This document shows, in pieces, positions 1-64,000 of a DNA stretch of 64,000 nucleotides (within the stretch, counting starts at the first letter, position 1; each line of letters opens with the position of its first letter). Source of the stretch: Nitrosopumilus sp. (GTDB lineage: Archaea > Thermoproteota > Nitrososphaeria > Nitrososphaerales > Nitrosopumilaceae); contig NZ_JAILWC010000004.1 in assembly GCF_025699125.1 (NCBI RefSeq), positions 95,374 to 159,373 of the forward strand. Direction: 5' to 3'. The position numbers were made by a program, and so were the translations under genes. The notes beneath the pieces are model-generated. The model saw only the letters and a list, made by a program, of their open reading frames with translations. It did no database searches and was not told the DNA's origin.

Positions 1-174
1 ACCTTCAAAACCTACTGACTGAATGAGTGGTTGAGTTCCCGAAAAAGTATTTCCAATAACAATTATCCAAATTGCTGGTTGAATCAAACGAATCAAAACG
101 CCACTTCTAGATTTTTTGTATCTTTTTAGTTCTCGCCAAAAAATCGTATAGGTATCATACATCAAAGTATTCAT
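1..174 (-). CDS. ABC-2 type transporter permease, N-terminal part (cut by window start)
   Basis: Partial gene: only the first 58 codons lie in the window, starting with ATG at 174. The visible peptide has a short amphipathic start (MNTLMYDTYTIFWRELKRYK), a basic stretch and then a hydrophobic segment (LIQPAIWIIVIG), the usual beginning of a DrrB/ABC-2 permease. Its start codon overlaps the stop of the ATPase gene (ATGA at 171-174), so the two are translationally coupled subunits of one exporter. Substrate unknown. Confidence 0.75.
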   Translation of the reverse strand, partial: MNTLMYDTYTIFWRELKRYKKSRSGVLIRLIQPAIWIIVIGNTFSGTQPLIQSVGFEG

Positions 175-1190
175 GCACGTAACCCCTTCATCTTGGCATG
201 TTCTCGTTTTCGATTAAACTTTGAATCATCATCCCGTATTTCATGACCAGTGTAGGATAGGAAAACATCATCAAGTGTTGGTTGAGTCAGGGCAATTGAG
301 ATGATTTTAATTTTTAACATAGATGAAATTTGGAAAATTTTTGGAATAACTTCTGTCCCATTTGATGCAAACAAAGTAAGATTGGTGCCATCAACATTAA
401 TCTTGTTTACAAATTCTATCTTTCTAAGTTCAGATAAGAATGAATCCGGACTTGCTCCGTCTTCTAAAATTATAGAAATTACTTCGTTACCCATTGCATT
501 TTTCATGTTTTTGGGAGAATCAATTATCTGAATCTTACCACCATCAATAATCCCAACTCTGTCGCAAAGTTGATCAGCTTCTTCCATATAGTGAGTGGTA
601 AGAAAGATAGTCATCTCAAATTCATCGTGAATTTTTTTCAAATATTTCCAAATTTTTCTTCGTGTTTGGATATCCAAACCAACGGTAGGCTCGTCAAGAA
701 ACAGAACTTTTGGCCGGTGTAAAAGACCTCCTGCAATATCAAGTCTTTTTCTCATTCCACCAGAGTAAGTAACTACAGAGTCATGCTGCTTGTCAGAGAG
801 TTCAATTAATTCTAAAACAGCATCAATTCTGACATTTATTTCATTTTTTGGAATATGATTGAGTTTTGCTTGCAACAAAAGATTCTCTCGTCCAGTAAGG
901 TATTCGTCAACGGTAGTTTCTTGTTGAACATATCCAATATTCTCACGAACTTTTTTTGGATCAGCTGTTACGTCAAATCCAGAAATCAGAGCTTTGCCAG
1001 ATGTGGGTTTTAGTAATGTAGTCAGAATCATCATAGTAGTACTTTTTCCTGCACCATTTGGTCCCAAGAATCCAAATATTTCTCCACTTTCAACTGAGAA
1101 AGAGATATCATTTACAGCGATTACGTCTCCAAATGATTTTGTCAGAGATTTTGTTTCAATAGAATGCAATGCTTTGATCGCATCATGCAA
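171..1190 (-). CDS. ABC transporter ATP-binding protein, DrrA family
   Basis: A 339-residue ATPase of an ABC-2 exporter. Visible motifs in order are Walker A GPNGAGKST (about 43-51), the Q-loop glutamine (about 90), the signature YSGGMRKR (about 142-149), Walker B VLFLDEP (162-168) and the switch histidine in TTHYMEEAD. The C-terminal about 90 residues form the extra domain usual in DrrA/NodI-type ATPases. It hydrolyses ATP to power the permease encoded immediately downstream (4-bp overlap). Family members export drugs, lipids or polysaccharides, and the sequence does not say which applies here. Confidence 0.93.
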   Translation of the reverse strand: MHDAIKALHSIETKSLTKSFGDVIAVNDISFSVESGEIFGFLGPNGAGKSTTMMILTTLLKPTSGKALISGFDVTADPKKVRENIGYVQQETTVDEYLTGRENLLLQAKLNHIPKNEINVRIDAVLELIELSDKQHDSVVTYSGGMRKRLDIAGGLLHRPKVLFLDEPTVGLDIQTRRKIWKYLKKIHDEFEMTIFLTTHYMEEADQLCDRVGIIDGGKIQIIDSPKNMKNAMGNEVISIILEDGASPDSFLSELRKIEFVNKINVDGTNLTLFASNGTEVIPKIFQISSMLKIKIISIALTQPTLDDVFLSYTGHEIRDDDSKFNRKREHAKMKGLRA

Positions 1191-1258
1191 TTATAAATTG
1201 CTAAGTATTGATTTGAAACCACATAAAAAATTTAAAGAGTAGCAAGATGATTTGTTGT

Positions 1259-1357
1259 ATGATAGGATTATGTCAAAAATGCCACTCATCAAATGTAGAG
1301 ATAACAATACAGGAAGGAATTCCTGTTTGTCAAGTATGTTCTAAAAAAGCGAACTAG
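1259..1357 (+). CDS. zinc-ribbon microprotein (32 aa)
   Basis: Very short gene. From ATG 1259 it encodes a 32-residue peptide with CQKC near the start and CQVC near the end, separated by 15 residues, the spacing of a minimal zinc ribbon. An in-frame ATG at 1247 would add MICC. I prefer 1259 because a TATA-like TTTAAA (1231-1236) lies about 25 bp upstream, as expected for leaderless archaeal transcripts. It sits alone between the ABC exporter and a convergent PRC-barrel gene. Function unknown; the two CxxC pairs are the only evidence that it is real. Confidence 0.55.
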   Translation: MIGLCQKCHSSNVEITIQEGIPVCQVCSKKAN

Positions 1358-1384
1358 GTGGCTTTTAAAAAAGAAAAAAAGAAA

Positions 1385-1837
1385 TTATTCAGTTTTTTTG
1401 AATTCTTCTTTACTCATTCTCAGAATGACTTTTTCGCCAATTCCCCAAATTTCAGATTTGGACAATATTTTAGAATGCATCAAACCATCAGTAACTTCAA
1501 TTGATTCAAGTTCGTTGGTTTCAGGATTTCTATGTAGCCGTTTGACTTTGCCAATTTTATGGCCATCAATGTCAACCACTGTAACTCCGGTTCTTACAGG
1601 AGGTCTGCTAAGAAGTAGAGTTTCCTCAGAAAATTTGTCAATGAAATCCTCGGAAAGAAAATAATCCTTGTTGAATCCCTGATGGATTGTCACTCCAGAT
1701 ACGGTAAGAGTATCAGGATGAATGTGGATATGTTTGACTTTACCATATCGAATTCCCTCGCGGTCTATCACTTTTTTTCCAGTAAACGAATCTGCAGTTG
1801 CAATGTTTGTAGGCATTCCTTCTAGTTTTACGGACAT
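1385..1837 (-). CDS. PRC-barrel domain protein (two barrels)
   Basis: A 150-residue soluble protein built of two related halves. Residues about 15-75 and 80-145 each contain the PRC-barrel pattern G-x-K-V/I-x-D-x-x-G-x-x-x-G-K-V (GKKVIDREGIRYGKV; GVTVVDIDGHKIGKV). PRC-barrels occur in photosynthetic reaction-centre H subunits, RimM and many small archaeal proteins, where they are thought to mediate binding to RNA or proteins. No catalytic residues are recognisable. It is a single-gene unit, convergent with the zinc-ribbon microprotein and divergent from the DDN-like oxidoreductase. Specific role unknown. Confidence 0.8.
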   Translation of the reverse strand: MSVKLEGMPTNIATADSFTGKKVIDREGIRYGKVKHIHIHPDTLTVSGVTIHQGFNKDYFLSEDFIDKFSEETLLLSRPPVRTGVTVVDIDGHKIGKVKRLHRNPETNELESIEVTDGLMHSKILSKSEIWGIGEKVILRMSKEEFKKTE

Positions 1838-1924
1838 GGAATGATATCAGCAGATTTGCTTATCATACCAGATATCAGAAATTTCTATCAATGAGGTTAA
1901 ATTACTTGACAGAAAAAAGCACGC

Positions 1925-2248
1925 ATGGAAATTAAGGAAGAGTTATTCAAGCCAATCCTAATCACAAAGGGGAGAAATACAGGGAATCCACATTCAGTGA
2001 TGCTTCTAGCAGTCAACTTTAATGGTAAAATTTACTTTTCCAGACATATGCCGGATGGAGATTGGTTCAAAAACGCCATAGCAAATCCGCAAGTCAAAAT
2101 AAAATACAAGGACAGGATTTTTTCTGGACATGCAAAGCTAATCACCGACGAAGAATTTAGTGAGAAAATTTCAGAATTAAAATACCCAGGTGAAAAAAGG
2201 GCAAAAGAGAAAAGAGTGACGATAGAGGTCACATTTGATTCTGCATAA
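1925..2248 (+). CDS. deazaflavin (F420)/FMN-dependent nitroreductase-like protein
   Basis: A 107-residue protein with the split beta-barrel signature of the DDN/PNPOx-like family: an early KGRNTGNPHSVMLLAV segment (the KGRxTGxP motif contacting the cofactor phosphate) and a central H-MPDGDWFKNAIANPQVKI segment. Members bind F420 or FMN and transfer hydride to small organic substrates. F420 use is plausible because cofE lies in the same window (49084-49854). It ends one base before the stop codon of the convergent HTH gene. Substrate unknown. Confidence 0.8.
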   Translation: MEIKEELFKPILITKGRNTGNPHSVMLLAVNFNGKIYFSRHMPDGDWFKNAIANPQVKIKYKDRIFSGHAKLITDEEFSEKISELKYPGEKRAKEKRVTIEVTFDSA

Positions 2249-3019
2249 TTATTTTGATTTTTTCAAGTATTTGTACAAATAGTACACAGTCAACCCGCCA
2301 AGAACTGCTGTCATTATGACAAATGGCAAAAACAGATCATATGAAGAAACAACACCAGAATCAATCACAGTTTCTGCAATATCCAGATTTTCTTCGGCAA
2401 AATCCTGAGGCTCGACGCTTTTTGCAAATTCCATTAGAGGTTCTGATTCGGCAGTAACAGGAGCAGACGCTGAAACAGATTCGGAGGATTCATCCATTCT
2501 AAATGACTCAGTATTTTTAGCAGAAAATTCTGCAGTTCCCTTACTTGAAATTTCATTCATAGGAATTTGTTTTGCATGTAACTGTGACAATGAAAGCAAT
2601 CCTGATAGTCCAGTTGCAATTCCAAATCCTACAACTTTGTAAATATGCCTAAAGGAGCGGACGAGTAATTTGCTTTCTTTGGTTTTTTCTGAAAGTGTGG
2701 GAGGGACAATAACAATACTGAATTTTGTTGCAGAGTAAACTTTCATGTCTTGGGACTTTGAGTTTTTTTCAATCTTTGAAATTTTGACCACACCTAAATC
2801 CTGAAGTTTGTTTAGGTGATACTTTACTAGTTGAAGAGAAATCTGAGTTTTTTGGGCAATCTGGTTTGCAGTTAGTTCGTCGTTGAAGAGTAGTTGGAGT
2901 ATTTCTCGGCTAGAATCGTTGGTAAATAACTCTCCAAATAACTTTATTTTTTTGTCATCTGTTGCAAGAATTTTGATCTTTTCTGTAAAGCCATCATCAG
3001 GAGTTTCATCGGAAGACAT
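2249..3019 (-). CDS. membrane-anchored ArsR-type winged-helix regulator
   Basis: 256 residues. Residues about 25-95 are an ArsR/TrmB-like winged helix (LTANQIAQKTQISLQLVKYHLNKLQDLGVV). A hydrophobic stretch follows at about 130-150 (VGFGIATGLSGLLSL), then a Ser/Glu-rich linker of about 75 residues and a C-terminal transmembrane helix (LFLPFVIMTAVLGGLTVYYL) with a basic tail. The layout fits a DNA-binding domain tethered to the membrane with an external sensing loop. It is divergent from the secreted beta-propeller gene, with 143 bp between the starts, so it may regulate that gene; this is inference from position. Confidence 0.8.
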   Translation of the reverse strand: MSSDETPDDGFTEKIKILATDDKKIKLFGELFTNDSSREILQLLFNDELTANQIAQKTQISLQLVKYHLNKLQDLGVVKISKIEKNSKSQDMKVYSATKFSIVIVPPTLSEKTKESKLLVRSFRHIYKVVGFGIATGLSGLLSLSQLHAKQIPMNEISSKGTAEFSAKNTESFRMDESSESVSASAPVTAESEPLMEFAKSVEPQDFAEENLDIAETVIDSGVVSSYDLFLPFVIMTAVLGGLTVYYLYKYLKKSK

Positions 3020-3162
3020 CAGAGTGGATACTGTAAATCCAGCATATGTAAGTTGTTTGGTAAAATTGAAATTTCACTAAACCTTTTATCCCAAACTACA
3101 AAATAGTAGCAATCACTAAAAGACAGTGCTCAAAAAAAGAGTCTGGAAAGAGTGAAGAAAAA

Positions 3163-5376
3163 ATGAATTCAAAAATAACAATCCCAATAGCAATCGTCAT
3201 TTCGGTCATAGTCACAGCAGGCATTACGTATTCAATAGATTTTGAACAGCCCCAAATCTCACAAGTATCAGGTCCTGAAATAGTCTATGTTGAGAAATCA
3301 GACTATTTTGAAGGATCACAAAATATCAAGAAGATTTCATCACAAGAAGATCTAAAAAAGATTCTCGAGGAATCTGCGGTTTTCGGAGGGGGGTTTTTTG
3401 ACAACAGAGTATTTTCCACAAGAGCGATGGCGGATGATGCAATAATGGAATCAGAGGGATTTACAGGCGCGCCAACACCGGCACCATCAATTCCTACAGG
3501 CGCCGTAACAAAATCAGAATCTGGAGGCACAGACTATTCCACTACAAATGTTCAAGTTGAAAATGTAGATGAGCCAGACTATCTAAAAAATGATTCAAAA
3601 TATGTATACATCGTATCTCAAAACACTCTTACTATTATCGATGCATATCCAGCAGAATCTGCGAAGATAATTCTCAAAATCGCACTAGACATTGAATCTC
3701 AACATATTCAAAACATGTTTCTAAATGGAGAAAGGCTAGTAATATTTTACAACGGGCAAAGCGATGATGAGATAATTCCACTCTATGACTTTGTACCAAG
3801 ACGTTCGTACAGTCAAGTTACACATGCATTAATTGTAGATGTTTCAGATAAAGAGAATCCAACTATTCTCAAAGACTATTCCGTTGATGGATATTTTACT
3901 GATGCACGAATGATCGGAGACTATGCATACTTTGTAACAAATAGCAACATAGATTATCAATATCCAAGGTTGCCCGTAATTTTAGAAAGGTCTGTTCCAA
4001 TTTTGACACCTGATGCATTTTACTTTGATAACGTAGAACAGTTTTCAAACTTTAACACATTAACTGCAATCGACATATTTGGAGACACAGTAAATTCAGA
4101 AACATTCCTTATGGGATATTCTGGCTCCACATATGTTTCTGAGAACAATTTTTACTTGACTTATCAGCAAAACATGCCATACGGATTTTATGAAGACTCG
4201 GCTAGAGACAGATTCTTTGATGTCATAGTACCATTATTGCCAAATGATATTCAAGAAAAAATCAAACAAATCCAAAACGATTCCTCAATTAGTGCATCAA
4301 CTAAATGGCTAAAAATTTCAGAATTGATGCAAAATTCATACAATGAAATGGATAAAAATGACAAAGAAAAATTATTTGAGAAAATAAAAGAGGCCTTGAT
4401 CAAATACGACAAAAAAATTCAAGAGGAAGCAAACAAGACAATAATTCACAAGATTTCAATTGACGAGGATAAAATAGAACATATTGCAAAAGGCACAGTC
4501 CCAGGCAGATTACTAAACCAGTTTTCCATGGATGAAAGCGGAGATAGATTCAGAGTTGCAACCACATCAGAGCATTATTCTCAATATCAAGGGACAGTTC
4601 GCTCAAATTCAGTCTATATCTTAGATGATAATCTAAACATCGTTGGAGGATTGGACAATATTGCGCCTGACGAGAGTATTTTCTCAGCCAGATTTATGGG
4701 CGACAGATTATACTTGGTAACGTTCCAGCAAATCGATCCCTTCTTTGTAATTGATTTGTCGTCAGACAAACCAAAGATTCTCGGGGAATTGAAGATCCCA
4801 GGATTTTCAAACTATTTGCACCCATACGATAATGAACACATTATTGGAGTAGGTAGAGACACCAAAGAAATTGAAAATGGCAGAGTCCAGCAGCTAGGAA
4901 TCAAAATTGCATTATTCAACGTAGCAGATGTGAAGAACCCAAAGGTTGTAGACGACATAGTCATTGGAGACAGTTCCACATATTCTGAAGCACTAAACAA
5001 TCACAAAGCATTCTTTTTTGATAAAAAAAGAGACATCCTTTCACTTCCAATTACTAGCGATGTAAAAAGTTTAGATGAAGTTTCTAGTGCAAAGATGATA
5101 GCACCAGAGTATAATCGCTGGAGTGGATTCTATGTATTTGATTTAGATAAAATAGATGGACTCAGTATTATGGGAACGATATCTCATTCATCAGAAGACT
5201 CGAGATATTACGGGATGGGAAGCGCCAGAACATTCTACATTGATGACGTATTGTATACAGTATCAGATGAATACCTAAAGATGAATAACTTTGAGGATCT
5301 AAAAGAAATCAATTCGATAAAATTCGAAAACACTGGAAAGTTCATAGAATATCTCAACGAAGACTTGGTTCGATGA
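3163..5376 (+). CDS. secreted/membrane-anchored beta-propeller protein
   Basis: 737 residues with an N-terminal hydrophobic anchor (about 5-25, ITIPIAIVISVIVTAGITY). The body matches the archaeal/bacterial Beta_propel family (Pfam PF09826), with the diagnostic TNVQVENVDEPDYLKNDSKY segment followed by repeated blades (YVYIVSQNTLTIIDAY; HALIVDVSDKENPTILKDY; ALFNVADVKNPKVV). About residues 390-440 form a charged helical insertion. It probably faces the outside of the cell. It lies divergently from the membrane-anchored HTH gene. Ligand and role are unknown; these propellers are presumed to be interaction scaffolds. Confidence 0.85.
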   Translation: MNSKITIPIAIVISVIVTAGITYSIDFEQPQISQVSGPEIVYVEKSDYFEGSQNIKKISSQEDLKKILEESAVFGGGFFDNRVFSTRAMADDAIMESEGFTGAPTPAPSIPTGAVTKSESGGTDYSTTNVQVENVDEPDYLKNDSKYVYIVSQNTLTIIDAYPAESAKIILKIALDIESQHIQNMFLNGERLVIFYNGQSDDEIIPLYDFVPRRSYSQVTHALIVDVSDKENPTILKDYSVDGYFTDARMIGDYAYFVTNSNIDYQYPRLPVILERSVPILTPDAFYFDNVEQFSNFNTLTAIDIFGDTVNSETFLMGYSGSTYVSENNFYLTYQQNMPYGFYEDSARDRFFDVIVPLLPNDIQEKIKQIQNDSSISASTKWLKISELMQNSYNEMDKNDKEKLFEKIKEALIKYDKKIQEEANKTIIHKISIDEDKIEHIAKGTVPGRLLNQFSMDESGDRFRVATTSEHYSQYQGTVRSNSVYILDDNLNIVGGLDNIAPDESIFSARFMGDRLYLVTFQQIDPFFVIDLSSDKPKILGELKIPGFSNYLHPYDNEHIIGVGRDTKEIENGRVQQLGIKIALFNVADVKNPKVVDDIVIGDSSTYSEALNNHKAFFFDKKRDILSLPITSDVKSLDEVSSAKMIAPEYNRWSGFYVFDLDKIDGLSIMGTISHSSEDSRYYGMGSARTFYIDDVLYTVSDEYLKMNNFEDLKEINSIKFENTGKFIEYLNEDLVR

Positions 5377-5382
5377 ACTAAA

Positions 5383-6027
5383 CTACACCAGATGGACTAT
5401 CGTTGAAACACCGCGTCTGTCAAATTCAACATCGTTTTCAACCTCGCTAATTGTTACAGTAAATGAAATAACATCACGTGGTTTTGCATTTTCTGCATGA
5501 AGCTTCAAATGTATATCCATCATTTCAAACTCTTGTGTTGGCAAATCATTCTCATCAATGTATGCATCACAAGTGGACTCTATTCTAAACCGATCATCTT
5601 TAAAATGAAAACCCAATTTCATTTTCCTTCCATCTCTTCCATGTCCCTTTACATTTACGTCAACAATACCAGGGCGTGTTTCGGTGTAACCAGATTTACG
5701 ATTAACAAAGACTCCTATTTCAAGGGGCTTACCTGCTGTGGATTCGGCCATCTTTTGTATACCATCATTCATCACCACATCTATTGCCTTGATTGATTGA
5801 GCAACCTTTGCGATCCATTCATTAGTTCTAGTAATGGTTGCACGAATACCTGCTCGCCTTCTCTTGTCTTCATCTTCGGGTAGTTTGTAATAGTCTACCC
5901 ACGCTTCATAATCATGGGAAATATCCTCAATAAAATCAATGCATGTTCTTCGGTATTCATCAACATTGTCGGTTCTCTCTGATGCATCATCAGTACGCAA
6001 TCCATCAAAATCCATAGGCATGGCCAT
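5383..6027 (-). CDS. conserved hypothetical protein (helical N-half, beta-rich C-half)
   Basis: I do not recognise this family. I place the start at the ATG at 6027 (MAMPMDFDG, 214 aa) because the longer reading begins with a hydrophobic stretch that would overlap the promoter of the divergent gene. Residues about 15-95 look helical and charged (DEYRRTCIDFIEDISHDYEAWVDYYKLPEDEDKRRR). The rest is rich in alternating beta strands (IGVFVNRKSGYTETRPGIVDVNV). No signal peptide or membrane segment. Its stop lies 6 bp from the convergent propeller stop. Confidence 0.6.
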   Translation of the reverse strand: MAMPMDFDGLRTDDASERTDNVDEYRRTCIDFIEDISHDYEAWVDYYKLPEDEDKRRRAGIRATITRTNEWIAKVAQSIKAIDVVMNDGIQKMAESTAGKPLEIGVFVNRKSGYTETRPGIVDVNVKGHGRDGRKMKLGFHFKDDRFRIESTCDAYIDENDLPTQEFEMMDIHLKLHAENAKPRDVISFTVTISEVENDVEFDRRGVSTIVHLV

Positions 6028-6108
6028 GAATAGAATTAATCTTAGTTCTAAAAAAACCAATCTTGAGATAAATTAATGATTATAATAGGAATTTTGTTTA
6101 AGAAAATA

Positions 6109-6585
6109 ATGATATTTTCTGAAATAGTTACTGATCTTCAAAATCAATTAAAAAAAGATCTGGCACAAATTAGATTTCTGTTAAAGAAAAATCCTGCATT
6201 AGGATATGCAAGAATCGTAGAAATTGGAAAAGAGGTTGGAAAAAAATACAATATCAAGCTAATCGTGAATTTTCCAAAAAAAGGAATGATTGATGAATTT
6301 GACATGTATGGCAAAAGAGACTTGAGTTTAATTGTAGATTATGATCTAAAGAGATTTCCAATAGATAGAGAAATAATTAAACAAAAAGCAAAAGAGATTC
6401 TAGGAGATGTTCAAACAGAAGACGCATACATGTATGAAAATAAAGAAGGGGTAAGAGTATTTACAGATAATTGGAAGATAGACATCCTACCTCATTCAGT
6501 ACACATCTGGACTGAATTTAACGAAAATGTTACAGCGTTTTGCAATTGGTTAATGGAGAATGCTTACAAGATGAAAAACAAGTAA
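6109..6585 (+). CDS. conserved hypothetical protein
   Basis: I do not recognise this gene. The open frame runs from 6076, but I favour the ATG at 6109 (MIFSEIVTDLQ, 158 aa) because TTATAATA at 6080-6087 is a good TATA box about 25 bp upstream of it, which fits a leaderless transcript. The product is soluble and mixed alpha/beta, with a helical N-terminus (LQNQLKKDLAQIRFLLKKN) and a C-terminus ending in a helix (FCNWLMENAYKMKNK). Divergent from the preceding gene and convergent with the TPR gene. Confidence 0.55.
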   Translation: MIFSEIVTDLQNQLKKDLAQIRFLLKKNPALGYARIVEIGKEVGKKYNIKLIVNFPKKGMIDEFDMYGKRDLSLIVDYDLKRFPIDREIIKQKAKEILGDVQTEDAYMYENKEGVRVFTDNWKIDILPHSVHIWTEFNENVTAFCNWLMENAYKMKNK

Positions 6586-6595
6586 ACTTTACAAA

Positions 6596-6955
6596 TCAGA
6601 GACTTTCTAGTTCTTCAAGCAAATCTTGTGCTTCAGAATTTTCTGGTTGCAATTTTAAAATACGCTTACAACAATCAATTGCCTCATCTTTTTGTTCCAA
6701 TGCCAAATGAACATTTGTTTTCAAAGTAAGATTTTCTACATCTGTGTTGTCAAGTTCAAATGCTTTGTCAAAATAAGGCAATGCTTTTTTTGCATCATCT
6801 ACAATTAGATAAACACTTCCCATAATGAACATAAAATCATGATCATCCAAAAATTCGGATTCCAATCTTTTTCCAAGCTTTATTGCATCACTGTATTCAC
6901 CGTCTTTTAGTAATTTTTTTAGACGGCGTTTTGGATGTTTGAAAAGCCCTACCAT
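6596..6955 (-). CDS. small TPR-repeat protein
   Basis: A 119-residue helical protein of about three tetratricopeptide repeats, clearest in AIKLGKRLESEFLDDHDFMF, AKKALPYFDKAFELDNTDVE and KDEAIDCCKRILKLQPENSE, with the usual small/large residue pattern and the A-x-P spacing. TPR arrays bind peptides or assemble complexes. It starts with a basic segment (HPKRRLKKLLKDG). It stands between a convergent hypothetical gene and the secreted repeat protein. Partner unknown. Confidence 0.8.
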   Translation of the reverse strand: MVGLFKHPKRRLKKLLKDGEYSDAIKLGKRLESEFLDDHDFMFIMGSVYLIVDDAKKALPYFDKAFELDNTDVENLTLKTNVHLALEQKDEAIDCCKRILKLQPENSEAQDLLEELESL

Positions 6956-7012
6956 GTCGATGTGTTATTTTTCAGGGTTTTCGTAATTTGAATGTAGGAC
7001 ATTAGATAGCGT

Positions 7013-8518
7013 TTAATCAAACAAGGATTCTGGTTGATATCCGCTTGGCTTTTGTGTTGAAACAGATTGAGGAATCTTCATGATGCCTTCTTTTATTAAG
7101 AATTGAATTCCTTGTACAAAGGAATTGTCATCTATGGAACCGTCAGCCCACCAACCGGCATTGTTTTTAATCCATGATGGAATGTTATTTGCGCTTCCGC
7201 CAGAGCCTTGAACTGTGGGAGGAATCTTCATGATGCCTTCTTTTATTAAGAATTGAATTCCTTGTACAAAGGAATTGTCATCTATGGAACCGTCAGCCCA
7301 CCAACCGGCATTGTTTTTAATCCAATCAGGAATTTTTTGTACGGGAATTGTACCGTCAGCTGCAAATATTGGAACTTCAATCTCCAAATAATCAGCTGCT
7401 CCAGACGGGGCAATTCCTTCAGGAGATAATCCATAAATCCAAATAACATAACGAGCAATGCCAGGATCTTCTTTTACAATCATGCTAATAGTTTGTTGAC
7501 CTGATGGAGAATAGAGAAACTTCCTGCCTTCTTCCTGTGCAATTGATCTTAGAGGTTTCAAATTTTCATCTACAGTTAGAAAGTCAAATTGAACTTGGTT
7601 CAAGTATTCAGTATCATCATATTTACTAATGAAACTAATTAGCCAATCCATTTCACAGCCCACAACTGGATCTTCAGGACCATAGAAGATATGCACTTGG
7701 TAATCAAAGTTCTTTGTAGGTTTTTTTATGCTAACTGTCTTTTCAAAATCAGTTTCACATCCTGCTGCTTCAAGTTCATCCAAAGTGGACACAATGCCTT
7801 CAAAAGGACTAGTTTGTACATTTTCTTTATATTCTAACAACGAGAATTCGTATTCTGTAGGCGGAATTCCTTCAGACACATGTGTGTAAGTTTTAGCTTT
7901 TATTGGAAATGGAAAATCATCTACAATCCATACTTTGCTTCCAACGCCACCAGTCTTCCAATACATTTGAACAGTTTCCCAAGTACCTGCTGGAACAGTA
8001 ATTGTTTCAATTGCTTTTGGAAGTACTTGTTCGCCTCCAATGTTTCCAATCTTACCCCATGATGTTGCTTTGAATTCTTTTGGACCTTTTCCACCAGAAC
8101 TGGAATCAGATGTTGCAAATGCAGAAAGCCATACCACGGAAGACTTGAAAGCACCTCTGTAAACGCCTAATTCATCACTGCCTCCTGTAGGTTCTGGCGC
8201 AATTTTTCCTAATTCCATTTCACCTACAATTCGTTTGTTGCCATCATAAACGACAACTTCAGCTAACCATTTGGTTTCGCTTCCGACTTGTTTGTCACCT
8301 TTTATCCACAGATCCATTTCAAATTTAGCACATTCTTTGTAGTCCACATGACACATTGAATATGAAAAGAAGTCTCCTTGTTTGAGACCTTCGCCTGCAT
8401 ACCAGGATCCTTCTTTATCCACACCGCCAGCTTGGAATTGCGCAAATGCGAATGGAATTGATACTGAACCTAACAATAAAGCGGCAAACATTGGAATAAT
8501 TAACAACAAACCTTTCAA
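7013..8518 (-). CDS. secreted protein with two C-terminal SWIKNNAGWW modules
   Basis: 501 residues starting with a signal peptide (LLLIIPMFAALLLGSVSIPFAFA). A large beta-rich extracellular domain (about 25-385) follows, with several Cys residues (CHVDYKECAKFEMDL). The C-terminus has two copies of the module that begins WIKNNAGWWADGSIDD and ends FLIKEGIMKIP. This module recurs in Nitrososphaerota secreted proteins and again at 58252-59904 in this window. The two copies are identical over 106 bp of DNA (see repeat entry). Probably cell-surface; ligand unknown. Confidence 0.85.
   Translation of the reverse strand: MKGLLLIIPMFAALLLGSVSIPFAFAQFQAGGVDKEGSWYAGEGLKQGDFFSYSMCHVDYKECAKFEMDLWIKGDKQVGSETKWLAEVVVYDGNKRIVGEMELGKIAPEPTGGSDELGVYRGAFKSSVVWLSAFATSDSSSGGKGPKEFKATSWGKIGNIGGEQVLPKAIETITVPAGTWETVQMYWKTGGVGSKVWIVDDFPFPIKAKTYTHVSEGIPPTEYEFSLLEYKENVQTSPFEGIVSTLDELEAAGCETDFEKTVSIKKPTKNFDYQVHIFYGPEDPVVGCEMDWLISFISKYDDTEYLNQVQFDFLTVDENLKPLRSIAQEEGRKFLYSPSGQQTISMIVKEDPGIARYVIWIYGLSPEGIAPSGAADYLEIEVPIFAADGTIPVQKIPDWIKNNAGWWADGSIDDNSFVQGIQFLIKEGIMKIPPTVQGSGGSANNIPSWIKNNAGWWADGSIDDNSFVQGIQFLIKEGIMKIPQSVSTQKPSGYQPESLFD
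7069..7174 (-). repeat. 106-bp exact direct repeat, copy 1 (inside secreted protein gene)
   Basis: Identical to 7219-7324, offset 150 bp (50 codons). It encodes most of the SWIKNNAGWW module. Identity at third codon positions shows a very recent duplication or gene conversion. Confidence 0.95.
7219..7324 (-). repeat. 106-bp exact direct repeat, copy 2
   Basis: Second copy of the repeat at 7069-7174. In the reading direction it encodes the first of the two adjacent SWIKNNAGWW modules. Confidence 0.95.
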
Positions 8519-8600
8519 ATCTAAAAAAAATTGGCAAAACGGATAGTTAAAGGTTATTCAAATAAGCAAATATAGAGGAAAATGTGCAGTAATTCCAGAA

Positions 8601-8768
8601 ATGTGCGAATGTTCCAAAGTGCACTTGTTCGAAGTTGAATTCAAACTAGATGGCATGACAGTTGTTCCAACTCACAAGAATTGTGGATTTGGTTTAGATG
8701 AGAAACAAGCTGACAAGTTCCAAAAAGAACTAGTAAAGTCTTGGGGCTTTGAGGAAGATGAAGATTAA
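8601..8768 (+). CDS. small cysteine-containing hypothetical protein (55 aa)
   Basis: From ATG 8601 the frame gives 55 residues starting MCECSKVHLFEVEF, with a third Cys in KNCGFGLDEKQADKF and an acidic C-terminus (GFEEDED). The frame stays open upstream to a TAG just after 8540 and looks coding-like there (KYRGKCAVIPEMCECS), so the true start may be an unusual codon further upstream. Three or four Cys suggest metal binding or disulfides. Convergent with the Cys-rich microprotein at 8805-8948. Function unknown. Confidence 0.5.
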   Translation: MCECSKVHLFEVEFKLDGMTVVPTHKNCGFGLDEKQADKFQKELVKSWGFEEDED

Positions 8769-8804
8769 TTAAAAAGAAAAAATAGATTTTAAGATACTAT
8801 CGAA

Positions 8805-8948
8805 TTATAGTTGTCCGACAGCTTCTTTGCAAACGCTAGTTGAGCATTTGCAGTCATGACTGCAAATACAATGACCTTGCATTGCACAATCGCATTCATA
8901 TTCTGGATCTCCGCTATCAGCTTCGCATCCACATGCTTGATCTACCAT
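8805..8948 (-). CDS. cysteine-rich metallothionein-like microprotein (47 aa)
   Basis: A 47-residue ORF from ATG 8948 to TAA 8805 with nine cysteines, mostly in C-x-C pairs (ACGCEA, ECDCAM, HCICSH, DCKCST) plus a final SVCKE, and two His. It has no hydrophobic segment. CxC density of this kind is typical of metallothioneins and similar metal-chelating peptides, so copper or zinc binding is the likely role, but no family was matched. It lies next to another small Cys protein, convergent. Confidence 0.65.
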   Translation of the reverse strand: MVDQACGCEADSGDPEYECDCAMQGHCICSHDCKCSTSVCKEAVGQL

Positions 8949-9011
8949 GCTAATTCTGTAATTTTACTTATTTTAAAAGGTTAGTACAAAAGACGAGAAA
9001 TTACTCCCTTT

Positions 9012-9926
9012 TCAAAGAATCCCAAGGATGTCATTACATGATTTTTGTATGAGATTGGCTTGTTGCTCAACTAAATTCATATCAGCCTCCAGATCAAATG
9101 CAACTTTTAAGATATGAATATGATCTTGTCCTCGATTCAAGGCATTCTTGATTTTTAAGAAATTTTCTTTGTTAATCCACCCCAGATAAAAATAACAGTC
9201 AGAGAGCCTTGAGTTTTTTACAAAGAATTCGTATTTTTGTTTAATAATTTGGGAATGATTATTTTTTTCAATTAAATCGGAGAACCCGATAGTAGATTTT
9301 AGCATTCTTTCTAGTAATGGGGGAGTAGCTCGCTCAATTCCCACAGTTTGAGTAACAATCGAGATATGCTCATTGATTTGATTTTTTTCCAGTCTTCTTA
9401 GAAGATCAAGCATATGAGAAGGACTAATTCGCAGATGATTCAATGAAGTGATTGCATCTGCCAAATTAAAAGTAGCACATTTTTGCCAACAAGGACCAAA
9501 AACATCAGAAGATTGAATCGATTCTTTTGTTTTTTGACAACAAAATAATGATTCAATCAAAGAATTTTTGGCAGAATCAGCATAAAGTGAAGAACGCTTT
9601 TCATTAATCTTTGATAGAAGCATCCTGAGTTCCCAGGAATCGTCCTGAATGATCTGAAGTTTATCATATTGAAGAAGCTGTTTTGACTGCGTTTCAGAAA
9701 ATGACGCATGATGAATCATAACAAATTCATTTTCATATGGCACGATTTCTTGTCCGGATTTTTCATCAAAGACAAAAACATCATAGTCACATGAATCATC
9801 ATTAATTTCAGATGTTCTGCATCCACCCAAACCAACTGGAAAACTAGTCAATTCATGTTCAGAAAGGAATTTTTTAACATCCATGAATTCAATGCTTTTG
9901 ATTTTTCTATAAAGGAACCAACTCAC
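9012..9926 (-). CDS. conserved hypothetical protein, possible nucleotidyltransferase-like N-terminus
   Basis: 304 residues; an in-frame ATG at 9884 (MDVKKFLSEHE) is an equally good start. The N-terminus contains GLGGCRTSEINDDSCDYDVFVF, reminiscent of the G-G/S...D-x-D core of the nucleotidyltransferase fold. The remainder is mostly helical, with a Cys-bearing stretch (SLFCCQKTKES; FGPCWQKCATFNLADA). It is soluble. The gene ends just upstream of tRNA-Glu on the opposite strand and lies outside the mobile region. The assignment to the fold is a guess. Confidence 0.5.
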   Translation of the reverse strand: MSWFLYRKIKSIEFMDVKKFLSEHELTSFPVGLGGCRTSEINDDSCDYDVFVFDEKSGQEIVPYENEFVMIHHASFSETQSKQLLQYDKLQIIQDDSWELRMLLSKINEKRSSLYADSAKNSLIESLFCCQKTKESIQSSDVFGPCWQKCATFNLADAITSLNHLRISPSHMLDLLRRLEKNQINEHISIVTQTVGIERATPPLLERMLKSTIGFSDLIEKNNHSQIIKQKYEFFVKNSRLSDCYFYLGWINKENFLKIKNALNRGQDHIHILKVAFDLEADMNLVEQQANLIQKSCNDILGIL

Positions 9927-9995
9927 AAAGTTTTACAAATTCATGCAAAGTCAAAACATTTCCTTTAAATTGAGATTTAATTGGTTTTGTATCAA

Positions 9996-10070
9996 GCTCC
10001 TATAGTGTAGTCCGGTTAAGCATTTTGGCTTCTCAAGCCAAAGACTCGGGTTCAAATCCCGATGGGAGCA
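9996..10070 (+). tRNA. tRNA-Glu (anticodon CTC)
   Basis: 75-nt cloverleaf. The acceptor stem GCTCCTA pairs with TGGGAGC, the anticodon stem TTGGC/GCCAA encloses loop TTCTCAA (anticodon CTC), and the T arm is CGGGTTCAAATCCCG. The discriminator is A at 10070 and CCA is not encoded. Its last four bases, AGCA, are the start of the 14-bp target-site duplication of the adjacent casposon, so the tRNA stayed intact after insertion. Confidence 0.95.
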
Positions 10071-10080
10071 TTACATTTTT
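10067..10080 (+). repeat. 14-bp target-site duplication, left copy
   Basis: AGCATTACATTTTT, identical to 21985-21998. It spans the last four bases of tRNA-Glu plus ten downstream bases. Fourteen to fifteen bp duplications at tRNA 3' ends are characteristic of casposon integration. Confidence 0.93.
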
Positions 10081-10114
10081 GGGAATATAGACAGAGGCTT
10101 AGAAATGTCACAAA
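10081..10114 (+). repeat. casposon left terminal inverted repeat
   Basis: Begins GGGAATATAGACAGAGGC and ends in the block AGAAATGTCACAAA. The reverse complement of 21951-21984 matches it at 29 of 34 positions; the differences are position 5 and a four-base cluster at 16-20. Confidence 0.92.
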
Positions 10115-10282
10115 AACTCTCAGTTTAGAAAAAAATAGATTTGTACAATGTAAAAAGAACTTATCGATAATCAGTAAAAAGGTAAAGCCTCAAACTATGC
10201 GTAACTCACTGCTATTTTTGGTATTGACTAGAGAATGATATGGAAGTTATGAATTGTCGGGAGACAATAAAAATCGATTAAA

Positions 10283-11245
10283 TTATTTTAGTAACTTTCG
10301 ATGTTCTTCTTTACTGATTAAAACATTTGGTGTTACATCCAACTCTATGTTTTCATATGTGTCTAGAATTTTATTAACTCTAGGGATATATTTTTCAACA
10401 CGTTTTTTAATTTCTTTACAATACATTATGGTTTGATCTGCTATTTTTTGTCTGTCTTCATCACTACGCTTTGCATCCATAAAATCACTTAATGTTTGCA
10501 TTGCTGTATTTGCATGATGAATCCAATTTGCCAATACAGACATTTCCTCATTCAAGCCTTCTGTATAGATATAATTTGTAGATGTTAATTCATCAATTGC
10601 ATTTTTATTAAATCTATAAAATCCTACAAAGTCCTTAGTTATTGGGTTTTCTCCATCTATATGAATTTCAGCTACTCGTAGATTTTCAAATAGTTCTGAA
10701 AGTAAACCTGTTAATTTGTTCCTGATTTGTTTTTTCTCAAAAGTTTTCATCACAAGATCTTCAATTTTTAGAAAATCGAAAACAGGATTATCTGCTTTTT
10801 CAGGGTTTTCTTTAATTTTCTTTAATATCTTTTTGATGTTATTGTTGAACTCTATGATTTGTTTTGGGCTTTTGATAGAATATTCTACAACTCCATATAT
10901 GCTTAAATCTGAAATGAATTTTTTTGCTTTAATATCTTTGTTGGTAACAATTATTGTTCTTGTTGATAAAGCATGTCTTACACCTAATTCCCACATAACA
11001 TTTCCATTAAACCCCGTAATATCTGCCAAAACTAGATGAGCATTCTTCAAATTTTCAATAATTTCCTTAGTAAATGATCCAGTTGTTATTTCGGATCGAA
11101 TGCATCTGTAACCATATCCTGCCGATTCGATAGCAGATTTAAAAAAATGTTCATAAATCTCATTCCATTTATTAGAAGAGATTTTCATATGTGTTGAAAA
11201 AGGCATTATGACATAACAAACTTTTTTGCGAGGTTGTTGTCTCAA
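10283..11245 (-). CDS. NDT/TIR-like nucleotide-processing domain protein (casposon cargo)
   Basis: 320 residues. The N-terminal about 150 residues fit the nucleoside 2-deoxyribosyltransferase/TIR-like superfamily: an initial strand CYVIMPFS, then LVLADITGFNGNVMWELGVRHAL, in which the Glu of MWELG (about E86) is at the catalytic-Glu position of these enzymes. The remaining about 170 residues are helical (a four-helix-like region and a coiled C-terminus). Relatives either cleave N-glycosidic bonds in nucleosides/NAD or bind nucleotides, and several act in antiviral defence. As casposon cargo a defence role is possible but unproven. First gene inside the left end. Confidence 0.65.
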   Translation of the reverse strand: MRQQPRKKVCYVIMPFSTHMKISSNKWNEIYEHFFKSAIESAGYGYRCIRSEITTGSFTKEIIENLKNAHLVLADITGFNGNVMWELGVRHALSTRTIIVTNKDIKAKKFISDLSIYGVVEYSIKSPKQIIEFNNNIKKILKKIKENPEKADNPVFDFLKIEDLVMKTFEKKQIRNKLTGLLSELFENLRVAEIHIDGENPITKDFVGFYRFNKNAIDELTSTNYIYTEGLNEEMSVLANWIHHANTAMQTLSDFMDAKRSDEDRQKIADQTIMYCKEIKKRVEKYIPRVNKILDTYENIELDVTPNVLISKEEHRKLLK

Positions 11246-11315
11246 TACTCAGTTAATATGTGACAATTATTTAATCATATTTTATCTTCGTTAAGGAAAG
11301 TCATAGAAATTAACA

Positions 11316-11468
11316 CTAAATTTCCTGCTGTTTTTTTCTGAAATAGACCACATATTTTCTAACCAAATTCATTTTTCTATCTGCATTCAAAGTCGCTTTC
11401 CTGACATATTCCCTAATTTTTCCTATCTGAGAAATATTCTCTTGTAGAGGCGATGATACTTCGATCAT
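11316..11468 (-). CDS. small basic hypothetical protein (50 aa)
   Basis: Short ORF from ATG 11468 to TAG 11316. The peptide starts MIEVSSPLQENISQIGKIRE and ends with a Lys/Arg-rich helix (VRKYVVYFRKKQQEI). Helix-forming composition and the charge bias suggest it is coding, possibly a nucleic-acid binding or toxin/antitoxin-size peptide, but I recognise no family. Located in the casposon cargo region between two other minus-strand genes. Confidence 0.4.
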   Translation of the reverse strand: MIEVSSPLQENISQIGKIREYVRKATLNADRKMNLVRKYVVYFRKKQQEI

Positions 11469-11602
11469 TGATGGCTATCAAATTTATCATAATTACGTTA
11501 GACCGCACATGGAACTAGACGACAAGACCCCTGTCGATGTCTGTAAGATTAAGATTAAAGAAAAAGATAAGGGGATACGTTAATTCATAACGCGTCTAAA
11601 TT

Positions 11603-11725
11603 TTAATCATCAGTATCTGAATCATCAGAACTGTCAGAATCATCAGGTTCTGAGAAATATGATTCTTTGATTACTTTTCTAGTCTTAGGTAATTCCAAAT
11701 CAATGTCGTCATTTTCACTAGACAT
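11603..11725 (-). CDS. acidic microprotein (40 aa)
   Basis: ORF from ATG 11725 to TAA 11603. The peptide starts MSSENDDIDLELPKTRKVIK and ends in an Asp/Ser tail (PDDSDSSDDSDTDD). The tail arises from imperfect TCATCAG-type triplet repeats. It is strongly acidic and probably disordered. Its ATG lies about 50 bp from the divergent membrane-protein gene at 11777. Function unknown. Confidence 0.45.
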   Translation of the reverse strand: MSSENDDIDLELPKTRKVIKESYFSEPDDSDSSDDSDTDD

Positions 11726-11776
11726 AGTATCATAAAATATGAGACCTTTTATTTAAGAATATTATTTGATTGAATA

Positions 11777-12328
11777 TTGCCTGAAAAAGAATTTCTTGAC
11801 GAATTAAAATCTCAGTTTACTAGATTAATTACTTCTAAAGATCGACTTGATACCAAGACAAGTAATATGATAACAATGTCTGGTATGATATCGACATTAT
11901 TGTTAGGAATAGGGGCTTTTCTTCTAAAAACTGTGGATTCATCGTATTCTGGGTTTTCATGTTTATTGATAATTTTGCTGAGTGGTGTTGTATTGATGAT
12001 AACAACAGTGGTACTCAATATTTTAGCATACAAAATAAGAGACCAAACATACCCTATGGGAACTAACCCATTTTTCTTAAAAGATGGGAATCCCAACACA
12101 ACAAACATAGAGAAATTTTCCAATGCGAAAACAGATGTTTTTGATAAAAGAATGATTGAAGAATATTTGGCAAGTATCAAAAATACAGAACAACAAATAG
12201 ATGATAAAGGTAGAATATTGAAATGGTCTCAAATTACATTTCTTACAGGCATAATTACCATTCCGTTATTGATTGGAATACTCATTCATGTTTTTAGTAC
12301 AAATGGAGTGACAATTGGTACAGGATAA
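11777..12328 (+). CDS. small membrane protein, possible Pycsar-effector-like (casposon cargo)
   Basis: 183 residues starting at TTG 11777, with an AT-rich TATA-like stretch (TTTATTTAAG) about 25 bp upstream. Two adjacent transmembrane helices (about 33-52 and 58-82) follow the sequence KDRLDTKTSNMITMSG. A third helix lies near the C-terminus (about 155-175). A D-T/S-K-x-S/A motif before a double-TM unit resembles the PycTM/SLATT-type membrane effectors of nucleotide-signalling defence systems. The match is by eye and weak. No cyclase gene is next to it. Confidence 0.5.
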   Translation: MPEKEFLDELKSQFTRLITSKDRLDTKTSNMITMSGMISTLLLGIGAFLLKTVDSSYSGFSCLLIILLSGVVLMITTVVLNILAYKIRDQTYPMGTNPFFLKDGNPNTTNIEKFSNAKTDVFDKRMIEEYLASIKNTEQQIDDKGRILKWSQITFLTGIITIPLLIGILIHVFSTNGVTIGTG

Positions 12329-12356
12329 TCATGTATTCGAATTGAAGAAAAAATCG

Positions 12357-12374
12357 GGTCTGATTAATCAGACC
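12357..12374. terminator. 18-bp perfect palindrome between convergent genes
   Basis: GGTCTGATTAATCAGACC is self-complementary over all 18 bases. It sits after the stop of the membrane-protein gene (12328) and overlaps the stop codon of the convergent small ORF (12364-12459). The position suggests a bidirectional transcript end or a dimeric-protein binding site. Confidence 0.45.
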
Positions 12375-12459
12375 AAACCATAATTGTAGTGTTAATATCG
12401 TCTAGTTTGGATACTATTTCTTTCAATAGTCCAATTACCTGAGTTTGATATTCGTCCAT
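12364..12459 (-). CDS. small helical hypothetical protein (31 aa)
   Basis: ORF from ATG 12459 to TAA 12364. The peptide, starting MDEYQTQVIGLLKEIVSKLD, has a regular heptad-like hydrophobic pattern and ends in TTIMVWSD. It may be a short coiled-coil peptide. Its end overlaps the perfect palindrome at 12357-12374. Weakly supported. Confidence 0.35.
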   Translation of the reverse strand: MDEYQTQVIGLLKEIVSKLDDINTTIMVWSD

Positions 12460-12628
12460 GAATAATTTGTAATATTCAATCAATTAACTATGTTCCTAAC
12501 CCTTAACAGAGAGAAAATGTCCCATGAACTTGATACACCATTAGATGATCTCTTTAAAAACATCGTAAATTAAATGCAAGAAAGAGAAACTCAATAAATT
12601 TTTTATAAAAATTATTGTTAAATGGATC

Positions 12629-13693
12629 CTAAATCAAATTCAGTTGCATTCGTTTTTTATGTTCTAATATTGGTAGTAAAAACAACGCAAATGCAAATAT
12701 TCCCAAAACAAGAGACATCATCCAAGTTCCTAAATGTTCATACCAAATAATTGCTGAATTTTTCAGATCATCCTGTATAACAGATATCATAGCAGAAGTC
12801 ATCATGATGAAAATTGCACTTCCAATAACTATTAAAAGAATTTTGTCAATAGGAATTTCTCTAGGCTTATGATTCTCGTATTCTAAAGATGCGTACAAAT
12901 CATTCTCTTTTTTGTAAATACTTTTTTTATAAATTATATCGACATCTCCTAAATATAGATCAGCGTAATGATAGAATGATTTAGTATTAAGAAATAAAGA
13001 TCTTTTAATTCTAAATGCTTTCATTAGTGGAAGTGTGATAAAAAATGTAACACTTATTCCAACTATTATGACTAGAGGTAAAGCATAAGATATGGGAACT
13101 AATTCTAAAGGAATTACCACGGTATCATAAATCAAAGGCATTTGCAATAAACCTATAATTAAAGAACTAATTGCAATTGTTGGAATTATACTACGTTTGG
13201 CACTTGGTAATGTTTCATAATAATTTTTTATATCTGTACTTCTTTTTCTAAGTTCATCAACTTCATAGGATGATTGTTCATTAAGAGTTTGTGTGTATAT
13301 CTCTCTTAAGTAAATTTTATGAAGTTTAACTAATTGTCGACGAATATGTGTCTGAATAAAATATTTTAAAATAAATCTATATGTTTTTCGAGTGACAGTA
13401 ACTCCGCTAAGTTTAGGCTTATCGTTTTTATTTTTTAGATATTTAAAATAATTTCTTAATATTGAAATCCACAATTTAAAATCATAATAAAAAGTAAAGA
13501 TGAATCCCAGAAGAGTGAAAAACTCAATGCCTAATTTTTGTTCTTTAATTAATTTGATTGGCTCGTCTTGAAAATATTCGAATTTTTGACATTGTTTGTC
13601 ATTTTCAACACCATTTAGTACTTTATCATAAGTAAGAGTCAAGTCTTTGTCTAATTCCATAATTTTCTTTATTCGTTCTTGTTGAAGGGTCAT
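12629..13693 (-). CDS. multi-spanning membrane protein of unknown function (casposon cargo)
   Basis: 354 residues with about five hydrophobic helices: near 57-75 (FFTLLGFIFTFYY), 178-198 (IIPTIAISSLIIGLLQMPLI), 203-228 (ALPLVIIVGISVTFFITLPL), 288-310 (LLIVIGSAIFIMMTSAMI) and 325-346 (WMMSLVLGIFAFALFLLPIL). A cytoplasmic basic region lies between the first and second helices. No family recognised. It is in the same orientation as the polymerase operon, 126 bp downstream of the polymerase stop. Confidence 0.6.
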   Translation of the reverse strand: MTLQQERIKKIMELDKDLTLTYDKVLNGVENDKQCQKFEYFQDEPIKLIKEQKLGIEFFTLLGFIFTFYYDFKLWISILRNYFKYLKNKNDKPKLSGVTVTRKTYRFILKYFIQTHIRRQLVKLHKIYLREIYTQTLNEQSSYEVDELRKRSTDIKNYYETLPSAKRSIIPTIAISSLIIGLLQMPLIYDTVVIPLELVPISYALPLVIIVGISVTFFITLPLMKAFRIKRSLFLNTKSFYHYADLYLGDVDIIYKKSIYKKENDLYASLEYENHKPREIPIDKILLIVIGSAIFIMMTSAMISVIQDDLKNSAIIWYEHLGTWMMSLVLGIFAFALFLLPILEHKKRMQLNLI

Positions 13694-13819
13694 TACTTTT
13701 TCTAAATCATGATGGTTTATCGTATATTTAATGGATTTTTATCGAATCAGAAACTAGTTTTGTATATCAGTGGTATTGTTTGAAAATTATTTTACAACAA
13801 ACAATTACACAATTTGAAG

Positions 13820-16552
13820 TTAATTCTTCGAGAAATCCTTCTTGAACAATTTTTCTAATATTTTCATTCTAAGCACAATCATCTTATCGCTTTCTAGTTT
13901 CTTTTTCAACCTGTAAAACTCCCTTCTATCCAGTCCAATTTCAAGTGCATTTTCCAGAGTCAAACTAGCAATGATCTCTCGCAGTTTCTTTTGTTCATTC
14001 ACATACTCACTGTTGTCTTCTGCAAAGACGCCTCTTACCATTGAAAATTCGATATTGTTTGCCTCTTTTCCGATGTACTTGATGGAATTCTTGTCAATCT
14101 CTATGTGTTTGCGCTCTAAAACTCCGATATCCCCGTTTGATTTTGCCTCAGGATGATTGATGTAATCCTCAAAGACATGATCAAGCATTTTCCAGTATTC
14201 CTTTGAATCAAGTGAGCCTTCATGCGGATAGATCTTGCCTGTTTTATGATCAAGGAATTCCATGTATGGTACTTGGCTGTGTTTTGATGAATCGACTTTG
14301 GGAATCATAGGTATGATTGGTTCTCCAGTTTGAGGATCTTTTTGCGTAGCAGTTCCCATATTGAAAAAGTTAAACGGCTTTATCGAATCCGAGTAGGATT
14401 TTCCCTTGTTTAGTTTTGAAAATCTTTCATAGATTGGAAAAGTGCTTACTCGTAGTGTAGAAATTGCAGGTCTGTTTTTGTATTTTGAAATAATCTCGTC
14501 TTTTCTTTCTGGATGATAGTGAACTTCTAGAATGTCTTTCCACCATTGCTCATGGTCTACTCCTTCCAAATGTCCTAATCCATGTGAAGAATACTTGTAG
14601 ATTACAATCTCACCATCTTCAAATCCATAAAGGACGTATCTCTTTGCTGAAATTCCGTAAAACCAGACATTGTCTGCAAGATGTTTTTCCTTGTTTTCAT
14701 CTTCATAGTCTTCAATCTTGAACATCTCTACGTCATGCTTGTACGGGTTTAATAGTTTGAAAAAATCCTGAATCAGTTGCACATGCTTTGGCGAAATGAA
14801 AACTGCATCAGTGTCACAGTATGCCATGTATCCGTTATTCTCTAAAACAAGTGACTCGGCTGTTGCCAAGATTAGTCTGGCGCCAGATGTCAGAAAAACA
14901 CCCATTACTGGATTGAAAAAAGTACCGTTCTTCTCTATTCTCTCCACACTAGTTTCAAATGACTCATCAGAGCCATACACAGAAACGTCGTTGTTTTTGT
15001 CTGGATGCTCGATATCTTGCTGAATAAAAATTCCATAGGATGAAGAATTTGCAACTATCTTGAGATGATTCTGAATTAACTTTGAGATGGAATCATCTAA
15101 TGAGATGATGTTATTTTTTATCTCCAGTCTCTTTTCAATTATTTTCTGAATAAAATCTTCATCAGGTTTTACGATAATCCCTTCAAAGATCTCAATTTCC
15201 TTGAGATTCTCCTGTATTCCTTCTGGAGCAAAAGTGATTGATTCTAGAATCTGTGGAGTTTTTCCAGATAAGAATTTTGAGCCTATCAAGTCATGCAGTG
15301 TAATCCAAATGGCAGTGCCATCAAGGGATTTTTGATAGTTTATGCCTATATTGGTTGTATTTTGTGTGTTGTATTTTGCTCTGGCAGGCAGTATGTCGTC
15401 ATCTGGAACTACCTTGCAAATGGTTACAGATTCTCCCCAGAATTCTTTGTTTGCCACATCTTGTTTGGTTATAGTGTCAAGTAGTCTTTGAGTTTTCTTT
15501 GTGGATTTATGATGGATTATCTTTTTTGCTTTTAGGAATTTGTCCATCTGTAACAAGACGTAGATTGTAGGATACATGCTTGTAAAATCAATGTAGGATG
15601 TTTTGGTCGGAGTCTTTCTAATCATACAATCAGTTCTGCCCCCCAAATACGTCATCATGACATAACCTAACAGCTCCCTTGAAAAACTTGGGTTTTGTTT
15701 TAAGAAAGGTACTATTCCAATTTGCTCCAGATACGATTTTCCAATTGATGCCGGAGAGTACAATTCACTTTCATGCTTGCGGATATGATAAGTTATGTAT
15801 CTCTTCATTGCTTGCAAGTACAGGTCATGTGTAGCTAGAGTATCATTGATGTTGTAATCAACATATTCTTTGGAGATGACTCCGTGTTCGTCTGTTTCTA
15901 ATTTCCTATATGGAGATCCAAAGTCAATTAGAGCGTTTTTTAGATTGTACGATTCGTTTGTAAGCGAGAAAATAAACGTCTTGAGATCAACAAAGCAACC
16001 GCGATAGGTTCCAGATTTTTTCTCAGTCTCTGTTTTAGATGGAGATGCAAACTGGATGAATGCTGATTTTCCATCAAGGCTTTTAATTACAATTCTAGGA
16101 TTGCTTTTGTTCTCAGATAATTTTAATGAGAATCCGTTGTGTTGCAGTTTTGATTTTCCACAATATGTTGCAAGTCGCGACAAGTCAAAGGGGAGATTAA
16201 ATCCAACGCAAATTGCCCTTACACGATAGACATTTGGAATGAATACCTGCTCGACAAAGTCTTTCCTTGAGAGTAATTCACATTTACGCTTTGATGCAAT
16301 TTTTGTGATTTTCTCAATGTCCTGTTTTGATAAATTGTCGTCATAAAATATACAAAAATGGCGCAGTTTTCCAAACGACCATACACCGCAAGAGCCAAAG
16401 ACCAACCCCTGAAACTCATCAGATCTTGTCTCAGTGTCCAAAACTAAAACGAGGTTTTGATTTACCTCGAGTTTTAGGCGCGGTTTGTCTCTTTTTTTGC
16501 CTTTTTTCTCAGTGTAGCATCTGAAATAGAGAGGTAATCTGGTCATTGCCAT
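13820..16552 (-). CDS. polB: casposon family B DNA polymerase (protein-primed type)
   Basis: 910 residues with complete exonuclease and polymerase motifs. ExoI is VLDTET (D39, E41), ExoII GFNLPFD (N119, D123) and ExoIII YNIND (Y233, D237). The linker motif YLGGR is near 302-306. Motif A is DFTSMYP (D322), motif B K-x-x-x-N-SSYG (about 498-507) and motif C YCDTDAVF (D580, D582). The compact size, lack of an archaeal-replicase N-terminus and location with Cas1 identify it as the casposon polymerase thought to copy the excised element. The start overlaps the HNH stop by 10 bp, so HTH-HNH-PolB form one operon. Confidence 0.93.
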   Translation of the reverse strand: MAMTRLPLYFRCYTEKKGKKRDKPRLKLEVNQNLVLVLDTETRSDEFQGLVFGSCGVWSFGKLRHFCIFYDDNLSKQDIEKITKIASKRKCELLSRKDFVEQVFIPNVYRVRAICVGFNLPFDLSRLATYCGKSKLQHNGFSLKLSENKSNPRIVIKSLDGKSAFIQFASPSKTETEKKSGTYRGCFVDLKTFIFSLTNESYNLKNALIDFGSPYRKLETDEHGVISKEYVDYNINDTLATHDLYLQAMKRYITYHIRKHESELYSPASIGKSYLEQIGIVPFLKQNPSFSRELLGYVMMTYLGGRTDCMIRKTPTKTSYIDFTSMYPTIYVLLQMDKFLKAKKIIHHKSTKKTQRLLDTITKQDVANKEFWGESVTICKVVPDDDILPARAKYNTQNTTNIGINYQKSLDGTAIWITLHDLIGSKFLSGKTPQILESITFAPEGIQENLKEIEIFEGIIVKPDEDFIQKIIEKRLEIKNNIISLDDSISKLIQNHLKIVANSSSYGIFIQQDIEHPDKNNDVSVYGSDESFETSVERIEKNGTFFNPVMGVFLTSGARLILATAESLVLENNGYMAYCDTDAVFISPKHVQLIQDFFKLLNPYKHDVEMFKIEDYEDENKEKHLADNVWFYGISAKRYVLYGFEDGEIVIYKYSSHGLGHLEGVDHEQWWKDILEVHYHPERKDEIISKYKNRPAISTLRVSTFPIYERFSKLNKGKSYSDSIKPFNFFNMGTATQKDPQTGEPIIPMIPKVDSSKHSQVPYMEFLDHKTGKIYPHEGSLDSKEYWKMLDHVFEDYINHPEAKSNGDIGVLERKHIEIDKNSIKYIGKEANNIEFSMVRGVFAEDNSEYVNEQKKLREIIASLTLENALEIGLDRREFYRLKKKLESDKMIVLRMKILEKLFKKDFSKN

Positions 16553-17025
16553 CTTTCCAAAAGCACGTTTATCTTTTCATTATACGAATAGGCTAATTTT
16601 GAGTAAATACTGTTTCCTGTCTTGATTGTCTTTAATTCCAAAATGTTTTGCAATCCCAAAAGAAAAAATGCCTGTATGACAAATTCTGTCTGATTCTTTT
16701 TCAGCCATCTTTTGTCCCATGTTTTCTGTCTGTCTGATAGCCATCGGTGACAAACAAGGCATACGGTTATTGTTCGATAGTCATGCTTTCTTCCTGAGAC
16801 ATGATGAAGTTCTAAATCACAAAGATCCTCTTTTGAATTACAAATCTCGCATCTTTGTTTTTTGATTTTTGATTCACGTTTAGTTTGATGGAATAAATCA
16901 TCAATCCATTTTTGAGCACTGTAGATTTCTGATTTTGTAATATCAAGTAATTTCATAATTCTTTCATTTGAGAAAACAGATAATGGTAAAACTACATCAC
17001 TATTCAAATTCATACACATCCACAA
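16543..17025 (-). CDS. HNH endonuclease of the casposon
   Basis: 160 residues with a zinc-bound HNH core: C59-x2-C62 (RCEICN), the LELHHVSG segment (H74, H75), then C89-x2-C92-H93 (VCLVCHRW). An HNH nuclease is a standard companion of Cas1 and PolB in casposons; its precise step is not established and could be processing of replication intermediates or target-related cleavage. It overlaps the HTH gene upstream (26 bp) and the polymerase downstream (10 bp). MNLNSDVV at codon 5 is an alternative start. Confidence 0.88.
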   Translation of the reverse strand: MWMCMNLNSDVVLPLSVFSNERIMKLLDITKSEIYSAQKWIDDLFHQTKRESKIKKQRCEICNSKEDLCDLELHHVSGRKHDYRTITVCLVCHRWLSDRQKTWDKRWLKKNQTEFVIQAFFLLGLQNILELKTIKTGNSIYSKLAYSYNEKINVLLERWQ

Positions 17026-17506
17026 ATTCAGGTTCTTCTACTCTCTCTTCAACAGAAATTATTTTTTTAGGTCTAGTTTCAAAAGAGTGCAACTTTCCAT
17101 TGCTGTCTCTGATTTTCTTTTTGGAAAACTCTGATAATTTTTTCTTGTTGCCCTTTTTGAATTCCTTTACAGCGTTATGATATTTTCCAACGGTACTGGC
17201 ATGTCTTGAATCATTAATCTCGATTGAAATTTTTTTCCCTTTTTCATTAATTATCATGGAGCGTGAAATCTTGTCAAATTTCTTTGCAACCCATCTTCTG
17301 TTTATTTTTTTGAAAGCATTGGTATGATTGAGAACCATTTTTACTGAGAGTTTGTTTTGTCTTGCAATCTTTGTCAGTGACTTTTTTGTAGTACGTGCTT
17401 CTGAAACAACCTCTAGTGATCTCATTCGAAGATCCTTTTCTTCTGACTTTAGATTTTCCCAAGATTTTCTGAAAATTGGAATTTTCTTTCTTTTTGCTGT
17501 TGACAC
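17000..17506 (-). CDS. basic helix-turn-helix protein, first gene of casposon polymerase operon
   Basis: 168 residues, strongly basic in the first 130 and acidic at the end (VEERVEEPEFVDVYEFE). A probable HTH is at about 40-70 (KKSLTKIARQNKLSVKMVLNH). DNA-binding HTH proteins of this size accompany thaumarchaeal casposon polymerases; its role may be control of the operon or DNA-end binding. It begins 62 bp from the divergent wHTH-cas1 operon and shares that control region, which holds a palindrome at 17538-17549. Confidence 0.75.
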   Translation of the reverse strand: MSTAKRKKIPIFRKSWENLKSEEKDLRMRSLEVVSEARTTKKSLTKIARQNKLSVKMVLNHTNAFKKINRRWVAKKFDKISRSMIINEKGKKISIEINDSRHASTVGKYHNAVKEFKKGNKKKLSEFSKKKIRDSNGKLHSFETRPKKIISVEERVEEPEFVDVYEFE

Positions 17507-17537
17507 ATGTAATATTAAATAAAAAATACATTTATCT

Positions 17538-17549
17538 ACTCAGATGAGT
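17538..17549. promoter_or_regulatory. operator-like palindrome in divergent casposon promoter
   Basis: ACTCAGATGAGT: 5-bp arms with a 2-bp centre, extended imperfectly by CT/AG bases outside (CTACTCA...TGAGTGTAG). It is 19 bp upstream of the wHTH ATG and 31 bp from the opposite gene, so a bound protein could silence both operons. The wHTH or HTH protein is the obvious candidate. Palindrome seen; function inferred. Confidence 0.45.
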
Positions 17550-17568
17550 GTAGTAAACTGTATTCAAA

Positions 17569-18240
17569 ATGTCATATGATGCACAAAAAAGAATCAAAGA
17601 CGAAAATAGGAGAAAAATAATGTTAGAACTCAAAAACAGTCCTAAAAGATTCAAAGATTTACTAAAATCAACTAAATTCTCGCCTACTGGTCTGACTAAA
17701 ATCCTAAAAGAACTTGTGTCTGAGAACAAAATCCAGAAGACTCTACATGAAGGAAAAGAGGCTTATTCGCTTTCAAAAAAGCAGTCACGTGATTTTGATG
17801 ATCTCTTTAACGTTGCACATACCATAAACTCCATCATAGGAAAAGGTGGGAAATACTATCGATTTCATTCCGGTTTAGAAGATATTTTACAAAATCCAAA
17901 ATCATCTTTGGGGATAGAATCCAATTTGACATTAGACAAGGAATTGGATAAATTAGATCTGTTATCAAGCAAAGACATAGATGAAATTAGAAAAATTGTT
18001 CTTAAAAAAATTGTTCATAATATAAAGACACAAAAACTGAATAAAAAACAAACAGGGGAACTCGTACTGAGCTTTGTCATAGATTATCCAATGTTATTTG
18101 ATGCGTTATCTTTGACTCCAAAAAAAGTTGCAAAGGGTATTGCTAAATTTGTGCAAGAAAAATATGATAAGATACCAGAAAATGCAAAGCAAAGAAAACC
18201 AAGTAAAGAAATAATCAAATTATTGAGGAAGAAGAAATGA
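17569..18240 (+). CDS. winged-helix DNA-binding protein coupled to the casposase
   Basis: 223 residues. The first 75 form a winged helix (RRKIMLELKNSPKRFKDLLK; SPTGLTKILKELVSENKIQK). The rest is helical and Lys-rich and ends KPSKEIIKLLRKKK. Its stop overlaps the cas1 start (ATGA, 18237-18240), so the two are made together in a fixed ratio. It may regulate the element or help the casposase bind the ends. A partner wHTH next to Cas1 is usual in thaumarchaeal casposons. Confidence 0.8.
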   Translation: MSYDAQKRIKDENRRKIMLELKNSPKRFKDLLKSTKFSPTGLTKILKELVSENKIQKTLHEGKEAYSLSKKQSRDFDDLFNVAHTINSIIGKGGKYYRFHSGLEDILQNPKSSLGIESNLTLDKELDKLDLLSSKDIDEIRKIVLKKIVHNIKTQKLNKKQTGELVLSFVIDYPMLFDALSLTPKKVAKGIAKFVQEKYDKIPENAKQRKPSKEIIKLLRKKK

Positions 18241-19448
18241 ATCCTTTGTTGATTTCAGGATTTGGCACATCCATCAATGTTGACAAGCGAAAACTCATCA
18301 TTACAAACAAACTAAAAAAAGAAAAACTTGAATTCTATCCTCACAAGATTGATCATGATTCTATAATCATAGACGGGCATACTGGAAATATTTCCTTTGA
18401 GGCAATGCGTTGGACTGTAAAGCATGGAATCAATCTATCTTTGCTCAATTGGAATGGCAATCTTTTATCAGTTACACTTCCTGAGGAACCAAAATCAGGA
18501 GGATTGAAAATAAAGCAGTACCAAAAATACTTGGATGATTCATTTAGAAAAACAATTGCAACAAAGATTATCCAAACCAAAGTTGATCATTCTCTCAGTC
18601 TGTTGGAGCAACTCTCAAATTATTACGATGTGGATTATCTCAAAATAAAACAATCATTTGAAAAAGAGACACGAGGACTAGATGCAAACTCTGATAGAAT
18701 TTATTCTGACTTGATGACCTATGAGGGAAGAATAGCCCAGATTTACTTTGAGCAGATTTCTAAAATAATCAACAAAATCGTGCCTGAATTCAGGTTTAAT
18801 GTGCGTAAAAACAAGGCAATGTCTAGAAACTATAATGCATCAGATGAGGTCAATGCACTGTTCAACTATGGATATGCAATACTAGAATCAGAAATCAGAA
18901 AGTCAGTCAATGCAGTAGGGCTTGATAGTACAATTGGATTCTTGCATGAGATTACTCCGTCAAGAACCCCTTTGGTCTATGATCTGCAAGAGCTGTTCAG
19001 ATGGATAATTGACTTGTCAATAATTCAACTGTTAGAAGAAAAGAAACTCAAAAAATCAGACTTTATTGTAACTGAGAATTACAACATGAGATTACGAGAG
19101 AAAACTGCCAAATTGCTAATTGAAAAGATATCTGCAAACTTTAACACAAAGGTTCCATACAAGGGCAGAAACTATTACTATCAAAATGTGTTATTTGACA
19201 ATATTCGAAACCTTGCACATTGCATTTCTGATAAAAAGATAAAGTTTGACTTTGATGTTCCAAAACTAATCATTCAAAGAGATGATACTAGCAAACTACG
19301 GGAGAAAATCCTGTCATTGACTCCCGATGACAGAAGAAAACTTGGAATCAACAAGTCTACTTTGTGGTATATCAAGAAGAATATATCAGACGGCAAGACT
19401 GCAAAAATTTATGAAAAGATAATATACAAACTAAATTACATGAATTGA
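18237..19448 (+). CDS. cas1: casposase (Cas1 homologue of the casposon)
   Basis: 403 residues, longer than CRISPR Cas1 (about 300-330) owing to extra C-terminal DNA-binding helices. Visible catalytic residues are E163 in TYEGRIAQIYF, H237 in IGFLHE, and D249/E252 in YDLQELFRW. The N-terminal beta domain has DGHTGNISFEAMRWTVKHG. An extra C-terminal HTH (LTPDDRRKLGINKSTLWYIK) is typical of casposases. The enzyme joins element 3' ends to the target, making 14-15 bp duplications, which matches those seen here. No cas2 or repeats of CRISPR type accompany it. Confidence 0.95.
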   Translation: MNPLLISGFGTSINVDKRKLIITNKLKKEKLEFYPHKIDHDSIIIDGHTGNISFEAMRWTVKHGINLSLLNWNGNLLSVTLPEEPKSGGLKIKQYQKYLDDSFRKTIATKIIQTKVDHSLSLLEQLSNYYDVDYLKIKQSFEKETRGLDANSDRIYSDLMTYEGRIAQIYFEQISKIINKIVPEFRFNVRKNKAMSRNYNASDEVNALFNYGYAILESEIRKSVNAVGLDSTIGFLHEITPSRTPLVYDLQELFRWIIDLSIIQLLEEKKLKKSDFIVTENYNMRLREKTAKLLIEKISANFNTKVPYKGRNYYYQNVLFDNIRNLAHCISDKKIKFDFDVPKLIIQRDDTSKLREKILSLTPDDRRKLGINKSTLWYIKKNISDGKTAKIYEKIIYKLNYMN

Positions 19449-19472
19449 TTCCTGTTTGCCTCATAGTGAGAT

Positions 19473-19697
19473 ATTCATAAAATGAATTGAATGTATTCAT
19501 AAAATGAATTGAATGTATTCATAAAATGAATTGAATGTATTCATAAAATGAAAAAAAGATTTGCTAAAAATGAAAAAAAGATTTGCTAAAAATGAAAAAA
19601 AGATTTGCTAAAAATGAAAAAAAGATTTGCTAAAAATGAAAAAAAGATTTGCTAAAAATGAAAAAAAGATTTGCTAAAAATGAAAAAAAGATTTGCC
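19473..19697 (+). repeat. 22-bp tandem repeat array, two unit types (about 10 units)
   Basis: Three full copies and a partial of ATTCATAAAATGAATTGAATGT run directly into seven copies of a 22-bp unit starting AAAAATGAAAAAAAGATTTG and ending CT. The two unit types share the period and the AAATGAA core, so one probably arose from the other. There are no spacers, so this is not a CRISPR array. It starts 24 bp after the cas1 stop. Confidence 0.93.
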
Positions 19698-20516
19698 AAT
19701 AAAGAATATGTCTAAAGATTAGGTAATTTCAGGCGTGAATTTACATCATTTACTGTATGAATAAAGCAAAAAGAGATTTCGTAAAAATATGAATTACTTT
19801 ATTTAATTTGTAAAACTTTTTTTCATTTTACTGAATAAATTTACTGTTCATTATGAAACATTTGCGAATTAGTTTTCAGTTCCATTATTAATTCCATAAT
19901 AGTTCCATAATGATTTTCAGTTTTACTTTTAATTCCATTATGACAGTTTCATTTTGATATGTGATTTCATGCGTAATTATTTTGGAATTAGATAATTATT
20001 ACATAATTAGGCGTGCGATTCAATTATGAATTCAGATTATCTAGGCGTAGAAATTATTTTGTTTACTGAATAATTCATAATGGAACTGTAACAGTTTCAA
20101 AATGGTTTACAGTTTTTATTTTTAATTTAGAAAACGTTTCTGTTTCAAAAATCAGTAAAGTTTTGTAAAGTGATTTTACTATAGTAAAACCGTGAATAAA
20201 ACTCTGAAAATAGAGTAAATTTTACAGTTTTAGGCGTGAATAATTTTTGTAAAATGGATACTTTACGCGTGAAAAAACCAACTTTATCTGAATAAATTTT
20301 ACAGATAATTTAGAAAATTTTTCTAATTCCAATAATCACACTAGCAGGAATTCCAAAATTACATTCCGATATTTAGTAAAATCAAACCAATTCCATAACT
20401 CAAAATAGATTCTTCGGAATTCATATCCACATGATTCAAAACGCCAGTAAAAATTAATCTAGTCTGTTTACTTTGTTCAAACATGGTTTCATAGTGTCGT
20501 TTTATCATACAATGTT
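19698..20516. other. 819-bp AT-rich gene-free region with recurring short motifs
   Basis: No credible ORF. The motif AGGCGT followed by GAAT or similar recurs at 19731, 20009, 20043 and 20232 (all + strand), with variants at 19969 and 20265. AATTCC, GGAATT and TTTACTG also recur, and there is a perfect 16-bp palindrome TTTTACTATAGTAAAA at 20174-20189. Together with the 22-bp array this makes 1.07 kb of noncoding DNA beside cas1. It could be an iteron-like control or replication region, or eroded coding DNA. Confidence 0.55.
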
Positions 20517-20900
20517 ATGCCACCAACTGTTATTGTAATTGATGACAGCCATGCTTTAACACAGGTAGTTTCAGAGTTTCTCACACTCAATTCAATTGAT
20601 GTTTTGGCTGTAGGACAAAATGGAAATGAAGCCGTGGAACTGTACAAAAAACATTCTCCGGATTTTGTATTGATGGATTATTTAATGCCTGAATTTAATG
20701 GATTGTACGGACTTCAAAACATTCGAAAAGTAAATCCTAATGCCAAAGTTATCATGTTTACAGGTAGTGCAGATCCGGGACTCTTTGATCAATTTAGGGA
20801 ATCAGGGGTTTTTACCATATTAGAAAAACCATGTGATTTTGATAAAATCGTAAAGACGATTAACAACGCTTCAAGTAATACTGTTCAGTTGACTAGTTGA
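20517..20900 (+). CDS. CheY-like stand-alone response regulator receiver
   Basis: 127 residues, a single receiver domain. The acidic pair D9-D10 (VIDDSH), phospho-acceptor D54 (FVLMDYLMPEFNG), the Ser/Thr of MFTGSA and the Lys of EKPCDF (about 104) are all present, so it can be phosphorylated. There is no output domain and no histidine kinase nearby. It lies in the casposon between the AT-rich region and the internal end copy, so it is cargo. Partner unknown. Confidence 0.88.
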   Translation: MPPTVIVIDDSHALTQVVSEFLTLNSIDVLAVGQNGNEAVELYKKHSPDFVLMDYLMPEFNGLYGLQNIRKVNPNAKVIMFTGSADPGLFDQFRESGVFTILEKPCDFDKIVKTINNASSNTVQLTS

Positions 20901-20961
20901 GATTTATGAAGATTTTTAAAATTTCAGAAAACAAAAGCTACATTCAGACTGTCAGGGGTTG

Positions 20962-20994
20962 ATAAATGTCACAATTAATGATGAATTAAAAAAA
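20962..20994 (+). repeat. internal inverted copy of the casposon right end
   Basis: This stretch (ATAAATGTCACAATTAATGA and on) matches the reverse complement of the right end and its subterminal region (21932-21964) at 30 of 33 positions, more than the left and right ends share beyond the terminal repeat. The outer 20 bases (20942-20961) are poorly conserved. It could be the outer end of a small nested element ending at 21984. Confidence 0.75.
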
Positions 20995-21018
20995 AATAGA
21001 GTGGCATAAAAGAAAAAA

Positions 21019-21114
21019 TCATGAAATTTCTAGAGAACAAGAATCTGAACAAATACGTCGATTAAACACATCTTCATATTCTCTTCCACAATGAACACAT
21101 TTTCTAAAAGACAT
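21019..21114 (-). CDS. zinc-ribbon microprotein (31 aa)
   Basis: ORF from ATG 21114 to TGA 21019. The peptide starts MSFRKCVHCGREYEDVFNRR and continues ICSDSC. C-x2-C plus C-x3-C pairs are 14 residues apart, a short treble-clef/zinc-ribbon pattern. Tiny Cys4 proteins of this kind are frequent in Nitrososphaerota. It lies between the internal end copy and the right end of the casposon. Function unknown. Confidence 0.6.
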   Translation of the reverse strand: MSFRKCVHCGREYEDVFNRRICSDSCSLEIS

Positions 21115-21367
21115 GTTTTGTTTACACATTCATTCTATTAAAGGAGTTGAGATTTTAATAATTCAAAGTGACTAGTGATGTTGTAATACGAGAATTTTTC
21201 TTATACATGACAGATGAGTTAAATAATCTTTTGCAACGTTATTCAAGTGATCAGGACAAAAATTACTGCGTTTACAGGTACAAATGCCAATAAACTATGT
21301 CAGATCAGTTTCATGCTTTCTAATCTGTCACTTAAAACCTTATTACAAACAACAACGATATAATGTG

Positions 21368-21762
21368 ATGTCAAATTTAATATTTGAAAATAATTCCCCT
21401 TGGGAATCTACGAGTAAATACATTCTAAATTTTCCAGATATTAGATTTATTGGAGTGATAAATAATATGGGCAGTCTTGTAAAAGTAAATACAAAAAAGG
21501 AATTATTCCAATTGCAGAAATAGATCAGTACAAAATGTGTATGGAGCATGCATTAGAACTATTCATGAAAAAAGATCTTGATGACGTCTTGGGATCACTT
21601 GACTATATAGTATCAAAAAGAAAAAACATAAAGATAATCACAATTCCAGTCAACGACTACCTCGTATTAATATCTGCACAATCCAATACAAAGATTGAGC
21701 CCATTATTGATGAAATACTGAAAAAATTAAAGGATATGCAAAACGACGTTACAAGTATATGA
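21368..21762 (+). pseudogene. frameshifted DUF6659-like protein gene
   Basis: Two adjacent frames together encode one protein. The first reads MSNLIFENNSPWESTSKYIL...RFIGVINNMGSLVKVNTKK and then runs to a false stop near 21523. The second picks up as GIIPIAEIDQYKMCMEHALE through the end at 21762. One missing A in the A-run at 21493-21498 would restore 131 codons. The RFIGVINNMG and INDYLVLISA-type segments match a family with many paralogues in Nitrososphaerota (DUF6659, by memory). Either a decayed cargo gene or a sequencing indel. Confidence 0.65.
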
Positions 21763-21950
21763 TAATTTCTGAAATATGTTTGTCTAGATAATTCTAAATT
21801 ATATTCATCACGATATGCACTTACAACATTATCTATGAACTGACTCATAAATCCTGTTTTTTGGATTTTCAATAAATGGAAAAACATCAAATTGCTCATC
21901 TATGGGTATTGAGAAGAGATATCCAATCTGTTTTTTTAAATTCATCATTA

Positions 21951-21984
21951 TTTGTGACATTTCTCGGGGTCTGTCTATAATCCC
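21951..21984 (-). repeat. casposon right terminal inverted repeat
   Basis: Ends in CTGTCTATAATCCC at 21984. Its reverse complement begins GGGATTATAGACAGACCCC and contains the AGAAATGTCACAAA block. It matches the left end at 29/34 positions. Confidence 0.92.
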
Positions 21985-21998
21985 AGCATTACATTTTT
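21985..21998 (+). repeat. 14-bp target-site duplication, right copy
   Basis: AGCATTACATTTTT, identical to 10067-10080. It is shared: it is the right duplication of the first element and sits exactly at the left border of the second element. Confidence 0.93.
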
Positions 21999-22030
21999 GG
22001 GGATATAGTTAGGTCAAAAGAAATGTCACA
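21999..22030 (+). repeat. left terminal repeat of the second element
   Basis: Starts GGGGATATAG and ends AGAAATGTCACA, the two most conserved blocks of all ends here. The middle ten bases are divergent. Confidence 0.8.
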
Positions 22031-22128
22031 GTGGTGGGTTTGAAGATCTGAGATATTTTAGTCCCATTCGTATATTCTGCGATATTTATTAAAAATGGTT
22101 TTAATACTTCAAGAAAATCTCAGCAGGT

Positions 22129-23943
22129 ATGCCTTATGAAACCAAGAATATTGTAAACAACATTCTTGACAGAAAAGTGTCTAGGTTTGCAAACACAAAC
22201 TTTTTGAGACTTTTAGATTCTACATCCATGGTAGATGCATGTAGCATCATGCAAAAAAATCACAAAGACGAGGTTATTGTAATTGACAAAACAAATTCTG
22301 TAGTTGGAATAGTTACGGATCAAGATGTCCTAAAAAAAATCGGCGAAGCTCACGCAAATCCAAAAAAGACCACATTAGATGACATCATGACATTTCCTCT
22401 TGTCAGCATCAAACACAATGATACGTTACTTGATGCCCTGAAAATAATGAGGGATAAAAATTTACGAAAACTTGCAGTGACAGAAGATGATGGAACTGTA
22501 ATTGGCATAATTTACCAGAATACCATAACCAGTCTTATCCGCCAAAAGGTGGCATCTCCTTCCCCTACAAACTATTCAATCAAAGCAATACTGTGGAATC
22601 TTGGGACAGTAACTCAGTTCGCAGGAATACTGATGCTCATCCCGTCAATTGTTGCAACACTGCTCAATGAATCATTGGTTGCAACAGGGGTGTTCCTGAT
22701 GGCCACATTACTTTTGATTACGGGATTTTTCTTAAATACATACGGAGAAAAACATCCACTTACATTGCGAGGCTCAGCAGTGATGATACTTGCAAGCTTT
22801 TTCATTTTGGTGTTGCTTGGTACCATTCCATACCTGTATGTCTCACCATATGGCCAAGGGGATTTTGCAGACCTGTTTGCAAGCAGTTTTTTCTCTAGTG
22901 CATCAAGCTTTACTACCGCCGGAATAACGCTATTTGGAACACCTGAGGATTTGCCTGACAGTTTTACCTTCTTCCGAAGTTTCAGTCAGTTTGTAGGGGG
23001 AATGAGCTTCATTTACCTGATAATGACTGCGTTTTATCCTGAAAAGAAACTCATTACAATGAGGGGTTTTATCTCAGGTAACATTCCAAAACTGCGTGAA
23101 CTGTTTGCAACAATCGCAATAGTCTTTTCGATTTATGCTGTAATCATTGCATTGTTGATGTTTTATCTGGGAGAGCGAAACATTCTGGATGACTTTTCTC
23201 TTGCAATGAGTGTGCTATCTACTGGAGGATTCATGCCTGATTCTGCTATTTTAGAAACATTGACCGTACCAGAATATTTGGTATTGATGGCAGGTATGAT
23301 ACTTGGAGCGTTGCCATTTGGACTTCACTATGCATTTGTCAGAAAAAAATTCATGTCCTTCAAGCTTACAAAAGAAGTCGGAATTTATTTTGCAATACTT
23401 GGTGGTGCAATTTTACTTTTTACTGCAACAACTGATGTTTCTGAGTTGGATTCAGCATTTACTGTAATTGCCGCAAGTACCACTGCAGGCATGCAGATTA
23501 TTGATCTGACAGATATTGGCGATGTGTCTGTGAGTATTTTGTTTGTCCTGATGCTAATTGGTGGCTGTGGATTTTCAACGGCTGGTGGAATTAAGATATT
23601 CCGCCTTGAGCAAATATTCCAGTTTAGAAAATATTTCAAAAAATCAAAGTGGGAGAAAATTCCAATCCATGAGCGAAAAGAAATATGGATTGCAGTAATT
23701 TTGCTTATCTTGTTTCCAACTGCCCCTATCCCTGTGGCATATCACATAAGTAATCAGGGTTATGATTTTAACGATTCATATTTTGAGTCAGTTGGTGCGA
23801 TAACCACTGCAGGGTTAGGGACAGGAATAATTGACAATGATCTTGATGCGTTTTCAAAAATACTTGTGGGGCTGCTTATGATATTGGGTCGTCTGGAAAT
23901 AATTTTGCTTGCATACATCTTTGTGCCTAAACTTATTTCATAG
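22129..23943 (+). CDS. trkH: TrkH-type cation transporter with N-terminal CBS pair
   Basis: 604 residues. Residues about 15-145 are two CBS domains (SMVDACSIMQKNHKDEVIVI; DIMTFPLVSIKHNDTLLDAL) likely to bind adenine nucleotides and gate the channel. The remainder is a polytopic SKT-family transporter with four pore loops bearing the T-x-G filter motif: TTAGI, STGGF, TTAGM and TTAGLG. It would move K+ (or Na+) inward across the membrane. A fused CBS pair on TrkH is unusual, since TrkA/RCK subunits normally regulate it; none is encoded nearby. It is the sole gene of a TIR-bounded element, so probably mobile cargo for ion homeostasis. Confidence 0.9.
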   Translation: MPYETKNIVNNILDRKVSRFANTNFLRLLDSTSMVDACSIMQKNHKDEVIVIDKTNSVVGIVTDQDVLKKIGEAHANPKKTTLDDIMTFPLVSIKHNDTLLDALKIMRDKNLRKLAVTEDDGTVIGIIYQNTITSLIRQKVASPSPTNYSIKAILWNLGTVTQFAGILMLIPSIVATLLNESLVATGVFLMATLLLITGFFLNTYGEKHPLTLRGSAVMILASFFILVLLGTIPYLYVSPYGQGDFADLFASSFFSSASSFTTAGITLFGTPEDLPDSFTFFRSFSQFVGGMSFIYLIMTAFYPEKKLITMRGFISGNIPKLRELFATIAIVFSIYAVIIALLMFYLGERNILDDFSLAMSVLSTGGFMPDSAILETLTVPEYLVLMAGMILGALPFGLHYAFVRKKFMSFKLTKEVGIYFAILGGAILLFTATTDVSELDSAFTVIAASTTAGMQIIDLTDIGDVSVSILFVLMLIGGCGFSTAGGIKIFRLEQIFQFRKYFKKSKWEKIPIHERKEIWIAVILLILFPTAPIPVAYHISNQGYDFNDSYFESVGAITTAGLGTGIIDNDLDAFSKILVGLLMILGRLEIILLAYIFVPKLIS

Positions 23944-24096
23944 TCCTAAAAATCATAGTCAAAAGATTCCAATTGATCATAAACACATAGTAATATACAA
24001 TCTTACAGATGGTTCTTACAAAATTGTACCCATTAACATTACAGCTAAAGTCGGAATCTGTAAGTTTACCAATTCTTTTTCAAATTCGTCGTTAGT

Positions 24097-24128
24097 TGTG
24101 ACATCTCTAAGGCTCTGTCTATGTCCCC
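24097..24128 (-). repeat. right terminal repeat of the second element
   Basis: The reverse complement starts GGGGACATAGACAGAGCC and contains AGAGATGTCACA. 28/32 identical to the left end of the first element. Confidence 0.85.
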
Positions 24129-24142
24129 AGTACCATACTTTT
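24129..24142 (+). repeat. decayed outer target-site duplication (candidate)
   Basis: AGTACCATACTTTT against AGCATTACATTTTT: 9/14 identical, and all five mismatches are C/T transitions. Consistent with an old duplication from insertion of the second element, though 9/14 alone could also be chance. Confidence 0.4.
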
Positions 24143-24174
24143 TGTTTAAATAACAAAATTAAGACCAAGAATTA

Positions 24175-24831
24175 TTGGGATTAAGAGATATCAAATTAAA
24201 AGAAGAGTATCGTTCAGATAGAGATGATATTGTAACAGAGTTTTTCTTTCCTTGTCTAAGTCATTGTATAGAATATGATAGGTGTGTGGATTTTTTATCA
24301 ATTCATGCTCTAACCACGATTTCAATGGCGTTTGAAAATTTTTCAGGCGGAAATGCAAAATTAAGAATGATAACAGGCCACAGGTTTAGAACGGCTGATC
24401 TGAATCTATTTACAAAACTATTTTCAGAAAAATTCACAAAATCATTTGAAGGAAGATCAATTCAAAATTCTAAAATTCAGAAACTTCAAGACATTGTAAA
24501 CAAAGGTCAAATTGAGTTAAAAATTGTAATTCCAAATTCAGAGCAAATAGCAAATTCATTTTCAGAGAGAATAGGAATTTTCAGAGACGATGATGATCAA
24601 GCTGTTGCGTTTACGGGAACATCAAGAGAATCATTTTCAACTCAAACAAGAGATTTTGAATCAGTAGATGTTTTTACATCATGGAATGATAAATCAAGAG
24701 TTGAAAGAAAGATGCAAGACTTTCAAGATCTCTGGAACAACAAGACAAAACATGTAGAAGTTTATGATTTTATGTTTGCAGAAGAGAACAATCTTTTAAA
24801 ATATTCATCAGAATGGATTATGCAAGACTAG
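24175..24831 (+). CDS. phospholipase D-like domain protein
   Basis: 218 residues starting at TTG 24175, with GTTTAAATAA (24144-24153) as a TATA box about 25 bp upstream. The fold resembles the PLD-like nuclease domain found at the N-terminus of some helicases: YDRCVDFLSIHALTTISMAF near the start, then VAFTGTSRESFSTQTRDFES near 150-170 (the G-S/T-x-N-like half-motif) and a C-terminal W-x-x-x-R...F-x-x-LW. The classic HxK motif is not obvious, so activity is uncertain. No helicase follows. It lies directly outside the mobile region and overlaps endA by 4 bp, convergent. Confidence 0.6.
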   Translation: MGLRDIKLKEEYRSDRDDIVTEFFFPCLSHCIEYDRCVDFLSIHALTTISMAFENFSGGNAKLRMITGHRFRTADLNLFTKLFSEKFTKSFEGRSIQNSKIQKLQDIVNKGQIELKIVIPNSEQIANSFSERIGIFRDDDDQAVAFTGTSRESFSTQTRDFESVDVFTSWNDKSRVERKMQDFQDLWNNKTKHVEVYDFMFAEENNLLKYSSEWIMQD

Positions 24832-25391
24832 AGTTGAAAAGATTCTTCTAATCTCGCTTTATTTTCATAGAAATTCATTCTGTTGATTTTATAATAGATT
24901 ACTTCACCACGACGATCAATAACTGCAATTATTGGTTCTTTTCCCATATGTGTGATATCTTCAATCTTTTTTTGTAGATTGCCCATCTTCTCTTGCTGAC
25001 CTTCGTTGAGTCCAAAGACTAGATATTTTGCTCCTTTCTCACCAAAATGTCCTCTCTCATAAACTCTAAAGTCAGAACCAAAACCAAACCCATCTTTTAC
25101 AACATATCCTCTATTTCGAAGATCACGATATATCAAAAATTTAGTAAGTATGTCAGAATCAGTTTTTTGGCAAATGCTCATAAAAGTATCAAAATCAATT
25201 TGTTTTTTGATTTTTTTTAAAATCAGTCTTTTAGTATATAACAAATACAGAGTCTCAAATTGTTTTAAGAATAATTTTTCATTTTCAATTTCTCCATATC
25301 CCTTTAGTTCAAGTTCATGAATCAAATTTTTATCAGAAATGCAAGCTTGATCAGAAATCATCTCACCGTTAACGATAGGAGTATCATCCAT
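24828..25391 (-). CDS. endA: tRNA-splicing endonuclease subunit
   Basis: 187 residues from the ATG at 25391 (MDDTPIVNGE); the longer frame to 25445 adds a hydrophobic tail not seen in the family. The C-terminal catalytic-fold segment DGFGFGSDFRVYERG and the final Y-Y-K-I (VIYYKINRMNF) carry the Tyr and Lys of the Tyr-His-Lys triad. At the position of the usual H-A-R/K-Y-L-V the sequence has G-A-K-Y-L-V, so the catalytic His seems to be Gly here. It may be the structural partner of an (alpha-beta)2 enzyme, or use the His six residues before. Cleaves intron-exon borders of pre-tRNA. Confidence 0.85.
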   Translation of the reverse strand: MDDTPIVNGEMISDQACISDKNLIHELELKGYGEIENEKLFLKQFETLYLLYTKRLILKKIKKQIDFDTFMSICQKTDSDILTKFLIYRDLRNRGYVVKDGFGFGSDFRVYERGHFGEKGAKYLVFGLNEGQQEKMGNLQKKIEDITHMGKEPIIAVIDRRGEVIYYKINRMNFYENKARLEESFQL

Positions 25392-25489
25392 GATAATGAG
25401 AAAATCAAAGGATTTCCATATAAGCATTGGAAAATACGAGCGCATTTTGACTCACCGTTAAAATATGGGCGGTTTGGTTTGAGAACATA

Positions 25490-25999
25490 ATGCATGGTGC
25501 AAATTATAGAACTGCAACTGGACAAATTTTTACCAGAAAGGAGTACATCAAGGGTAAACCACAGATCAAAATTGCAAAATTTCAGGGGGGTAAAAGAGGA
25601 GTTTACAAGTATTGTGTACAGTTATTGATTAACGAAAAGATCCAGATCCGACACATGGCAATTGAATCAGCTAGATTAGCAGCAAACAAAACACTAGAGA
25701 AGACAACAGGTGAAACAGGCTACTATTCAAGATTAAGAATTTACCCACATAATCTCCTAAGAGAGAACAAACAGATTGCAACTGCAGGGGCAGATAGAGT
25801 TTCGGAAGGAATGCGAAGATCCTGGGGCAAAGCAGTTAGTTTGGGTGCAAGAGTCAAACAAGGCCAATGCATTATGGAAATGTACGTAAATAATGAAGCG
25901 CATTTAGAGGCAGCAAAAAAAGCACTTCATGGGGCATGTGTGAAATTACCAGGCACTCCAACAATTAATGTAATTGAATGGAATAAAGTATCACCATAA
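25490..25999 (+). CDS. rpl10e: ribosomal protein uL16 (L10e)
   Basis: 169 residues, full length, with family hallmarks such as HGANYRTATGQIFTRKEYIK at the start, the RIYPHNLLRENK central segment and GADRVSEGMRRSWGKAVSLGARVKQGQ. It is a large-subunit protein near the peptidyl-transferase centre and 5S rRNA. Its first gene neighbour on the other strand is endA, 98 bp away, so the two share a divergent promoter region. It overlaps the convergent small hypothetical gene by 9 bp. Confidence 0.95.
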   Translation: MHGANYRTATGQIFTRKEYIKGKPQIKIAKFQGGKRGVYKYCVQLLINEKIQIRHMAIESARLAANKTLEKTTGETGYYSRLRIYPHNLLRENKQIATAGADRVSEGMRRSWGKAVSLGARVKQGQCIMEMYVNNEAHLEAAKKALHGACVKLPGTPTINVIEWNKVSP

Positions 26000-26254
26000 A
26001 TTCTCTAAATCAGATTTATTGTTTTTGACAAATTTTAAAAATTCTTGAAATTCATCTTTTGTTGGTTCACGGTTTAGAATTCTTTTTGATTGATAGTAAA
26101 AAGCGTTGTAAATTCTTCCAACTACTACACCCAATGCAAATGATTTAGAATCATCAATGTTCGATAGTAATTGAATTATTTCTTTAATTTCATCTTTATT
26201 GGAGATTGTTTCTCGAATTTTTTGTTCTATTTTACCAAGAAGTATTTCATCCAT
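25991..26254 (-). CDS. small conserved hypothetical protein (87 aa)
   Basis: An 87-residue helical protein (MDEILLGKIEQKIRETISNKDEIKE...), with GVVVGRIYNAFYYQSKRILNREPTKDEF in the middle and a charged C-terminus (FLKFVKNNKSDLENLW). No Cys pairs or membrane segment. No family recognised. Located between uL16 (convergent) and tRNA-Gly. Confidence 0.65.
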   Translation of the reverse strand: MDEILLGKIEQKIRETISNKDEIKEIIQLLSNIDDSKSFALGVVVGRIYNAFYYQSKRILNREPTKDEFQEFLKFVKNNKSDLENLW

Positions 26255-26317
26255 AACGTATCTTAATTGAAATAGTTAAAAACAGTTTAATATCCAAATT
26301 CAACCTTTAGGGTTGTT

Positions 26318-26394
26318 GCAGTTATAGTACAGTCTGGTTAGTACTCGTGCTTGCCAAGTACGTGACCCGGGTTCAAATCCCGGTAACTGCACCA
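26318..26394 (+). tRNA. tRNA-Gly (anticodon GCC)
   Basis: Acceptor GCAGTTA pairs with TAACTGC, anticodon stem CGTGC/GTACG encloses TTGCCAA (anticodon GCC), and the T arm is CCGGGTTCAAATCCCGG. The discriminator A (26391) is followed by an apparent encoded CCA (26392-26394). No integration repeats are visible at its 3' end. Confidence 0.95.
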
Positions 26395-26395
26395 C

Positions 26396-26827
26396 TTATT
26401 TTTGATTTTTAGGAACAAGTGCATTTTTGATAATTTCTAATGCATCTTGAGCTTTTTCCGGACGTGGTAATTGAATCATAAACACATTATCTTTTCCATA
26501 ATTTGATTTTGGTGAGGATAATGCAAACATTGCAGTATTTGCAAGCGATTCAAAAAAGTCAAGATGGGTTTTTGCATTAATTAGAAATGTCTCAACAATG
26601 TTTCCTTTAGAAAATGTCAAAACCACTTCAACGAATACGTTTCCTAATCCATCTTGCAGAATATTCAGATCAGTGTTTATGGATAGAGATTGACCTGCAA
26701 CCTTAGAAAGCATGGCATCATATTTTTTCTCTTCGATAATTATACACGGAGTTTCTTTCCCGTCAAAATCAAAAGTAGTGATTCCATCGTGGGCTTGCTC
26801 CATTAGTTTTTTTAATTCATCAGACAT
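26396..26827 (-). CDS. conserved hypothetical protein downstream of antiporter
   Basis: 143 residues, soluble, beginning MSDELKKLMEQAHDGITTFD and then mainly beta (TPCIIIEEKKYDAMLSK; GLGNVFVEVVLTFSKGNIVE). No recognised family. It overlaps the end of the antiporter gene by 8 bp (26820-26827) in the same orientation, so it is co-translated and may modulate the transporter. Its stop is only 2 bp from tRNA-Gly on the other strand. Confidence 0.65.
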   Translation of the reverse strand: MSDELKKLMEQAHDGITTFDFDGKETPCIIIEEKKYDAMLSKVAGQSLSINTDLNILQDGLGNVFVEVVLTFSKGNIVETFLINAKTHLDFFESLANTAMFALSSPKSNYGKDNVFMIQLPRPEKAQDALEIIKNALVPKNQK

Positions 26828-28163
26828 CTTGTTTTTCCTTTAGCGCGGGGATTATTTTATCACCTGCTTTTACTAAAAATGGAGAAATAAATGCAGTGAT
26901 TATAGAAATTATACCCATCAATGGGAACAAGAAAGCACTGACTGCCCCTATATCCACCCCAACTTTTACAATTACAATTGAAAATTCACCTCTTGGAGCA
27001 GCTAAAGTAAATGCAGAACGTATCGCTTTGCTACGTTTTTGTCGAAAGATAATATTTCCAATCAGATTCCCACCAAATTTCATTCCGATTGCTACAGCAA
27101 TCAAGGCAATTGCCAAAAAGATGTGATTTTCAAGTTGTGATATATCCATCAAGGCGCCAACTGAAATAAAGAAAATTGCGACAAACATGTCTTTTATTGG
27201 ACTTGACAGCAGTTTTGCAACTTCGGACGATTTTGATTCTGCAATAAGAACCCCTGCTAAAAAGGCGCCAATTGCAACTGACAATCCAACTACATTAGCA
27301 AGTAATGCATATCCAAAGCAAACACCTAGAATACTTAGCAATAGAATTTCACGGTGCTCAGCTTCTGCAACTCTATCAATTAGTGGTGGAATGATTCGAG
27401 TTCCAATGGTAAATGTTCCAACTATAAGACCAATAGCAACTAGAACCACAACAATTACAGATTCAATAGAGACTGTCCCAACTAAAGCAATGGACTGCAA
27501 TGAAGAAATCAAAATAACTGCAATTACGTCTTCTACAATCAAAATTCCCAAAACAAGGATAGAAGATTCCTTTTTGATCCGTCCCATCTCTTCTAAAATT
27601 TTGACAATTATTGCAGTACTAGAAATAGACAATGCGGCTGCAATGAAGAGGGCATCTAAAAATTCCATTCCAAGTGCGGTTGCAGTATAAAACACAACAC
27701 CCAATGTTGAAAACAGACCCATAGTTCCAACCCCAACTGCTACACGTCCAATGTTTTTGATTTTTGCATATGGAAATTCTATCCCAATTACAAAAAGAAG
27801 TAAAATTACGCCAATTTCAGAAAAAAGATTCAACGCAGAAATATCAGAGAGAATTCCAACACCTCCAGATGAATTAGAAGATGGGCCACCTTCAGGTAAA
27901 ACCCATGACCAAAAAGGAGACAAAGGACCAATTAGCATTCCTGCAAAAAGATAACCAATGATTAGCGGTTGTCTAATTTTGAAAAAAGCAAGAGTGACTA
28001 CTGCACCAATTATCATAATAAATGCCAAATCAGTTACAAAAGTTGTATGAGGAAGATCAGGAGTTATCTGTTCAATTAAACTGGTAACTGTTGTGTTAAG
28101 TGAGCTATGAATTTCACTTGTATCTATCTGAAGTGAAATGTTTTGCATATTTTCACTTGACAA
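26820..28163 (-). CDS. CPA2-family Na+(K+)/H+ antiporter
   Basis: 447 residues with about 12-13 transmembrane helices, including ADLAFIMIIGAVVTLAFFKI at the start and the GIEFPYAKIKNIGRVA, ALSISSTAIIVKILEE and SVAIGAFLAGVLIAES segments typical of KefB/NapA-like CPA2 exchangers. There is no C-terminal RCK/TrkA-N domain. It exchanges Na+ or K+ for protons across the cell membrane. With the TrkH element 3 kb away, monovalent cation transport is well represented here, but the two lie on opposite sides of the mobile-element border. Confidence 0.9.
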   Translation of the reverse strand: MSSENMQNISLQIDTSEIHSSLNTTVTSLIEQITPDLPHTTFVTDLAFIMIIGAVVTLAFFKIRQPLIIGYLFAGMLIGPLSPFWSWVLPEGGPSSNSSGGVGILSDISALNLFSEIGVILLLFVIGIEFPYAKIKNIGRVAVGVGTMGLFSTLGVVFYTATALGMEFLDALFIAAALSISSTAIIVKILEEMGRIKKESSILVLGILIVEDVIAVILISSLQSIALVGTVSIESVIVVVLVAIGLIVGTFTIGTRIIPPLIDRVAEAEHREILLLSILGVCFGYALLANVVGLSVAIGAFLAGVLIAESKSSEVAKLLSSPIKDMFVAIFFISVGALMDISQLENHIFLAIALIAVAIGMKFGGNLIGNIIFRQKRSKAIRSAFTLAAPRGEFSIVIVKVGVDIGAVSAFLFPLMGIISIITAFISPFLVKAGDKIIPALKEKQDV

Positions 28164-28381
28164 ATTTCTTTAAAAATGATTTCCGATTAAAAATTTGGGA
28201 ACCAAATTTATGAAATTACAATAATTGAAAATAGGCTCAAAGCACAATCTTTAAGCTCTTATGATGATTCATCATAATCTTAATGCAGAGTGATGATTAG
28301 GTCATCTGAATAATATGTAGAAATATGACCTGGGGTATCTGACTGCATCTTTGGTTACGTCATAATCACCTGAGTATTAAT

Positions 28382-28402
28382 AGTACGGTACCATACCGTA
28401 CT
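28382..28402. promoter_or_regulatory. operator-like inverted repeat upstream of C2H2-type microprotein
   Basis: AGTACGGTA-CCA-TACCGTACT: perfect 9-bp arms around 3 bases. It lies between a TATA-like TATTAA (28375-28380) and the ATG at 28405, where a bound repressor would block transcription. It could also form an RNA hairpin. Confidence 0.6.
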
Positions 28403-28404
28403 GT

Positions 28405-28512
28405 ATGATTCAATGTGAATATTGTACAAGAGGGTTTATCGAGACGGCAAACGGGTTGGCCGAAAAGACCTTTCATGAGTTACTTCACGAACCAACTGTT
28501 GTAAACAAGTAA
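28405..28512 (+). CDS. C2H2-type zinc-finger microprotein (35 aa)
   Basis: ORF from ATG 28405 to TAA 28512. The peptide starts MIQCEYCTRGFIETANGLAE and continues KTFHELLHEPTVVNK. C-x2-C and H-x3-H are 15 residues apart, the pattern of a single zinc finger. A leaderless start is implied by the TATA-like box about 27 bp upstream. The perfect inverted repeat just before the ATG suggests tight control, possibly autoregulation. The 240 bp between the antiporter and this gene hold nothing else I can identify. Confidence 0.6.
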   Translation: MIQCEYCTRGFIETANGLAEKTFHELLHEPTVVNK

Positions 28513-28572
28513 CTCTTTACATTTTTTATTTTAGACCCAACTTTTTTATCATCATTTTTTAATTGATTGTGT

Positions 28573-30090
28573 ATGGCTACAAAGAAAAAGACAGCTGCCC
28601 AACCAAAAAAAGTAGTGAAAAAAGTTTCAAAAGAACCAACGCCATCAGCAGTACTAAAGAAAGTAGCATCAGTTTCAGATTCTAACAAAGCATTACAAAA
28701 AGAGATCAAAGTAATGTCAAAGATTTTTGGAGAAAATCAAAAAGTCCTTTTATCAATGAAAGGAATGATCGACACACTAACATCAACTTTGGAGTATATC
28801 CAAAAACAATCAAAACAGATCAACATAATAGAAGAAGACACTCAAAAATTATACGCAGGACTAAATCAAGTAAGAACTCAATCTAATTTAGTAAATAAAA
28901 TAAATGATCAAACTACGAAACTGCAAGATGAGATAAACAAAATTTCTGAGATCCAAAAGACAACAAAACCTCAGGAATTATCTCAGCAAGTTCAAGACAG
29001 TATGAATTCAATTAAGAACAATTCTCAAATGATAATAAAAATTGCACAAAGAATTGACGAAGTCAGAGATGATCTCAGAAAAGTTTCTGGAAAAACAGAT
29101 TCATTTTTAGAGATTAGCTCTGAGATGAACAAACTAAAAAACAATCTGGATGAAATCTCAGATAAAACTGCAAAACTAGATACTGGGAATCAAATCATCC
29201 AGAGTCTCAAACAAGAATTTGAAAGAATTGCAGATAGTGCAATATCAACAACAGATCTTAATTCAGAACTTGAAGCAATCAAAGTCACAATTGATTCTAT
29301 TTCATCAAAAGCATCAAGGATTGATTCTCTGGGAGGAATAATTGACGGACTCAAGCAACAGTTTGAAACAATTTCGTCAAATGCTAAATCAGCAGAAAAC
29401 CTAAGCTTACAGACAATCAAGGATTTAGGAGGCAAAATAGATAGGATTGAGACTGAAATTGGAGGATTATCAAAAAGAGCAGATTCCACAGCATTTGTAG
29501 GAGAAGGACTCAAATCAGTCCAGGAAGATATTTCAAATTTCAAGCAGACAGTGTTTGATAAAACAAACAGCATAGAGCAAAAAATATCCTCAGCATCAGA
29601 TATTCTAAAAAGACAAGATGCATCGACAATAGAATTTCATAAAAAATCAGACAAACTATTTGAAGAAATACAGTCAATTAAAAGTGCCACAAACAAGTCA
29701 ACAAGTGATTCATCAAAGGAGATGATGGCATTGCTAAAACTCTCAGAATACCAATCAAACGTCAGAATGAATACAGAATCAAAGTACGGTGAATTAAAAG
29801 ACATTGAGAAGATGGCAGCGCAAACTGCAGATATTGTGAATTTATTTGACAGAGTCTCAATTGAGTTAGGTGAAAAAATTCCACTGCCGCAAGAAGTAAG
29901 ACAGTGGGCAGTAAGTAAGATCTTAGATTGTGCAGACAAGTGGGAAGTTAGATTCAGCGATGTCTATTCAGTTTTAACTAATGCAATAGGCAGAGACATG
30001 TTAAAAGAAACAATTAGAGTGCAACAAGTAAGAGATATTTATGGAATTAGAGCAGTAGATGAAATTAGAAAGGATCTAAATATTCCTTAG
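28573..30090 (+). CDS. long coiled-coil protein
   Basis: 505 residues from ATG 28573 (MATKKKTAAQPKKVVKK); a TTG two codons upstream is less likely. After a basic Lys/Ala-rich tail, residues about 35-400 are an almost continuous heptad coiled coil (repeated SxxMNxLKxNLDEISDKTAKLD-type turns). A compact C-terminal domain of about 100 residues follows (PLPQEVRQWAVSKILDCADK; DVYSVLTNAIGRDMLKETI). No membrane segment. Possibly a structural or DNA-associated filament protein; no family name. Converges with the GT2 gene, overlapping by 4 bp. Confidence 0.75.
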   Translation: MATKKKTAAQPKKVVKKVSKEPTPSAVLKKVASVSDSNKALQKEIKVMSKIFGENQKVLLSMKGMIDTLTSTLEYIQKQSKQINIIEEDTQKLYAGLNQVRTQSNLVNKINDQTTKLQDEINKISEIQKTTKPQELSQQVQDSMNSIKNNSQMIIKIAQRIDEVRDDLRKVSGKTDSFLEISSEMNKLKNNLDEISDKTAKLDTGNQIIQSLKQEFERIADSAISTTDLNSELEAIKVTIDSISSKASRIDSLGGIIDGLKQQFETISSNAKSAENLSLQTIKDLGGKIDRIETEIGGLSKRADSTAFVGEGLKSVQEDISNFKQTVFDKTNSIEQKISSASDILKRQDASTIEFHKKSDKLFEEIQSIKSATNKSTSDSSKEMMALLKLSEYQSNVRMNTESKYGELKDIEKMAAQTADIVNLFDRVSIELGEKIPLPQEVRQWAVSKILDCADKWEVRFSDVYSVLTNAIGRDMLKETIRVQQVRDIYGIRAVDEIRKDLNIP

Positions 30091-32153
30091 ACACCGGTTT
30101 CGTCGATTTCTTTGAATTGCTGTTTCTTTTTCTTGAGTGCAGCAAAGATTCCCAATATGGCTGCAATCCAAATTGTGCTAAATAGGATGTTCGCAACACT
30201 GACATACATGTATGGAGTTGCATCCATAATGTTAGTTTTCAGAGATAAGGCTCTACCATTGAGGTCAATCATTCCTGTATGATATGCAGAACTGTCTTTT
30301 GGAACAGTTGAGATTTTTTCAATACTTGCAACCATTGTATTTACATCGTTTTGTATTCTAAGCAAGTTTGTAGATTCTGTTGCAAATATCCAAACTGGGT
30401 TTTTAGAAATGACTTCGCCATTAGCATCAGTTGTTTCAGGAACATTAGCCATTACAAGTTCCAAATCTTCTTGAATTGCTACCAAGTGATTTTTAATTAT
30501 TACAGGATCAGAGGAGCCCACAATTCCATCAAGGTGGCCTCTAATTCTATCCAGAGGGTAAATATCAGTATTGTAACCATAAATTGCCATGAATCCTCCA
30601 AAAACAATAATTCCAACAATTCCAATCATGGAAAGTTTGTAAACAGTATTTGCCATTTTTTCTTTCTTAGTTCTTGGTCGTAATTTACTTGATTTATTTC
30701 TTTTAAATCGCGTATGAGACAAGCTCATGTAAGCAATATAGAAAAATCCAGTAGCCTGCAGTCCAATAATAGGAACAAAGATAGGATTATTTGAAAATAC
30801 TGCAATGAAGATCCCCATTATGCCATATACACCAAAAAAGATCTCAAGCAGGGTAACTTGGGAGAAGGGCAAATTGTACGCATTATCTTTCCAATCATCT
30901 TTTGTTTTTAGAACACCATATTTTGGAGTTCTAAGGAATTCATTCTTCTTTCCAATAACTGCATCAAATACTGCAACTGTGTTATTCACCGACATTCCAG
31001 CATTGTAAATTAGTAATGCGGGAAGGATCTTGGCTTTAGACTTCCAAGATTTTTGATACATACTTTGCATGATCATGATGTATGCCCCGGGTCCCATTGC
31101 AAGATATGTTGCAATGGTTATTGCAGGAAGAAAGCTGATCACATAGAGATTGACCTGACCTGCAAGTAAAATCGGCAATGCCAAAAATTGTATCAGCATT
31201 AACGGATAAACAACGTGACGTGTAAGCTGGATGAATGCTTGAATTTTTGCTTCAACTGCAACTTTGCGTTTTAGTGCAATGTCAGTAAGTAGTTTTATTG
31301 CACATTGAATAGAGCCTTTTGCCCAACGGAATTGTTGCCTCTTTGCGGCATTCATCTGTATGGGAAGTTCAGCATTAACTACAATGTCAGGCAAGAACAA
31401 ACATTTCCATCCTTTCATTTGTGCCCTATAGCTTAGATCAAGATCTTCAACTAGTGTTGCAGTGTGCCAACCACCTGCATCCTCAATACAATCACGCCTC
31501 CAAATTCCTGCAGTACCATTGAAATTCATAAACAGATGAGAGTTGCTTTTTGCTTTTTGTTCAATTAGAAAATGAAAGTCAAGACTCAATGCTTGTGCTT
31601 GAGTGATGGCAGAATAGTTTTCATTAACATGGCCCCAGCGACACTGAACTAGGCCAATTTTGGAGTTTGTAAAATGCGGGATTGCTCGTTTGAGAAACCA
31701 TGTTGGCGGAATAAAATCTGCATCAAAAATTGCAACAAGTTCGGTATCAGTGGATTTCATTGCATGTTTTAATGCACCTGCCTTGTATCCACTTCTCGTT
31801 CCTCGTCTGACGTGCTCTATTAGAAAGCCTTGATTTTTGTAATCATCAACTGCATCCGATAGTAACTCAACTGTATCATCATCAGAATCATCCAATACCA
31901 TAATTCTCATCTTATCTTTTGGATAATCCAAGTTACATACTGCATCGACCAATCTTTTTGCAACATACTTTTCGTTATATATTGGAAGTTGGATTGTAAT
32001 CGAGGGGGTTCCCCAATCAGTAGTCGATAAAACCTCTTTTCTTTTTCTTGAAAGAAACGCGAGGTAGTAAAAATTACAAGTGTATGCAGTGATAATTATG
32101 GCCGATAAAATGAATAGATCAAAAACAAATTGGGTGAAAGGGTTGATTGCCAT
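30087..32153 (-). CDS. membrane-embedded family 2 glycosyltransferase
   Basis: 688 residues. An N-terminal transmembrane helix (about 10-30) is followed by a GT2 catalytic domain: VLDDSDDDT (about 87-94), IFDADF (about 142-147), a TLVEDLDLSYR acceptor loop and QQFRWAKGS (the Q-x-x-R-W motif). About six further membrane helices follow, with a helical extracellular insertion near 545-625. The QxxRW motif marks a processive enzyme of the cellulose/hyaluronan-synthase type, so it probably makes or extrudes a surface polysaccharide from UDP- or GDP-sugars. Product unknown. Confidence 0.9.
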   Translation of the reverse strand: MAINPFTQFVFDLFILSAIIITAYTCNFYYLAFLSRKRKEVLSTTDWGTPSITIQLPIYNEKYVAKRLVDAVCNLDYPKDKMRIMVLDDSDDDTVELLSDAVDDYKNQGFLIEHVRRGTRSGYKAGALKHAMKSTDTELVAIFDADFIPPTWFLKRAIPHFTNSKIGLVQCRWGHVNENYSAITQAQALSLDFHFLIEQKAKSNSHLFMNFNGTAGIWRRDCIEDAGGWHTATLVEDLDLSYRAQMKGWKCLFLPDIVVNAELPIQMNAAKRQQFRWAKGSIQCAIKLLTDIALKRKVAVEAKIQAFIQLTRHVVYPLMLIQFLALPILLAGQVNLYVISFLPAITIATYLAMGPGAYIMIMQSMYQKSWKSKAKILPALLIYNAGMSVNNTVAVFDAVIGKKNEFLRTPKYGVLKTKDDWKDNAYNLPFSQVTLLEIFFGVYGIMGIFIAVFSNNPIFVPIIGLQATGFFYIAYMSLSHTRFKRNKSSKLRPRTKKEKMANTVYKLSMIGIVGIIVFGGFMAIYGYNTDIYPLDRIRGHLDGIVGSSDPVIIKNHLVAIQEDLELVMANVPETTDANGEVISKNPVWIFATESTNLLRIQNDVNTMVASIEKISTVPKDSSAYHTGMIDLNGRALSLKTNIMDATPYMYVSVANILFSTIWIAAILGIFAALKKKKQQFKEIDETGV

Positions 32154-32204
32154 ATCCCTAATCTCACAAAATTACTAATCGCTATTTATACTTGCAATAA
32201 TTGA

Positions 32205-33152
32205 TTATTTTTGCTCGAAGATCTTGATTGCCTGTGGTGGACATACGCCTTCACATGCAAGACAAAAGATACAATCAGGCTCTTTTGACATTAATGGTTT
32301 CTTGTCAGATGCAGGATTTCCTGGAGTGTCAAACCATTCATAGACACCTACTGGACATGCTTCAATACAACCACCGTCTGCAATACAAATATCATAATCT
32401 ACGGAAACAAATTCTCCCCAAACACCCATAATTCCATTTGATGTTCCCTTTCTTCCCCAAGTCTTGATTGTGTGCTCTGGTGCCTCATATACCGCAGTTT
32501 GTTTCATTTTGGATTTGAATTCCACATCAATTGGACCAGGTTTTGCACCATCTGGGATTTCGATATTTTCATCATCTTCTTCAGCATCATCTTCTTTAGC
32601 TTCAACAGGTTTTGGTTTTGCGCCAAGAACAATTTTTGCCAATGGAGTTAATTCTTCTAGTTTTTGAATTGCTGCAACTTCAGAGATCTTTTCAGTTTTT
32701 GCTAAATAAGATATCATTTTGTCTGCCAAAATGGTATTACGTAAAATAGTATCAATGACCATTTTTGCAAAATGATCTGCTTTCTTTCTGTAATCTTTGA
32801 CCCAGTTTGGATCACCAAATTTTTCAATTGGGAATATTTGATAAATAATATCAACAACTTCACCTGTAACAATTTCTACTGTAACAGATAGTTCAACCTC
32901 TTCGTACCCTTTGGCATCAACATCATCCATATTTTGTTCCTTCCAGCGATAGGTTGCGTAAATTCTATCAGCATACATGTCCATCTCAAAAGCCTTTTTG
33001 AGACCATCATGAACGGATTTGAGTTCTGTAGGTTCCTCTAGTTTAATCGGTAATCTGTATAGTCCAAGTTTGTAACCATGTAAAGGATAAACGCCACGCT
33101 TTGCAGTGGGAGCCTCCATGGAATAAACTCGATCTTTTAAAAGTAAAGACAT
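32205..33152 (-). CDS. ferredoxin-domain protein with N-terminal extension (Zn-ferredoxin-like C-terminus)
   Basis: 315 residues. The C-terminal about 80 residues match archaeal zinc-containing/dicluster ferredoxins: VDYDICIADGGCIEACPVG (C-x5-C-x3-CP, likely a [3Fe-4S] site) and CIFCLACEGVCPPQA (C-x2-C-x2-C-x3-CP, [4Fe-4S]). The N-terminal about 190 residues are a separate mixed alpha/beta domain joined by an acidic linker (EAKEDDAEEDDENIEIPDG). It carries electrons in the cytosol and may serve the 2-oxoacid:ferredoxin oxidoreductase (51909-54771), but that partner is inferred. The N-domain family is not recognised. Confidence 0.87.
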   Translation of the reverse strand: MSLLLKDRVYSMEAPTAKRGVYPLHGYKLGLYRLPIKLEEPTELKSVHDGLKKAFEMDMYADRIYATYRWKEQNMDDVDAKGYEEVELSVTVEIVTGEVVDIIYQIFPIEKFGDPNWVKDYRKKADHFAKMVIDTILRNTILADKMISYLAKTEKISEVAAIQKLEELTPLAKIVLGAKPKPVEAKEDDAEEDDENIEIPDGAKPGPIDVEFKSKMKQTAVYEAPEHTIKTWGRKGTSNGIMGVWGEFVSVDYDICIADGGCIEACPVGVYEWFDTPGNPASDKKPLMSKEPDCIFCLACEGVCPPQAIKIFEQK

Positions 33153-33185
33153 CTGACTTTGATGATTCTAATTTATTTAAAAAGG

Positions 33186-33497
33186 TTATCCGTCGTCATC
33201 TGGACAGGTCAACTCTCTAAGCTCTGTGTATTTTTTTTCCATGGCTTGCGCATGTTCTAATATTTCAGACAGATCGTGAGAATCCTTTGAGAAATACCAC
33301 CTAATTACTACCCAGTGTCCGATGCCATCCATATCATGGATCATTCCCTTGTCAGCTTTGACATTTAATTTCTCATCGATGGATGTCTCCTTTATCGTAA
33401 GACCACGTTTTGTTTTATCCTCCAAGATGAATTGGGAACCACCATCTTTGATAAAATAGAAATTTCCTTTCTCAAGTACAGGAAGGTCTAAAAGCAA
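33186..33497 (-). CDS. small conserved hypothetical protein (103 aa)
   Basis: 103 residues, soluble, mostly beta in the first two-thirds (NFYFIKDGGSQFILEDKTKR; HWVVIRWYFSKD) with a C-terminal helix (LSEILEHAQAMEKKYTELRE). No family recognised. It starts one base from the stop of the upstream rhodanese (33499), so it is probably co-transcribed with it and the downstream ferredoxin. Confidence 0.65.
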   Translation of the reverse strand: MLLDLPVLEKGNFYFIKDGGSQFILEDKTKRGLTIKETSIDEKLNVKADKGMIHDMDGIGHWVVIRWYFSKDSHDLSEILEHAQAMEKKYTELRELTCPDDDG

Positions 33498-33498
33498 T

Positions 33499-34344
33499 TT
33501 ATTTTTCCACAGGATTTCCTATCATGTTACCCCATTCAGTCCAAGAACCATCATAGTTTCGAACCTTTGGATATCCAAGTAGATATTTTAGAACAAACCA
33601 ACTGTGGGAAGATCTTTCTCCAATTCTGCAATAACAAATTACATCCTTGTCAGGAGTCACACCTTTTGGTTCATAGTTTTGTCTTAATTCTTCAACTGCT
33701 TTGAATGTGCCATCAGTATCATTAACTGCAGTTGCCCATGGAATATTATTTGCACCAGGAATGTGTCCACCTCTTTGTGCATGCTCCATCGGATACTCTG
33801 GAGGAGCAGTAATTTGACCAGTAAATTCTGCAGGAGATCGGACATCGACCATTACAGTGTCTTCTTTGTCTAGTGCTCTGCTTACATCAAATAGATATGC
33901 TCTTAGTCCTTCATCTGGTGGTTGTGCAATGTAAGTCGATGGAGACAGTTGCGGCTCTTCAGTAGTATAAGATTTATTTTCTAATTCCCATTTCTTTCGT
34001 CCACCATTCATAATTTTGAGATTCTCATGACCGTAAATTTTGAAAACCCAGAACACAAATGCTGCAAACCAATTGTTAAAGTCACCGTAAAGAATTACTT
34101 CAGTATCAGCGGTGATTCCATTTTTTGCCATCAAGGCTTCAAATTGTTTTTTACCAATAATATCTCTAGTAACAGGATCATTAATGTCACGTTTCCACCA
34201 AATCAGTGTGGCGCCATTTATGTGGCCTTTTTGATAGCCATTAACTGGATCATAATCGACTTCGACTAGTTTTCTATTTTCATTTGGTGGATTTTGAGAT
34301 ACCCATTCAGTATCAACTAAAACTTCAGGGTGAGCGTAACTCAT
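33499..34344 (-). CDS. thiosulfate/mercaptopyruvate sulfurtransferase (rhodanese), two-domain
   Basis: 281 residues from ATG 34344 (MSYAHPEVLVDTEWV); the frame extends 35 codons upstream but that part is unlike the family and overlaps the opposite NAD kinase. Two rhodanese domains are present: an inactive N-terminal one and a C-terminal one with the active-site loop CYCRIGERSSHSW, in which the second Cys accepts the sulfane sulfur. It moves sulfur from thiosulfate or 3-mercaptopyruvate to thiophilic acceptors. A second rhodanese lies at 35708-36466. Confidence 0.9.
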   Translation of the reverse strand: MSYAHPEVLVDTEWVSQNPPNENRKLVEVDYDPVNGYQKGHINGATLIWWKRDINDPVTRDIIGKKQFEALMAKNGITADTEVILYGDFNNWFAAFVFWVFKIYGHENLKIMNGGRKKWELENKSYTTEEPQLSPSTYIAQPPDEGLRAYLFDVSRALDKEDTVMVDVRSPAEFTGQITAPPEYPMEHAQRGGHIPGANNIPWATAVNDTDGTFKAVEELRQNYEPKGVTPDKDVICYCRIGERSSHSWFVLKYLLGYPKVRNYDGSWTEWGNMIGNPVEK

Positions 34345-34437
34345 GATGTTTATGCCATTGTTTTCACACTTATTTGTTTTTTTCCAAAACAGACTAAAAA
34401 TATCATTTTTAAGTACAATGAAATTCAATAGAACTGC

Positions 34438-35253
34438 TTGAAGCTTCAAAAAGTTGCAGTGGTAAGTAAAGTAGGTTCAAAGGATTCTGAAAAAGCTGCA
34501 AAGGATGTTGCAAAAAAATTTTTAGCTAAAAAATCTACTGTTTATACGATTTCCCCAATTGAGGTAGAAGGGGCAGAGAAAATAGAAGATTTATCAGAAT
34601 TAAAAAAAATAAAGCTTGACCTAGTAATCACTTTAGGAGGAGATGGAACAACACTCAGAGTCTTCAGAAACCTCCAAAACGAGACTCCGATTTTGACCAT
34701 CAATGTTGGAGGGAATAGAGGAATTTTAGCTGAAATTACAATTGAAGAAATTGATAATGCAATAAATGAGATTTTAAAAGATAATTTCTTTTTGGATAAA
34801 AGAATCAGAGTTGTTGCATCTTGTGGAGGAGTGGAATTTCCTCCAGCATTAAATGAGATATACATTAGCAGAGTAAACTTGACTAAAACGGCAGAGATTG
34901 AAATCAAATTTCAAAATGATACAGTAAAGCAAAAAATGGATGGAGTAATCATTGCAACTCCCAGTGGATCAACTGGTCATTCGTTTTCATTGGGCGGTCC
35001 AATCTTACATGAAAGTTTGAATGTGTTAATCATTACACCTGTTGCGCCAGTATACAGATTAGCATCCATTGTAGTTCCAGATGAGAAAATTGAAATTATT
35101 TGCTCGCATGATTGCAATATTGCAATGGATGCTCAAGTAATCAAAACAGTAGGATACGAAGAGCCAATAATTATCAAAAAATACAATAAACCAGCAGTCT
35201 TCATAAGATTAAAAAAACGAGGACTGAGGCAAATGAGCAAACTTGGATTTTAG
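34438..35253 (+). CDS. nadK: NAD(+) kinase
   Basis: 271 residues starting at TTG 34438 (MKLQKVAVVSKVG), with a TATA-like TTTTTAAGTA about 25 bp upstream. It has the diphosphate-binding LGGDGTTLRVFR (the GGDGT motif, about 63-73) and the NE/D motif in LNEIYISR, then the TPSGSTGHSFSLGGPI segment of the C-terminal beta domain. It phosphorylates NAD to NADP in the cytosol. Overlaps the Nob1 gene by 11 bp, same strand. Confidence 0.93.
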   Translation: MKLQKVAVVSKVGSKDSEKAAKDVAKKFLAKKSTVYTISPIEVEGAEKIEDLSELKKIKLDLVITLGGDGTTLRVFRNLQNETPILTINVGGNRGILAEITIEEIDNAINEILKDNFFLDKRIRVVASCGGVEFPPALNEIYISRVNLTKTAEIEIKFQNDTVKQKMDGVIIATPSGSTGHSFSLGGPILHESLNVLIITPVAPVYRLASIVVPDEKIEIICSHDCNIAMDAQVIKTVGYEEPIIIKKYNKPAVFIRLKKRGLRQMSKLGF

Positions 35254-35722
35254 AATTTTAGATGCGAGCGCATTTTATGCAGGAGTGCCATTTGGATCAG
35301 CTGATGATTGCTATACAACATCTTTGGTTTTTGAAGAAATCAAGCACATAAAGAAGAATCAAGATGCACTCGGAACACTACTTGAAACTAATAGACTAAA
35401 AATTAGAGAGCCAGACAAAGAATCAACTATTGCTGCAGTAAAGGCTGCAAGAGATACAGGAGACTATCAGCAACTATCAAAGCAAGATGTCTCAATTATT
35501 GCATTATGTATTGAGATGAATGGAGAAATAATTAGTGATGATTTTGCAATTTCAAATGTTGCAAGAAATCTGGGACTTAAAATATCACCAATTATGACTC
35601 AGGGAATTATAGATGTTGGTAAATGGGTTCATTATTGTCCAGGTTGTAGGACTAATCACACATCTGGAAATGAATGTCCAATGTGCGGGACGCCATTAAA
35701 AAGAAAATTACTCAAGGGGTAA
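35243..35722 (+). CDS. nob1: rRNA maturation endonuclease Nob1 (PIN domain plus zinc ribbon)
   Basis: 159 residues starting at TTG 35243. A PIN domain (about 1-120) has the acidic residues of its active site in ILDASAF, SLVFEEIKHI and EIISDDFAI. A C-terminal zinc ribbon follows (YCPGCRTNHTSGNECPMCG). Nob1 cleaves the 3' end of pre-16S rRNA during small-subunit maturation. The 11-bp overlap with nadK indicates co-translation. It overlaps the convergent rhodanese by 15 bp. Confidence 0.92.
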   Translation: MDFRILDASAFYAGVPFGSADDCYTTSLVFEEIKHIKKNQDALGTLLETNRLKIREPDKESTIAAVKAARDTGDYQQLSKQDVSIIALCIEMNGEIISDDFAISNVARNLGLKISPIMTQGIIDVGKWVHYCPGCRTNHTSGNECPMCGTPLKRKLLKG

Positions 35723-36466
35723 CTGTTTGCCGTTCCACTCTACAAAAGAGCCATCATATAGCCTTACATTTTCAAACCCTGCAATCTTTAATTGCAAAAA
35801 TAGATTTGATGCTCTATGGCCATGCATGCAATAGCAGACAATCTCTTCTTCCTTGGACACATTATTTTGCAAAAACAATTCATCAAGAAATTTTTTCTCT
35901 CGGTATAACCCTCCATCATAACTAATTCCCTCAGTAAATGGAATCAATTTTGAGTTTGGAAGATGACCTCCCATGAATTCCTGAGGACTTCGCGCATCTA
36001 AAATTTTAAAATCATTGAGATGTTCTTTTAGGAAATCAGATTCTATTCTAATTGCATTATTTATTTTTGGAATAAATTTTGCAGGTTTTGGAACAAATGG
36101 TTTTTTTGTAAATTCTAATCCATGTTTTTGCAAATCAGATACATTTGCGTCAAGTAGACAAGTTTTTTCATGTCCAAGATACAAAAAGGTCCATGCAATT
36201 CGTGCAACAGACGGATCCATAGAATCACCAACTAGGACAACAGTTTTTGTTTCATCAATTCCTAAGTTGCCAAGTAATTCAGCAATTTTTTCTTGCTCTA
36301 ATACGAGATTAGAACCGAACTGATCAAAACGGATTACTTGTTCTATTGAAAATGATTGTGCGTTTAGGAGATGGCCATAAAGAAACATTGTTTTTGGACG
36401 CGAATCTAAAATCACAACATCAGGATCAGTCAGATGTTCTTTTAGCCAGTCAACTGACACTAACAT
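35708..36466 (-). CDS. second two-domain sulfurtransferase (rhodanese)
   Basis: 252 residues. An N-terminal rhodanese domain (VVILDSRPKTMFLYGHLLNA) without catalytic Cys precedes a C-terminal domain with FKILDARSPQEFMGGHLPNS and the active-site loop CYCMHGHRASN. It transfers sulfane sulfur. The active loop differs from the neighbour at 33499-34344 (MHGHRA rather than RIGERS), which suggests different acceptors. Single-gene unit, upstream of the nuclease gene on the same strand by gene order. Confidence 0.87.
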   Translation of the reverse strand: MLVSVDWLKEHLTDPDVVILDSRPKTMFLYGHLLNAQSFSIEQVIRFDQFGSNLVLEQEKIAELLGNLGIDETKTVVLVGDSMDPSVARIAWTFLYLGHEKTCLLDANVSDLQKHGLEFTKKPFVPKPAKFIPKINNAIRIESDFLKEHLNDFKILDARSPQEFMGGHLPNSKLIPFTEGISYDGGLYREKKFLDELFLQNNVSKEEEIVCYCMHGHRASNLFLQLKIAGFENVRLYDGSFVEWNGKQLPLE

Positions 36467-36490
36467 GAATGATGTAACTTTTCTAAATTA

Positions 36491-37189
36491 TTAAATTATA
36501 TCATGCAAAGTTTTTTGATCAGATTTTTTGAGATGCTTGCTTTTAGAGTCTAGCATGTTTTTTATTTTCTTTGCCCTAGCTTCCCCCAAACCCTCAACTT
36601 TTGCCAAATCCGCAGTTGTTGCAGTCAATACTTTTAATGGAGTTCCAAACTTTTCTAACATTCTAACTGCAAACTTGTCACCAATTCCTGGGAGGCTACA
36701 AAGAACGGAGAGTTGCTGTCGTTCAATATCAGATGATTTTTTTATTTTTTTAAGATAAGGTCCCTTGTAGGATTCTTTTCTGGAACACATTGAGACTAGT
36801 AATTTTGCAGTGTGAGCTGCGCTAGGAGTTGGAATTACTGGAATTTTAAAATCCAAAACTACAGTTGAGATTGCACCATAAAATATCAAAGGATTCTCTG
36901 CTATCTCCTCAATCTCATCTACATTTCCCTCCATGAGAACAATAGGATTCTCAAAGTGTTCCTTTAGTCTTGAGCATTGATCAAAGAGCCTTCCATCAAA
37001 GACTGAAGCCATAAGATCACGAATGCTTTTTCTCTCAACGATTGTTTCGGGTCCGACAATATAATCTCCAATAGGTAATGTCTTCATCTCAAGATTCAGT
37101 CCTACTGATTTTAAGAGTTCAGGAATTCCACTTTTGCGCTCTCGCTCATCTACAATGATTCGAAGATTTTCTAATTTCACAAATAACAC
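36491..37189 (-). CDS. XPF/ERCC4-type structure-specific endonuclease
   Basis: 232 residues from GTG 37189 (an alternative GTG three codons inside gives MKLENLRI). The ERCC4 nuclease core shows IIVDERERKSGIPEL, GDYIVGPETIVERKSIRDL (GDx-n-ERKx3D motif) and a C-terminal tandem helix-hairpin-helix (LCSLPGIGDKFAVRML; AKVEGLGEARAKKI). There is no helicase domain, as in crenarchaeal XPF rather than euryarchaeal Hef. It cuts branched or flap DNA in repair and fork restart. Confidence 0.93.
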   Translation of the reverse strand: MLFVKLENLRIIVDERERKSGIPELLKSVGLNLEMKTLPIGDYIVGPETIVERKSIRDLMASVFDGRLFDQCSRLKEHFENPIVLMEGNVDEIEEIAENPLIFYGAISTVVLDFKIPVIPTPSAAHTAKLLVSMCSRKESYKGPYLKKIKKSSDIERQQLSVLCSLPGIGDKFAVRMLEKFGTPLKVLTATTADLAKVEGLGEARAKKIKNMLDSKSKHLKKSDQKTLHDII

Positions 37190-37232
37190 TTGAAAGGAAT
37201 TGTTAATATCTTATATGAAATTGAATTGAAGA

Positions 37233-37622
37233 TTATTTTCTAGGATTATCTTCTGCAGGGGGCGCACTAGTAGATCCACCCTTCATCATCTCAGTAATTT
37301 TTGTTTCTTGTTCTTTGAGTGATTCTTTTAGACGTGCCTCTTGTTTGTCAAGAACAGTTACACGTGTTTTTGCCATTTCTGCTCTCTCTTCTAATTCATC
37401 AATGAGTTCTTGTTTTTTTGCTTTAATCAAAACGGTTCCTGCTTGCTTGAAAACGGCATCTCCATCCGCAATTTTTTTTAGTTCATCTAATGCCTTTGCA
37501 GTTTCTGCTTTTTCCATTTCGAGATGTTGCTTTTGGGTCATTACTGATTGGAGGCTTTGTTGAGACTGTTGTAGTTTCATTATTTGTTCTTGAAGCCATG
37601 GAGGCATTTGTGGTGAAGACAT
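37233..37622 (-). CDS. pfdB: prefoldin beta subunit
   Basis: 129 residues, two long coiled-coil helices (about 10-60 and 75-115) separated by the short hairpin AVFKQAGTVLIKAKKQELIDEL, the classic prefoldin-beta pattern. With alpha subunits it forms the jellyfish-shaped chaperone that hands unfolded proteins to the thermosome. The neighbouring order prefoldin-Pcc1-L37Ae-exosome is the conserved archaeal superoperon. Confidence 0.92.
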   Translation of the reverse strand: MSSPQMPPWLQEQIMKLQQSQQSLQSVMTQKQHLEMEKAETAKALDELKKIADGDAVFKQAGTVLIKAKKQELIDELEERAEMAKTRVTVLDKQEARLKESLKEQETKITEMMKGGSTSAPPAEDNPRK

Positions 37623-37645
37623 GATTACTCAAAAAATTTATTTCG

Positions 37646-37891
37646 TTATATCTTTACCGATTCAATTGAATCGTAGCTTGCCTGAATGAGTCTGAGTGTT
37701 GAATTAAGATTGGCCCGGAGATGAGTTAATTGATCAGATTCGGCAGTGATTGTAATTTTTTTATCAAACTTTATCTTGGTTTTAACAGGATTTTCAGGAT
37801 AAAAGTCGTTGTCAATATTTACAGAATCAAAAATTGCCTTTGTCTTATCTTTTGCATCAACTGTAATTTTTGCACTAAAGTTTAATGTCAT
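37646..37891 (-). CDS. pcc1: KEOPS complex subunit Pcc1
   Basis: 81 residues: strand-rich N-half (MTLNFSAKITVDAKDKTKAIFDSVNID) and the closing helix HLRANLNSTLRLIQASYDSIESV, the small dimeric Pcc1 fold. In KEOPS it supports Kae1 in making t6A37 on ANN-decoding tRNAs. It overlaps L37Ae by 17 bp and so is translated together with it. Confidence 0.87.
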   Translation of the reverse strand: MTLNFSAKITVDAKDKTKAIFDSVNIDNDFYPENPVKTKIKFDKKITITAESDQLTHLRANLNSTLRLIQASYDSIESVKI

Positions 37892-38087
37892 ATGCAGTTC
37901 CAGCTACTTTATAGCTGCATTTTTTACAAGACCAAATTCCCACAGCATCTCTACCAAATGTTTTTGAACCGCATTCAGGACAGGTTCTTTTTTCTTTTAA
38001 TTGGAGATGAATCTTTGTATACTGTTTTCTAAGTTTAATTCCGTAACGAGCGCCCAATCCTTTCAGAGATTTCTTGGTTTTTGCCAT
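37875..38087 (-). CDS. rpl37ae: ribosomal protein eL43 (L37Ae)
   Basis: 70 residues with a complete zinc ribbon: TCPECGSKTFGRDAVGIWSCKKCSY (C-x2-C...C-x2-C) after a basic N-terminus (GLGARYGIKLRKQYTKIHLQ). Large-subunit protein. It begins one base after the Rrp42 stop and overlaps pcc1. Confidence 0.93.
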   Translation of the reverse strand: MAKTKKSLKGLGARYGIKLRKQYTKIHLQLKEKRTCPECGSKTFGRDAVGIWSCKKCSYKVAGTAYDIKL

Positions 38088-38088
38088 T

Positions 38089-38907
38089 TTACTGACCTGC
38101 CATTTGGGCCTGTTTTAATTTTTCTCTTATTTTTGCGCCTACTCGTACTGAAATTTCTCCACATCGATTAATTTCGTCTTGTGTGAAACCATCAGAGCCT
38201 CCTTTTTGTAAAGCACAAATATTTCCATCAGAATCAGAAGTAATTGTAATTCTCGCATCCATGCTAGCCCATTCATCTCCATTTGGATCAACTATGATAT
38301 GGTTTCCAATCTTGCCCATAGTAACTGAGACAGGAATAGTTGCAATGGGTACCGAAGTTTCTTCACCTTCAACTAGCGTTGGGGCATCATCAATCCAATT
38401 CCATTTTGGAGTTTTTGATGAAAGTAGTGCCGCAGCTGCAGCATAAGAACATGCATCAAATAGATTACCATCATAATCAACAACAACATTATCTGCAAAG
38501 ACACCAACTACTGATTTGTTCTTCTCAATTACTAATTGAGAAACATCAATCATATGACTCTCTCTAATTCCTCTATCAACAACTCTTGCCAGTTCAATTA
38601 CATCAGGTCCAGGCGGACCAGTTTCGACAGTTGGATGAGACAAGGGTAAAAGTTCAGCAGTACAAATGAAAATTCCTTTGTCACCCATATCTGGGAAAGG
38701 TCTATCAGGTTGGATTTTAACACCACAAATTACTTCAGTTTCACCAAGGCGAACTCTTGCCGAGCCATTTGCTTTTGGGATTGCGTTAGTTTCAATTAAG
38801 ATTTCTCTTGGTTCGTCTAGTGCGCGCCCATCTACTCTTTTTCCTTGTTCAAGCAATTCAAGAATTTGTGATTTCTTTAGATCATCAAGAACAGAGGTGG
38901 ATGTCAT
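38089..38907 (-). CDS. rrp42: exosome complex subunit Rrp42
   Basis: 272 residues of RNase PH fold (GKRVDGRALDEPREI near the start; VRLGETEVICGVKIQPDRPF; GPPGPDVIELARVVDRGI). Rrp42 is the non-catalytic partner of Rrp41 in the hexameric ring that degrades or polyadenylates RNA 3'-5' with phosphate. Starts 3 bp from the Rrp41 stop. Confidence 0.94.
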   Translation of the reverse strand: MTSTSVLDDLKKSQILELLEQGKRVDGRALDEPREILIETNAIPKANGSARVRLGETEVICGVKIQPDRPFPDMGDKGIFICTAELLPLSHPTVETGPPGPDVIELARVVDRGIRESHMIDVSQLVIEKNKSVVGVFADNVVVDYDGNLFDACSYAAAAALLSSKTPKWNWIDDAPTLVEGEETSVPIATIPVSVTMGKIGNHIIVDPNGDEWASMDARITITSDSDGNICALQKGGSDGFTQDEINRCGEISVRVGAKIREKLKQAQMAGQ

Positions 38908-38909
38908 TT

Positions 38910-39644
38910 TTAACCTGCTCCGTTTCCAAAGTATTTGTCTTGTAATGCTTTCTTTTGAAGGTCATAAACTAATTTACAACCTTCGACTCCGACTTGAACA
39001 CATTTCTTGTATTCTTCGGGTGTAAGAACTCCATCTAATTGCAATAGTGTAATTTTTTCCAGATTTGGCATATAACCAATTGGCATATCTGCTTGACCTG
39101 CTTGGTCTTCTTCGTTATTTACATCAAGAATTACAGTATCTGCAACTTTACCTGCTGCAATTGCTGCAACCATATCTCTCATCGGAATACCTGCATCTGC
39201 TAATGCAACAGAAGCTGCTGTAAGTGCAGCACATCGGGTTCCACCATCAGCTTGCAATACTTCAATGAATACATCAACTGCAGTTCTTGGAAATTTGTCC
39301 AACATCACTGCAGGCTCTAAAGCTTCTTTGATTACTTTGGAAATTTCAATCTCTCTTCTTGAAGGAGCTGGATTTTTTCTTTCTCCAACAGAGAAGGGCT
39401 CCATATGATATCTAACTCGTAAAATTCCTGTATCAGTGTTTGACATGTGTTTTGGATGAACGTCTCTTGGACCAAAAACACCAACTAATATTTTGTTATC
39501 ACCAAATTCAATGTATGCTGAGCCATCTGCGTTTTTTAGTCCACCAGCTTTAATCATGATTCGTCTTGGCTCGTCTACTTTACGGCCATCACATCGAATA
39601 CCATTCTCGTCCAATAGGACCATTGTTGCGTCTCTTCCGCCCAT
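38910..39644 (-). CDS. rrp41: exosome complex exonuclease Rrp41
   Basis: 244 residues, the catalytic RNase PH subunit: IRCDGRKVDEPRRI, YIEFGDNKILVGVFGPRDVHP, the ADGGTRCAALTAASVAL segment with the phosphate-binding region, and the acidic EEDQAGQADMPIGY catalytic loop. It phosphorolyses RNA in the 3'-5' direction. Its stop and start touch Rrp42 and Rrp4, forming one operon. The 1-bp overlap at 39644 is with rrp4. Confidence 0.95.
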   Translation of the reverse strand: MGGRDATMVLLDENGIRCDGRKVDEPRRIMIKAGGLKNADGSAYIEFGDNKILVGVFGPRDVHPKHMSNTDTGILRVRYHMEPFSVGERKNPAPSRREIEISKVIKEALEPAVMLDKFPRTAVDVFIEVLQADGGTRCAALTAASVALADAGIPMRDMVAAIAAGKVADTVILDVNNEEDQAGQADMPIGYMPNLEKITLLQLDGVLTPEEYKKCVQVGVEGCKLVYDLQKKALQDKYFGNGAG

Positions 39645-40324
39645 TATGATTCACCTTTTGAGTCTAACATTTCTTTCACTTGATCAGTCAAATTAGCAAC
39701 ATGTGCTTTTTCATTAACCATTTCGATTGCCTTTTTAGCCTTTAATAATCCCTCGGGCGACTCGCATGAAACTACTACCCAGCCATTTTGACCAATAGTA
39801 ATTGCAGCATCAGTTGCCATCTCTATCATTTGGATCATAGTACCTCTCTTTCCAATTAGGCGTGGGACTTTACTTGGTGATATTTGTATTAGTATTCCGG
39901 TGTCAATTTTACCCAAATCTCTATCAGAAATTGTAACTAGAGGATCACGTGTTCTATCAAAATTGGCAATTCTTGCAGCAACCAGATCACCGGACTTTAG
40001 CTTTGACGCAAGTTCATCTGCATGTGCAGAAAAGTCTCGTCCAAAGACATCTTGTGCTGGTAAAAATCCAACATAGCATGAATTAATGTCCAATTCCCAC
40101 GATAGGGATGTATGAGATATTACTTTACCAATAACAAGATCATTAATTTTTGGAATGTATTTGCCAGTAAGCGGAATTACCTTAACGGAGTCGTCATAAA
40201 TTTCAGAAATTCCAATAGTAGTTGAAATTATCTTATTTCCTTGAAGTTCTACATTTTGTTCAGGTCTGAAAGGCCCTGTGGTCACTACATCACCTGGAAT
40301 AACGTATTTTCTTTTATTATCCAT
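39644..40324 (-). CDS. rrp4: exosome RNA-binding subunit Rrp4
   Basis: 226 residues: N-terminal domain (KRKYVIPGDVVTTGPF), S1 domain (about 65-135, LVIGKVISHTSLSWELDIN) and KH domain (about 140-210, KVPRLIGKRGTMIQMIEMATDAAITIG, with GKRG in the G-x-x-G loop). It caps the ring and recruits RNA. Adjacent to SBDS and Rrp41 with single-base contacts. Confidence 0.95.
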   Translation of the reverse strand: MDNKRKYVIPGDVVTTGPFRPEQNVELQGNKIISTTIGISEIYDDSVKVIPLTGKYIPKINDLVIGKVISHTSLSWELDINSCYVGFLPAQDVFGRDFSAHADELASKLKSGDLVAARIANFDRTRDPLVTISDRDLGKIDTGILIQISPSKVPRLIGKRGTMIQMIEMATDAAITIGQNGWVVVSCESPEGLLKAKKAIEMVNEKAHVANLTDQVKEMLDSKGES

Positions 40325-41010
40325 TATTTCATTACCTCAACTGTAGCAGAACCCTTGGTTATAGAGCCTAATCTGTCTATCACATTTGGCCTTGCTGCAG
40401 CGGGTATTTCAAGTATTGCTTTTAAAGATCCATTATTTTGCCATTCTTCTTTGTTTAGAGAACCTACAGATTTTAGAACGGCATATGATTGAGATGCAAA
40501 TTGTGCAGGTATTGTTATTTCTAATTTGAGATTCTCAGATTTTAGAGCAATTATTGAACGCAATTTTTCAACAATGTCTTTTACTTGTTCATCTACAGTT
40601 TTGTGAGGATCTATTGATACTCGTCCATCTTTCATTGCTTGCTCAATTCTTAGTGGAGGATGTGGCAAGTGAGTTTTGGGATCCACGTATGTTCTTGCAA
40701 TAAATGTTACAATCTGTTTTCTTTTCTCTTCAATCATTGTTCGTCTTTGCTCAGTTGTGAGATTAAGATCACCTTTCTTGAGAATTATCTCTGCAATTTC
40801 TGCAGGGTCTTCAGTTTTGAAAGCATGAAGTAGTTTTTCAGCAGTGGGCCTTGTTCCCTTGCTGGCATCAGTGTAAATTTCATCAGAAACTAAAATTGAC
40901 GAGATATCCTTTTTCTTACCTAATCTGTAATCTAAGGCAGGATCAGGCTTTACCATAATTTCAAATTTTTCTCCCTCGTAAGAATATCGGACCAATGTAT
41001 AATCTGCCAT
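40324..41010 (-). CDS. sbds: ribosome maturation protein SBDS
   Basis: 228 residues, full length: N-terminal FYSH domain (MADYTLVRYSYEGEKFEIMV; RPTAEKLLHAFKTEDPAEIAEIILKKG), a helical middle (LTTEQRRTMIEEKRKQIVTFIARTYVDP) and a ferredoxin-like C-terminus. SBDS helps release aIF6 from the 50S subunit. It leads the exosome operon; its start lies 60 bp from the divergent rpo3, so one promoter region serves both clusters. Confidence 0.95.
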   Translation of the reverse strand: MADYTLVRYSYEGEKFEIMVKPDPALDYRLGKKKDISSILVSDEIYTDASKGTRPTAEKLLHAFKTEDPAEIAEIILKKGDLNLTTEQRRTMIEEKRKQIVTFIARTYVDPKTHLPHPPLRIEQAMKDGRVSIDPHKTVDEQVKDIVEKLRSIIALKSENLKLEITIPAQFASQSYAVLKSVGSLNKEEWQNNGSLKAILEIPAAARPNVIDRLGSITKGSATVEVMK

Positions 41011-41070
41011 GTCTAAAGCATCTATGACAATTTGGTATTTATCTATACGTAAAACTAGCTAGATTTTTAT

Positions 41071-41736
41071 GTGGACTTTGAAGATTTTGTTCAAGATTTG
41101 TCATCCTTAGAGGTAATTAGCAAAGATAATCAAAAAATAGCTATAAAGCTAAAAGGCGTACCATTACAATATGCAAATGCACTAAGACGCGTATGTCTTA
41201 ATGGTGTCCCAGTCTTTGCAATTGATACAGTAGACATTATTGAGAATTCCTCAGTATTGCCTGATGAAGGGCTAGCACACAGACTAGGACTAATTCCATT
41301 AAAAACAGACTTGGGTAGATTTAATGAACCATCAAAATGTGATTGTAAAAGTGAGACAGGATGTTCAAACTGCAGAGTAATGTTAGTTTTAGACTCTGGA
41401 GATTCGGATGTTACAAGAACCATTCTTTCAAATGAATTGTCTTCTGAGGATGAAACAGTAAAGGCAGTTTCAGATAAAATCCCAATTGTTCAACTAGCAC
41501 CAGGTCAGAGAATCAAAATAGAATGCTATGCAAGACTTGGACGTGGAACAGAACATGCAAAATGGAATTCTGCAAACATTTCAACATTAATTGACACGGA
41601 TAAAGAAAACGAGAAAGTGCTTACCGTGGAATCAACCGGTGCATTAGATCCAGAACAGATTGTTCTTGCAGGTGTGGAAGAAGTAAGCAGCAAACTAGGC
41701 CAATTCAAAGAAACCATTGGCAAAATTGAAGAGTAA
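41071..41736 (+). CDS. rpoD: DNA-directed RNA polymerase subunit D (Rpo3)
   Basis: 221 residues from GTG 41071. It has the alpha-like dimerisation domain (GVPLQYANALRRVCLNGVPVFAIDTVDI) and a Cys cluster (CDCKSETGCSNC) that resembles the Fe-S-binding insert of many archaeal Rpo3 subunits. It pairs with Rpo11 to start polymerase assembly. It leads the Rpo3-L18e-L13-S9 cluster. Confidence 0.95.
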   Translation: MDFEDFVQDLSSLEVISKDNQKIAIKLKGVPLQYANALRRVCLNGVPVFAIDTVDIIENSSVLPDEGLAHRLGLIPLKTDLGRFNEPSKCDCKSETGCSNCRVMLVLDSGDSDVTRTILSNELSSEDETVKAVSDKIPIVQLAPGQRIKIECYARLGRGTEHAKWNSANISTLIDTDKENEKVLTVESTGALDPEQIVLAGVEEVSSKLGQFKETIGKIEE

Positions 41737-41781
41737 ATAAAGCATAGACATTATATTTGGGTTTCAAGGCGCATTATTCAC

Positions 41782-42129
41782 ATGACTAATCAAGTAGTTA
41801 TCCAGATGGCGAAGGATCTGAAAAAGGCATCAACTAAAAATGACGCTCCAATTTGGGCAAAACTAGCAGAGTATGCACTAAAACCATCCATTGCAAGAAG
41901 AGATCTCAACTTGAATAGAATTGGGCAACTAACAAAGGAAAACGACATCGTAGTATTTCCAGGCAAGGTTCTAGGAACAGGCATTGTTCCGCATAAAATT
42001 ACATTATTCTCATTTTCAATTTCAAATACTGCTGCAAACAAAATCGTAGAAAAAGGTGGAAAGATAATTAGTTATTCAGATTTGATTGAACAAAACCCAA
42101 CAGGAAAAGGAGTCGTATTACTTGGCTGA
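41782..42129 (+). CDS. rpl18e: ribosomal protein eL18 (L18e)
   Basis: 115 residues with IWAKLAEYALKPSIARRDLNLNRIGQL and VVFPGKVLGTGIVPHKITLF, typical of L18e. Large-subunit protein. Its last 8 bp overlap the start of uL13 (TTG 42122), indicating coupled translation. Confidence 0.93.
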   Translation: MTNQVVIQMAKDLKKASTKNDAPIWAKLAEYALKPSIARRDLNLNRIGQLTKENDIVVFPGKVLGTGIVPHKITLFSFSISNTAANKIVEKGGKIISYSDLIEQNPTGKGVVLLG

Positions 42130-42580
42130 GCAAGTCATAAGAACTGACAGACCAATCGTAGTCGATGGAACAAATCACATCGCTGGAAGATTATCATCAT
42201 ATGTTGCAAAATTACTAATCAAAGGAAACAGAGTTTCAATTGTAAATTGTGAAAAAATCATGATGAGTGGAACTAGAGTAAACCAAATCAAAGAATATAG
42301 AGAATTTTTAGAAATTAACAGTGTCATTAATCCAAAACACGGACCAGTGCATTATAGAAGACCAGATACACTAATTGCAAAAATGATTCGACAGATGCTA
42401 CCATTTGATAGAAAACCATCTGGAAAAGAGTCATACCAAAGACTAAGAACATACATTGGATCTCCAAAAGAAATCAAATCGTTAGAGAAAATTCAATTTG
42501 AAAAAGCAAAAATTAAAAAAACTGCTGCAAACTATACAAGCGTAGGCGAATTATGCAGAATTATAGGGTGGACTGAATGA
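42122..42580 (+). CDS. rpl13: ribosomal protein uL13
   Basis: 152 residues from TTG 42122 (MAEQVIRTDRPIVVDG); the frame is open 36 bp further upstream, but those codons duplicate the rpl18e end and do not fit the family. It has IAGRLSSYVAKLLIKGNRVSIVNCE and HYRRPDTLIAKMIRQMLP. Overlaps rpl18e (8 bp) and uS9 (4 bp). Confidence 0.94.
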   Translation: MAEQVIRTDRPIVVDGTNHIAGRLSSYVAKLLIKGNRVSIVNCEKIMMSGTRVNQIKEYREFLEINSVINPKHGPVHYRRPDTLIAKMIRQMLPFDRKPSGKESYQRLRTYIGSPKEIKSLEKIQFEKAKIKKTAANYTSVGELCRIIGWTE

Positions 42581-43026
42581 CAACTCCAAAAACAGAAATT
42601 TATTTTGCAACCAGAAAAAGAGCTAGTGCACATGTCTACATTACAAAGGGACAAGGTAAAGTAAGAATTAACAATGTTCCAGTTGAAATGATTCCTCAAG
42701 AAACTGCTCGTGAAGTAATTTTAGGACCGCTAGAAATCACAGGTGACTTGAGAGACAAAATTGATATTTCTGTAAGAGTTAGAGGCGGAGGTTTTATGGG
42801 ACAAGCCAGTGCAGCAGCAACTGGAATTACCAGAGCACTCATCGGATGGACAAAATCTAAAAAAGATCCAAAAGATCATCCTCTTCCAAAATCTACCAGA
42901 GAAGATCTTCGAAAACGAATCACGGATTTTGATAAGTATCTAGTCAGCGGAGATGCCAGGCAGAAAGAACCAAAGAAATTTGGTGGACCTGGCGCTAGAA
43001 GAAGAAAGCAGAAATCATACCGTTAG
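42577..43026 (+). CDS. rps9: ribosomal protein uS9
   Basis: 149 residues with RKRASAHVYITKGQGKVRIN at the start, VRGGGFMGQASAAATGITRAL, and the conserved basic C-terminal tail GGPGARRRKQKSYR that reaches the P-site tRNA. Start overlaps the uL13 stop (ATGA). Confidence 0.95.
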   Translation: MTTPKTEIYFATRKRASAHVYITKGQGKVRINNVPVEMIPQETAREVILGPLEITGDLRDKIDISVRVRGGGFMGQASAAATGITRALIGWTKSKKDPKDHPLPKSTREDLRKRITDFDKYLVSGDARQKEPKKFGGPGARRRKQKSYR

Positions 43027-43029
43027 ACT

Positions 43030-43749
43030 GTGAAGGCCATAATTTTAGCTGGCGGCAAAGGTACTAGAGGCAAACCATACACAGAATATTTTCCAAAGGC
43101 AATGTCGCCAATTAATGGAAAGCCACTAATTGACTATGTGGTAAAATATCTAAAATCATTTAATTTCATAAAAGAAATAATCATAATTTCTGATTTCATA
43201 GGATTAGGCGGACAAATCAAAAATTACTATGAAAATCAAGAGGGCATTACCTTTGTTCAAGATTCTCAGAGTGGTACCGGTGGAGATTTACTTCACATCG
43301 AGAACAAACTCAAAGGCGAATCAGAATTTGTATTATGGTTTGTAGATAACTTGTGCGCAATAGATCTAAAAAAGATGAAAGAGCAGTTCGTAGATAAAAA
43401 AAGTACTGCATGTATTGCAACAAGATCAAAAAGAAAAGAAGAAACAGGATTCGCAGTAGTCAAAGATGGAATAATTCAAGAATTCAAAGAAAAACCAGTT
43501 ATGAAATTGCAGCTCTCTGAATGCTTGGGAATCTACATGTTAGGAATTGATGTCATCAAAAGAATAAAGGCCAAAGCAAAACAAAAGGAGATCAATTTGT
43601 CATATGATATTTTGCAGCAACTATCAAAGGAAGGAAAGATTAGTGCGTATGACATTGGAGATGTTGAATGGATTGATGCAGAATCTCCAATGGTTTTAGA
43701 GCGAAATGGGAAAACAGTAAAGAAGATTATAAAACAGATGGGATTTTAG
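43030..43749 (+). CDS. sugar-1-phosphate nucleotidyltransferase
   Basis: 239 residues from GTG 43030. The signature KAIILAGGKGTRGKPYTEYF-PKAM (GGxGTR...P-x-T...PK) and a central LWFVDNLCAIDLKKMKEQF (the D at the metal-binding position) place it with the RmlA/GlmU-like NTP transferases. It makes an NDP-sugar for glycans or lipids. It follows uS9 by only 3 bp but is not a translation gene. It overlaps leuD (convergent) by 23 bp. Confidence 0.87.
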   Translation: MKAIILAGGKGTRGKPYTEYFPKAMSPINGKPLIDYVVKYLKSFNFIKEIIIISDFIGLGGQIKNYYENQEGITFVQDSQSGTGGDLLHIENKLKGESEFVLWFVDNLCAIDLKKMKEQFVDKKSTACIATRSKRKEETGFAVVKDGIIQEFKEKPVMKLQLSECLGIYMLGIDVIKRIKAKAKQKEINLSYDILQQLSKEGKISAYDIGDVEWIDAESPMVLERNGKTVKKIIKQMGF

Positions 43750-44311
43750 AATTCTTTTCAAACTCGGTAATTTTATCTTCGTACTGAAAAGTCTGTGCAA
43801 TATCATCTAATCCTTCTAAGAGAATCTTTTTCAAATGAGAGTCAATATCAAAATGAATTTCTTGAGAGGAAGTTTTGATGGTTTGGTTTTTCAAGTCTAC
43901 ACTGATGGGGTCTTTTTCATTTTGAAGTGAATCAACTGTTTTTTCATCAAGGGAAATTGGCAGGATTCCATTTTTGAAGCAGTTGCTAAAGAAGATATCA
44001 GCAAAGGATGGTGCGATTATTACTGAAAAACCATAGTCTTTTAGAGCCCAAACGGCATGTTCACGACTAGAACCGCATCCAAAATTATCACCGGTAACTA
44101 AGATTTTAGATCCGTCATACTTTAATTCATTTAAGACAAAATCAGATTTTTTGTTTCCATTTTCGTCATATCTCCAATTAAAAAACAAGAACTTTCCAAA
44201 TCCAGACTTTTGAACCAGCTTAAGGAATTGCTTTGGAACAATTTGATCAGTATCGACATTTATTTTATCAAGTGGTGTGACAATGCTAGATATATTTTGA
44301 AATGGTTCCAT
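43727..44311 (-). CDS. leuD: 3-isopropylmalate dehydratase small subunit, bacterial-type (LeuD)
   Basis: 194 residues, the longer bacterial-type small subunit: DKINVDTDQIVPKQFLKLVQ, LFFNWRYDENGNKKSDFVLN and [20 protein letters not shown]. It supplies the swivel domain to the LeuC at 44313-45728 (1 bp apart). Together they isomerise 2- to 3-isopropylmalate in leucine synthesis. A second, archaeal-type pair lies just upstream. Confidence 0.92.
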   Translation of the reverse strand: MEPFQNISSIVTPLDKINVDTDQIVPKQFLKLVQKSGFGKFLFFNWRYDENGNKKSDFVLNELKYDGSKILVTGDNFGCGSSREHAVWALKDYGFSVIIAPSFADIFFSNCFKNGILPISLDEKTVDSLQNEKDPISVDLKNQTIKTSSQEIHFDIDSHLKKILLEGLDDIAQTFQYEDKITEFEKNSKIPSVL

Positions 44312-44312
44312 T

Positions 44313-45728
44313 CTAATTCAAATCCAATTTCCTAACATCAACGAAATGCCCATTTATTGCAGCAGCAGCCGCCATCACTGGACTAACTAAGTGAGTTCTT
44401 CCACCAGTTCCTTGTCTTCCTTCAAAATTTCTGTTTGAGGTACTTGCGCATCTCTCACCAGGAGATAGAATATCAGGATTCATTCCTAGACACATACTGC
44501 ATCCGGCTTCTCTCCATTCAAAGTTGGCGTCAATGAAGATTTTATCAAGACCCATTTCCTCTGCTTGTTTTTTTACCATTTGAGAACCTGGAACCACCAT
44601 TGCTCTAACGTGTGGCGAAATTTTTTGTCCCCTTACAACTCTTGATGCTTCAATAAGATCTTCTAATCTTGCATTGGTGCATGAGCCAATGAACACTCTA
44701 TCAATTTTTATTTCTTCAATTGGAGTTCCAGGTTTAAGATCCATGTAATCAAGTGCTTTTTGTGCACTCTTCTTTTGATTAGGATCACCTTTTGAATAAT
44801 CATCTGGAGATGGAATTGATTCAGTTATATCACAAGTCATTCCAGGATTTGTTCCCCAACTAACTTGAGGTGCTATATCATCAATGTGTAAAGTGAATTG
44901 TTTTTCAAATTTTGCATCAGCATCAGTCTTTAGATACACTTTCCATGTGTCAACTAGAGATTCGTAATTTTTCGGAGTGTATTTTCTGCCCCTCAGATAA
45001 TCAAAGGTTTTCTCATCAGGTGCAATCAAACCTGCTCGTGCGCCTGCCTCAATGGACATATTACATATGGTCATCCTCTGCTCCATCGATAGATCCTCTA
45101 TTCCTTCTCCCCTGTACTCAATTACTGTGCCTGTTCCGCCTCCAGTTCCAATATTTTTGATAATAGAAAGCACGATATCTTTAGCAGTTACTGCATGAGG
45201 GTTCTTTCTTTTTCCCTCCACTCTGATTTCAAAGGGTTTTGGTTTTTCTAACCACATAGTTTGTGTTGCCAACACATGTTCAACATCACTAGTTCCAATT
45301 CCCAATGCCAGTGCACCAAACGCTCCATGAGTTGAGGTATGACTGTCGCCACAGACAATTGTAGAACCAGGTAAAGTAATTCCCAATTGAGGCCCAATCA
45401 CATGTACTATTCCCTGGTTTGGGCTGTTAATATCAAATAGTGTAATTCCAAAATCTTTACAATTTTTTTCTAGTGTTTGAATTTGAACAGCAGATGTTTG
45501 ATCCAATATTGGCAGAGATCTATCATTTGTTGGAACATTATGATCCATGGTAGCTATAGTAAGATCAGGTCGGCGAACCTTTCTGTTATTCATTCTCAAT
45601 CCATCAAAAGCCTGAGGTGATGTTACTTCGTGTACTAAGTGTCTGTCAATGTAAATTAGAGAAGGACTGTTTGGCTTTTCAACTATAACATGAGATTCCC
45701 AGATTTTTTCAAAAAGAGTTTTTCCCAT
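44313..45728 (-). CDS. leuC: 3-isopropylmalate dehydratase large subunit, bacterial-type (LeuC)
   Basis: 471 residues from ATG 45728 ([18 protein letters not shown]); the frame extends 15 codons upstream into the previous gene, which is less likely. [4Fe-4S] ligands are visible in [13 protein letters not shown] and [10 protein letters not shown]. Length and sequence are bacterial LeuC-like, unlike the shorter 423-residue paralogue at 46218. It forms a heterodimer with the downstream small subunit. Confidence 0.93.
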
Positions 45729-45729
45729 T

Positions 45730-46221
45730 TTAATCCTGGTCTGGCTTGTACTTGAAGAGACCACCTGCAGCAATAATTTTCCCTATAATTTCTGAGAATG
45801 GTTTCATTTTGTAGGTCTGGTTTTTTGTGATATTTTTAATTTCATTTGCAGATAGATTAATCTCAACTTCGTCGCCTTCTGCAATTCCATCATATGCATC
45901 TTGTTCAATTTCAATTGGCAACAAAAATGCACCATCTACTGCATTTCTGTAAAAAATTCTTGCAAAAGATAATGCAAGTACTGCCTTTATTCCTGAATGA
46001 GACAATGCAATTGGTGCATGTTCTCTACTTGAGCCACATCCAAAATTTTTTCCGGATAAAATAAAATCGCCTTCCTTTACTTTTGAATGAAAGTCAGGAT
46101 CAAGTCCCTCCATTGCATGAGTTGCAAGTTCCGCATAATCGTGTACCTTGAGATACTGGCCCGGAATAATTACATCAGTATCGATGTTATCTTGAGCATA
46201 TTTTATGATATTTCCTTTCAT
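45730..46221 (-). CDS. aconitase-family small subunit, archaeal-type (LeuD2)
   Basis: 163 residues, compact archaeal form: [40 protein letters not shown] and a C-terminal swivel closing region. Family members are 3-isopropylmalate, homoaconitate or citramalate (2-methylmalate) isomerases. Starts inside the 4-bp overlap (ATGA) with the large subunit at 46218. Which substrate this pair uses cannot be read from the sequence. Confidence 0.88.
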
Positions 46222-47489
46222 TCCAAATCCCTCGGATCAGTAATTTTGCCAGTAACTGCAGAAGCAGCTGCAACTAGTGGAGAAGCAAGATATGTCTGAG
46301 ATTCAACATGCCCCATTCTTCCAGGAAAATTTCTGTTTGTAGTACTGATGCAGATTTCATCTTTTGCCAATACTCCCATATGTGCACCACAGCAAGCACC
46401 ACATGTAGGTGGACCTACTGTCGCTCCAGCATCAAGAAATATTTTCAATAATCCATTCTCCATTGCACGTTTGTAAATTGAGATTGCTGCAGGTAAAATT
46501 TCAGTTCTAATCTTCACTGTTCTTCCTTTGAGAATTCTTGCAGCTGCCTCCAAGTCTTCATATTTTGCTCCAGTACAAGAGCCAATGTATGATTTGTCCA
46601 ATTCAACATTTGGGGATTCCCGTACAATTGAAACATTTTCAGGAGAAAATGGTTTTGCAATAGTTGGCTCCATCTCTGATGCTTCATACTCAAAAATTTG
46701 GGAATACTCTGCGTCATCGTCTCCTTTAATTAAATTAAAATTCGTGGCACCTCGGCTTGAAAGATAATCAACTACTTTTTGGTCTGGTTCCACAATTCCG
46801 TTTTTTGCACCAGCCTCTGTAGTCATATTACACATTGTCAATCTACTCTCAACTGACATTGCATCAATTCCGCTTCCACCAAACTGCATTGTTCTGTATG
46901 CACCACCATCAGTTCCAATATCCCCGATAATTTTTAGAATCAAGTCTTTGGCCATAACATGATCTGGCAGTGTTCCATTTAGCTTAAAATACATAGTTTC
47001 TGGAACCTTAAACCAAATCTTTCCGTTCAACAAAACATATGCAACATCTGTGTGCCCCAATCCACATGCAAATGCACCTAATGCGCCAGTAGTATTTGTA
47101 TGAGAATCCCCTCCCACATACACATCTCCAGGCATCACCATTGCCTCCTCATGAGAAATGGTATGACAAATTCCATACTGCCCCATTCCATACTTGAAGT
47201 GTTTTTCAATTCCATACTGTTTAGTAAAATTTGATAGTTTCACAATATTTTCAGCCGATACTTTTTCAGCCGATGGCACAAAATGATCTTCGGCTACCCA
47301 AACCTTGGTAGGATCCCATAATTTGTCAACTGAGATTCCTTGCTTCTTTAGTTTATCAAATACCTTGATTACGCCTGGTCCAGACACATCATGGACCATT
47401 ACCTTGTCGACATTGGCAAAAACCACATCATCAGGGGCAACTGATGATTTTCCAGAAGCGCGTGCAAGAATCTTCTCAGCAATATTCAT
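46218..47489 (-). CDS. aconitase-family large subunit, archaeal-type (LeuC2)
   Basis: 423 residues with the HACN/IPMI-type large-subunit motifs: KILARASGKSSVAPDDVVFA, VYVGGDSHTNTTGALGAFAC, SYIGSCTGAKYEDLEAAA and TCGACCGAHMGVLAKDE (Fe-S Cys). It forms a complex with the small subunit at 45730. Presence next to a bacterial-type leuCD suggests that leucine synthesis and another branch (for example citramalate isomerisation for isoleucine) are served by different enzymes; this is inference. Confidence 0.9.
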   Translation of the reverse strand: MNIAEKILARASGKSSVAPDDVVFANVDKVMVHDVSGPGVIKVFDKLKKQGISVDKLWDPTKVWVAEDHFVPSAEKVSAENIVKLSNFTKQYGIEKHFKYGMGQYGICHTISHEEAMVMPGDVYVGGDSHTNTTGALGAFACGLGHTDVAYVLLNGKIWFKVPETMYFKLNGTLPDHVMAKDLILKIIGDIGTDGGAYRTMQFGGSGIDAMSVESRLTMCNMTTEAGAKNGIVEPDQKVVDYLSSRGATNFNLIKGDDDAEYSQIFEYEASEMEPTIAKPFSPENVSIVRESPNVELDKSYIGSCTGAKYEDLEAAARILKGRTVKIRTEILPAAISIYKRAMENGLLKIFLDAGATVGPPTCGACCGAHMGVLAKDEICISTTNRNFPGRMGHVESQTYLASPLVAAASAVTGKITDPRDLE

Positions 47490-47620
47490 AATCCAAAAAG
47501 CTTGCTCTACAGATTAAAAGCTTTACAGAGTTTGTAAAAACAGTTATTTCACATCTTCCTAAAAGAAATAACTAGATTACTAAAACCCAAGAACGTTTTC
47601 TAAATATTATTGCAATTGGT

Positions 47621-47839
47621 TTAGAAAAATTGCATATTCTGATTTTCTAAAACTTTCTTTACAGAATCCAGATATTGTTTTCTAGTCGTAGGGATTGATC
47701 TCCATTTTGATACCATTATTTCATCTAAAATTTCATAGACTTGAGTGATTTCGGTGCCTGACTCCAGTTTTTCTCTTGCGATATTTGCCAATTCTTGTAT
47801 TCGTAATTGTCTTCTCCAAGTTTGCACACAGTCAGCCAT
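47621..47839 (-). CDS. small conserved hypothetical protein (72 aa)
   Basis: 72 residues, helical: MADCVQTWRRQLRIQELANIAR, EKLESGTEITQVYEILDEIM and a C-terminal KWRSIPTTRKQYLDSVKKVLE. No Cys pairs beyond one, no membrane segment. No family recognised. It lies between the isomerase genes and the release-factor-like gene with its own space on both sides (more than 75 bp). Confidence 0.6.
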   Translation of the reverse strand: MADCVQTWRRQLRIQELANIAREKLESGTEITQVYEILDEIMVSKWRSIPTTRKQYLDSVKKVLENQNMQFF

Positions 47840-47915
47840 GGAAATTTTTTAATTTAATGATCTAAAAGGATCACTATCAAATCATCACATATGAGATTTA
47901 TCGGTATTTTTGAAA

Positions 47916-48980
47916 TTACTTTATTTTGTATCTAAGAATGGCTATAACTGAATTATCAAGTTCTAGTTTTTGGATAATTTTTGGAGAAGATGCGAACTCT
48001 ATTTTGCATGAGGTGTTTTTTGCAAGCTCCAACATTTTCATTATTTTTTTAAATTGGGAATCACTGTAATAGTTTGCAGAGACAATCAGAGTATCAACTG
48101 CTCCAGTTTCCAAAGCTTTGAAAATAACATCATTTCTTTTCGCTGTAAGTCCTTTTTTGACTAGACTTTCATATTTTTTAATAATTTCTGCTACGTATTT
48201 TCTTCGGTGCTGATAAAGATGATGAATTATTTTCTTTTCAATATCACTAATTGATGTTGAAAAAGACAAGTTTTCTACAAACACACATTTTTTTGCCAAC
48301 TCTGAATCAAGTTCATCATAAAATTCGGTTTTTGCATGACCATTCCCGCCCAACAAAATCAAATCTGAATTCAAATCCACCTCACGGATTCTCTTTGCAA
48401 TTTTCTTAAAGAAAACATGAATTTTTGTTTGTCTTGCCCTCAGGAACCTTCCCTGACTCTGCCCCCCTTTTCTGTGTCTTCCTTGTAAGTCAATTCGAAG
48501 TTTTGATTCTAATACGATTTTACTTCCATGGAATTTTTGTATTCGTGCAGATTTTTGATCTAGTGTTACTAACAAAACATCATAATTGGTTTTCAAAATA
48601 TCTTTGAATGGCTTGATGAATGGCTTTTTGCTTGCCATGTATACATAGGGGAGTTTTTTTGATATTCCAATCACTTTGATGTTTACTTTGTTGTTTTTTA
48701 TCCATCCAAAAATACACAATGTTTTTGCAAACTTGCCTACAGAAATTGGGTTGTCTCTGAGATCTTCAATTTTTTGTTCAATTTTTGATTCAATTTTTTC
48801 AAAGAATTCATTTCGCTTTGTTTCTTCTAGCAAAGACACAGTTTCTTGTCCCTTGCCATATGGATAATACACAGATATGCACGAAGTATCAATCTGTTTA
48901 ACTTCATACAGAAATCGGTTAATTGATAGCCACTCAGAAGGAGAAATGCCAGTATTTGAATTATTTTTCACAAAAGACAA
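47916..48980 (-). CDS. aRF1/eRF1-like protein with GGQ motif (release-factor paralogue)
   Basis: 354 residues (start TTG 48980). The middle domain carries RHRKGGQSQGRFLRARQTKI, with GGQ at about 172-174, the peptidyl-tRNA hydrolysing loop of eRF1. A Pelota/eRF1-like C-domain follows (FVENLSFSTSISDIEKKIIH; LETGAVDTLIVSANY). The N-domain starts SCISVYYPYGKGQETVSLLE but lacks the NIKS and YxCxxxF stop-codon-reading motifs and the length of true aRF1. It may rescue stalled ribosomes by cleaving peptidyl-tRNA, like VLRF1/Vms1-type proteins, not decode stop codons. Family assignment is by motif. Confidence 0.8.
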   Translation of the reverse strand: MSFVKNNSNTGISPSEWLSINRFLYEVKQIDTSCISVYYPYGKGQETVSLLEETKRNEFFEKIESKIEQKIEDLRDNPISVGKFAKTLCIFGWIKNNKVNIKVIGISKKLPYVYMASKKPFIKPFKDILKTNYDVLLVTLDQKSARIQKFHGSKIVLESKLRIDLQGRHRKGGQSQGRFLRARQTKIHVFFKKIAKRIREVDLNSDLILLGGNGHAKTEFYDELDSELAKKCVFVENLSFSTSISDIEKKIIHHLYQHRRKYVAEIIKKYESLVKKGLTAKRNDVIFKALETGAVDTLIVSANYYSDSQFKKIMKMLELAKNTSCKIEFASSPKIIQKLELDNSVIAILRYKIK

Positions 48981-49083
48981 TATTATTTGTCTGTAAATAA
49001 CTAATTCTTTTTAACCAATATTTCATCAAGACATCAAAGAAAGGGTTCATAACAATAAAAAAGAAACACCATATTGAGAAATT

Positions 49084-49854
49084 ATGCAATTAACCGTTTT
49101 ACCACTTTTATCGGAAAGAAAGGAAGAAAGATTTGATGTTTTTGATGCATTGCTTGAAACTTTGGAAAAAAACAATACAGAATTGCAAGAAGGCGATGTT
49201 TTAGTCATTTCAACAAAATACATTTCAAACTCACAAGGAAGAATAGTTGATCTTTCAAAAATCAAAGCATCCCAAGAAGGTTTGAAGATTTCAAAAAAAT
49301 ATCAATTAAAGCCAGAGATTGCAGAAATTATCATTAGAGAATCAGACAAAATTTTCGGAGGAATTGGAGGATTTGTAATTACATCATCAGACAACATAAT
49401 GGCACCAAATGCTGGCATCGATAAATCTAATGCAAAAAAAGGCAATGCAATTCTGTATCCTCAAAATCCATATCTAATTTCAGAGCAAATTCGAAGAAAA
49501 ATTTTCTTAAAGATGTCAGTTCATGTGGGAATAATTCTTGTAGATAGCAGACTAATGCCTGCAAGAATTGGAACGTCGGGAGTTGCAGTAGCATGTGCAG
49601 GAATAGAGCCAGTTTTAGACATGAGAGCAAAAAAAGATCTTGATGGCAATCCATTAAAGGTCACATTTCAAGCAGTAGTTGACAACATTGCAACTATTGC
49701 AAATTACAAAATGGGTGAAGGTGGGGAATCAAAACCATTTGCAATTGTTAGAAACTCAGAAGCTAAACTAACTGATAGAAAGATCAATCCTTCAGAAATG
49801 GCAATATCCCCAGATCAGTGCGTCTATGTCAGAGGACTATCAAATCATCCATAA
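49084..49854 (+). CDS. cofE: coenzyme F420-0:L-glutamate ligase
   Basis: 256 residues, full length for archaeal CofE: LEEGDVLVISTKYISNSQGRIV-type N-terminus, a VITSSDNIMAPNAGIDKSN block, GIILVDSRLMPARIGTSGVA, and the end PSEMAISPDQCVYVRGLSNHP. It adds glutamate residues with GTP to F420-0. Supports F420-dependent enzymes such as the DDN-like protein at 1925. Single gene with its own upstream region. Confidence 0.93.
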   Translation: MQLTVLPLLSERKEERFDVFDALLETLEKNNTELQEGDVLVISTKYISNSQGRIVDLSKIKASQEGLKISKKYQLKPEIAEIIIRESDKIFGGIGGFVITSSDNIMAPNAGIDKSNAKKGNAILYPQNPYLISEQIRRKIFLKMSVHVGIILVDSRLMPARIGTSGVAVACAGIEPVLDMRAKKDLDGNPLKVTFQAVVDNIATIANYKMGEGGESKPFAIVRNSEAKLTDRKINPSEMAISPDQCVYVRGLSNHP

Positions 49855-49896
49855 TATTAGGTATTTTTTGGTTCTGCTTTAAATAGAGGTATTTTA

Positions 49897-50463
49897 GTGA
49901 AAAAATTAATGGAGTATCTCACCACATACCCAAAGACAGTTTCATTTTTGGATGGACTAAAACACAAAATTCATGTGGATAACAAACAGGGAGTAGAACA
50001 ACTTCATGTTGTCGTAAAGAAAAGTTTTGAAGAACTAATGAAAATTTTTACCGCAGAAGGATTTACCAAAGTAAAACTTGAGCATAAACAACCAGGACAA
50101 ATTGGGAACGGCTTGAATTTAAAACTAAAGAAGCCATGGGAGATGCACATTAGAATGGTTGATCTAAAAAAAGGATTAATCGGAATTCATGCCGAAGTTG
50201 AAGTATCTAGAGATTATCTTCAGCACTTGTTCTCGCAGAGAACACCAGTAGTTTACGAAGTAGAAGAGATTCTAAAAAAATATTATATAGATTACAGTTT
50301 GTGGCATGATAAAATTAAGAAAAACGTTCATGTAATTGTTGATAACTATAAAGTAAAACTTGCAACTCCAAGCATTCCAGTATTTGCATGGAAACCAATG
50401 TTATTTGTAATTGGAACAATTGCAGCATTTTATGGTTGGAAATATTTCAACACTATCTTGTAA
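49897..50463 (+). CDS. conserved hypothetical protein with C-terminal membrane anchor
   Basis: 188 residues from GTG 49897. A soluble N-part of alpha/beta type (VVKKSFEELMKIFTAEGFTKVK; WEMHIRMVDLKKGLIGIHAEVEV) ends with one transmembrane helix (KPMLFVIGTIAAFYGWKYF). No recognised family. A tail-anchored layout suggests the domain stays at the inner face of the cell membrane. Follows cofE by 42 bp. Confidence 0.6.
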   Translation: MKKLMEYLTTYPKTVSFLDGLKHKIHVDNKQGVEQLHVVVKKSFEELMKIFTAEGFTKVKLEHKQPGQIGNGLNLKLKKPWEMHIRMVDLKKGLIGIHAEVEVSRDYLQHLFSQRTPVVYEVEEILKKYYIDYSLWHDKIKKNVHVIVDNYKVKLATPSIPVFAWKPMLFVIGTIAAFYGWKYFNTIL

Positions 50464-50465
50464 AT

Positions 50466-50792
50466 CTAAATGCCCAAGGATTCTTCTTTACTTAATTCCA
50501 AAAATACCTTATCCCCAACTGAGAGACCCAGATCTTTGTATTCATGCATCTCAAGTTTTAGTTGAGTAACACCTTGCATGCCCATTCCACCACCCATTCC
50601 GGACATCATCTTATTTAGATCTTTCATCATATCGTTCATGTTTGTGAATCCCATGACTTTTGGTGTGCCAAAAGGTGATTGTTGATTTTGGGCAGATTCT
50701 TTAAGATCTTTAATGGACGATAGTGATACTACAACATATGGTGCTCCATCTGGTGCTGAATCAATACTTTTTACTACAAATTCTTTCTTCAT
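50466..50792 (-). CDS. Met/Gly-rich conserved hypothetical protein
   Basis: 108 residues from ATG 50792 (MKKEFVVKSID); an ATG-less 14-codon upstream extension is unlikely. Beta-rich ends flank a central Met/Gly-rich helix (NMNDMMKDLNKMMSGMGGGM), which may be flexible or bind metal or a partner. No family recognised. The stop is 2 bp from the convergent gene's stop. Confidence 0.6.
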   Translation of the reverse strand: MKKEFVVKSIDSAPDGAPYVVVSLSSIKDLKESAQNQQSPFGTPKVMGFTNMNDMMKDLNKMMSGMGGGMGMQGVTQLKLEMHEYKDLGLSVGDKVFLELSKEESLGI

Positions 50793-50891
50793 GAGAAGGG
50801 TAACTTTTCCATGTAATTTTAATTTTAAGGTCAATTTCGACCAATTTACGTGGTTCGAAGCTTTAATTACGATTTTTGAGATTTCATAGTG

Positions 50892-51425
50892 ATGACTGAG
50901 GGATTAAAAACAACACTTCGATATTATGGAATTTCACCGTGGGAGATTGAAGTGCTCTATGGTTTTCTGAATTCACATTTTACAGTTATCCAAGATGAGA
51001 TTGAGCAAGATGATAGTGATTTTGTAAGTTCCTTGGACATGGAAATTCCACTTGCATTTAATGAGGAATTCTTCCAGTGGTTTGATTTTAAACGCTGGGA
51101 AAAAGTGAAAGCGGTTTTCAAAGAGATGAAAAGAAGAAGAGGCACTAGCAACGCACTAAAAGTCAAAATTAATTTTTCTGGAAATCCTAAAATTGTTTTT
51201 AGTGTTGATGTCGAAGACAAACAATGGTTTGATAACGCAATTGAAAAGATTGATTTTGTCTTAGAATTATTACCACATCATCTTGATCCTCAAAAACTCC
51301 CATCAGAGATATCTGAGATAAGTTACAAGTTTGATTCAGACTCAATTAGATGGCGACTAAATTCTGCATCATCGAAGAACAAAAAATATTCTTTTACCGG
51401 AAATTCTTGGAAAGAGATTACTTGA
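50892..51425 (+). CDS. conserved hypothetical protein (177 aa)
   Basis: 177 residues from ATG 50892 (MTEGLKTTLRYYGISPWEIE). Soluble, mixed alpha/beta, with charged helices (FKRWEKVKAVFKEMKRRRGT) and VKINFSGNPKIVFSVDVEDK. No family recognised. Overlaps the convergent gene at 51418 by 8 bp. Confidence 0.6.
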   Translation: MTEGLKTTLRYYGISPWEIEVLYGFLNSHFTVIQDEIEQDDSDFVSSLDMEIPLAFNEEFFQWFDFKRWEKVKAVFKEMKRRRGTSNALKVKINFSGNPKIVFSVDVEDKQWFDNAIEKIDFVLELLPHHLDPQKLPSEISEISYKFDSDSIRWRLNSASSKNKKYSFTGNSWKEIT

Positions 51426-51852
51426 GATCTTTTTGCAGTGGTTCTAATAACTCATGGAGTTCTTTGTATTTTGATTCTAAAAATTCCAAAGCGTCATCTA
51501 GCTTTTTGGATTTGCCATACTTAAAACGAATTAATTCACGATGATGCCAAAATGTTTTGCCTTCATCAACTGAGATAGTTGTAAAGTAATCAGCTCCTTT
51601 CAAATTATCAGGGATTTTCACATCATGAGGAAATAGCAACTCTACAATAAACCACTCGTCACCATCGGGGTAATCACACCCTGTATCTACATCAAAGAAG
51701 ACATGAAGTAAATCAGACTGCATAAGGCCGTCATCATTAATTGTGGGATGTTTTATCGCAGACTTTTTAAAGTCTAGATTAACCAATTGGGGCTCAAAGA
51801 AACCCTTGATGATCGATTTTCGAAATATTTTGTTAGCTTCGTAAATATTCAA
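51418..51852 (-). CDS. conserved hypothetical protein (144 aa)
   Basis: 144 residues: N-terminal helix (MNIYEANKIFRKSIIKG), central beta region (LHVFFDVDTGCDYPDGDEWFI; YFTTISVDEGKTFWHHRELI) and a C-terminal coiled helix (LDDALEFLESKYKELHELLE). No recognised family. Lies between a convergent hypothetical gene and korB. Confidence 0.6.
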   Translation of the reverse strand: MNIYEANKIFRKSIIKGFFEPQLVNLDFKKSAIKHPTINDDGLMQSDLLHVFFDVDTGCDYPDGDEWFIVELLFPHDVKIPDNLKGADYFTTISVDEGKTFWHHRELIRFKYGKSKKLDDALEFLESKYKELHELLEPLQKDLK

Positions 51853-51908
51853 AGACAGAATACACTACAATGAAACTTGCCTATAACTTGTTAGGTTTGT
51901 AGCAGAAA

Positions 51909-52871
51909 TTATACTTCTAGTGAATCCAATATTGCAGAGATATCCGTCATCGGTTGGCCGTTTTCAGATATGGTTTGTTTAGCAGGGGGATTTTCAAGAT
52001 AGTTTGGAATCTTGTCTTGCAATCTTTGAGTGTAAGGAGAGATAGTCTCATTTTTGTAAAAAACACCAATTGGAATCTTGGTGTCCCATTCTAGAGATTT
52101 GATTAGGGATTGGGATAGTTTTTCATTTGCTTCTGCTACTGAATCATAATGGACTGCTGGATCATATCCTTGCTCTTCTAGTTTGTAAATTCTCGAATGT
52201 CTCTTTTGCGCCTCATCAACTAAATCAGCTCCTGCATACCAATCCCGAGTATTGATATCATTGTAAGTTGGACATGGCTGCAATACATCCAAAAAAGATA
52301 ATCCTTTGTGTTTTACTGCCTGAATAATCAAGTCTTTGAGATGTCTAACATCATATGAATACCCTCTAGCAACAAAAGTAAATCCACTTGCAACAGCCAA
52401 TCCGATTGGATTAACGTTGAAATTTGTATTTGGAGAGGGCAATGATTTTGTCTTCTCTCCTAGTTTGAGTGTAGGAGATGCTTGACCTTTTGTTAAACCA
52501 TAAACACCATTATCAAAAATTATGTAAGTCATGTCCACATTTCTTCTTCCTGCTGCAACAAAATGCCCTGCGCCAATTCCCAATCCATCACCATCACCAC
52601 CAACTGCAACAACAGTCATCTCAGGATTTGCAATCTTTGCACCTTGTGCAAACGTCAAAACACGTCCATGCAATGTATGAATTCCATAAGTATTGATGTA
52701 GTGAGATGTCTTTCCGGAGCAACCAACTCCAGAAAACATTGTTGCTTTATCTCTTTGAATGCCCATCTCAGCTAAAGCCATTTGAATTGCATTTACAATT
52801 CCAAAGTCTCCACATCCAGGACACCAATCATTGTGTACATCTGTTTTATAGTCTGCAAGTTTAAGCGCCAT
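51909..52871 (-). CDS. korB: 2-oxoacid:ferredoxin oxidoreductase beta subunit
   Basis: 320 residues: an [20 protein letters not shown] start (Fe-S/TPP-binding C-x2-C), the TPP motif [15 protein letters not shown] (GDGD...), and [19 protein letters not shown]. It uses thiamine diphosphate to decarboxylate 2-oxoacids (probably 2-oxoglutarate or pyruvate) and passes electrons to ferredoxin. Overlaps korA by 11 bp, same strand. Confidence 0.95.
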
Positions 52872-54771
52872 GCATTAAAACCTCCCGTTTGTCAGCTTTA
52901 TTTTCAACAATTTTCTTAAGTGAATCATAAACTTCAGTACAAGTCATGGCTCTTCCAGTGTATTTTAAGATAAAGTAATCAACATCACGGCTCACATTTT
53001 GCTTGAATAGTTTTCCTAGTTGGCCTGAGTGATTTGCTTCAATATCGATAATTGTCTTGGCATCTTTTAGCAACGAAGTTACATAATCAGCTGGAAATGG
53101 ATGAAGTAGTTTTAACTGGACATATCCAATTGAGATTCCTTCTTTTTTTAGCATGTCAATTGCATCCAAAATTGGACCCTTTGTAGAACCCCAAGAAATT
53201 ATTGTGTAATCTTCAACACCAAATGATACTGCTTGTTGCGATTGCGGAATATCTTTTAGAATCAGATCTAGTTTGAACATTCTCTTATCCATCATTTTTA
53301 CACGTAAAATTGGGTCTTCAGTGATATGACCCCATTCATCAGATTCATCACCAGTATTCCAAAATATTCCATTATCCATTCCCAATCTAGAACGTGGCGA
53401 TATCCCATCTTCTGTAAATTCAAATCTTCTATACCCATCCTCTACTTTTTCTAAGAGTTTACCACGGTTTATTGTGACTTTAGAAGGATCAAATCTCTTA
53501 CAGGTAATCACAGAACTCGCATGGAATTTATCCATCATGTGAATTACCGGAACTTGAAAAATATCAGCATAATTAAAACAGTTTCCAGTGTCATAGAAAC
53601 TCTCTTCAATATCACCAGATGCATAAACTATTTTTGGAAAATCTCCATGTCCTGCATATATAGAAAATAACAAATCATCTTGACCATGCCTTGTTGGAAG
53701 CCCAGTTGATGGTCCACTTCTCTGATAATTTGTAATTACAATTGGAACCTCATTCATTCCTGCCCACCCCAACATCTCAGTCATCAATGAAAATCCGGGA
53801 CCAGACGTACATGTTGAAGCACGTGTTCCAGTCAATGCTGAACCAATTGTCATTCCTATAGAACAAATTTCATCTTCGCATTGAATTACTGCAGTAGAGC
53901 CAGGTCTACCACCAATAACTTCTACTATTTCATTTGATTCAAGAAATACGGATTCATCTGATGCAGGAGTGATTGGATAGTAAGGCTGCATTCTACAACC
54001 ACACACCATCTTTCCCAATGCAGTTCCTTGGAATCCTTGAACTAGAATTGTGTGAGGTTCTTTTTCAGTACCGCTCAACTCATAATTGAAAGATTCAAAC
54101 TTTGCTGCTGCATAATTATATGAATAAATCGCAGTTTCTTGATTAATTTTTGCAATCTCTTTTTTCTTTGCAAAAATATCCCCGATTGTTTTTTTCAGTG
54201 AATCAGGAGGCATTTTTACCAATCCCAATGATAATGCGACGCCAATTACATTAAACATTCTAACTAATCCTTTAAGACGAGGATTCTCAGTTTCTTCAGC
54301 AAGAGTTGCAAGAATAGATTTGAAAGAAACTGGATATAGTAAGACACCTTTTTCTTTTGCAATCTCTAAAACTCCGGCAATTGTAAAGGGTTTATTTTTT
54401 GACTCTAATTCTTTATGTAATCTTTCTTTGAATGGGGCATCAAGAGTGTGAACATCACTTGTTTTTGTTTCAAACAAATCAGAATCATAAATTATCCCAC
54501 CACCAGAAATTACTTCATCATAGTGACGAAAAATTGTTTCAGCATCAAAAGATACCATTAGTGATACATCATTAACATTTGAGTTGATTTTCTTATCACA
54601 GATCCTTACTGTAAAGTAGCTATGTTCACCTTTAATATTAGAATAAAATTCACGTTTTCCAAATACATGATACCCCATCTCTGCACAAACCTTTGAGAAA
54701 ATATTTGCACCGGATTCTACACCACTTCCCTGTGGACCACCAATTAGCCAAGTAAAATCGGATGTGCTCAC
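52861..54771 (-). CDS. korA: 2-oxoacid:ferredoxin oxidoreductase alpha subunit (gamma-alpha fusion)
   Basis: 636 residues. Residues about 1-190 are the gamma domain ([20 protein letters not shown]) and the remainder is alpha ([40 protein letters not shown]), the gamma-alpha fusion usual in archaeal 2-oxoacid oxidoreductases. Two-subunit enzyme with KorB. Electron acceptor probably the ferredoxin at 32205 or another. Confidence 0.94.
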
Positions 54772-54820
54772 AGTAAATTGCCTCTATTTTTAAGTATAAT
54801 ATTCTGTATTGTCAATATGA

Positions 54821-54967
54821 TCAACCTCCAGTAGCTGCATCAAATAATGCGCACTCGCATTTATCTCGTTCACCACAAAAAGGACAAACACATCCACACT
54901 TATCAATAGAATTGCCACACTCTACACAAATGGCAAATTCTTCCTCTTCTTCAGATTTAGAAGACAT
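54821..54967 (-). CDS. small Cys-rich zinc-ribbon protein (48 aa)
   Basis: 48 residues from ATG 54967 (MSSKSEEEEEFAICVECGN); the frame is open 24 codons further but those overlap the divergent dehydrogenase. Eight Cys in CVECG, CGCVCPFCG and CECALFDAA give at least two C-x2-C pairs, so it probably binds zinc. Function unknown. Divergent from the dehydrogenase gene (52 bp between starts). Confidence 0.7.
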   Translation of the reverse strand: MSSKSEEEEEFAICVECGNSIDKCGCVCPFCGERDKCECALFDAATGG

Positions 54968-55019
54968 ACGAGATTTAGAAAGAAATCGTATAAATGGTTT
55001 GAGTTGAATCTCAAGACTG

Positions 55020-55985
55020 ATGAAAAAAGTCTTTCTCACAAGAACTTTACATGATTTTGCATTAAATGAATTGAAAAAAAAGTATCAGATTGAAGTTCAT
55101 TCGGGGAAAATTCCTATTTCTCAAACAAAACTTAGATCAAAAATTAAAGATGCAGATGGAATCATTTGTTTTCCATATGACAAAATAAATAAAGAAACCA
55201 TAGAATTAGCAAAGAATCTAAAAGTAATCAGCACCTATAGTGTAGGATTTGATCACATTGATGTCAATTATGCCAAAGAAAGAAAAATTCGCGTAGGATA
55301 TACTCCTGAAGTACTAACGGACGCAACTGCAGATTTAGCATTCTCATTGTTGCTTGATCTTCTAAGACGAGTTTCTGAGGGTGACAGAATTATTAGAAAT
55401 GGCAAATGGAAAGTGATCTATGGCGCACATGATTATGTTGGAGTTGATCTTCAGGGAAAAACGCTTGGTATTTTGGGTTTGGGAAGAATTGGTAAAACAC
55501 TTGCAAAAAGAGCAAAAGCCTTTGAGATGAACATCACATATCACAACAGAAAACCACTCTCAAAATCGAAAGAAAATGCATTAGGCGTAAAATTTGTATC
55601 ATTTGAAAAGCTAATCACACAAAGCGACATCATATCAATACATGTTCCACACACTAAAGAGACAGACCAGTTATTTGACATGAAAGTATTTAGTAAAATG
55701 AAAAAATCGGCATTTCTAATTAATACTGCACGGGGAAAAATTGTAAATGAAAAAGAACTTGTAACGGCACTAAAGAAAAAAATCATTGCAGGTGCAGGAT
55801 TAGATGTGTTTGAGCAAGAACCAATCGAAGTAAAAAATCCTTTGACAAGATTGGAAAATGTTGTTCTTGCACCACACATTGGCAGCTCAACAAAGGAAAC
55901 CCGAGCCAAGATGGCAGAGATTACTGTTAAAAATCTGAATCTAGGAATGAATGGAAAAAAGCCGATCTACTCAGTAGGATACTGA
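55020..55985 (+). CDS. D-2-hydroxyacid dehydrogenase (glyoxylate/hydroxypyruvate reductase type)
   Basis: 321 residues. The Rossmann motif is LGILGLGRIGKTLAKRAKAF (GLGRIG, about 150-155). The catalytic Arg lies in NTARGKIV, the Glu in FEQEPI and the His in LAPHIGSS. It interconverts 2-oxo- and D-2-hydroxyacids with NAD(P)H, most like glyoxylate/hydroxypyruvate reductases. The following 48-aa ORF starts 10 bp after its stop. Confidence 0.9.
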   Translation: MKKVFLTRTLHDFALNELKKKYQIEVHSGKIPISQTKLRSKIKDADGIICFPYDKINKETIELAKNLKVISTYSVGFDHIDVNYAKERKIRVGYTPEVLTDATADLAFSLLLDLLRRVSEGDRIIRNGKWKVIYGAHDYVGVDLQGKTLGILGLGRIGKTLAKRAKAFEMNITYHNRKPLSKSKENALGVKFVSFEKLITQSDIISIHVPHTKETDQLFDMKVFSKMKKSAFLINTARGKIVNEKELVTALKKKIIAGAGLDVFEQEPIEVKNPLTRLENVVLAPHIGSSTKETRAKMAEITVKNLNLGMNGKKPIYSVGY

Positions 55986-55994
55986 ATTTTACGC

Positions 55995-56141
55995 TTGAGT
56001 GATCAATTAAAACAATGTGCGGTTTTTATATTGAAATCACAGTATAAAATCAGATTGAAAAAATTCAAACATACTAATGAAGAATTAGAATTAGCTAAAT
56101 TACAATCTGAAAAAGAAAAGAAGAAAAAAGAATTAGAATAG
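55995..56141 (+). CDS. small charged helical protein (48 aa)
   Basis: ORF starting at TTG 55995. The peptide starts MSDQLKQCAVFILKSQYKIR and is basic, ending in a Glu/Lys helix (LAKLQSEKEKKKKELE). Position 10 bp after the dehydrogenase stop, same strand, suggests co-transcription. Composition supports coding but there is no recognised family. Confidence 0.4.
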   Translation: MSDQLKQCAVFILKSQYKIRLKKFKHTNEELELAKLQSEKEKKKKELE

Positions 56142-56178
56142 TATTTTTTCTCCTTGTCTTTTTCAGACAAGGTTTTTT

Positions 56179-56556
56179 TTAAAAATTAATGCTGGAAGAG
56201 TATTTTTGGTTTAAATCCTCATAGAGTTTTTTTCGTGAAGGGATTATTGTTTTTGTTCCATCATACATTTTTGTAAAAAATGCAGCCAAAACACGATCCC
56301 CATATTCATCAAAGAATTGTACGCTAAAACTAGTACGTTCAGGTTTTTCTTCTTGTAGAAATTTTGCAGATTTTATCAATTCAGAATTAATATGCATGTG
56401 TGCAGGATCGTCATTATCACCGATTGTAATCCACTTTTCTTTTTGTTTAATGTTAAGAGAGTTGCTTCTAACCTCACATGTTGCGGCGTTACTTTTTACG
56501 ATGAATAAAACATCATCATTTGCAACTATATCAGATAACAATTCGAAAAGCATCAC
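56179..56556 (-). CDS. conserved hypothetical protein (125 aa)
   Basis: 125 residues: an initial helix (MMLFELLSDIVANDDVLFIV), beta-rich middle (CEVRSNSLNIKQKEKWITIG; SFSVQFFDEYGDRVLAAFFT) and a C-terminal helix (SRKKLYEDLNQKYSSSI). The HMHINSEL segment could bind metal. Probably in a unit with the gene at 56580 (same strand, 23 bp apart). Role unknown. Confidence 0.55.
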   Translation of the reverse strand: MMLFELLSDIVANDDVLFIVKSNAATCEVRSNSLNIKQKEKWITIGDNDDPAHMHINSELIKSAKFLQEEKPERTSFSVQFFDEYGDRVLAAFFTKMYDGTKTIIPSRKKLYEDLNQKYSSSINF

Positions 56557-56579
56557 ACATACTTTAAATCAAAATTATT

Positions 56580-56864
56580 TCAATTTTTAGAAGATTTCAT
56601 GTCAATTTGAACAAAATCAGATGAATCGCCATGAATACAGTCGGTTCCAACTGCTTTTACGGGTGAAAAGAGAATTTTACCTTCACGCATTTTTCCTTCA
56701 TTTTGTAGTATTCCAATTTTACCTGATACTATCTCTTTGTGTTTGTTGCACGTTACTCCGACCATATATTCATCTTCATCTGCAACAATAGATACGATAA
56801 ATTCAGGAGGATTAACACATTGTTTTCCTTCTTCCATTACGGAGCATTTATCAGGTAACATCAC
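56580..56864 (-). CDS. conserved hypothetical protein (94 aa)
   Basis: 94 residues with three early Cys (PDKCSVMEEGKQCVNPPEFI) and a later CNKHKEI, compatible with zinc binding, then a beta-rich part (GKILFSPVKAVGTDCIHGDS). Same strand and adjacent to 56179-56556. No family recognised. Divergent from the oxidase gene at 56940. Confidence 0.55.
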   Translation of the reverse strand: MMLPDKCSVMEEGKQCVNPPEFIVSIVADEDEYMVGVTCNKHKEIVSGKIGILQNEGKMREGKILFSPVKAVGTDCIHGDSSDFVQIDMKSSKN

Positions 56865-56939
56865 TTGATTTGAAATTCTATTGGATATTAATCTTAATTC
56901 TCAGTGACTGGATTTAATATTGACTAAGACAAAACAAGT

Positions 56940-58259
56940 GTGAGACATATGGTTCATGATTTTGACATAGTAATTATTGGCGGAGGCATACTTGGAACAT
57001 CCATTTCATATTTTCTCTCTCAGCTTAACAAATCAAAAAAAATAGCAGTCATTGAGCAAGCACATAGCGTTGCATTTCACACAAGTGGACGAAACACAGG
57101 AAAAGTTCACGCACCATACTTGTACAATCCTGAAAAGAAAAAACTGTTTGCAAAAGTTGCATTTCATGGATATGAGATGTGGGAAGAATATTCAAAACTA
57201 CGAGACTTGCCTTTCAAAAAAGACGGAGTAATTGAAGTTGCTTTGGATAAAAAAGGCACCGCAGTTCTTGAAAAATATCTAAAGTGGGGAAAACAAAACG
57301 GCCTAGAAGACAAAGATATTAAACTGATTGATAATGTGGAATTAAAAAAGATAGAACCTGAAATAAAATGTGAATCTGCTCTATATGTATACAAGGATGG
57401 ATCTGTAGACTATTCCGTATTTACAAATTCTGTAATGAAAGACAGTAAGGCAAATGGAACAAATTTCATTTTAGACACCAAGGTCACAAAAATAAAAAAA
57501 GCAAACAACAAGTGGGCAATTACATTAAATGGTGAACACGAGATATGTGCTAAATTTTTAATTAATGCTGCAGGCGGAGAGGCAATCAACATTGCACATG
57601 ACGTAGGAGTCGCAGAAAAATTCACAGATGTGCATTTCAGGGGAGAATATTGGAGAGCTCCAAAAGAATATCATAACTTGACTAAAACAAGTGTTTACTC
57701 TGTTCCAGAATTTCCAGACTATCCGTTTTTAGATCCACATTGGATAATCAGAGTAGATGGCAGTTGTGAGATTGGCCCCAATGCAGTTCCAGTTTTTAGC
57801 CCATATGGATACAACAAATCAGAAAACATCAAAGAATTTATCCCAAAAATGCTAGAGATGTTAGGTTCTGGTGCAAGAAAAGCAATTTTTGACAAACAGT
57901 TTCAGGAGCTTGCAATTAATGAGATACAGTCATCAATGTCAAAATCAACAATGATTAACAGAGTCAAAAGATTCTTGCCAAAGATTGATCCAGATAAAAT
58001 TACTGAAAAGGGGACTGCCGGAATTAGATCCTCTGTAATTGATGATGATGGAAAGTTTGTTCCAGATGTAATCTTAGTTGATGATGATACATCATTTCAT
58101 ATTTTAAATTACAATTCACCAGGAGCCACTGGCGCATTGCCATTTGCAGCACACATCATTAACCATCTAAACAAAACAGGACTCTTTGAGAGTGAAACAG
58201 TGGATGCCCAATGCGGCCCATGGAATTTCTCTAAAATATTAGAGAAATTAGGTGAATAA
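56940..58259 (+). CDS. lhgO: L-2-hydroxyglutarate oxidase-type FAD oxidoreductase
   Basis: 439 residues from GTG 56940; ATG 56949 (MVHDFDIVIIGGG) is also possible. The FAD Rossmann motif is DIVIIGGGILGTSISYFLS, and VIEQAHSVAFHTSGRNTGKV is typical of the DAO/LhgO family. It oxidises L-2-hydroxyglutarate, or a similar 2-hydroxy acid, to the 2-oxoacid. The 2-oxoacid:ferredoxin oxidoreductase nearby could use the product. It overlaps the next gene by 8 bp. Confidence 0.9.
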   Translation: MRHMVHDFDIVIIGGGILGTSISYFLSQLNKSKKIAVIEQAHSVAFHTSGRNTGKVHAPYLYNPEKKKLFAKVAFHGYEMWEEYSKLRDLPFKKDGVIEVALDKKGTAVLEKYLKWGKQNGLEDKDIKLIDNVELKKIEPEIKCESALYVYKDGSVDYSVFTNSVMKDSKANGTNFILDTKVTKIKKANNKWAITLNGEHEICAKFLINAAGGEAINIAHDVGVAEKFTDVHFRGEYWRAPKEYHNLTKTSVYSVPEFPDYPFLDPHWIIRVDGSCEIGPNAVPVFSPYGYNKSENIKEFIPKMLEMLGSGARKAIFDKQFQELAINEIQSSMSKSTMINRVKRFLPKIDPDKITEKGTAGIRSSVIDDDGKFVPDVILVDDDTSFHILNYNSPGATGALPFAAHIINHLNKTGLFESETVDAQCGPWNFSKILEKLGE

Positions 58260-59904
58260 ACCAGAATCGTATTTTAAGATCTTCAAAACACCTAAACTTG
58301 TGATTCCAAAGGTAATTTTGATAGTTTTTTCAATATTGTTTGTAGTTTCGTTTTCTCCAGTTCATGCACAGCATCATTCAGGTTCTCTTGCTCCACCTAT
58401 TGATTTTGATGGGTTAAAAGTAGCATTAACTACAATCCTTTTTCCAGAGGATTTCACTTCTGACGATTCAAATAATGCCAATTTATCAATTAGGTTTTTT
58501 GATAGTGAAACGAATGCAAATATCAAAAGTGTCACATATCGCGTTGAGATATTTCATGAAAATAACTTAGTTGCCAATGAGTATTTTTTTGATGAAGATG
58601 GAAAATTGGATTTAGAAATAAAGCCAAAAACAGGATGTCAAGAAAAAGAACTTTGGAAATGTACAAAGTATTATGGTGAAAAACATGCGATAGCTGGTGC
58701 TTACTATGCAAGAGGAGATTCACTTCCAGTCATTCAAGGTCCTGTTTTTGATAAAAGCGGACAATACAACATCAAAGTCTCCATAGTGGGTGCAACAAAT
58801 CCAAAAACAATGACTACAAAAGACTTACTTTTTGAGACTTTTGTAAGCATTCCGCAAAAGGAAATATTCCTTATCAAAACAGCAAATGCTCAAGAATATC
58901 CAATATCAATAAAATCATACAACAGCAAAATTTCTAATTTTAGTTATGATGAACTAGCAGATAAAATATCATATGAAATACACTTGGATAACGAACATGC
59001 AATGCAGCATGATTTTATTAGCAAACATGCAGTAATACTTCAAAAAGATTTCTCATCTTTCAAACAAGGATATGATTTGAATGTGTTTGTACAAGGAATA
59101 AAACTTGAAGACGATTCTGTAGAGTTTGATATTTCATCTCCGGATCAAAACATGATCAGAGCAAACATCACTCATGACGAACTAATGTATATTGAAGACA
59201 AAACAGGTAGTAGCAATCCATTAAAAGTGGAAATTTTGTCAGGAGACAAAAAGGTATTCAGTGAACTTAATTTCATCTTTGAAAATGGATTTTCTGCTAA
59301 TGTGTCATGGGATTCAAATTCAGTTGTGGGTAAGAAAATTCCATTTACATTTGCTTTTTTTGATGCAATAAACAAGCCAGCAAAGGAAGTATTGTTTGCA
59401 TATAGCATCACAGACTCTGCTGGAAAAGAGATTTGGTCAAATATTGGAACAGGGGACAAATATCTTGGAATTTTGGCATCACATGGAATTTCTCAGGAAT
59501 CAATTTTAATCCCAACTCAAGGACAGTATAAAATCAAACTAATTCTAACAGGGCAAAACTCTAAAAACTTTGCAGAATTTTTAACATCTACAGCAGATTT
59601 TAAGATAGGTCAACCACCAACACAGCAAAAGACAGATGGAGTTCCTTCTTGGATAAAAAACAATGCAGGATGGTGGTCTGATGGAATTGTAGGAGATCAA
59701 GAATTTGTTCAATCAATTCAATTTTTAATGAAAGAAAAAATTCTCAACATCCCAGCAACTGAAACAAACCCATCAGAATCTCAAGAGATCCCCACATGGG
59801 TAAAAAACAATGCAGGGTGGTGGTCTCAAGATTTAATTTCTGAGAGAGACTTTGTCAAAGGAATTGAGTTTTTAGTCAGTCAGGGAATCATCACAGTAAA
59901 TTAA
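58252..59904 (+). CDS. secreted protein with two C-terminal SWIKNNAGWW modules
   Basis: 550 residues from GTG 58252, overlapping lhgO by 8 bp. Signal peptide: VILIVFSILFVVSFSPVHAQ. About 440 residues of beta-sandwich-type extracellular sequence follow (IRFFDSETNANIKSVTYRVE; FDISSPDQNMIRANITHDEL), then two modules starting VPSWIKNNAGWWSDGIVGDQ and IPTWVKNNAGWWSQDLISER. Unlike 7013-8518 the two copies differ, so this is an older duplication. Probably on the cell surface. Confidence 0.85.
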   Translation: MNKPESYFKIFKTPKLVIPKVILIVFSILFVVSFSPVHAQHHSGSLAPPIDFDGLKVALTTILFPEDFTSDDSNNANLSIRFFDSETNANIKSVTYRVEIFHENNLVANEYFFDEDGKLDLEIKPKTGCQEKELWKCTKYYGEKHAIAGAYYARGDSLPVIQGPVFDKSGQYNIKVSIVGATNPKTMTTKDLLFETFVSIPQKEIFLIKTANAQEYPISIKSYNSKISNFSYDELADKISYEIHLDNEHAMQHDFISKHAVILQKDFSSFKQGYDLNVFVQGIKLEDDSVEFDISSPDQNMIRANITHDELMYIEDKTGSSNPLKVEILSGDKKVFSELNFIFENGFSANVSWDSNSVVGKKIPFTFAFFDAINKPAKEVLFAYSITDSAGKEIWSNIGTGDKYLGILASHGISQESILIPTQGQYKIKLILTGQNSKNFAEFLTSTADFKIGQPPTQQKTDGVPSWIKNNAGWWSDGIVGDQEFVQSIQFLMKEKILNIPATETNPSESQEIPTWVKNNAGWWSQDLISERDFVKGIEFLVSQGIITVN

Positions 59905-59932
59905 TTCAAATTTTGGTATAATTTGCATATTG

Positions 59933-60031
59933 ATGATTGAATGGAACCGGGAGGGCGATTTGTCAGATCAGTTTGACACCACTGTATTTAGAAGGATGCA
60001 CGAGGAACTTCGGAATATTTTGCAGGATTAA
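59933..60031 (+). CDS. microprotein (32 aa)
   Basis: ORF from ATG 59933 to TAA 60031. The peptide starts MIEWNREGDLSDQFDTTVFR and ends RRMHEELRNILQD. A TATA-like GGTATAAT (59916-59923) lies about 17 bp upstream, a little close. GC content here is higher than the flanks. No family recognised. Confidence 0.35.
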   Translation: MIEWNREGDLSDQFDTTVFRRMHEELRNILQD

Positions 60032-60116
60032 AGTATGCAAATGAAAATCCAGTAACAAAAAAATCTCAAAATATGAAGTATGAATTAAGAGAAGTTAGTT
60101 TTTTAAAAATAAAAAA

Positions 60117-60485
60117 TCATTGGGAGAAACCCGAACCATCAACATTTCTATCCCATATGTCTACCATAGGGTTTTGTCTTCTTTCAAGTTCTTCCCAATA
60201 TCCGTTCAATAGCCCCGAAGGAACATTAAATGTGGCAGATACCGTGTCACCTACTTGTGCACTGCAGTCAGACACAACAACACTCATTCCGTATTGGGAT
60301 TCTCCAACACAACCATACTCCATAACTGCTATTACAGTTACATTTTCAGTAACTTCAGTAGGAATATAGTTCCACGGGGTTACAGTGAAAACTACGGCAA
60401 CTGCAATTCCTGCAATCATTGCAGATAAAAGCACACGTCGCGATAGTCTTCCTTCTTGTTGTTTTATTTGAACCATGTTTCTCAA
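60117..60485 (-). CDS. membrane-anchored small extracellular protein
   Basis: 122 residues. A basic start (MVQIKQQEGRLSRRVLLSAM) precedes a single transmembrane/signal helix (IAGIAVAVVFTVTPW, about 24-40). The outside domain is beta-rich with two Cys (EYGCVGESQYGMSVVVSDCS), a possible disulfide. MVQIKQ at codon 4 is an alternative start. Function unknown. Confidence 0.65.
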   Translation of the reverse strand: MRNMVQIKQQEGRLSRRVLLSAMIAGIAVAVVFTVTPWNYIPTEVTENVTVIAVMEYGCVGESQYGMSVVVSDCSAQVGDTVSATFNVPSGLLNGYWEELERRQNPMVDIWDRNVDGSGFSQ

Positions 60486-60548
60486 CCTATATTGACGGAT
60501 ATCAGATATAACATAGAAGACTACATTGTAGTCAATTGCACTTGAATG

Positions 60549-61076
60549 TTAGGACTGAAAACTAATTGTTATGGTATCATCAGTTATAGTAGTATCACAG
60601 TCTTTGTCCAAGGTAGTTTTAATCAATGACTCTAGGAATTGTTTCAAAAACAAAGAGCCCTTTTTTTTAAGATCATGATGTACGCTAAAGACGATATTGC
60701 TTGCTGTTTTTTCTAGACTGCATCTTCCATATCCACAAAGATCAAAATAAATTTTAATAAAATCAGTCACAGAGTCCAAAGTGATCTTTTTCCATTTGAA
60801 CAAAATGAATTCTTTTGCTTCTTGAGCACCGCCTCTAGTGGCTATATCAATTAGAGTTTTTTCATCAATATTACTTAAAATTCTTCGAAGTGTGTCAGTA
60901 CTCATTCTCAAAGTACCAAATTTTTTGGCATAAATCTCAAACTCCACATAATTTCCGAAGATTTGGTTTGCCAATGTATTTAGACTAATTTTATTTTCTT
61001 TGGCAATGGTTCTCAATACTTTATCATATTCTTCATCAATTCTAAATGAAATACTGGATGTCTTTTTACTACTCAT
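60549..61076 (-). CDS. ribbon-helix-helix DNA-binding protein with unknown C-domain
   Basis: 175 residues. Residues about 1-45 resemble a ribbon-helix-helix DNA-binding domain (SSISFRIDEEYDKVLRTIAK; ISLNTLANQIFGNY). The remaining about 125 residues are mixed alpha/beta with GYGRCSLEKTASNIVFSVHH and a beta end (DTTITDDTITISF). A two-domain regulator is likely; ligand unknown. Its upstream side is the 580-bp gene-poor stretch. Confidence 0.7.
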   Translation of the reverse strand: MSSKKTSSISFRIDEEYDKVLRTIAKENKISLNTLANQIFGNYVEFEIYAKKFGTLRMSTDTLRRILSNIDEKTLIDIATRGGAQEAKEFILFKWKKITLDSVTDFIKIYFDLCGYGRCSLEKTASNIVFSVHHDLKKKGSLFLKQFLESLIKTTLDKDCDTTITDDTITISFQS

Positions 61077-61656
61077 GTAACAATGCCTTGATTTTGTACG
61101 GATTTATCTATTTAGCTGCATTTAACCACAATGCAGTCTTGGATTTTAAATCATTTAGAAACATAATATGAGATGTGTGTTGATATGGCAAAACAAGATC
61201 TTTTTTCTTTCAAAAGATCCAATACCTACGCGGCATAATGATTACCGCAACTGTATTGTTCGTCCTATCTTTCAGTGTTGGATCTACGCCAGTATCAGCA
61301 CATACTTTAGTTAATGTAGAGAACATCAGAAGACTTAGCAGATATGAAAATATCATGTAGATTGCTTTTGTTCCAGATGAATGTTCTGAGATGGTAAAAC
61401 GTAGTCATTTAGAAAAATAATTTTCTATAAAATTTGAACCATTAAAATGCCAATTGAATTTATGAAACCTAGTAAAAATTTTCTTAATGGCTACAAAAAG
61501 AAACCTACTAGATTTCATTATTAGTATTTTATAATGATTAATAAATAATTTAGATTTTTTTCATTTCTATTTTTAAAATGATGGGAGAAAGAAGTTGAAA
61601 ATAGAAGTATTTTTGAAATGCATATAGAAAAATATGAAAAAGTGTGCTAGATAATA
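61077..61656. other. 580-bp gene-poor stretch
   Basis: Contains the candidate 40-aa ORF at 61238-61360. The rest is AT-rich without convincing ORFs, repeats or RNA genes. Confidence 0.5.
61238..61360 (+). CDS. short signal-peptide ORF, possibly a gene remnant (40 aa)
   Basis: ATG 61238 to TAG 61360. The peptide starts MITATVLFVLSFSVGSTPVS, a typical secretion signal, then AHTLVNVENIRRLSRYENIM and stop. Signal peptides are rarely encoded alone, so this may be the start of a truncated secreted-protein gene. A short upstream frame (61186-61236) ends just before it. Confidence 0.35.
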   Translation: MITATVLFVLSFSVGSTPVSAHTLVNVENIRRLSRYENIM

Positions 61657-62028
61657 CTAAGCCCTTCTTTTTCCAACGGTTCGTTTTGCTGCTCTGCCAT
61701 ATGCGGCTTTTGTGATTGCTTTGCCTTTTTTGGCAGGTTTTTTTGATAATGTTCTTGGACCTTTGCCACTTAGGGTGACGGTTCGTTTTGCTGCTCTGCC
61801 ATATGCGGCTTTTGTGATTGCTTTGCCTTTTTTGGCAGCAACTGTTCTTCTTGGTTTTGGTTTATTTTTTGATGTTTTGACAGTTCTCTTGGCAGCACGT
61901 TTCCATGCAGGTTTTGCACTAGTTGTTTTTGCAGTTTTTCTTGCAGGTCTTGTTGCTTTCTTGACTGTTCTTGTTGCTTTTTTTGCAGTTCTCGTTGTTG
62001 CTTTCTTGACTTTTTTCTTTATTGCCAT
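61657..62028 (-). CDS. histone H1-like Lys/Ala-rich protein
   Basis: 123 residues, very basic and low-complexity: AIKKKVKKATTRTAKKATRT, PARKTAKTTSAKPAWKRAAK, then two exact copies of KKGKAITKAAYGRAAKRTV. It resembles histone H1/HU-tail proteins and probably coats DNA or RNA. The module is repeated with 61 bp of identical DNA (61676-61736 and 61778-61838), so the copy number may vary among strains. Confidence 0.8.
   Translation of the reverse strand: MAIKKKVKKATTRTAKKATRTVKKATRPARKTAKTTSAKPAWKRAAKRTVKTSKNKPKPRRTVAAKKGKAITKAAYGRAAKRTVTLSGKGPRTLSKKPAKKGKAITKAAYGRAAKRTVGKRRA
61676..61736 (-). repeat. 61-bp exact repeat in the H1-like gene, copy 1
   Basis: Identical to 61778-61838, offset 102 bp (34 codons, in frame). 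Encodes the AITKAAYGRAAKRTV module. Confidence 0.93.
61778..61838 (-). repeat. 61-bp exact repeat in the H1-like gene, copy 2
   Basis: Second copy of 61676-61736. Confidence 0.93.
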
Positions 62029-62272
62029 TATGTAATATTATTTCATATGTGCTTTAAGTTAGGATTAATAAACTAAATTGATGATTTGTAAATAAAATTA
62101 ACCTGAATTAAATTCCATTTTGGAATGTTTGATTTATTTAAATAATTTTAAAAAATTCTTGATTTGAACATAACTTCTCTTGGAATAAAATAGAATATCA
62201 AATTAGAAAATATAAGCAATTGTTTAGAAACATGAACAAAAAAAGATCCTATTTTGTCCTGAACGGTATTTT

Positions 62273-62448
62273 TTATTCCAAAGAATCATTCTTCGACAGT
62301 TCTTGTTTTATTGTTGTTGGAAACTTCATTACCCCTCTGTGCCAAAAGTTATACTCTGGCATCTCGTCTCTGTCAAACGTATGTTCCTTGACATCTTGGA
62401 ATATCTGCAATTCATGTTCAGCCAGATTCTCAAGAAGATAGTTTTCAT
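62273..62448 (-). pseudogene. frameshifted small ORF (58 aa if corrected)
   Basis: ATG 62448 starts MKT in one frame, while the coding-like frame reads NYLLENLAEHELQIFQDVKE and continues HTFDRDEMPEYNFWHRGVMK to TAA at 62273. The 176-bp span is one base short of 59 codons; one extra A in the AAAA after ATG would join the two. No family recognised. The 62029-62272 stretch before it holds nothing I can identify. Confidence 0.45.
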
Positions 62449-63016
62449 TTTCTCTTTTTCCAAATTAACAAGATCATACCGAGCATAAATAGACCACCAA
62501 TTACAAACCAAAGCCATTCTGGGGGTTGTTCAGCAGTAAAGAATTCTATTGGCCCTTCAGCGATTATTTTTTGGCAAACACCATCGACCAATATTACTTC
62601 AGGACTCTCACACAGGGCTTTGACTTGTGGTGTAGGTTCAGGCTCTGGCTCTATTTTCGATATGTCAAGAATTGCAACATAATCTGGTTTTTCAGTGCTG
62701 ATGGGATGCGGTTGTACATCAATTAGAGTAATTGTGTACGGGTCATGTATGTGAGAGGATAACCAATTTCAAAACCTCCTCCAATTTTGTGAGTTTGGTT
62801 GCTAGTGTGAATCATGGCTGAAACTTTTCCTTCCCAAAGACATGTCACATCCAAAGGACAGCGCGAATCTTCTACATCATAAAAATACATATCTAAATCC
62901 TCATAGTGAACGGTTTCGCCAAATTTTATTTTGATTTCTTCTGCAGAGGATTTAGTTGCAACTGGAATCAATACAAGTGCAAATATTCCAATGATTATCA
63001 AAAGCCTAGGTTTCAT
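62445..63016 (-). pseudogene. frameshifted secreted, C-terminally anchored protein
   Basis: Starts at ATG 63016 with a signal peptide (LLIIIGIFALVLIPVATKSS) and runs in frame to YPLTYMT, then stops at 62723. The next frame continues YTITLIDVQPHPISTEKPDY and ends with a membrane anchor (PPEWLWFVIGGLFMLGMILL) and basic tail at 62445. The 572-bp span is one base short of 191 codons; one extra C in ACCCG would restore it. Cys in SRCPLDVTC suggest a disulfide. It overlaps the next upstream gene by 4 bp. Confidence 0.7.
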
Positions 63017-63366
63017 TTTGGTATTCCTAACTTTTCATTGATTCTTTTTGCAATTTCTTCACTGTTTGTAGTCTCCAAGATTATCTTAGAGTAAAAATTG
63101 GATTTTAGAACCAATACAAGAAAGTTATTTTTTCTTCTTTTAATATAACAGAACTGTTTTTGTGTGCCGCAAAGAAACGTGCCAAGCTCAATTAGTTTTG
63201 GAAAATTCGTTCCTGCAAGCTTGAAGCCTGCAATCTGATGTGGAGGTTCAGAGAATGCAGACACAATGTTCTCATATGGAATGTAAAATGATGTCTTGGC
63301 AGAGCCAAGCATTTCTAAAATGTTAAGATTGATTCGCATATGATCATCAAAGAGAATTATTTTCAT
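63013..63366 (-). CDS. hypothetical protein (117 aa)
   Basis: 117 residues, mainly beta: MKIILFDDHMRINLNILEML, NIVSAFSEPPHQIAGFKLAG, NFLVLVLKSNFYSKIILE. The pattern resembles small PH-like/bPH folds, but I cannot assign one. No signal peptide. Overlaps the CAP-like gene upstream by 20 bp and the pseudogene downstream by 4 bp, so these form one transcription unit. Confidence 0.6.
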   Translation of the reverse strand: MKIILFDDHMRINLNILEMLGSAKTSFYIPYENIVSAFSEPPHQIAGFKLAGTNFPKLIELGTFLCGTQKQFCYIKRRKNNFLVLVLKSNFYSKIILETTNSEEIAKRINEKLGIPK

Positions 63367-63919
63367 CTTCTACCCCACATACATATTGCAACACATAGAA
63401 TTTCTCTGTAGACATCGCAATACCGATTCCGATTTTAGAGGCATCAGGATGAAAGATTGTTTCATAGTTGTTTGGATCAGATATTGAGAAATTCATGTAA
63501 TAGTCAATAAAAGGTTCCATATCATCAGGATATCTTGTATGAAGAGAACCAAACGCCATACCGTTTACATTTGCAGGTTTGTCGTCATTACCAACACAAA
63601 TGTACCCATATGATTTTACAACTTCATCTACATCTTCATTTGTAATTTTTTCAAACTCTTCAGGGTCGGCATTTGCAATTCTTACAACCTCTCGGTAAGC
63701 AATATCACTCAGTTCATGGTCCATGTTTATGGCACGAAGGTTTTTTTCAGCCCTGTTTTCATTAATCCAATCAAGGAATCTGTTCTTCATAAGTTCAGCA
63801 TCAAGAAATTCCGTTCTTGTCATAGGTTCACGAGGTTCATGAAGACCTATTATTGCAAAGGATATTCCTAGAAAGGATATTGTAATTACTATTGAGATTA
63901 TGAGAATTTTATTTTTCAT
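63347..63919 (-). CDS. secreted CAP/SCP-like protein
   Basis: 190 residues from ATG 63919 (MKNKILIISIVITISF), a signal/anchor helix. The body fits a CAP (cysteine-rich secretory/SCP-like) domain: FLDWINENRAEKNLRAINMD, HELSDIAYREVVRIA, a middle with VNGMAFGSLHTRYP, and a FHPDASKIGIGIAMSTEKFY end. CAP proteins are extracellular with varied roles. Its start overlaps the stop of the upstream gene (63916-63919), so they are co-translated. Confidence 0.7.
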   Translation of the reverse strand: MKNKILIISIVITISFLGISFAIIGLHEPREPMTRTEFLDAELMKNRFLDWINENRAEKNLRAINMDHELSDIAYREVVRIANADPEEFEKITNEDVDEVVKSYGYICVGNDDKPANVNGMAFGSLHTRYPDDMEPFIDYYMNFSISDPNNYETIFHPDASKIGIGIAMSTEKFYVLQYVCGVEDENNSL

Positions 63920-64000
63920 TTTCTTTTTCTCCAAATAACAAAACCAATTGCAAATCCCACAATTGCAAAGATACTGGCAATTGTAATAACAAAATAAGAT
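63916..64000 (-). CDS. C-terminal membrane-anchor fragment of a protein cut by the window end
   Basis: Only the last 27 residues are visible: one hydrophobic helix (ITIASIFAIVGFAIGFVIW) and the basic end RKRK, stop at 63916. The pattern is like the C-terminal anchor of the frameshifted neighbour at 62445. Its stop overlaps the CAP-like start (ATGA). Confidence 0.6.
   Translation of the reverse strand, partial: SYFVITIASIFAIVGFAIGFVIWRKRK

Follow-up and report, generated by a model that had tools for sequence, protein, structure and literature searches.

The analysed window is a 64-kb stretch of DNA from a 1.85-Mb genome (G000) whose gene content resembles that of Nitrosopumilaceae, with named homologues from Nitrosarchaeum and Nitrosopumilales. 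At the locus described here a tRNA-Glu gene is followed in turn by the 14-bp sequence AGCATTACATTTTT, an 11.9-kb element, a second AGCATTACATTTTT, a unit of 2,130 bp and a diverged version of the 14-bp sequence (AGTACCATACTTTTT), beyond which lies the chromosome. The coordinates of all features are given in Table 1.

Table 1. Features of the tRNA-Glu locus, in window coordinates.
Feature	Position	Strand	Basis
tRNA-Glu (CTC), target gene	9996..10070	+	ARAGORN; empty sites in relatives
Leader motif TCAAATC, 8 bp before the duplicated target	10052..10058	+	Sequence; motif and spacing equal the A. boonei casposase target (PMC6614799)
Target-site duplication AGCATTACATTTTT, tRNA-side copy	10067..10080	+	Sequence
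Casposon left end L1	10081..10112	+	End comparison, genome-wide pattern search
Autonomous casposon, younger neighbour	10081..21984	.	TIR 27/32 and exact 14-bp duplication
B-family DNA polymerase (PolB)	13820..16552	-	Motifs DTE, SMYP, NSSSYG, YCDTD intact
Cas1 casposase, 403 aa	18237..19448	+	Pfam; 6opm match; E/H/E motif regions and C-terminal region present
Additional right-type casposon end, inverted, within the casposon	20961..20995	+	91% over 35 nt to R1
Casposon right end R1	21953..21984	-	End comparison
Middle target-site copy AGCATTACATTTTT	21985..21998	+	Common to casposon right side and trkH unit left side
trkH unit left end L2	21999..22030	+	End comparison, pattern search; disrupted homologue in G030
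trkH, two N-terminal CBS domains, 604 aa	22129..23943	+	Pfam; purifying selection
trkH unit right end R2	24063..24128	-	32-nt repeat 24097-24128 and right-specific subterminal bases as in R1
Outer, diverged target-site copy AGTACCATACTTTTT	24129..24143	+	Sequence; comparison with relatives
Conserved chromosomal gene, 218 aa	24175..24831	+	Directly after tRNA-Glu in empty-site relatives

A casposon and an adjoining trkH unit

The larger element is a true casposon, with a Cas1, a PolB, TIRs, a 14-bp duplication and the leader spacing. Over its full length the Cas1 aligns with 6opm, the structure of the M. mazei casposase (E = 1e-78), and the regions of the catalytic E/H/E motif are present. The PolB gave no match in Pfam or PHROG; homologues of it are located beside Cas1 in G124, G109, G206, G207 and G222. 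The two copies of the duplication are exact over 14 bp and the two ends, L1 and R1, are identical at 27/32 positions. From the leader it is 8 bp to the start of the duplication at 10067, and the A. boonei casposase likewise has a target in which the duplicated 14-bp segment, at a tRNA 3' end, starts 8 bp after TCAAATC (PMC6614799). The same leader and spacing were also found to precede casposon-type left ends elsewhere in this genome and in related genomes. An accessory gene, a response regulator, is located at the right side of the casposon. In IMG/VR neither an exact match to the ends nor a relative of the casposon Cas1 was found. Two further features were observed within the element: 22-bp tandem repeats extending over about 240 bp (19469-19710) just 3' of cas1, and the inverted copy of R1, which lies 1 kb inside the right end and leaves a 1.03-kb segment between two right-type ends.

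The adjoining unit (21999-24128) has paired, inward-facing casposon-type ends around one gene. It encodes neither Cas1 nor PolB and its only substantial gene is trkH, encoding a potassium transporter that contains a TrkH domain (PF02386, E = 4.8e-24) and two CBS domains and matches the solved TrkH structures 4j9u and 3pjz. A second TrkH, 49% identical, is encoded elsewhere in the genome. The spacers flanking trkH are 98 bp and 153 bp long, and no convincing vestiges of casposon genes were found in them, the right spacer being at chance level and the left one giving a single weak match to L1-side sequence. The first-pass annotation had described a casposase-less unit abutting the casposon, with a casposon-type end directly after the casposon's right duplication, an inverted end 28/32 identical to L1 closing the 2,130-bp unit, and a TrkH with CBS domains as the only gene between them. 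This description was borne out: the ends enclose a single cargo gene, a true casposon stands in tandem with the unit, and empty tRNA-Glu sites lack the unit. Absent from that annotation were the imperfect outer duplication and about 20 right-specific bases common to R1 and R2.

Identity of the ends and their divergence between species

R2 is identical to L1 at 28/32 positions, and L2 is identical to each of L1, R1 and R2 at 23/32, so that the unit's own pair of ends also reaches 23/32. The chance level was obtained from the best end matches in 100 shuffled 64-kb windows, for which the mean was about 20/32 and the highest values were 22-24. On identity alone L2 is therefore borderline against the shuffle maximum. 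L2 starts at the exact base after the 14-bp duplication, and it is identical at 27/32 positions to an end at the tRNA-Glu island of a relative (G223). When the end pattern was searched over the whole 1.85-Mb genome, allowing at most 3 mismatches, five matches were obtained, four of them at the tRNA-Glu locus and one solitary, and the reversed pattern used as control gave 0. The right-specific bases that R1 and R2 have in common lie past the inverted repeat and are absent from L1, which indicates that R2 is a right-type end and that the unit and the casposon are oriented alike. With regard to the target duplication of the trkH unit, the left copy is exact but common to the casposon, and the right copy, outside R2, is diverged (AGTACCATACTTTTT vs AGCATTACATTTTT).

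The solitary match is a left-type end on contig C2 (228171-228202; L085:9972-10005) that is identical to L1 at 34/34 positions. TTCAAAT precedes it at the same 32-nt register; the site is not a tRNA gene, and a tRNA-Lys integrase is encoded nearby. No partner right end was found within about 28 kb of this end, and it has no sequence in common with L1 beyond the 34 bp.

Among 95 genomes of the genus, trkH was found at the tRNA-Glu place only in G000 and G030. In four relatives (G092, G204, G086 and G080) the site is empty: some 50 bp separate tRNA-Glu from the 218-aa gene, and neither trkH nor casposon-type ends are present. G109 has one intact Cas1/PolB casposon exactly at the tRNA-Glu site with its own 14-bp duplication, and larger islands or one-ended relics were found at tRNA-Glu in several other genomes. 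Relics with a single end, and casposon ends that have decayed, are common across the genus; a TIR/duplication finder run on the other Cas1 loci of the genus returned clear elements only in G109 (tRNA-Glu) and G074 (tRNA-Ser). A search for the 2,130-bp unit at other targets, as the first-pass annotation had proposed, yielded no second copy of the bounded unit in the 95 genomes, and there was no further copy among 5 loci from a genome-contig search.

Homologues of trkH at 79-80% identity are present in G223, G098, G025 and G065 in different surroundings, and none of them has casposon-type ends beside it. The trkH2 genes of G223 (C1:718195-720003) and G098 (C1:958517-960322) are 93% identical over the gene alone, compared with 84% for a vertical marker, and have unrelated neighbourhoods, which would fit a recent single-gene transfer. 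The opposite was seen between G000 and G223 (trkH 75%, vertical marker 86%). These contrasting identities indicate that trkH moves between lineages in general; in G000 and G030 it appears to have arrived within casposon-type ends.

G030 belongs to a sister species whose flanking DNA is about 95% identical to that of G000. At the same locus it has trkH (98% identical at the amino acid level), a drifted R2 and an L2 broken by an insertion and substitutions. Given that the unit occupies the same place in both genomes, it predates the split of the two species. The interval from tRNA-Glu to the unit, occupied by the casposon in G000, holds in G030 a different 9-kb stretch that lacks cas1 and ends in a decayed casposon-type right end; no similarity to Cas1 or PolB was found in it. 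This inner element has lost its tRNA-side end, so the history of the locus in G030 can be read only in part. The trkH unit is older than the adjoining casposon of G000. Either this casposon came in later, on the tRNA side, or G030 lost it; later arrival is favoured given the exact casposon duplications as compared with the diverged outer copy.

The substitutions in trkH between G000 and G030 were 11, 6 and 75 at first, second and third codon positions, respectively, of 605 positions each, indicating that the gene is under purifying selection. In the ends 11 of 62 aligned positions differ, in addition to indels in L2. This divergence did not differ from that of the third positions of trkH (p = 0.23) and was far above that of the first and second positions (p = 2e-8). 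The ends of the trkH unit drift at the neutral rate and are not maintained. R2 differs at five sites between the two species, and at 5/5 of these one of the species has the L1 base. This indicates that the ancestral R2 was probably 31/32 identical to L1, which ties the unit to the end lineage of the present casposon.

A further casposase-less unit was observed elsewhere in G030 (C1:450164-452050; L223:64-1950, L240:3164-5050). It is 1.82 kb long, has 67-nt inverted ends that include a TTCAAAT leader mimic, contains three small ORFs and is nested in a 2.6-kb insertion that is missing from G000, G092 and G098.

Origin of the trkH unit

The ends, their order, the site, the common inheritance, and the constraint on trkH with none on the ends are all directly observed. 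They are best explained, in our judgement quite probably, by a casposase having placed a trkH-bearing unit at tRNA-Glu before G000 and G030 split from their common ancestor, the unit, casposon-ended and now casposase-less, being a fossil of which the gene is retained. A Cas1 casposase would have inserted the trkH unit, bounded by L2 and R2, just downstream of tRNA-Glu according to the rule that the leader TCAAATC in the tRNA T-arm is followed by 8 bp and then by the 14-bp segment that is duplicated. Since every insertion would rebuild leader and target on the tRNA side, later elements would land between the tRNA and the older elements. Later arrivals, the intact casposon in G000 and the different 9-kb cas1-less element in G030, would in this way have pushed the trkH unit outward while trkH was kept and the ends decayed. 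The trkH unit would have moved as a unit, although no second copy is known, and it is presumably now immobile or nearly so and retained for TrkH.

Two origins are compatible with this explanation: the unit may have entered in trans with its cargo only, or a full casposon may have been trimmed where it stood. In the latter history, to which we give somewhat less than an even chance, a casposon that carried trkH close to the right end was inserted first, and internal deletion then stripped it of cas1, polB and its remaining content other than trkH, with no mobilisation in trans. The frequency of decayed ends and one-ended relics in the genus favours such trimming, the neighbouring casposon also has an accessory gene at its right side, and tandem casposons are known (PMC6563490). 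On the other hand, no recognisable casposon remnant is present in the 98 bp and 153 bp beside trkH, which slightly favours cargo-only insertion in trans.

The claim of the first-pass annotation that the unit is mobilised in trans was not supported. For mobilisation by the resident Cas1 today one could cite the 28/32 match of R2 to L1, the intact Cas1 motifs, and the finding that synthetic TIR-flanked cargo is integrated by the A. boonei casposase in vitro and by that of M. mazei in vivo. Considering that the unit is at the same place in the sister species, that its ends evolve neutrally, that the left end is disrupted and the right end drifted in G030, and that no other copy exists in the 95 genomes, present-day activity appears highly unlikely. 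Somewhat less improbable, but still unlikely, is that L2 and R2 are the ends of two different former elements with a resident trkH trapped between them. The ends could derive from different elements given their identity of only 23/32, and one-ended relics do occur at tRNA-Glu in several genomes. However, trkH is missing from the empty sites and its homologues are in unrelated contexts, and both ends adjoin target-site copies and face inward; like the casposon, the unit has its left end towards the tRNA. That the end similarity is due to chance, or that trkH is simply syntenic at tRNA-Glu, can hardly be maintained. The 23 identical positions of L2 do lie close to the shuffle maximum of 23-24, but chance ends were ruled out by the genome-wide reversed control (0) and by the position exactly at the duplication, and an old syntenic trkH was ruled out by the empty sites, where the gene is lacking; these two outcomes also dispose of the objections that the first-pass annotation had itself raised. 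The trkH unit is filed as a natural, probably fossil casposon variant rather than as a non-autonomous element of proven mobility.

Relation to known systems and to ends across the family

In MITE-like, internally deleted non-autonomous transposons the ends are kept and the transposase is lost. The trkH unit resembles these in having ends without a transposase, but differs in being a single-copy unit with a functional, selected cargo gene instead of multi-copy. In CRISPR arrays growing by Cas1-Cas2, each new spacer is added at the leader-proximal copy, which is duplicated in the process, and the order of the spacers is therefore a record of age. The tRNA-Glu locus is similar in that new units enter leader-proximally, the target is duplicated and order equals age, and it differs in the kilobase length of the units, the lack of Cas2 and the lack of an immunity role.

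Tandem casposons are known in Methanosarcina and also, among thaumarchaeal family 1 casposons, in ef-2 of Ca. Np. adriaticus (PMC6563490). The locus is like the family 1 casposons of Thaumarchaeota (NitAR1-C1, NitNF5-C1/C2; PMC4046053, PMC6563490) in having a Cas1 and PolB core, TIRs, a target duplication and tandem insertion at one target (ef-2 for NF5); unlike these, the 21999-24128 unit is without cas1 or polB and has only trkH. The target here is tRNA-Glu, whereas published family 1 targets include ef-2, a gene for purine synthesis, and intergenic DNA.

Synthetic mini-casposons offer a closer parallel. A kanamycin cassette between TIRs was integrated in vitro by the A. boonei casposase (PMC6614799), and in M. 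mazei in vivo a synthetic mini-casposon was moved by the resident casposase and inserted in tandem on the left duplication (PMC10359463). As in these constructs, the cargo of the trkH unit lies between TIRs with no casposase inside, next to leader and target and in tandem with a resident casposon on its left duplication. The constructs were engineered and demonstrated to move; the trkH unit is natural and older than its neighbour, and its movement is deduced. It thus looks like a natural version of the laboratory mini-casposon, but with decaying ends, and inherited rather than moving. The first-pass annotation had considered the arrangement undescribed. This stands for natural cases, as no natural casposase-less casposon was described in the literature searched, with coverage incomplete for work of 2016, but not for the arrangement as such, since the M. 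mazei mini-casposon was inserted in tandem by a resident casposase (PMC10359463).

If the unit was cargo-only at insertion, casposases would be natural gene-delivery enzymes and not only self-movers, and a gap between casposons and CRISPR adaptation would be filled, namely the integration by Cas1 of DNA not encoding Cas1. The locus also shows a route for the gain and retention of an ion transporter in an ammonia oxidiser.

The signature TTCAAAT-N23-GGGRATATAG was searched in 250 genomes of the family (Nitrosopumilaceae) and was found in 34, compared with 0 for the reversed control and a chance expectation of about 0.3 in all. Together with the second small casposase-less unit in G030, this raises the possibility, which we put forward tentatively, that casposon units of kilobase length, some of them cargo-only, are assembled in Nitrosopumilaceae into CRISPR-like arrays at tRNA 3' ends, and that casposases acting in trans delivered genes such as trkH as natural mini-casposons that were fixed when their ends decayed. 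As the locus preserves, in two sister species, the order of leader-proximal insertions at a single tRNA gene, the idea of a casposon array is testable with sequenced genomes.

Several minor observations were made on these ends. At G098:C1 ~667083-667160 (L087) there is a tandem junction between two types of casposon end, in which a right end terminating in TTGTCTATACCCC is followed by 13 bp and a left end beginning with GGGATTATAGACAG, and no casposon-type Cas1 was found near it. Dispersed casposon-type left ends with a leader resembling a tRNA 3' end (loci L191-L220) reach up to 9 per genome (G204). In many of the signature copies at non-tRNA sites conservation extends as far as the distal target bases (AGCACAACGTGTAT), suggesting that the element carries the leader mimic along when it moves.
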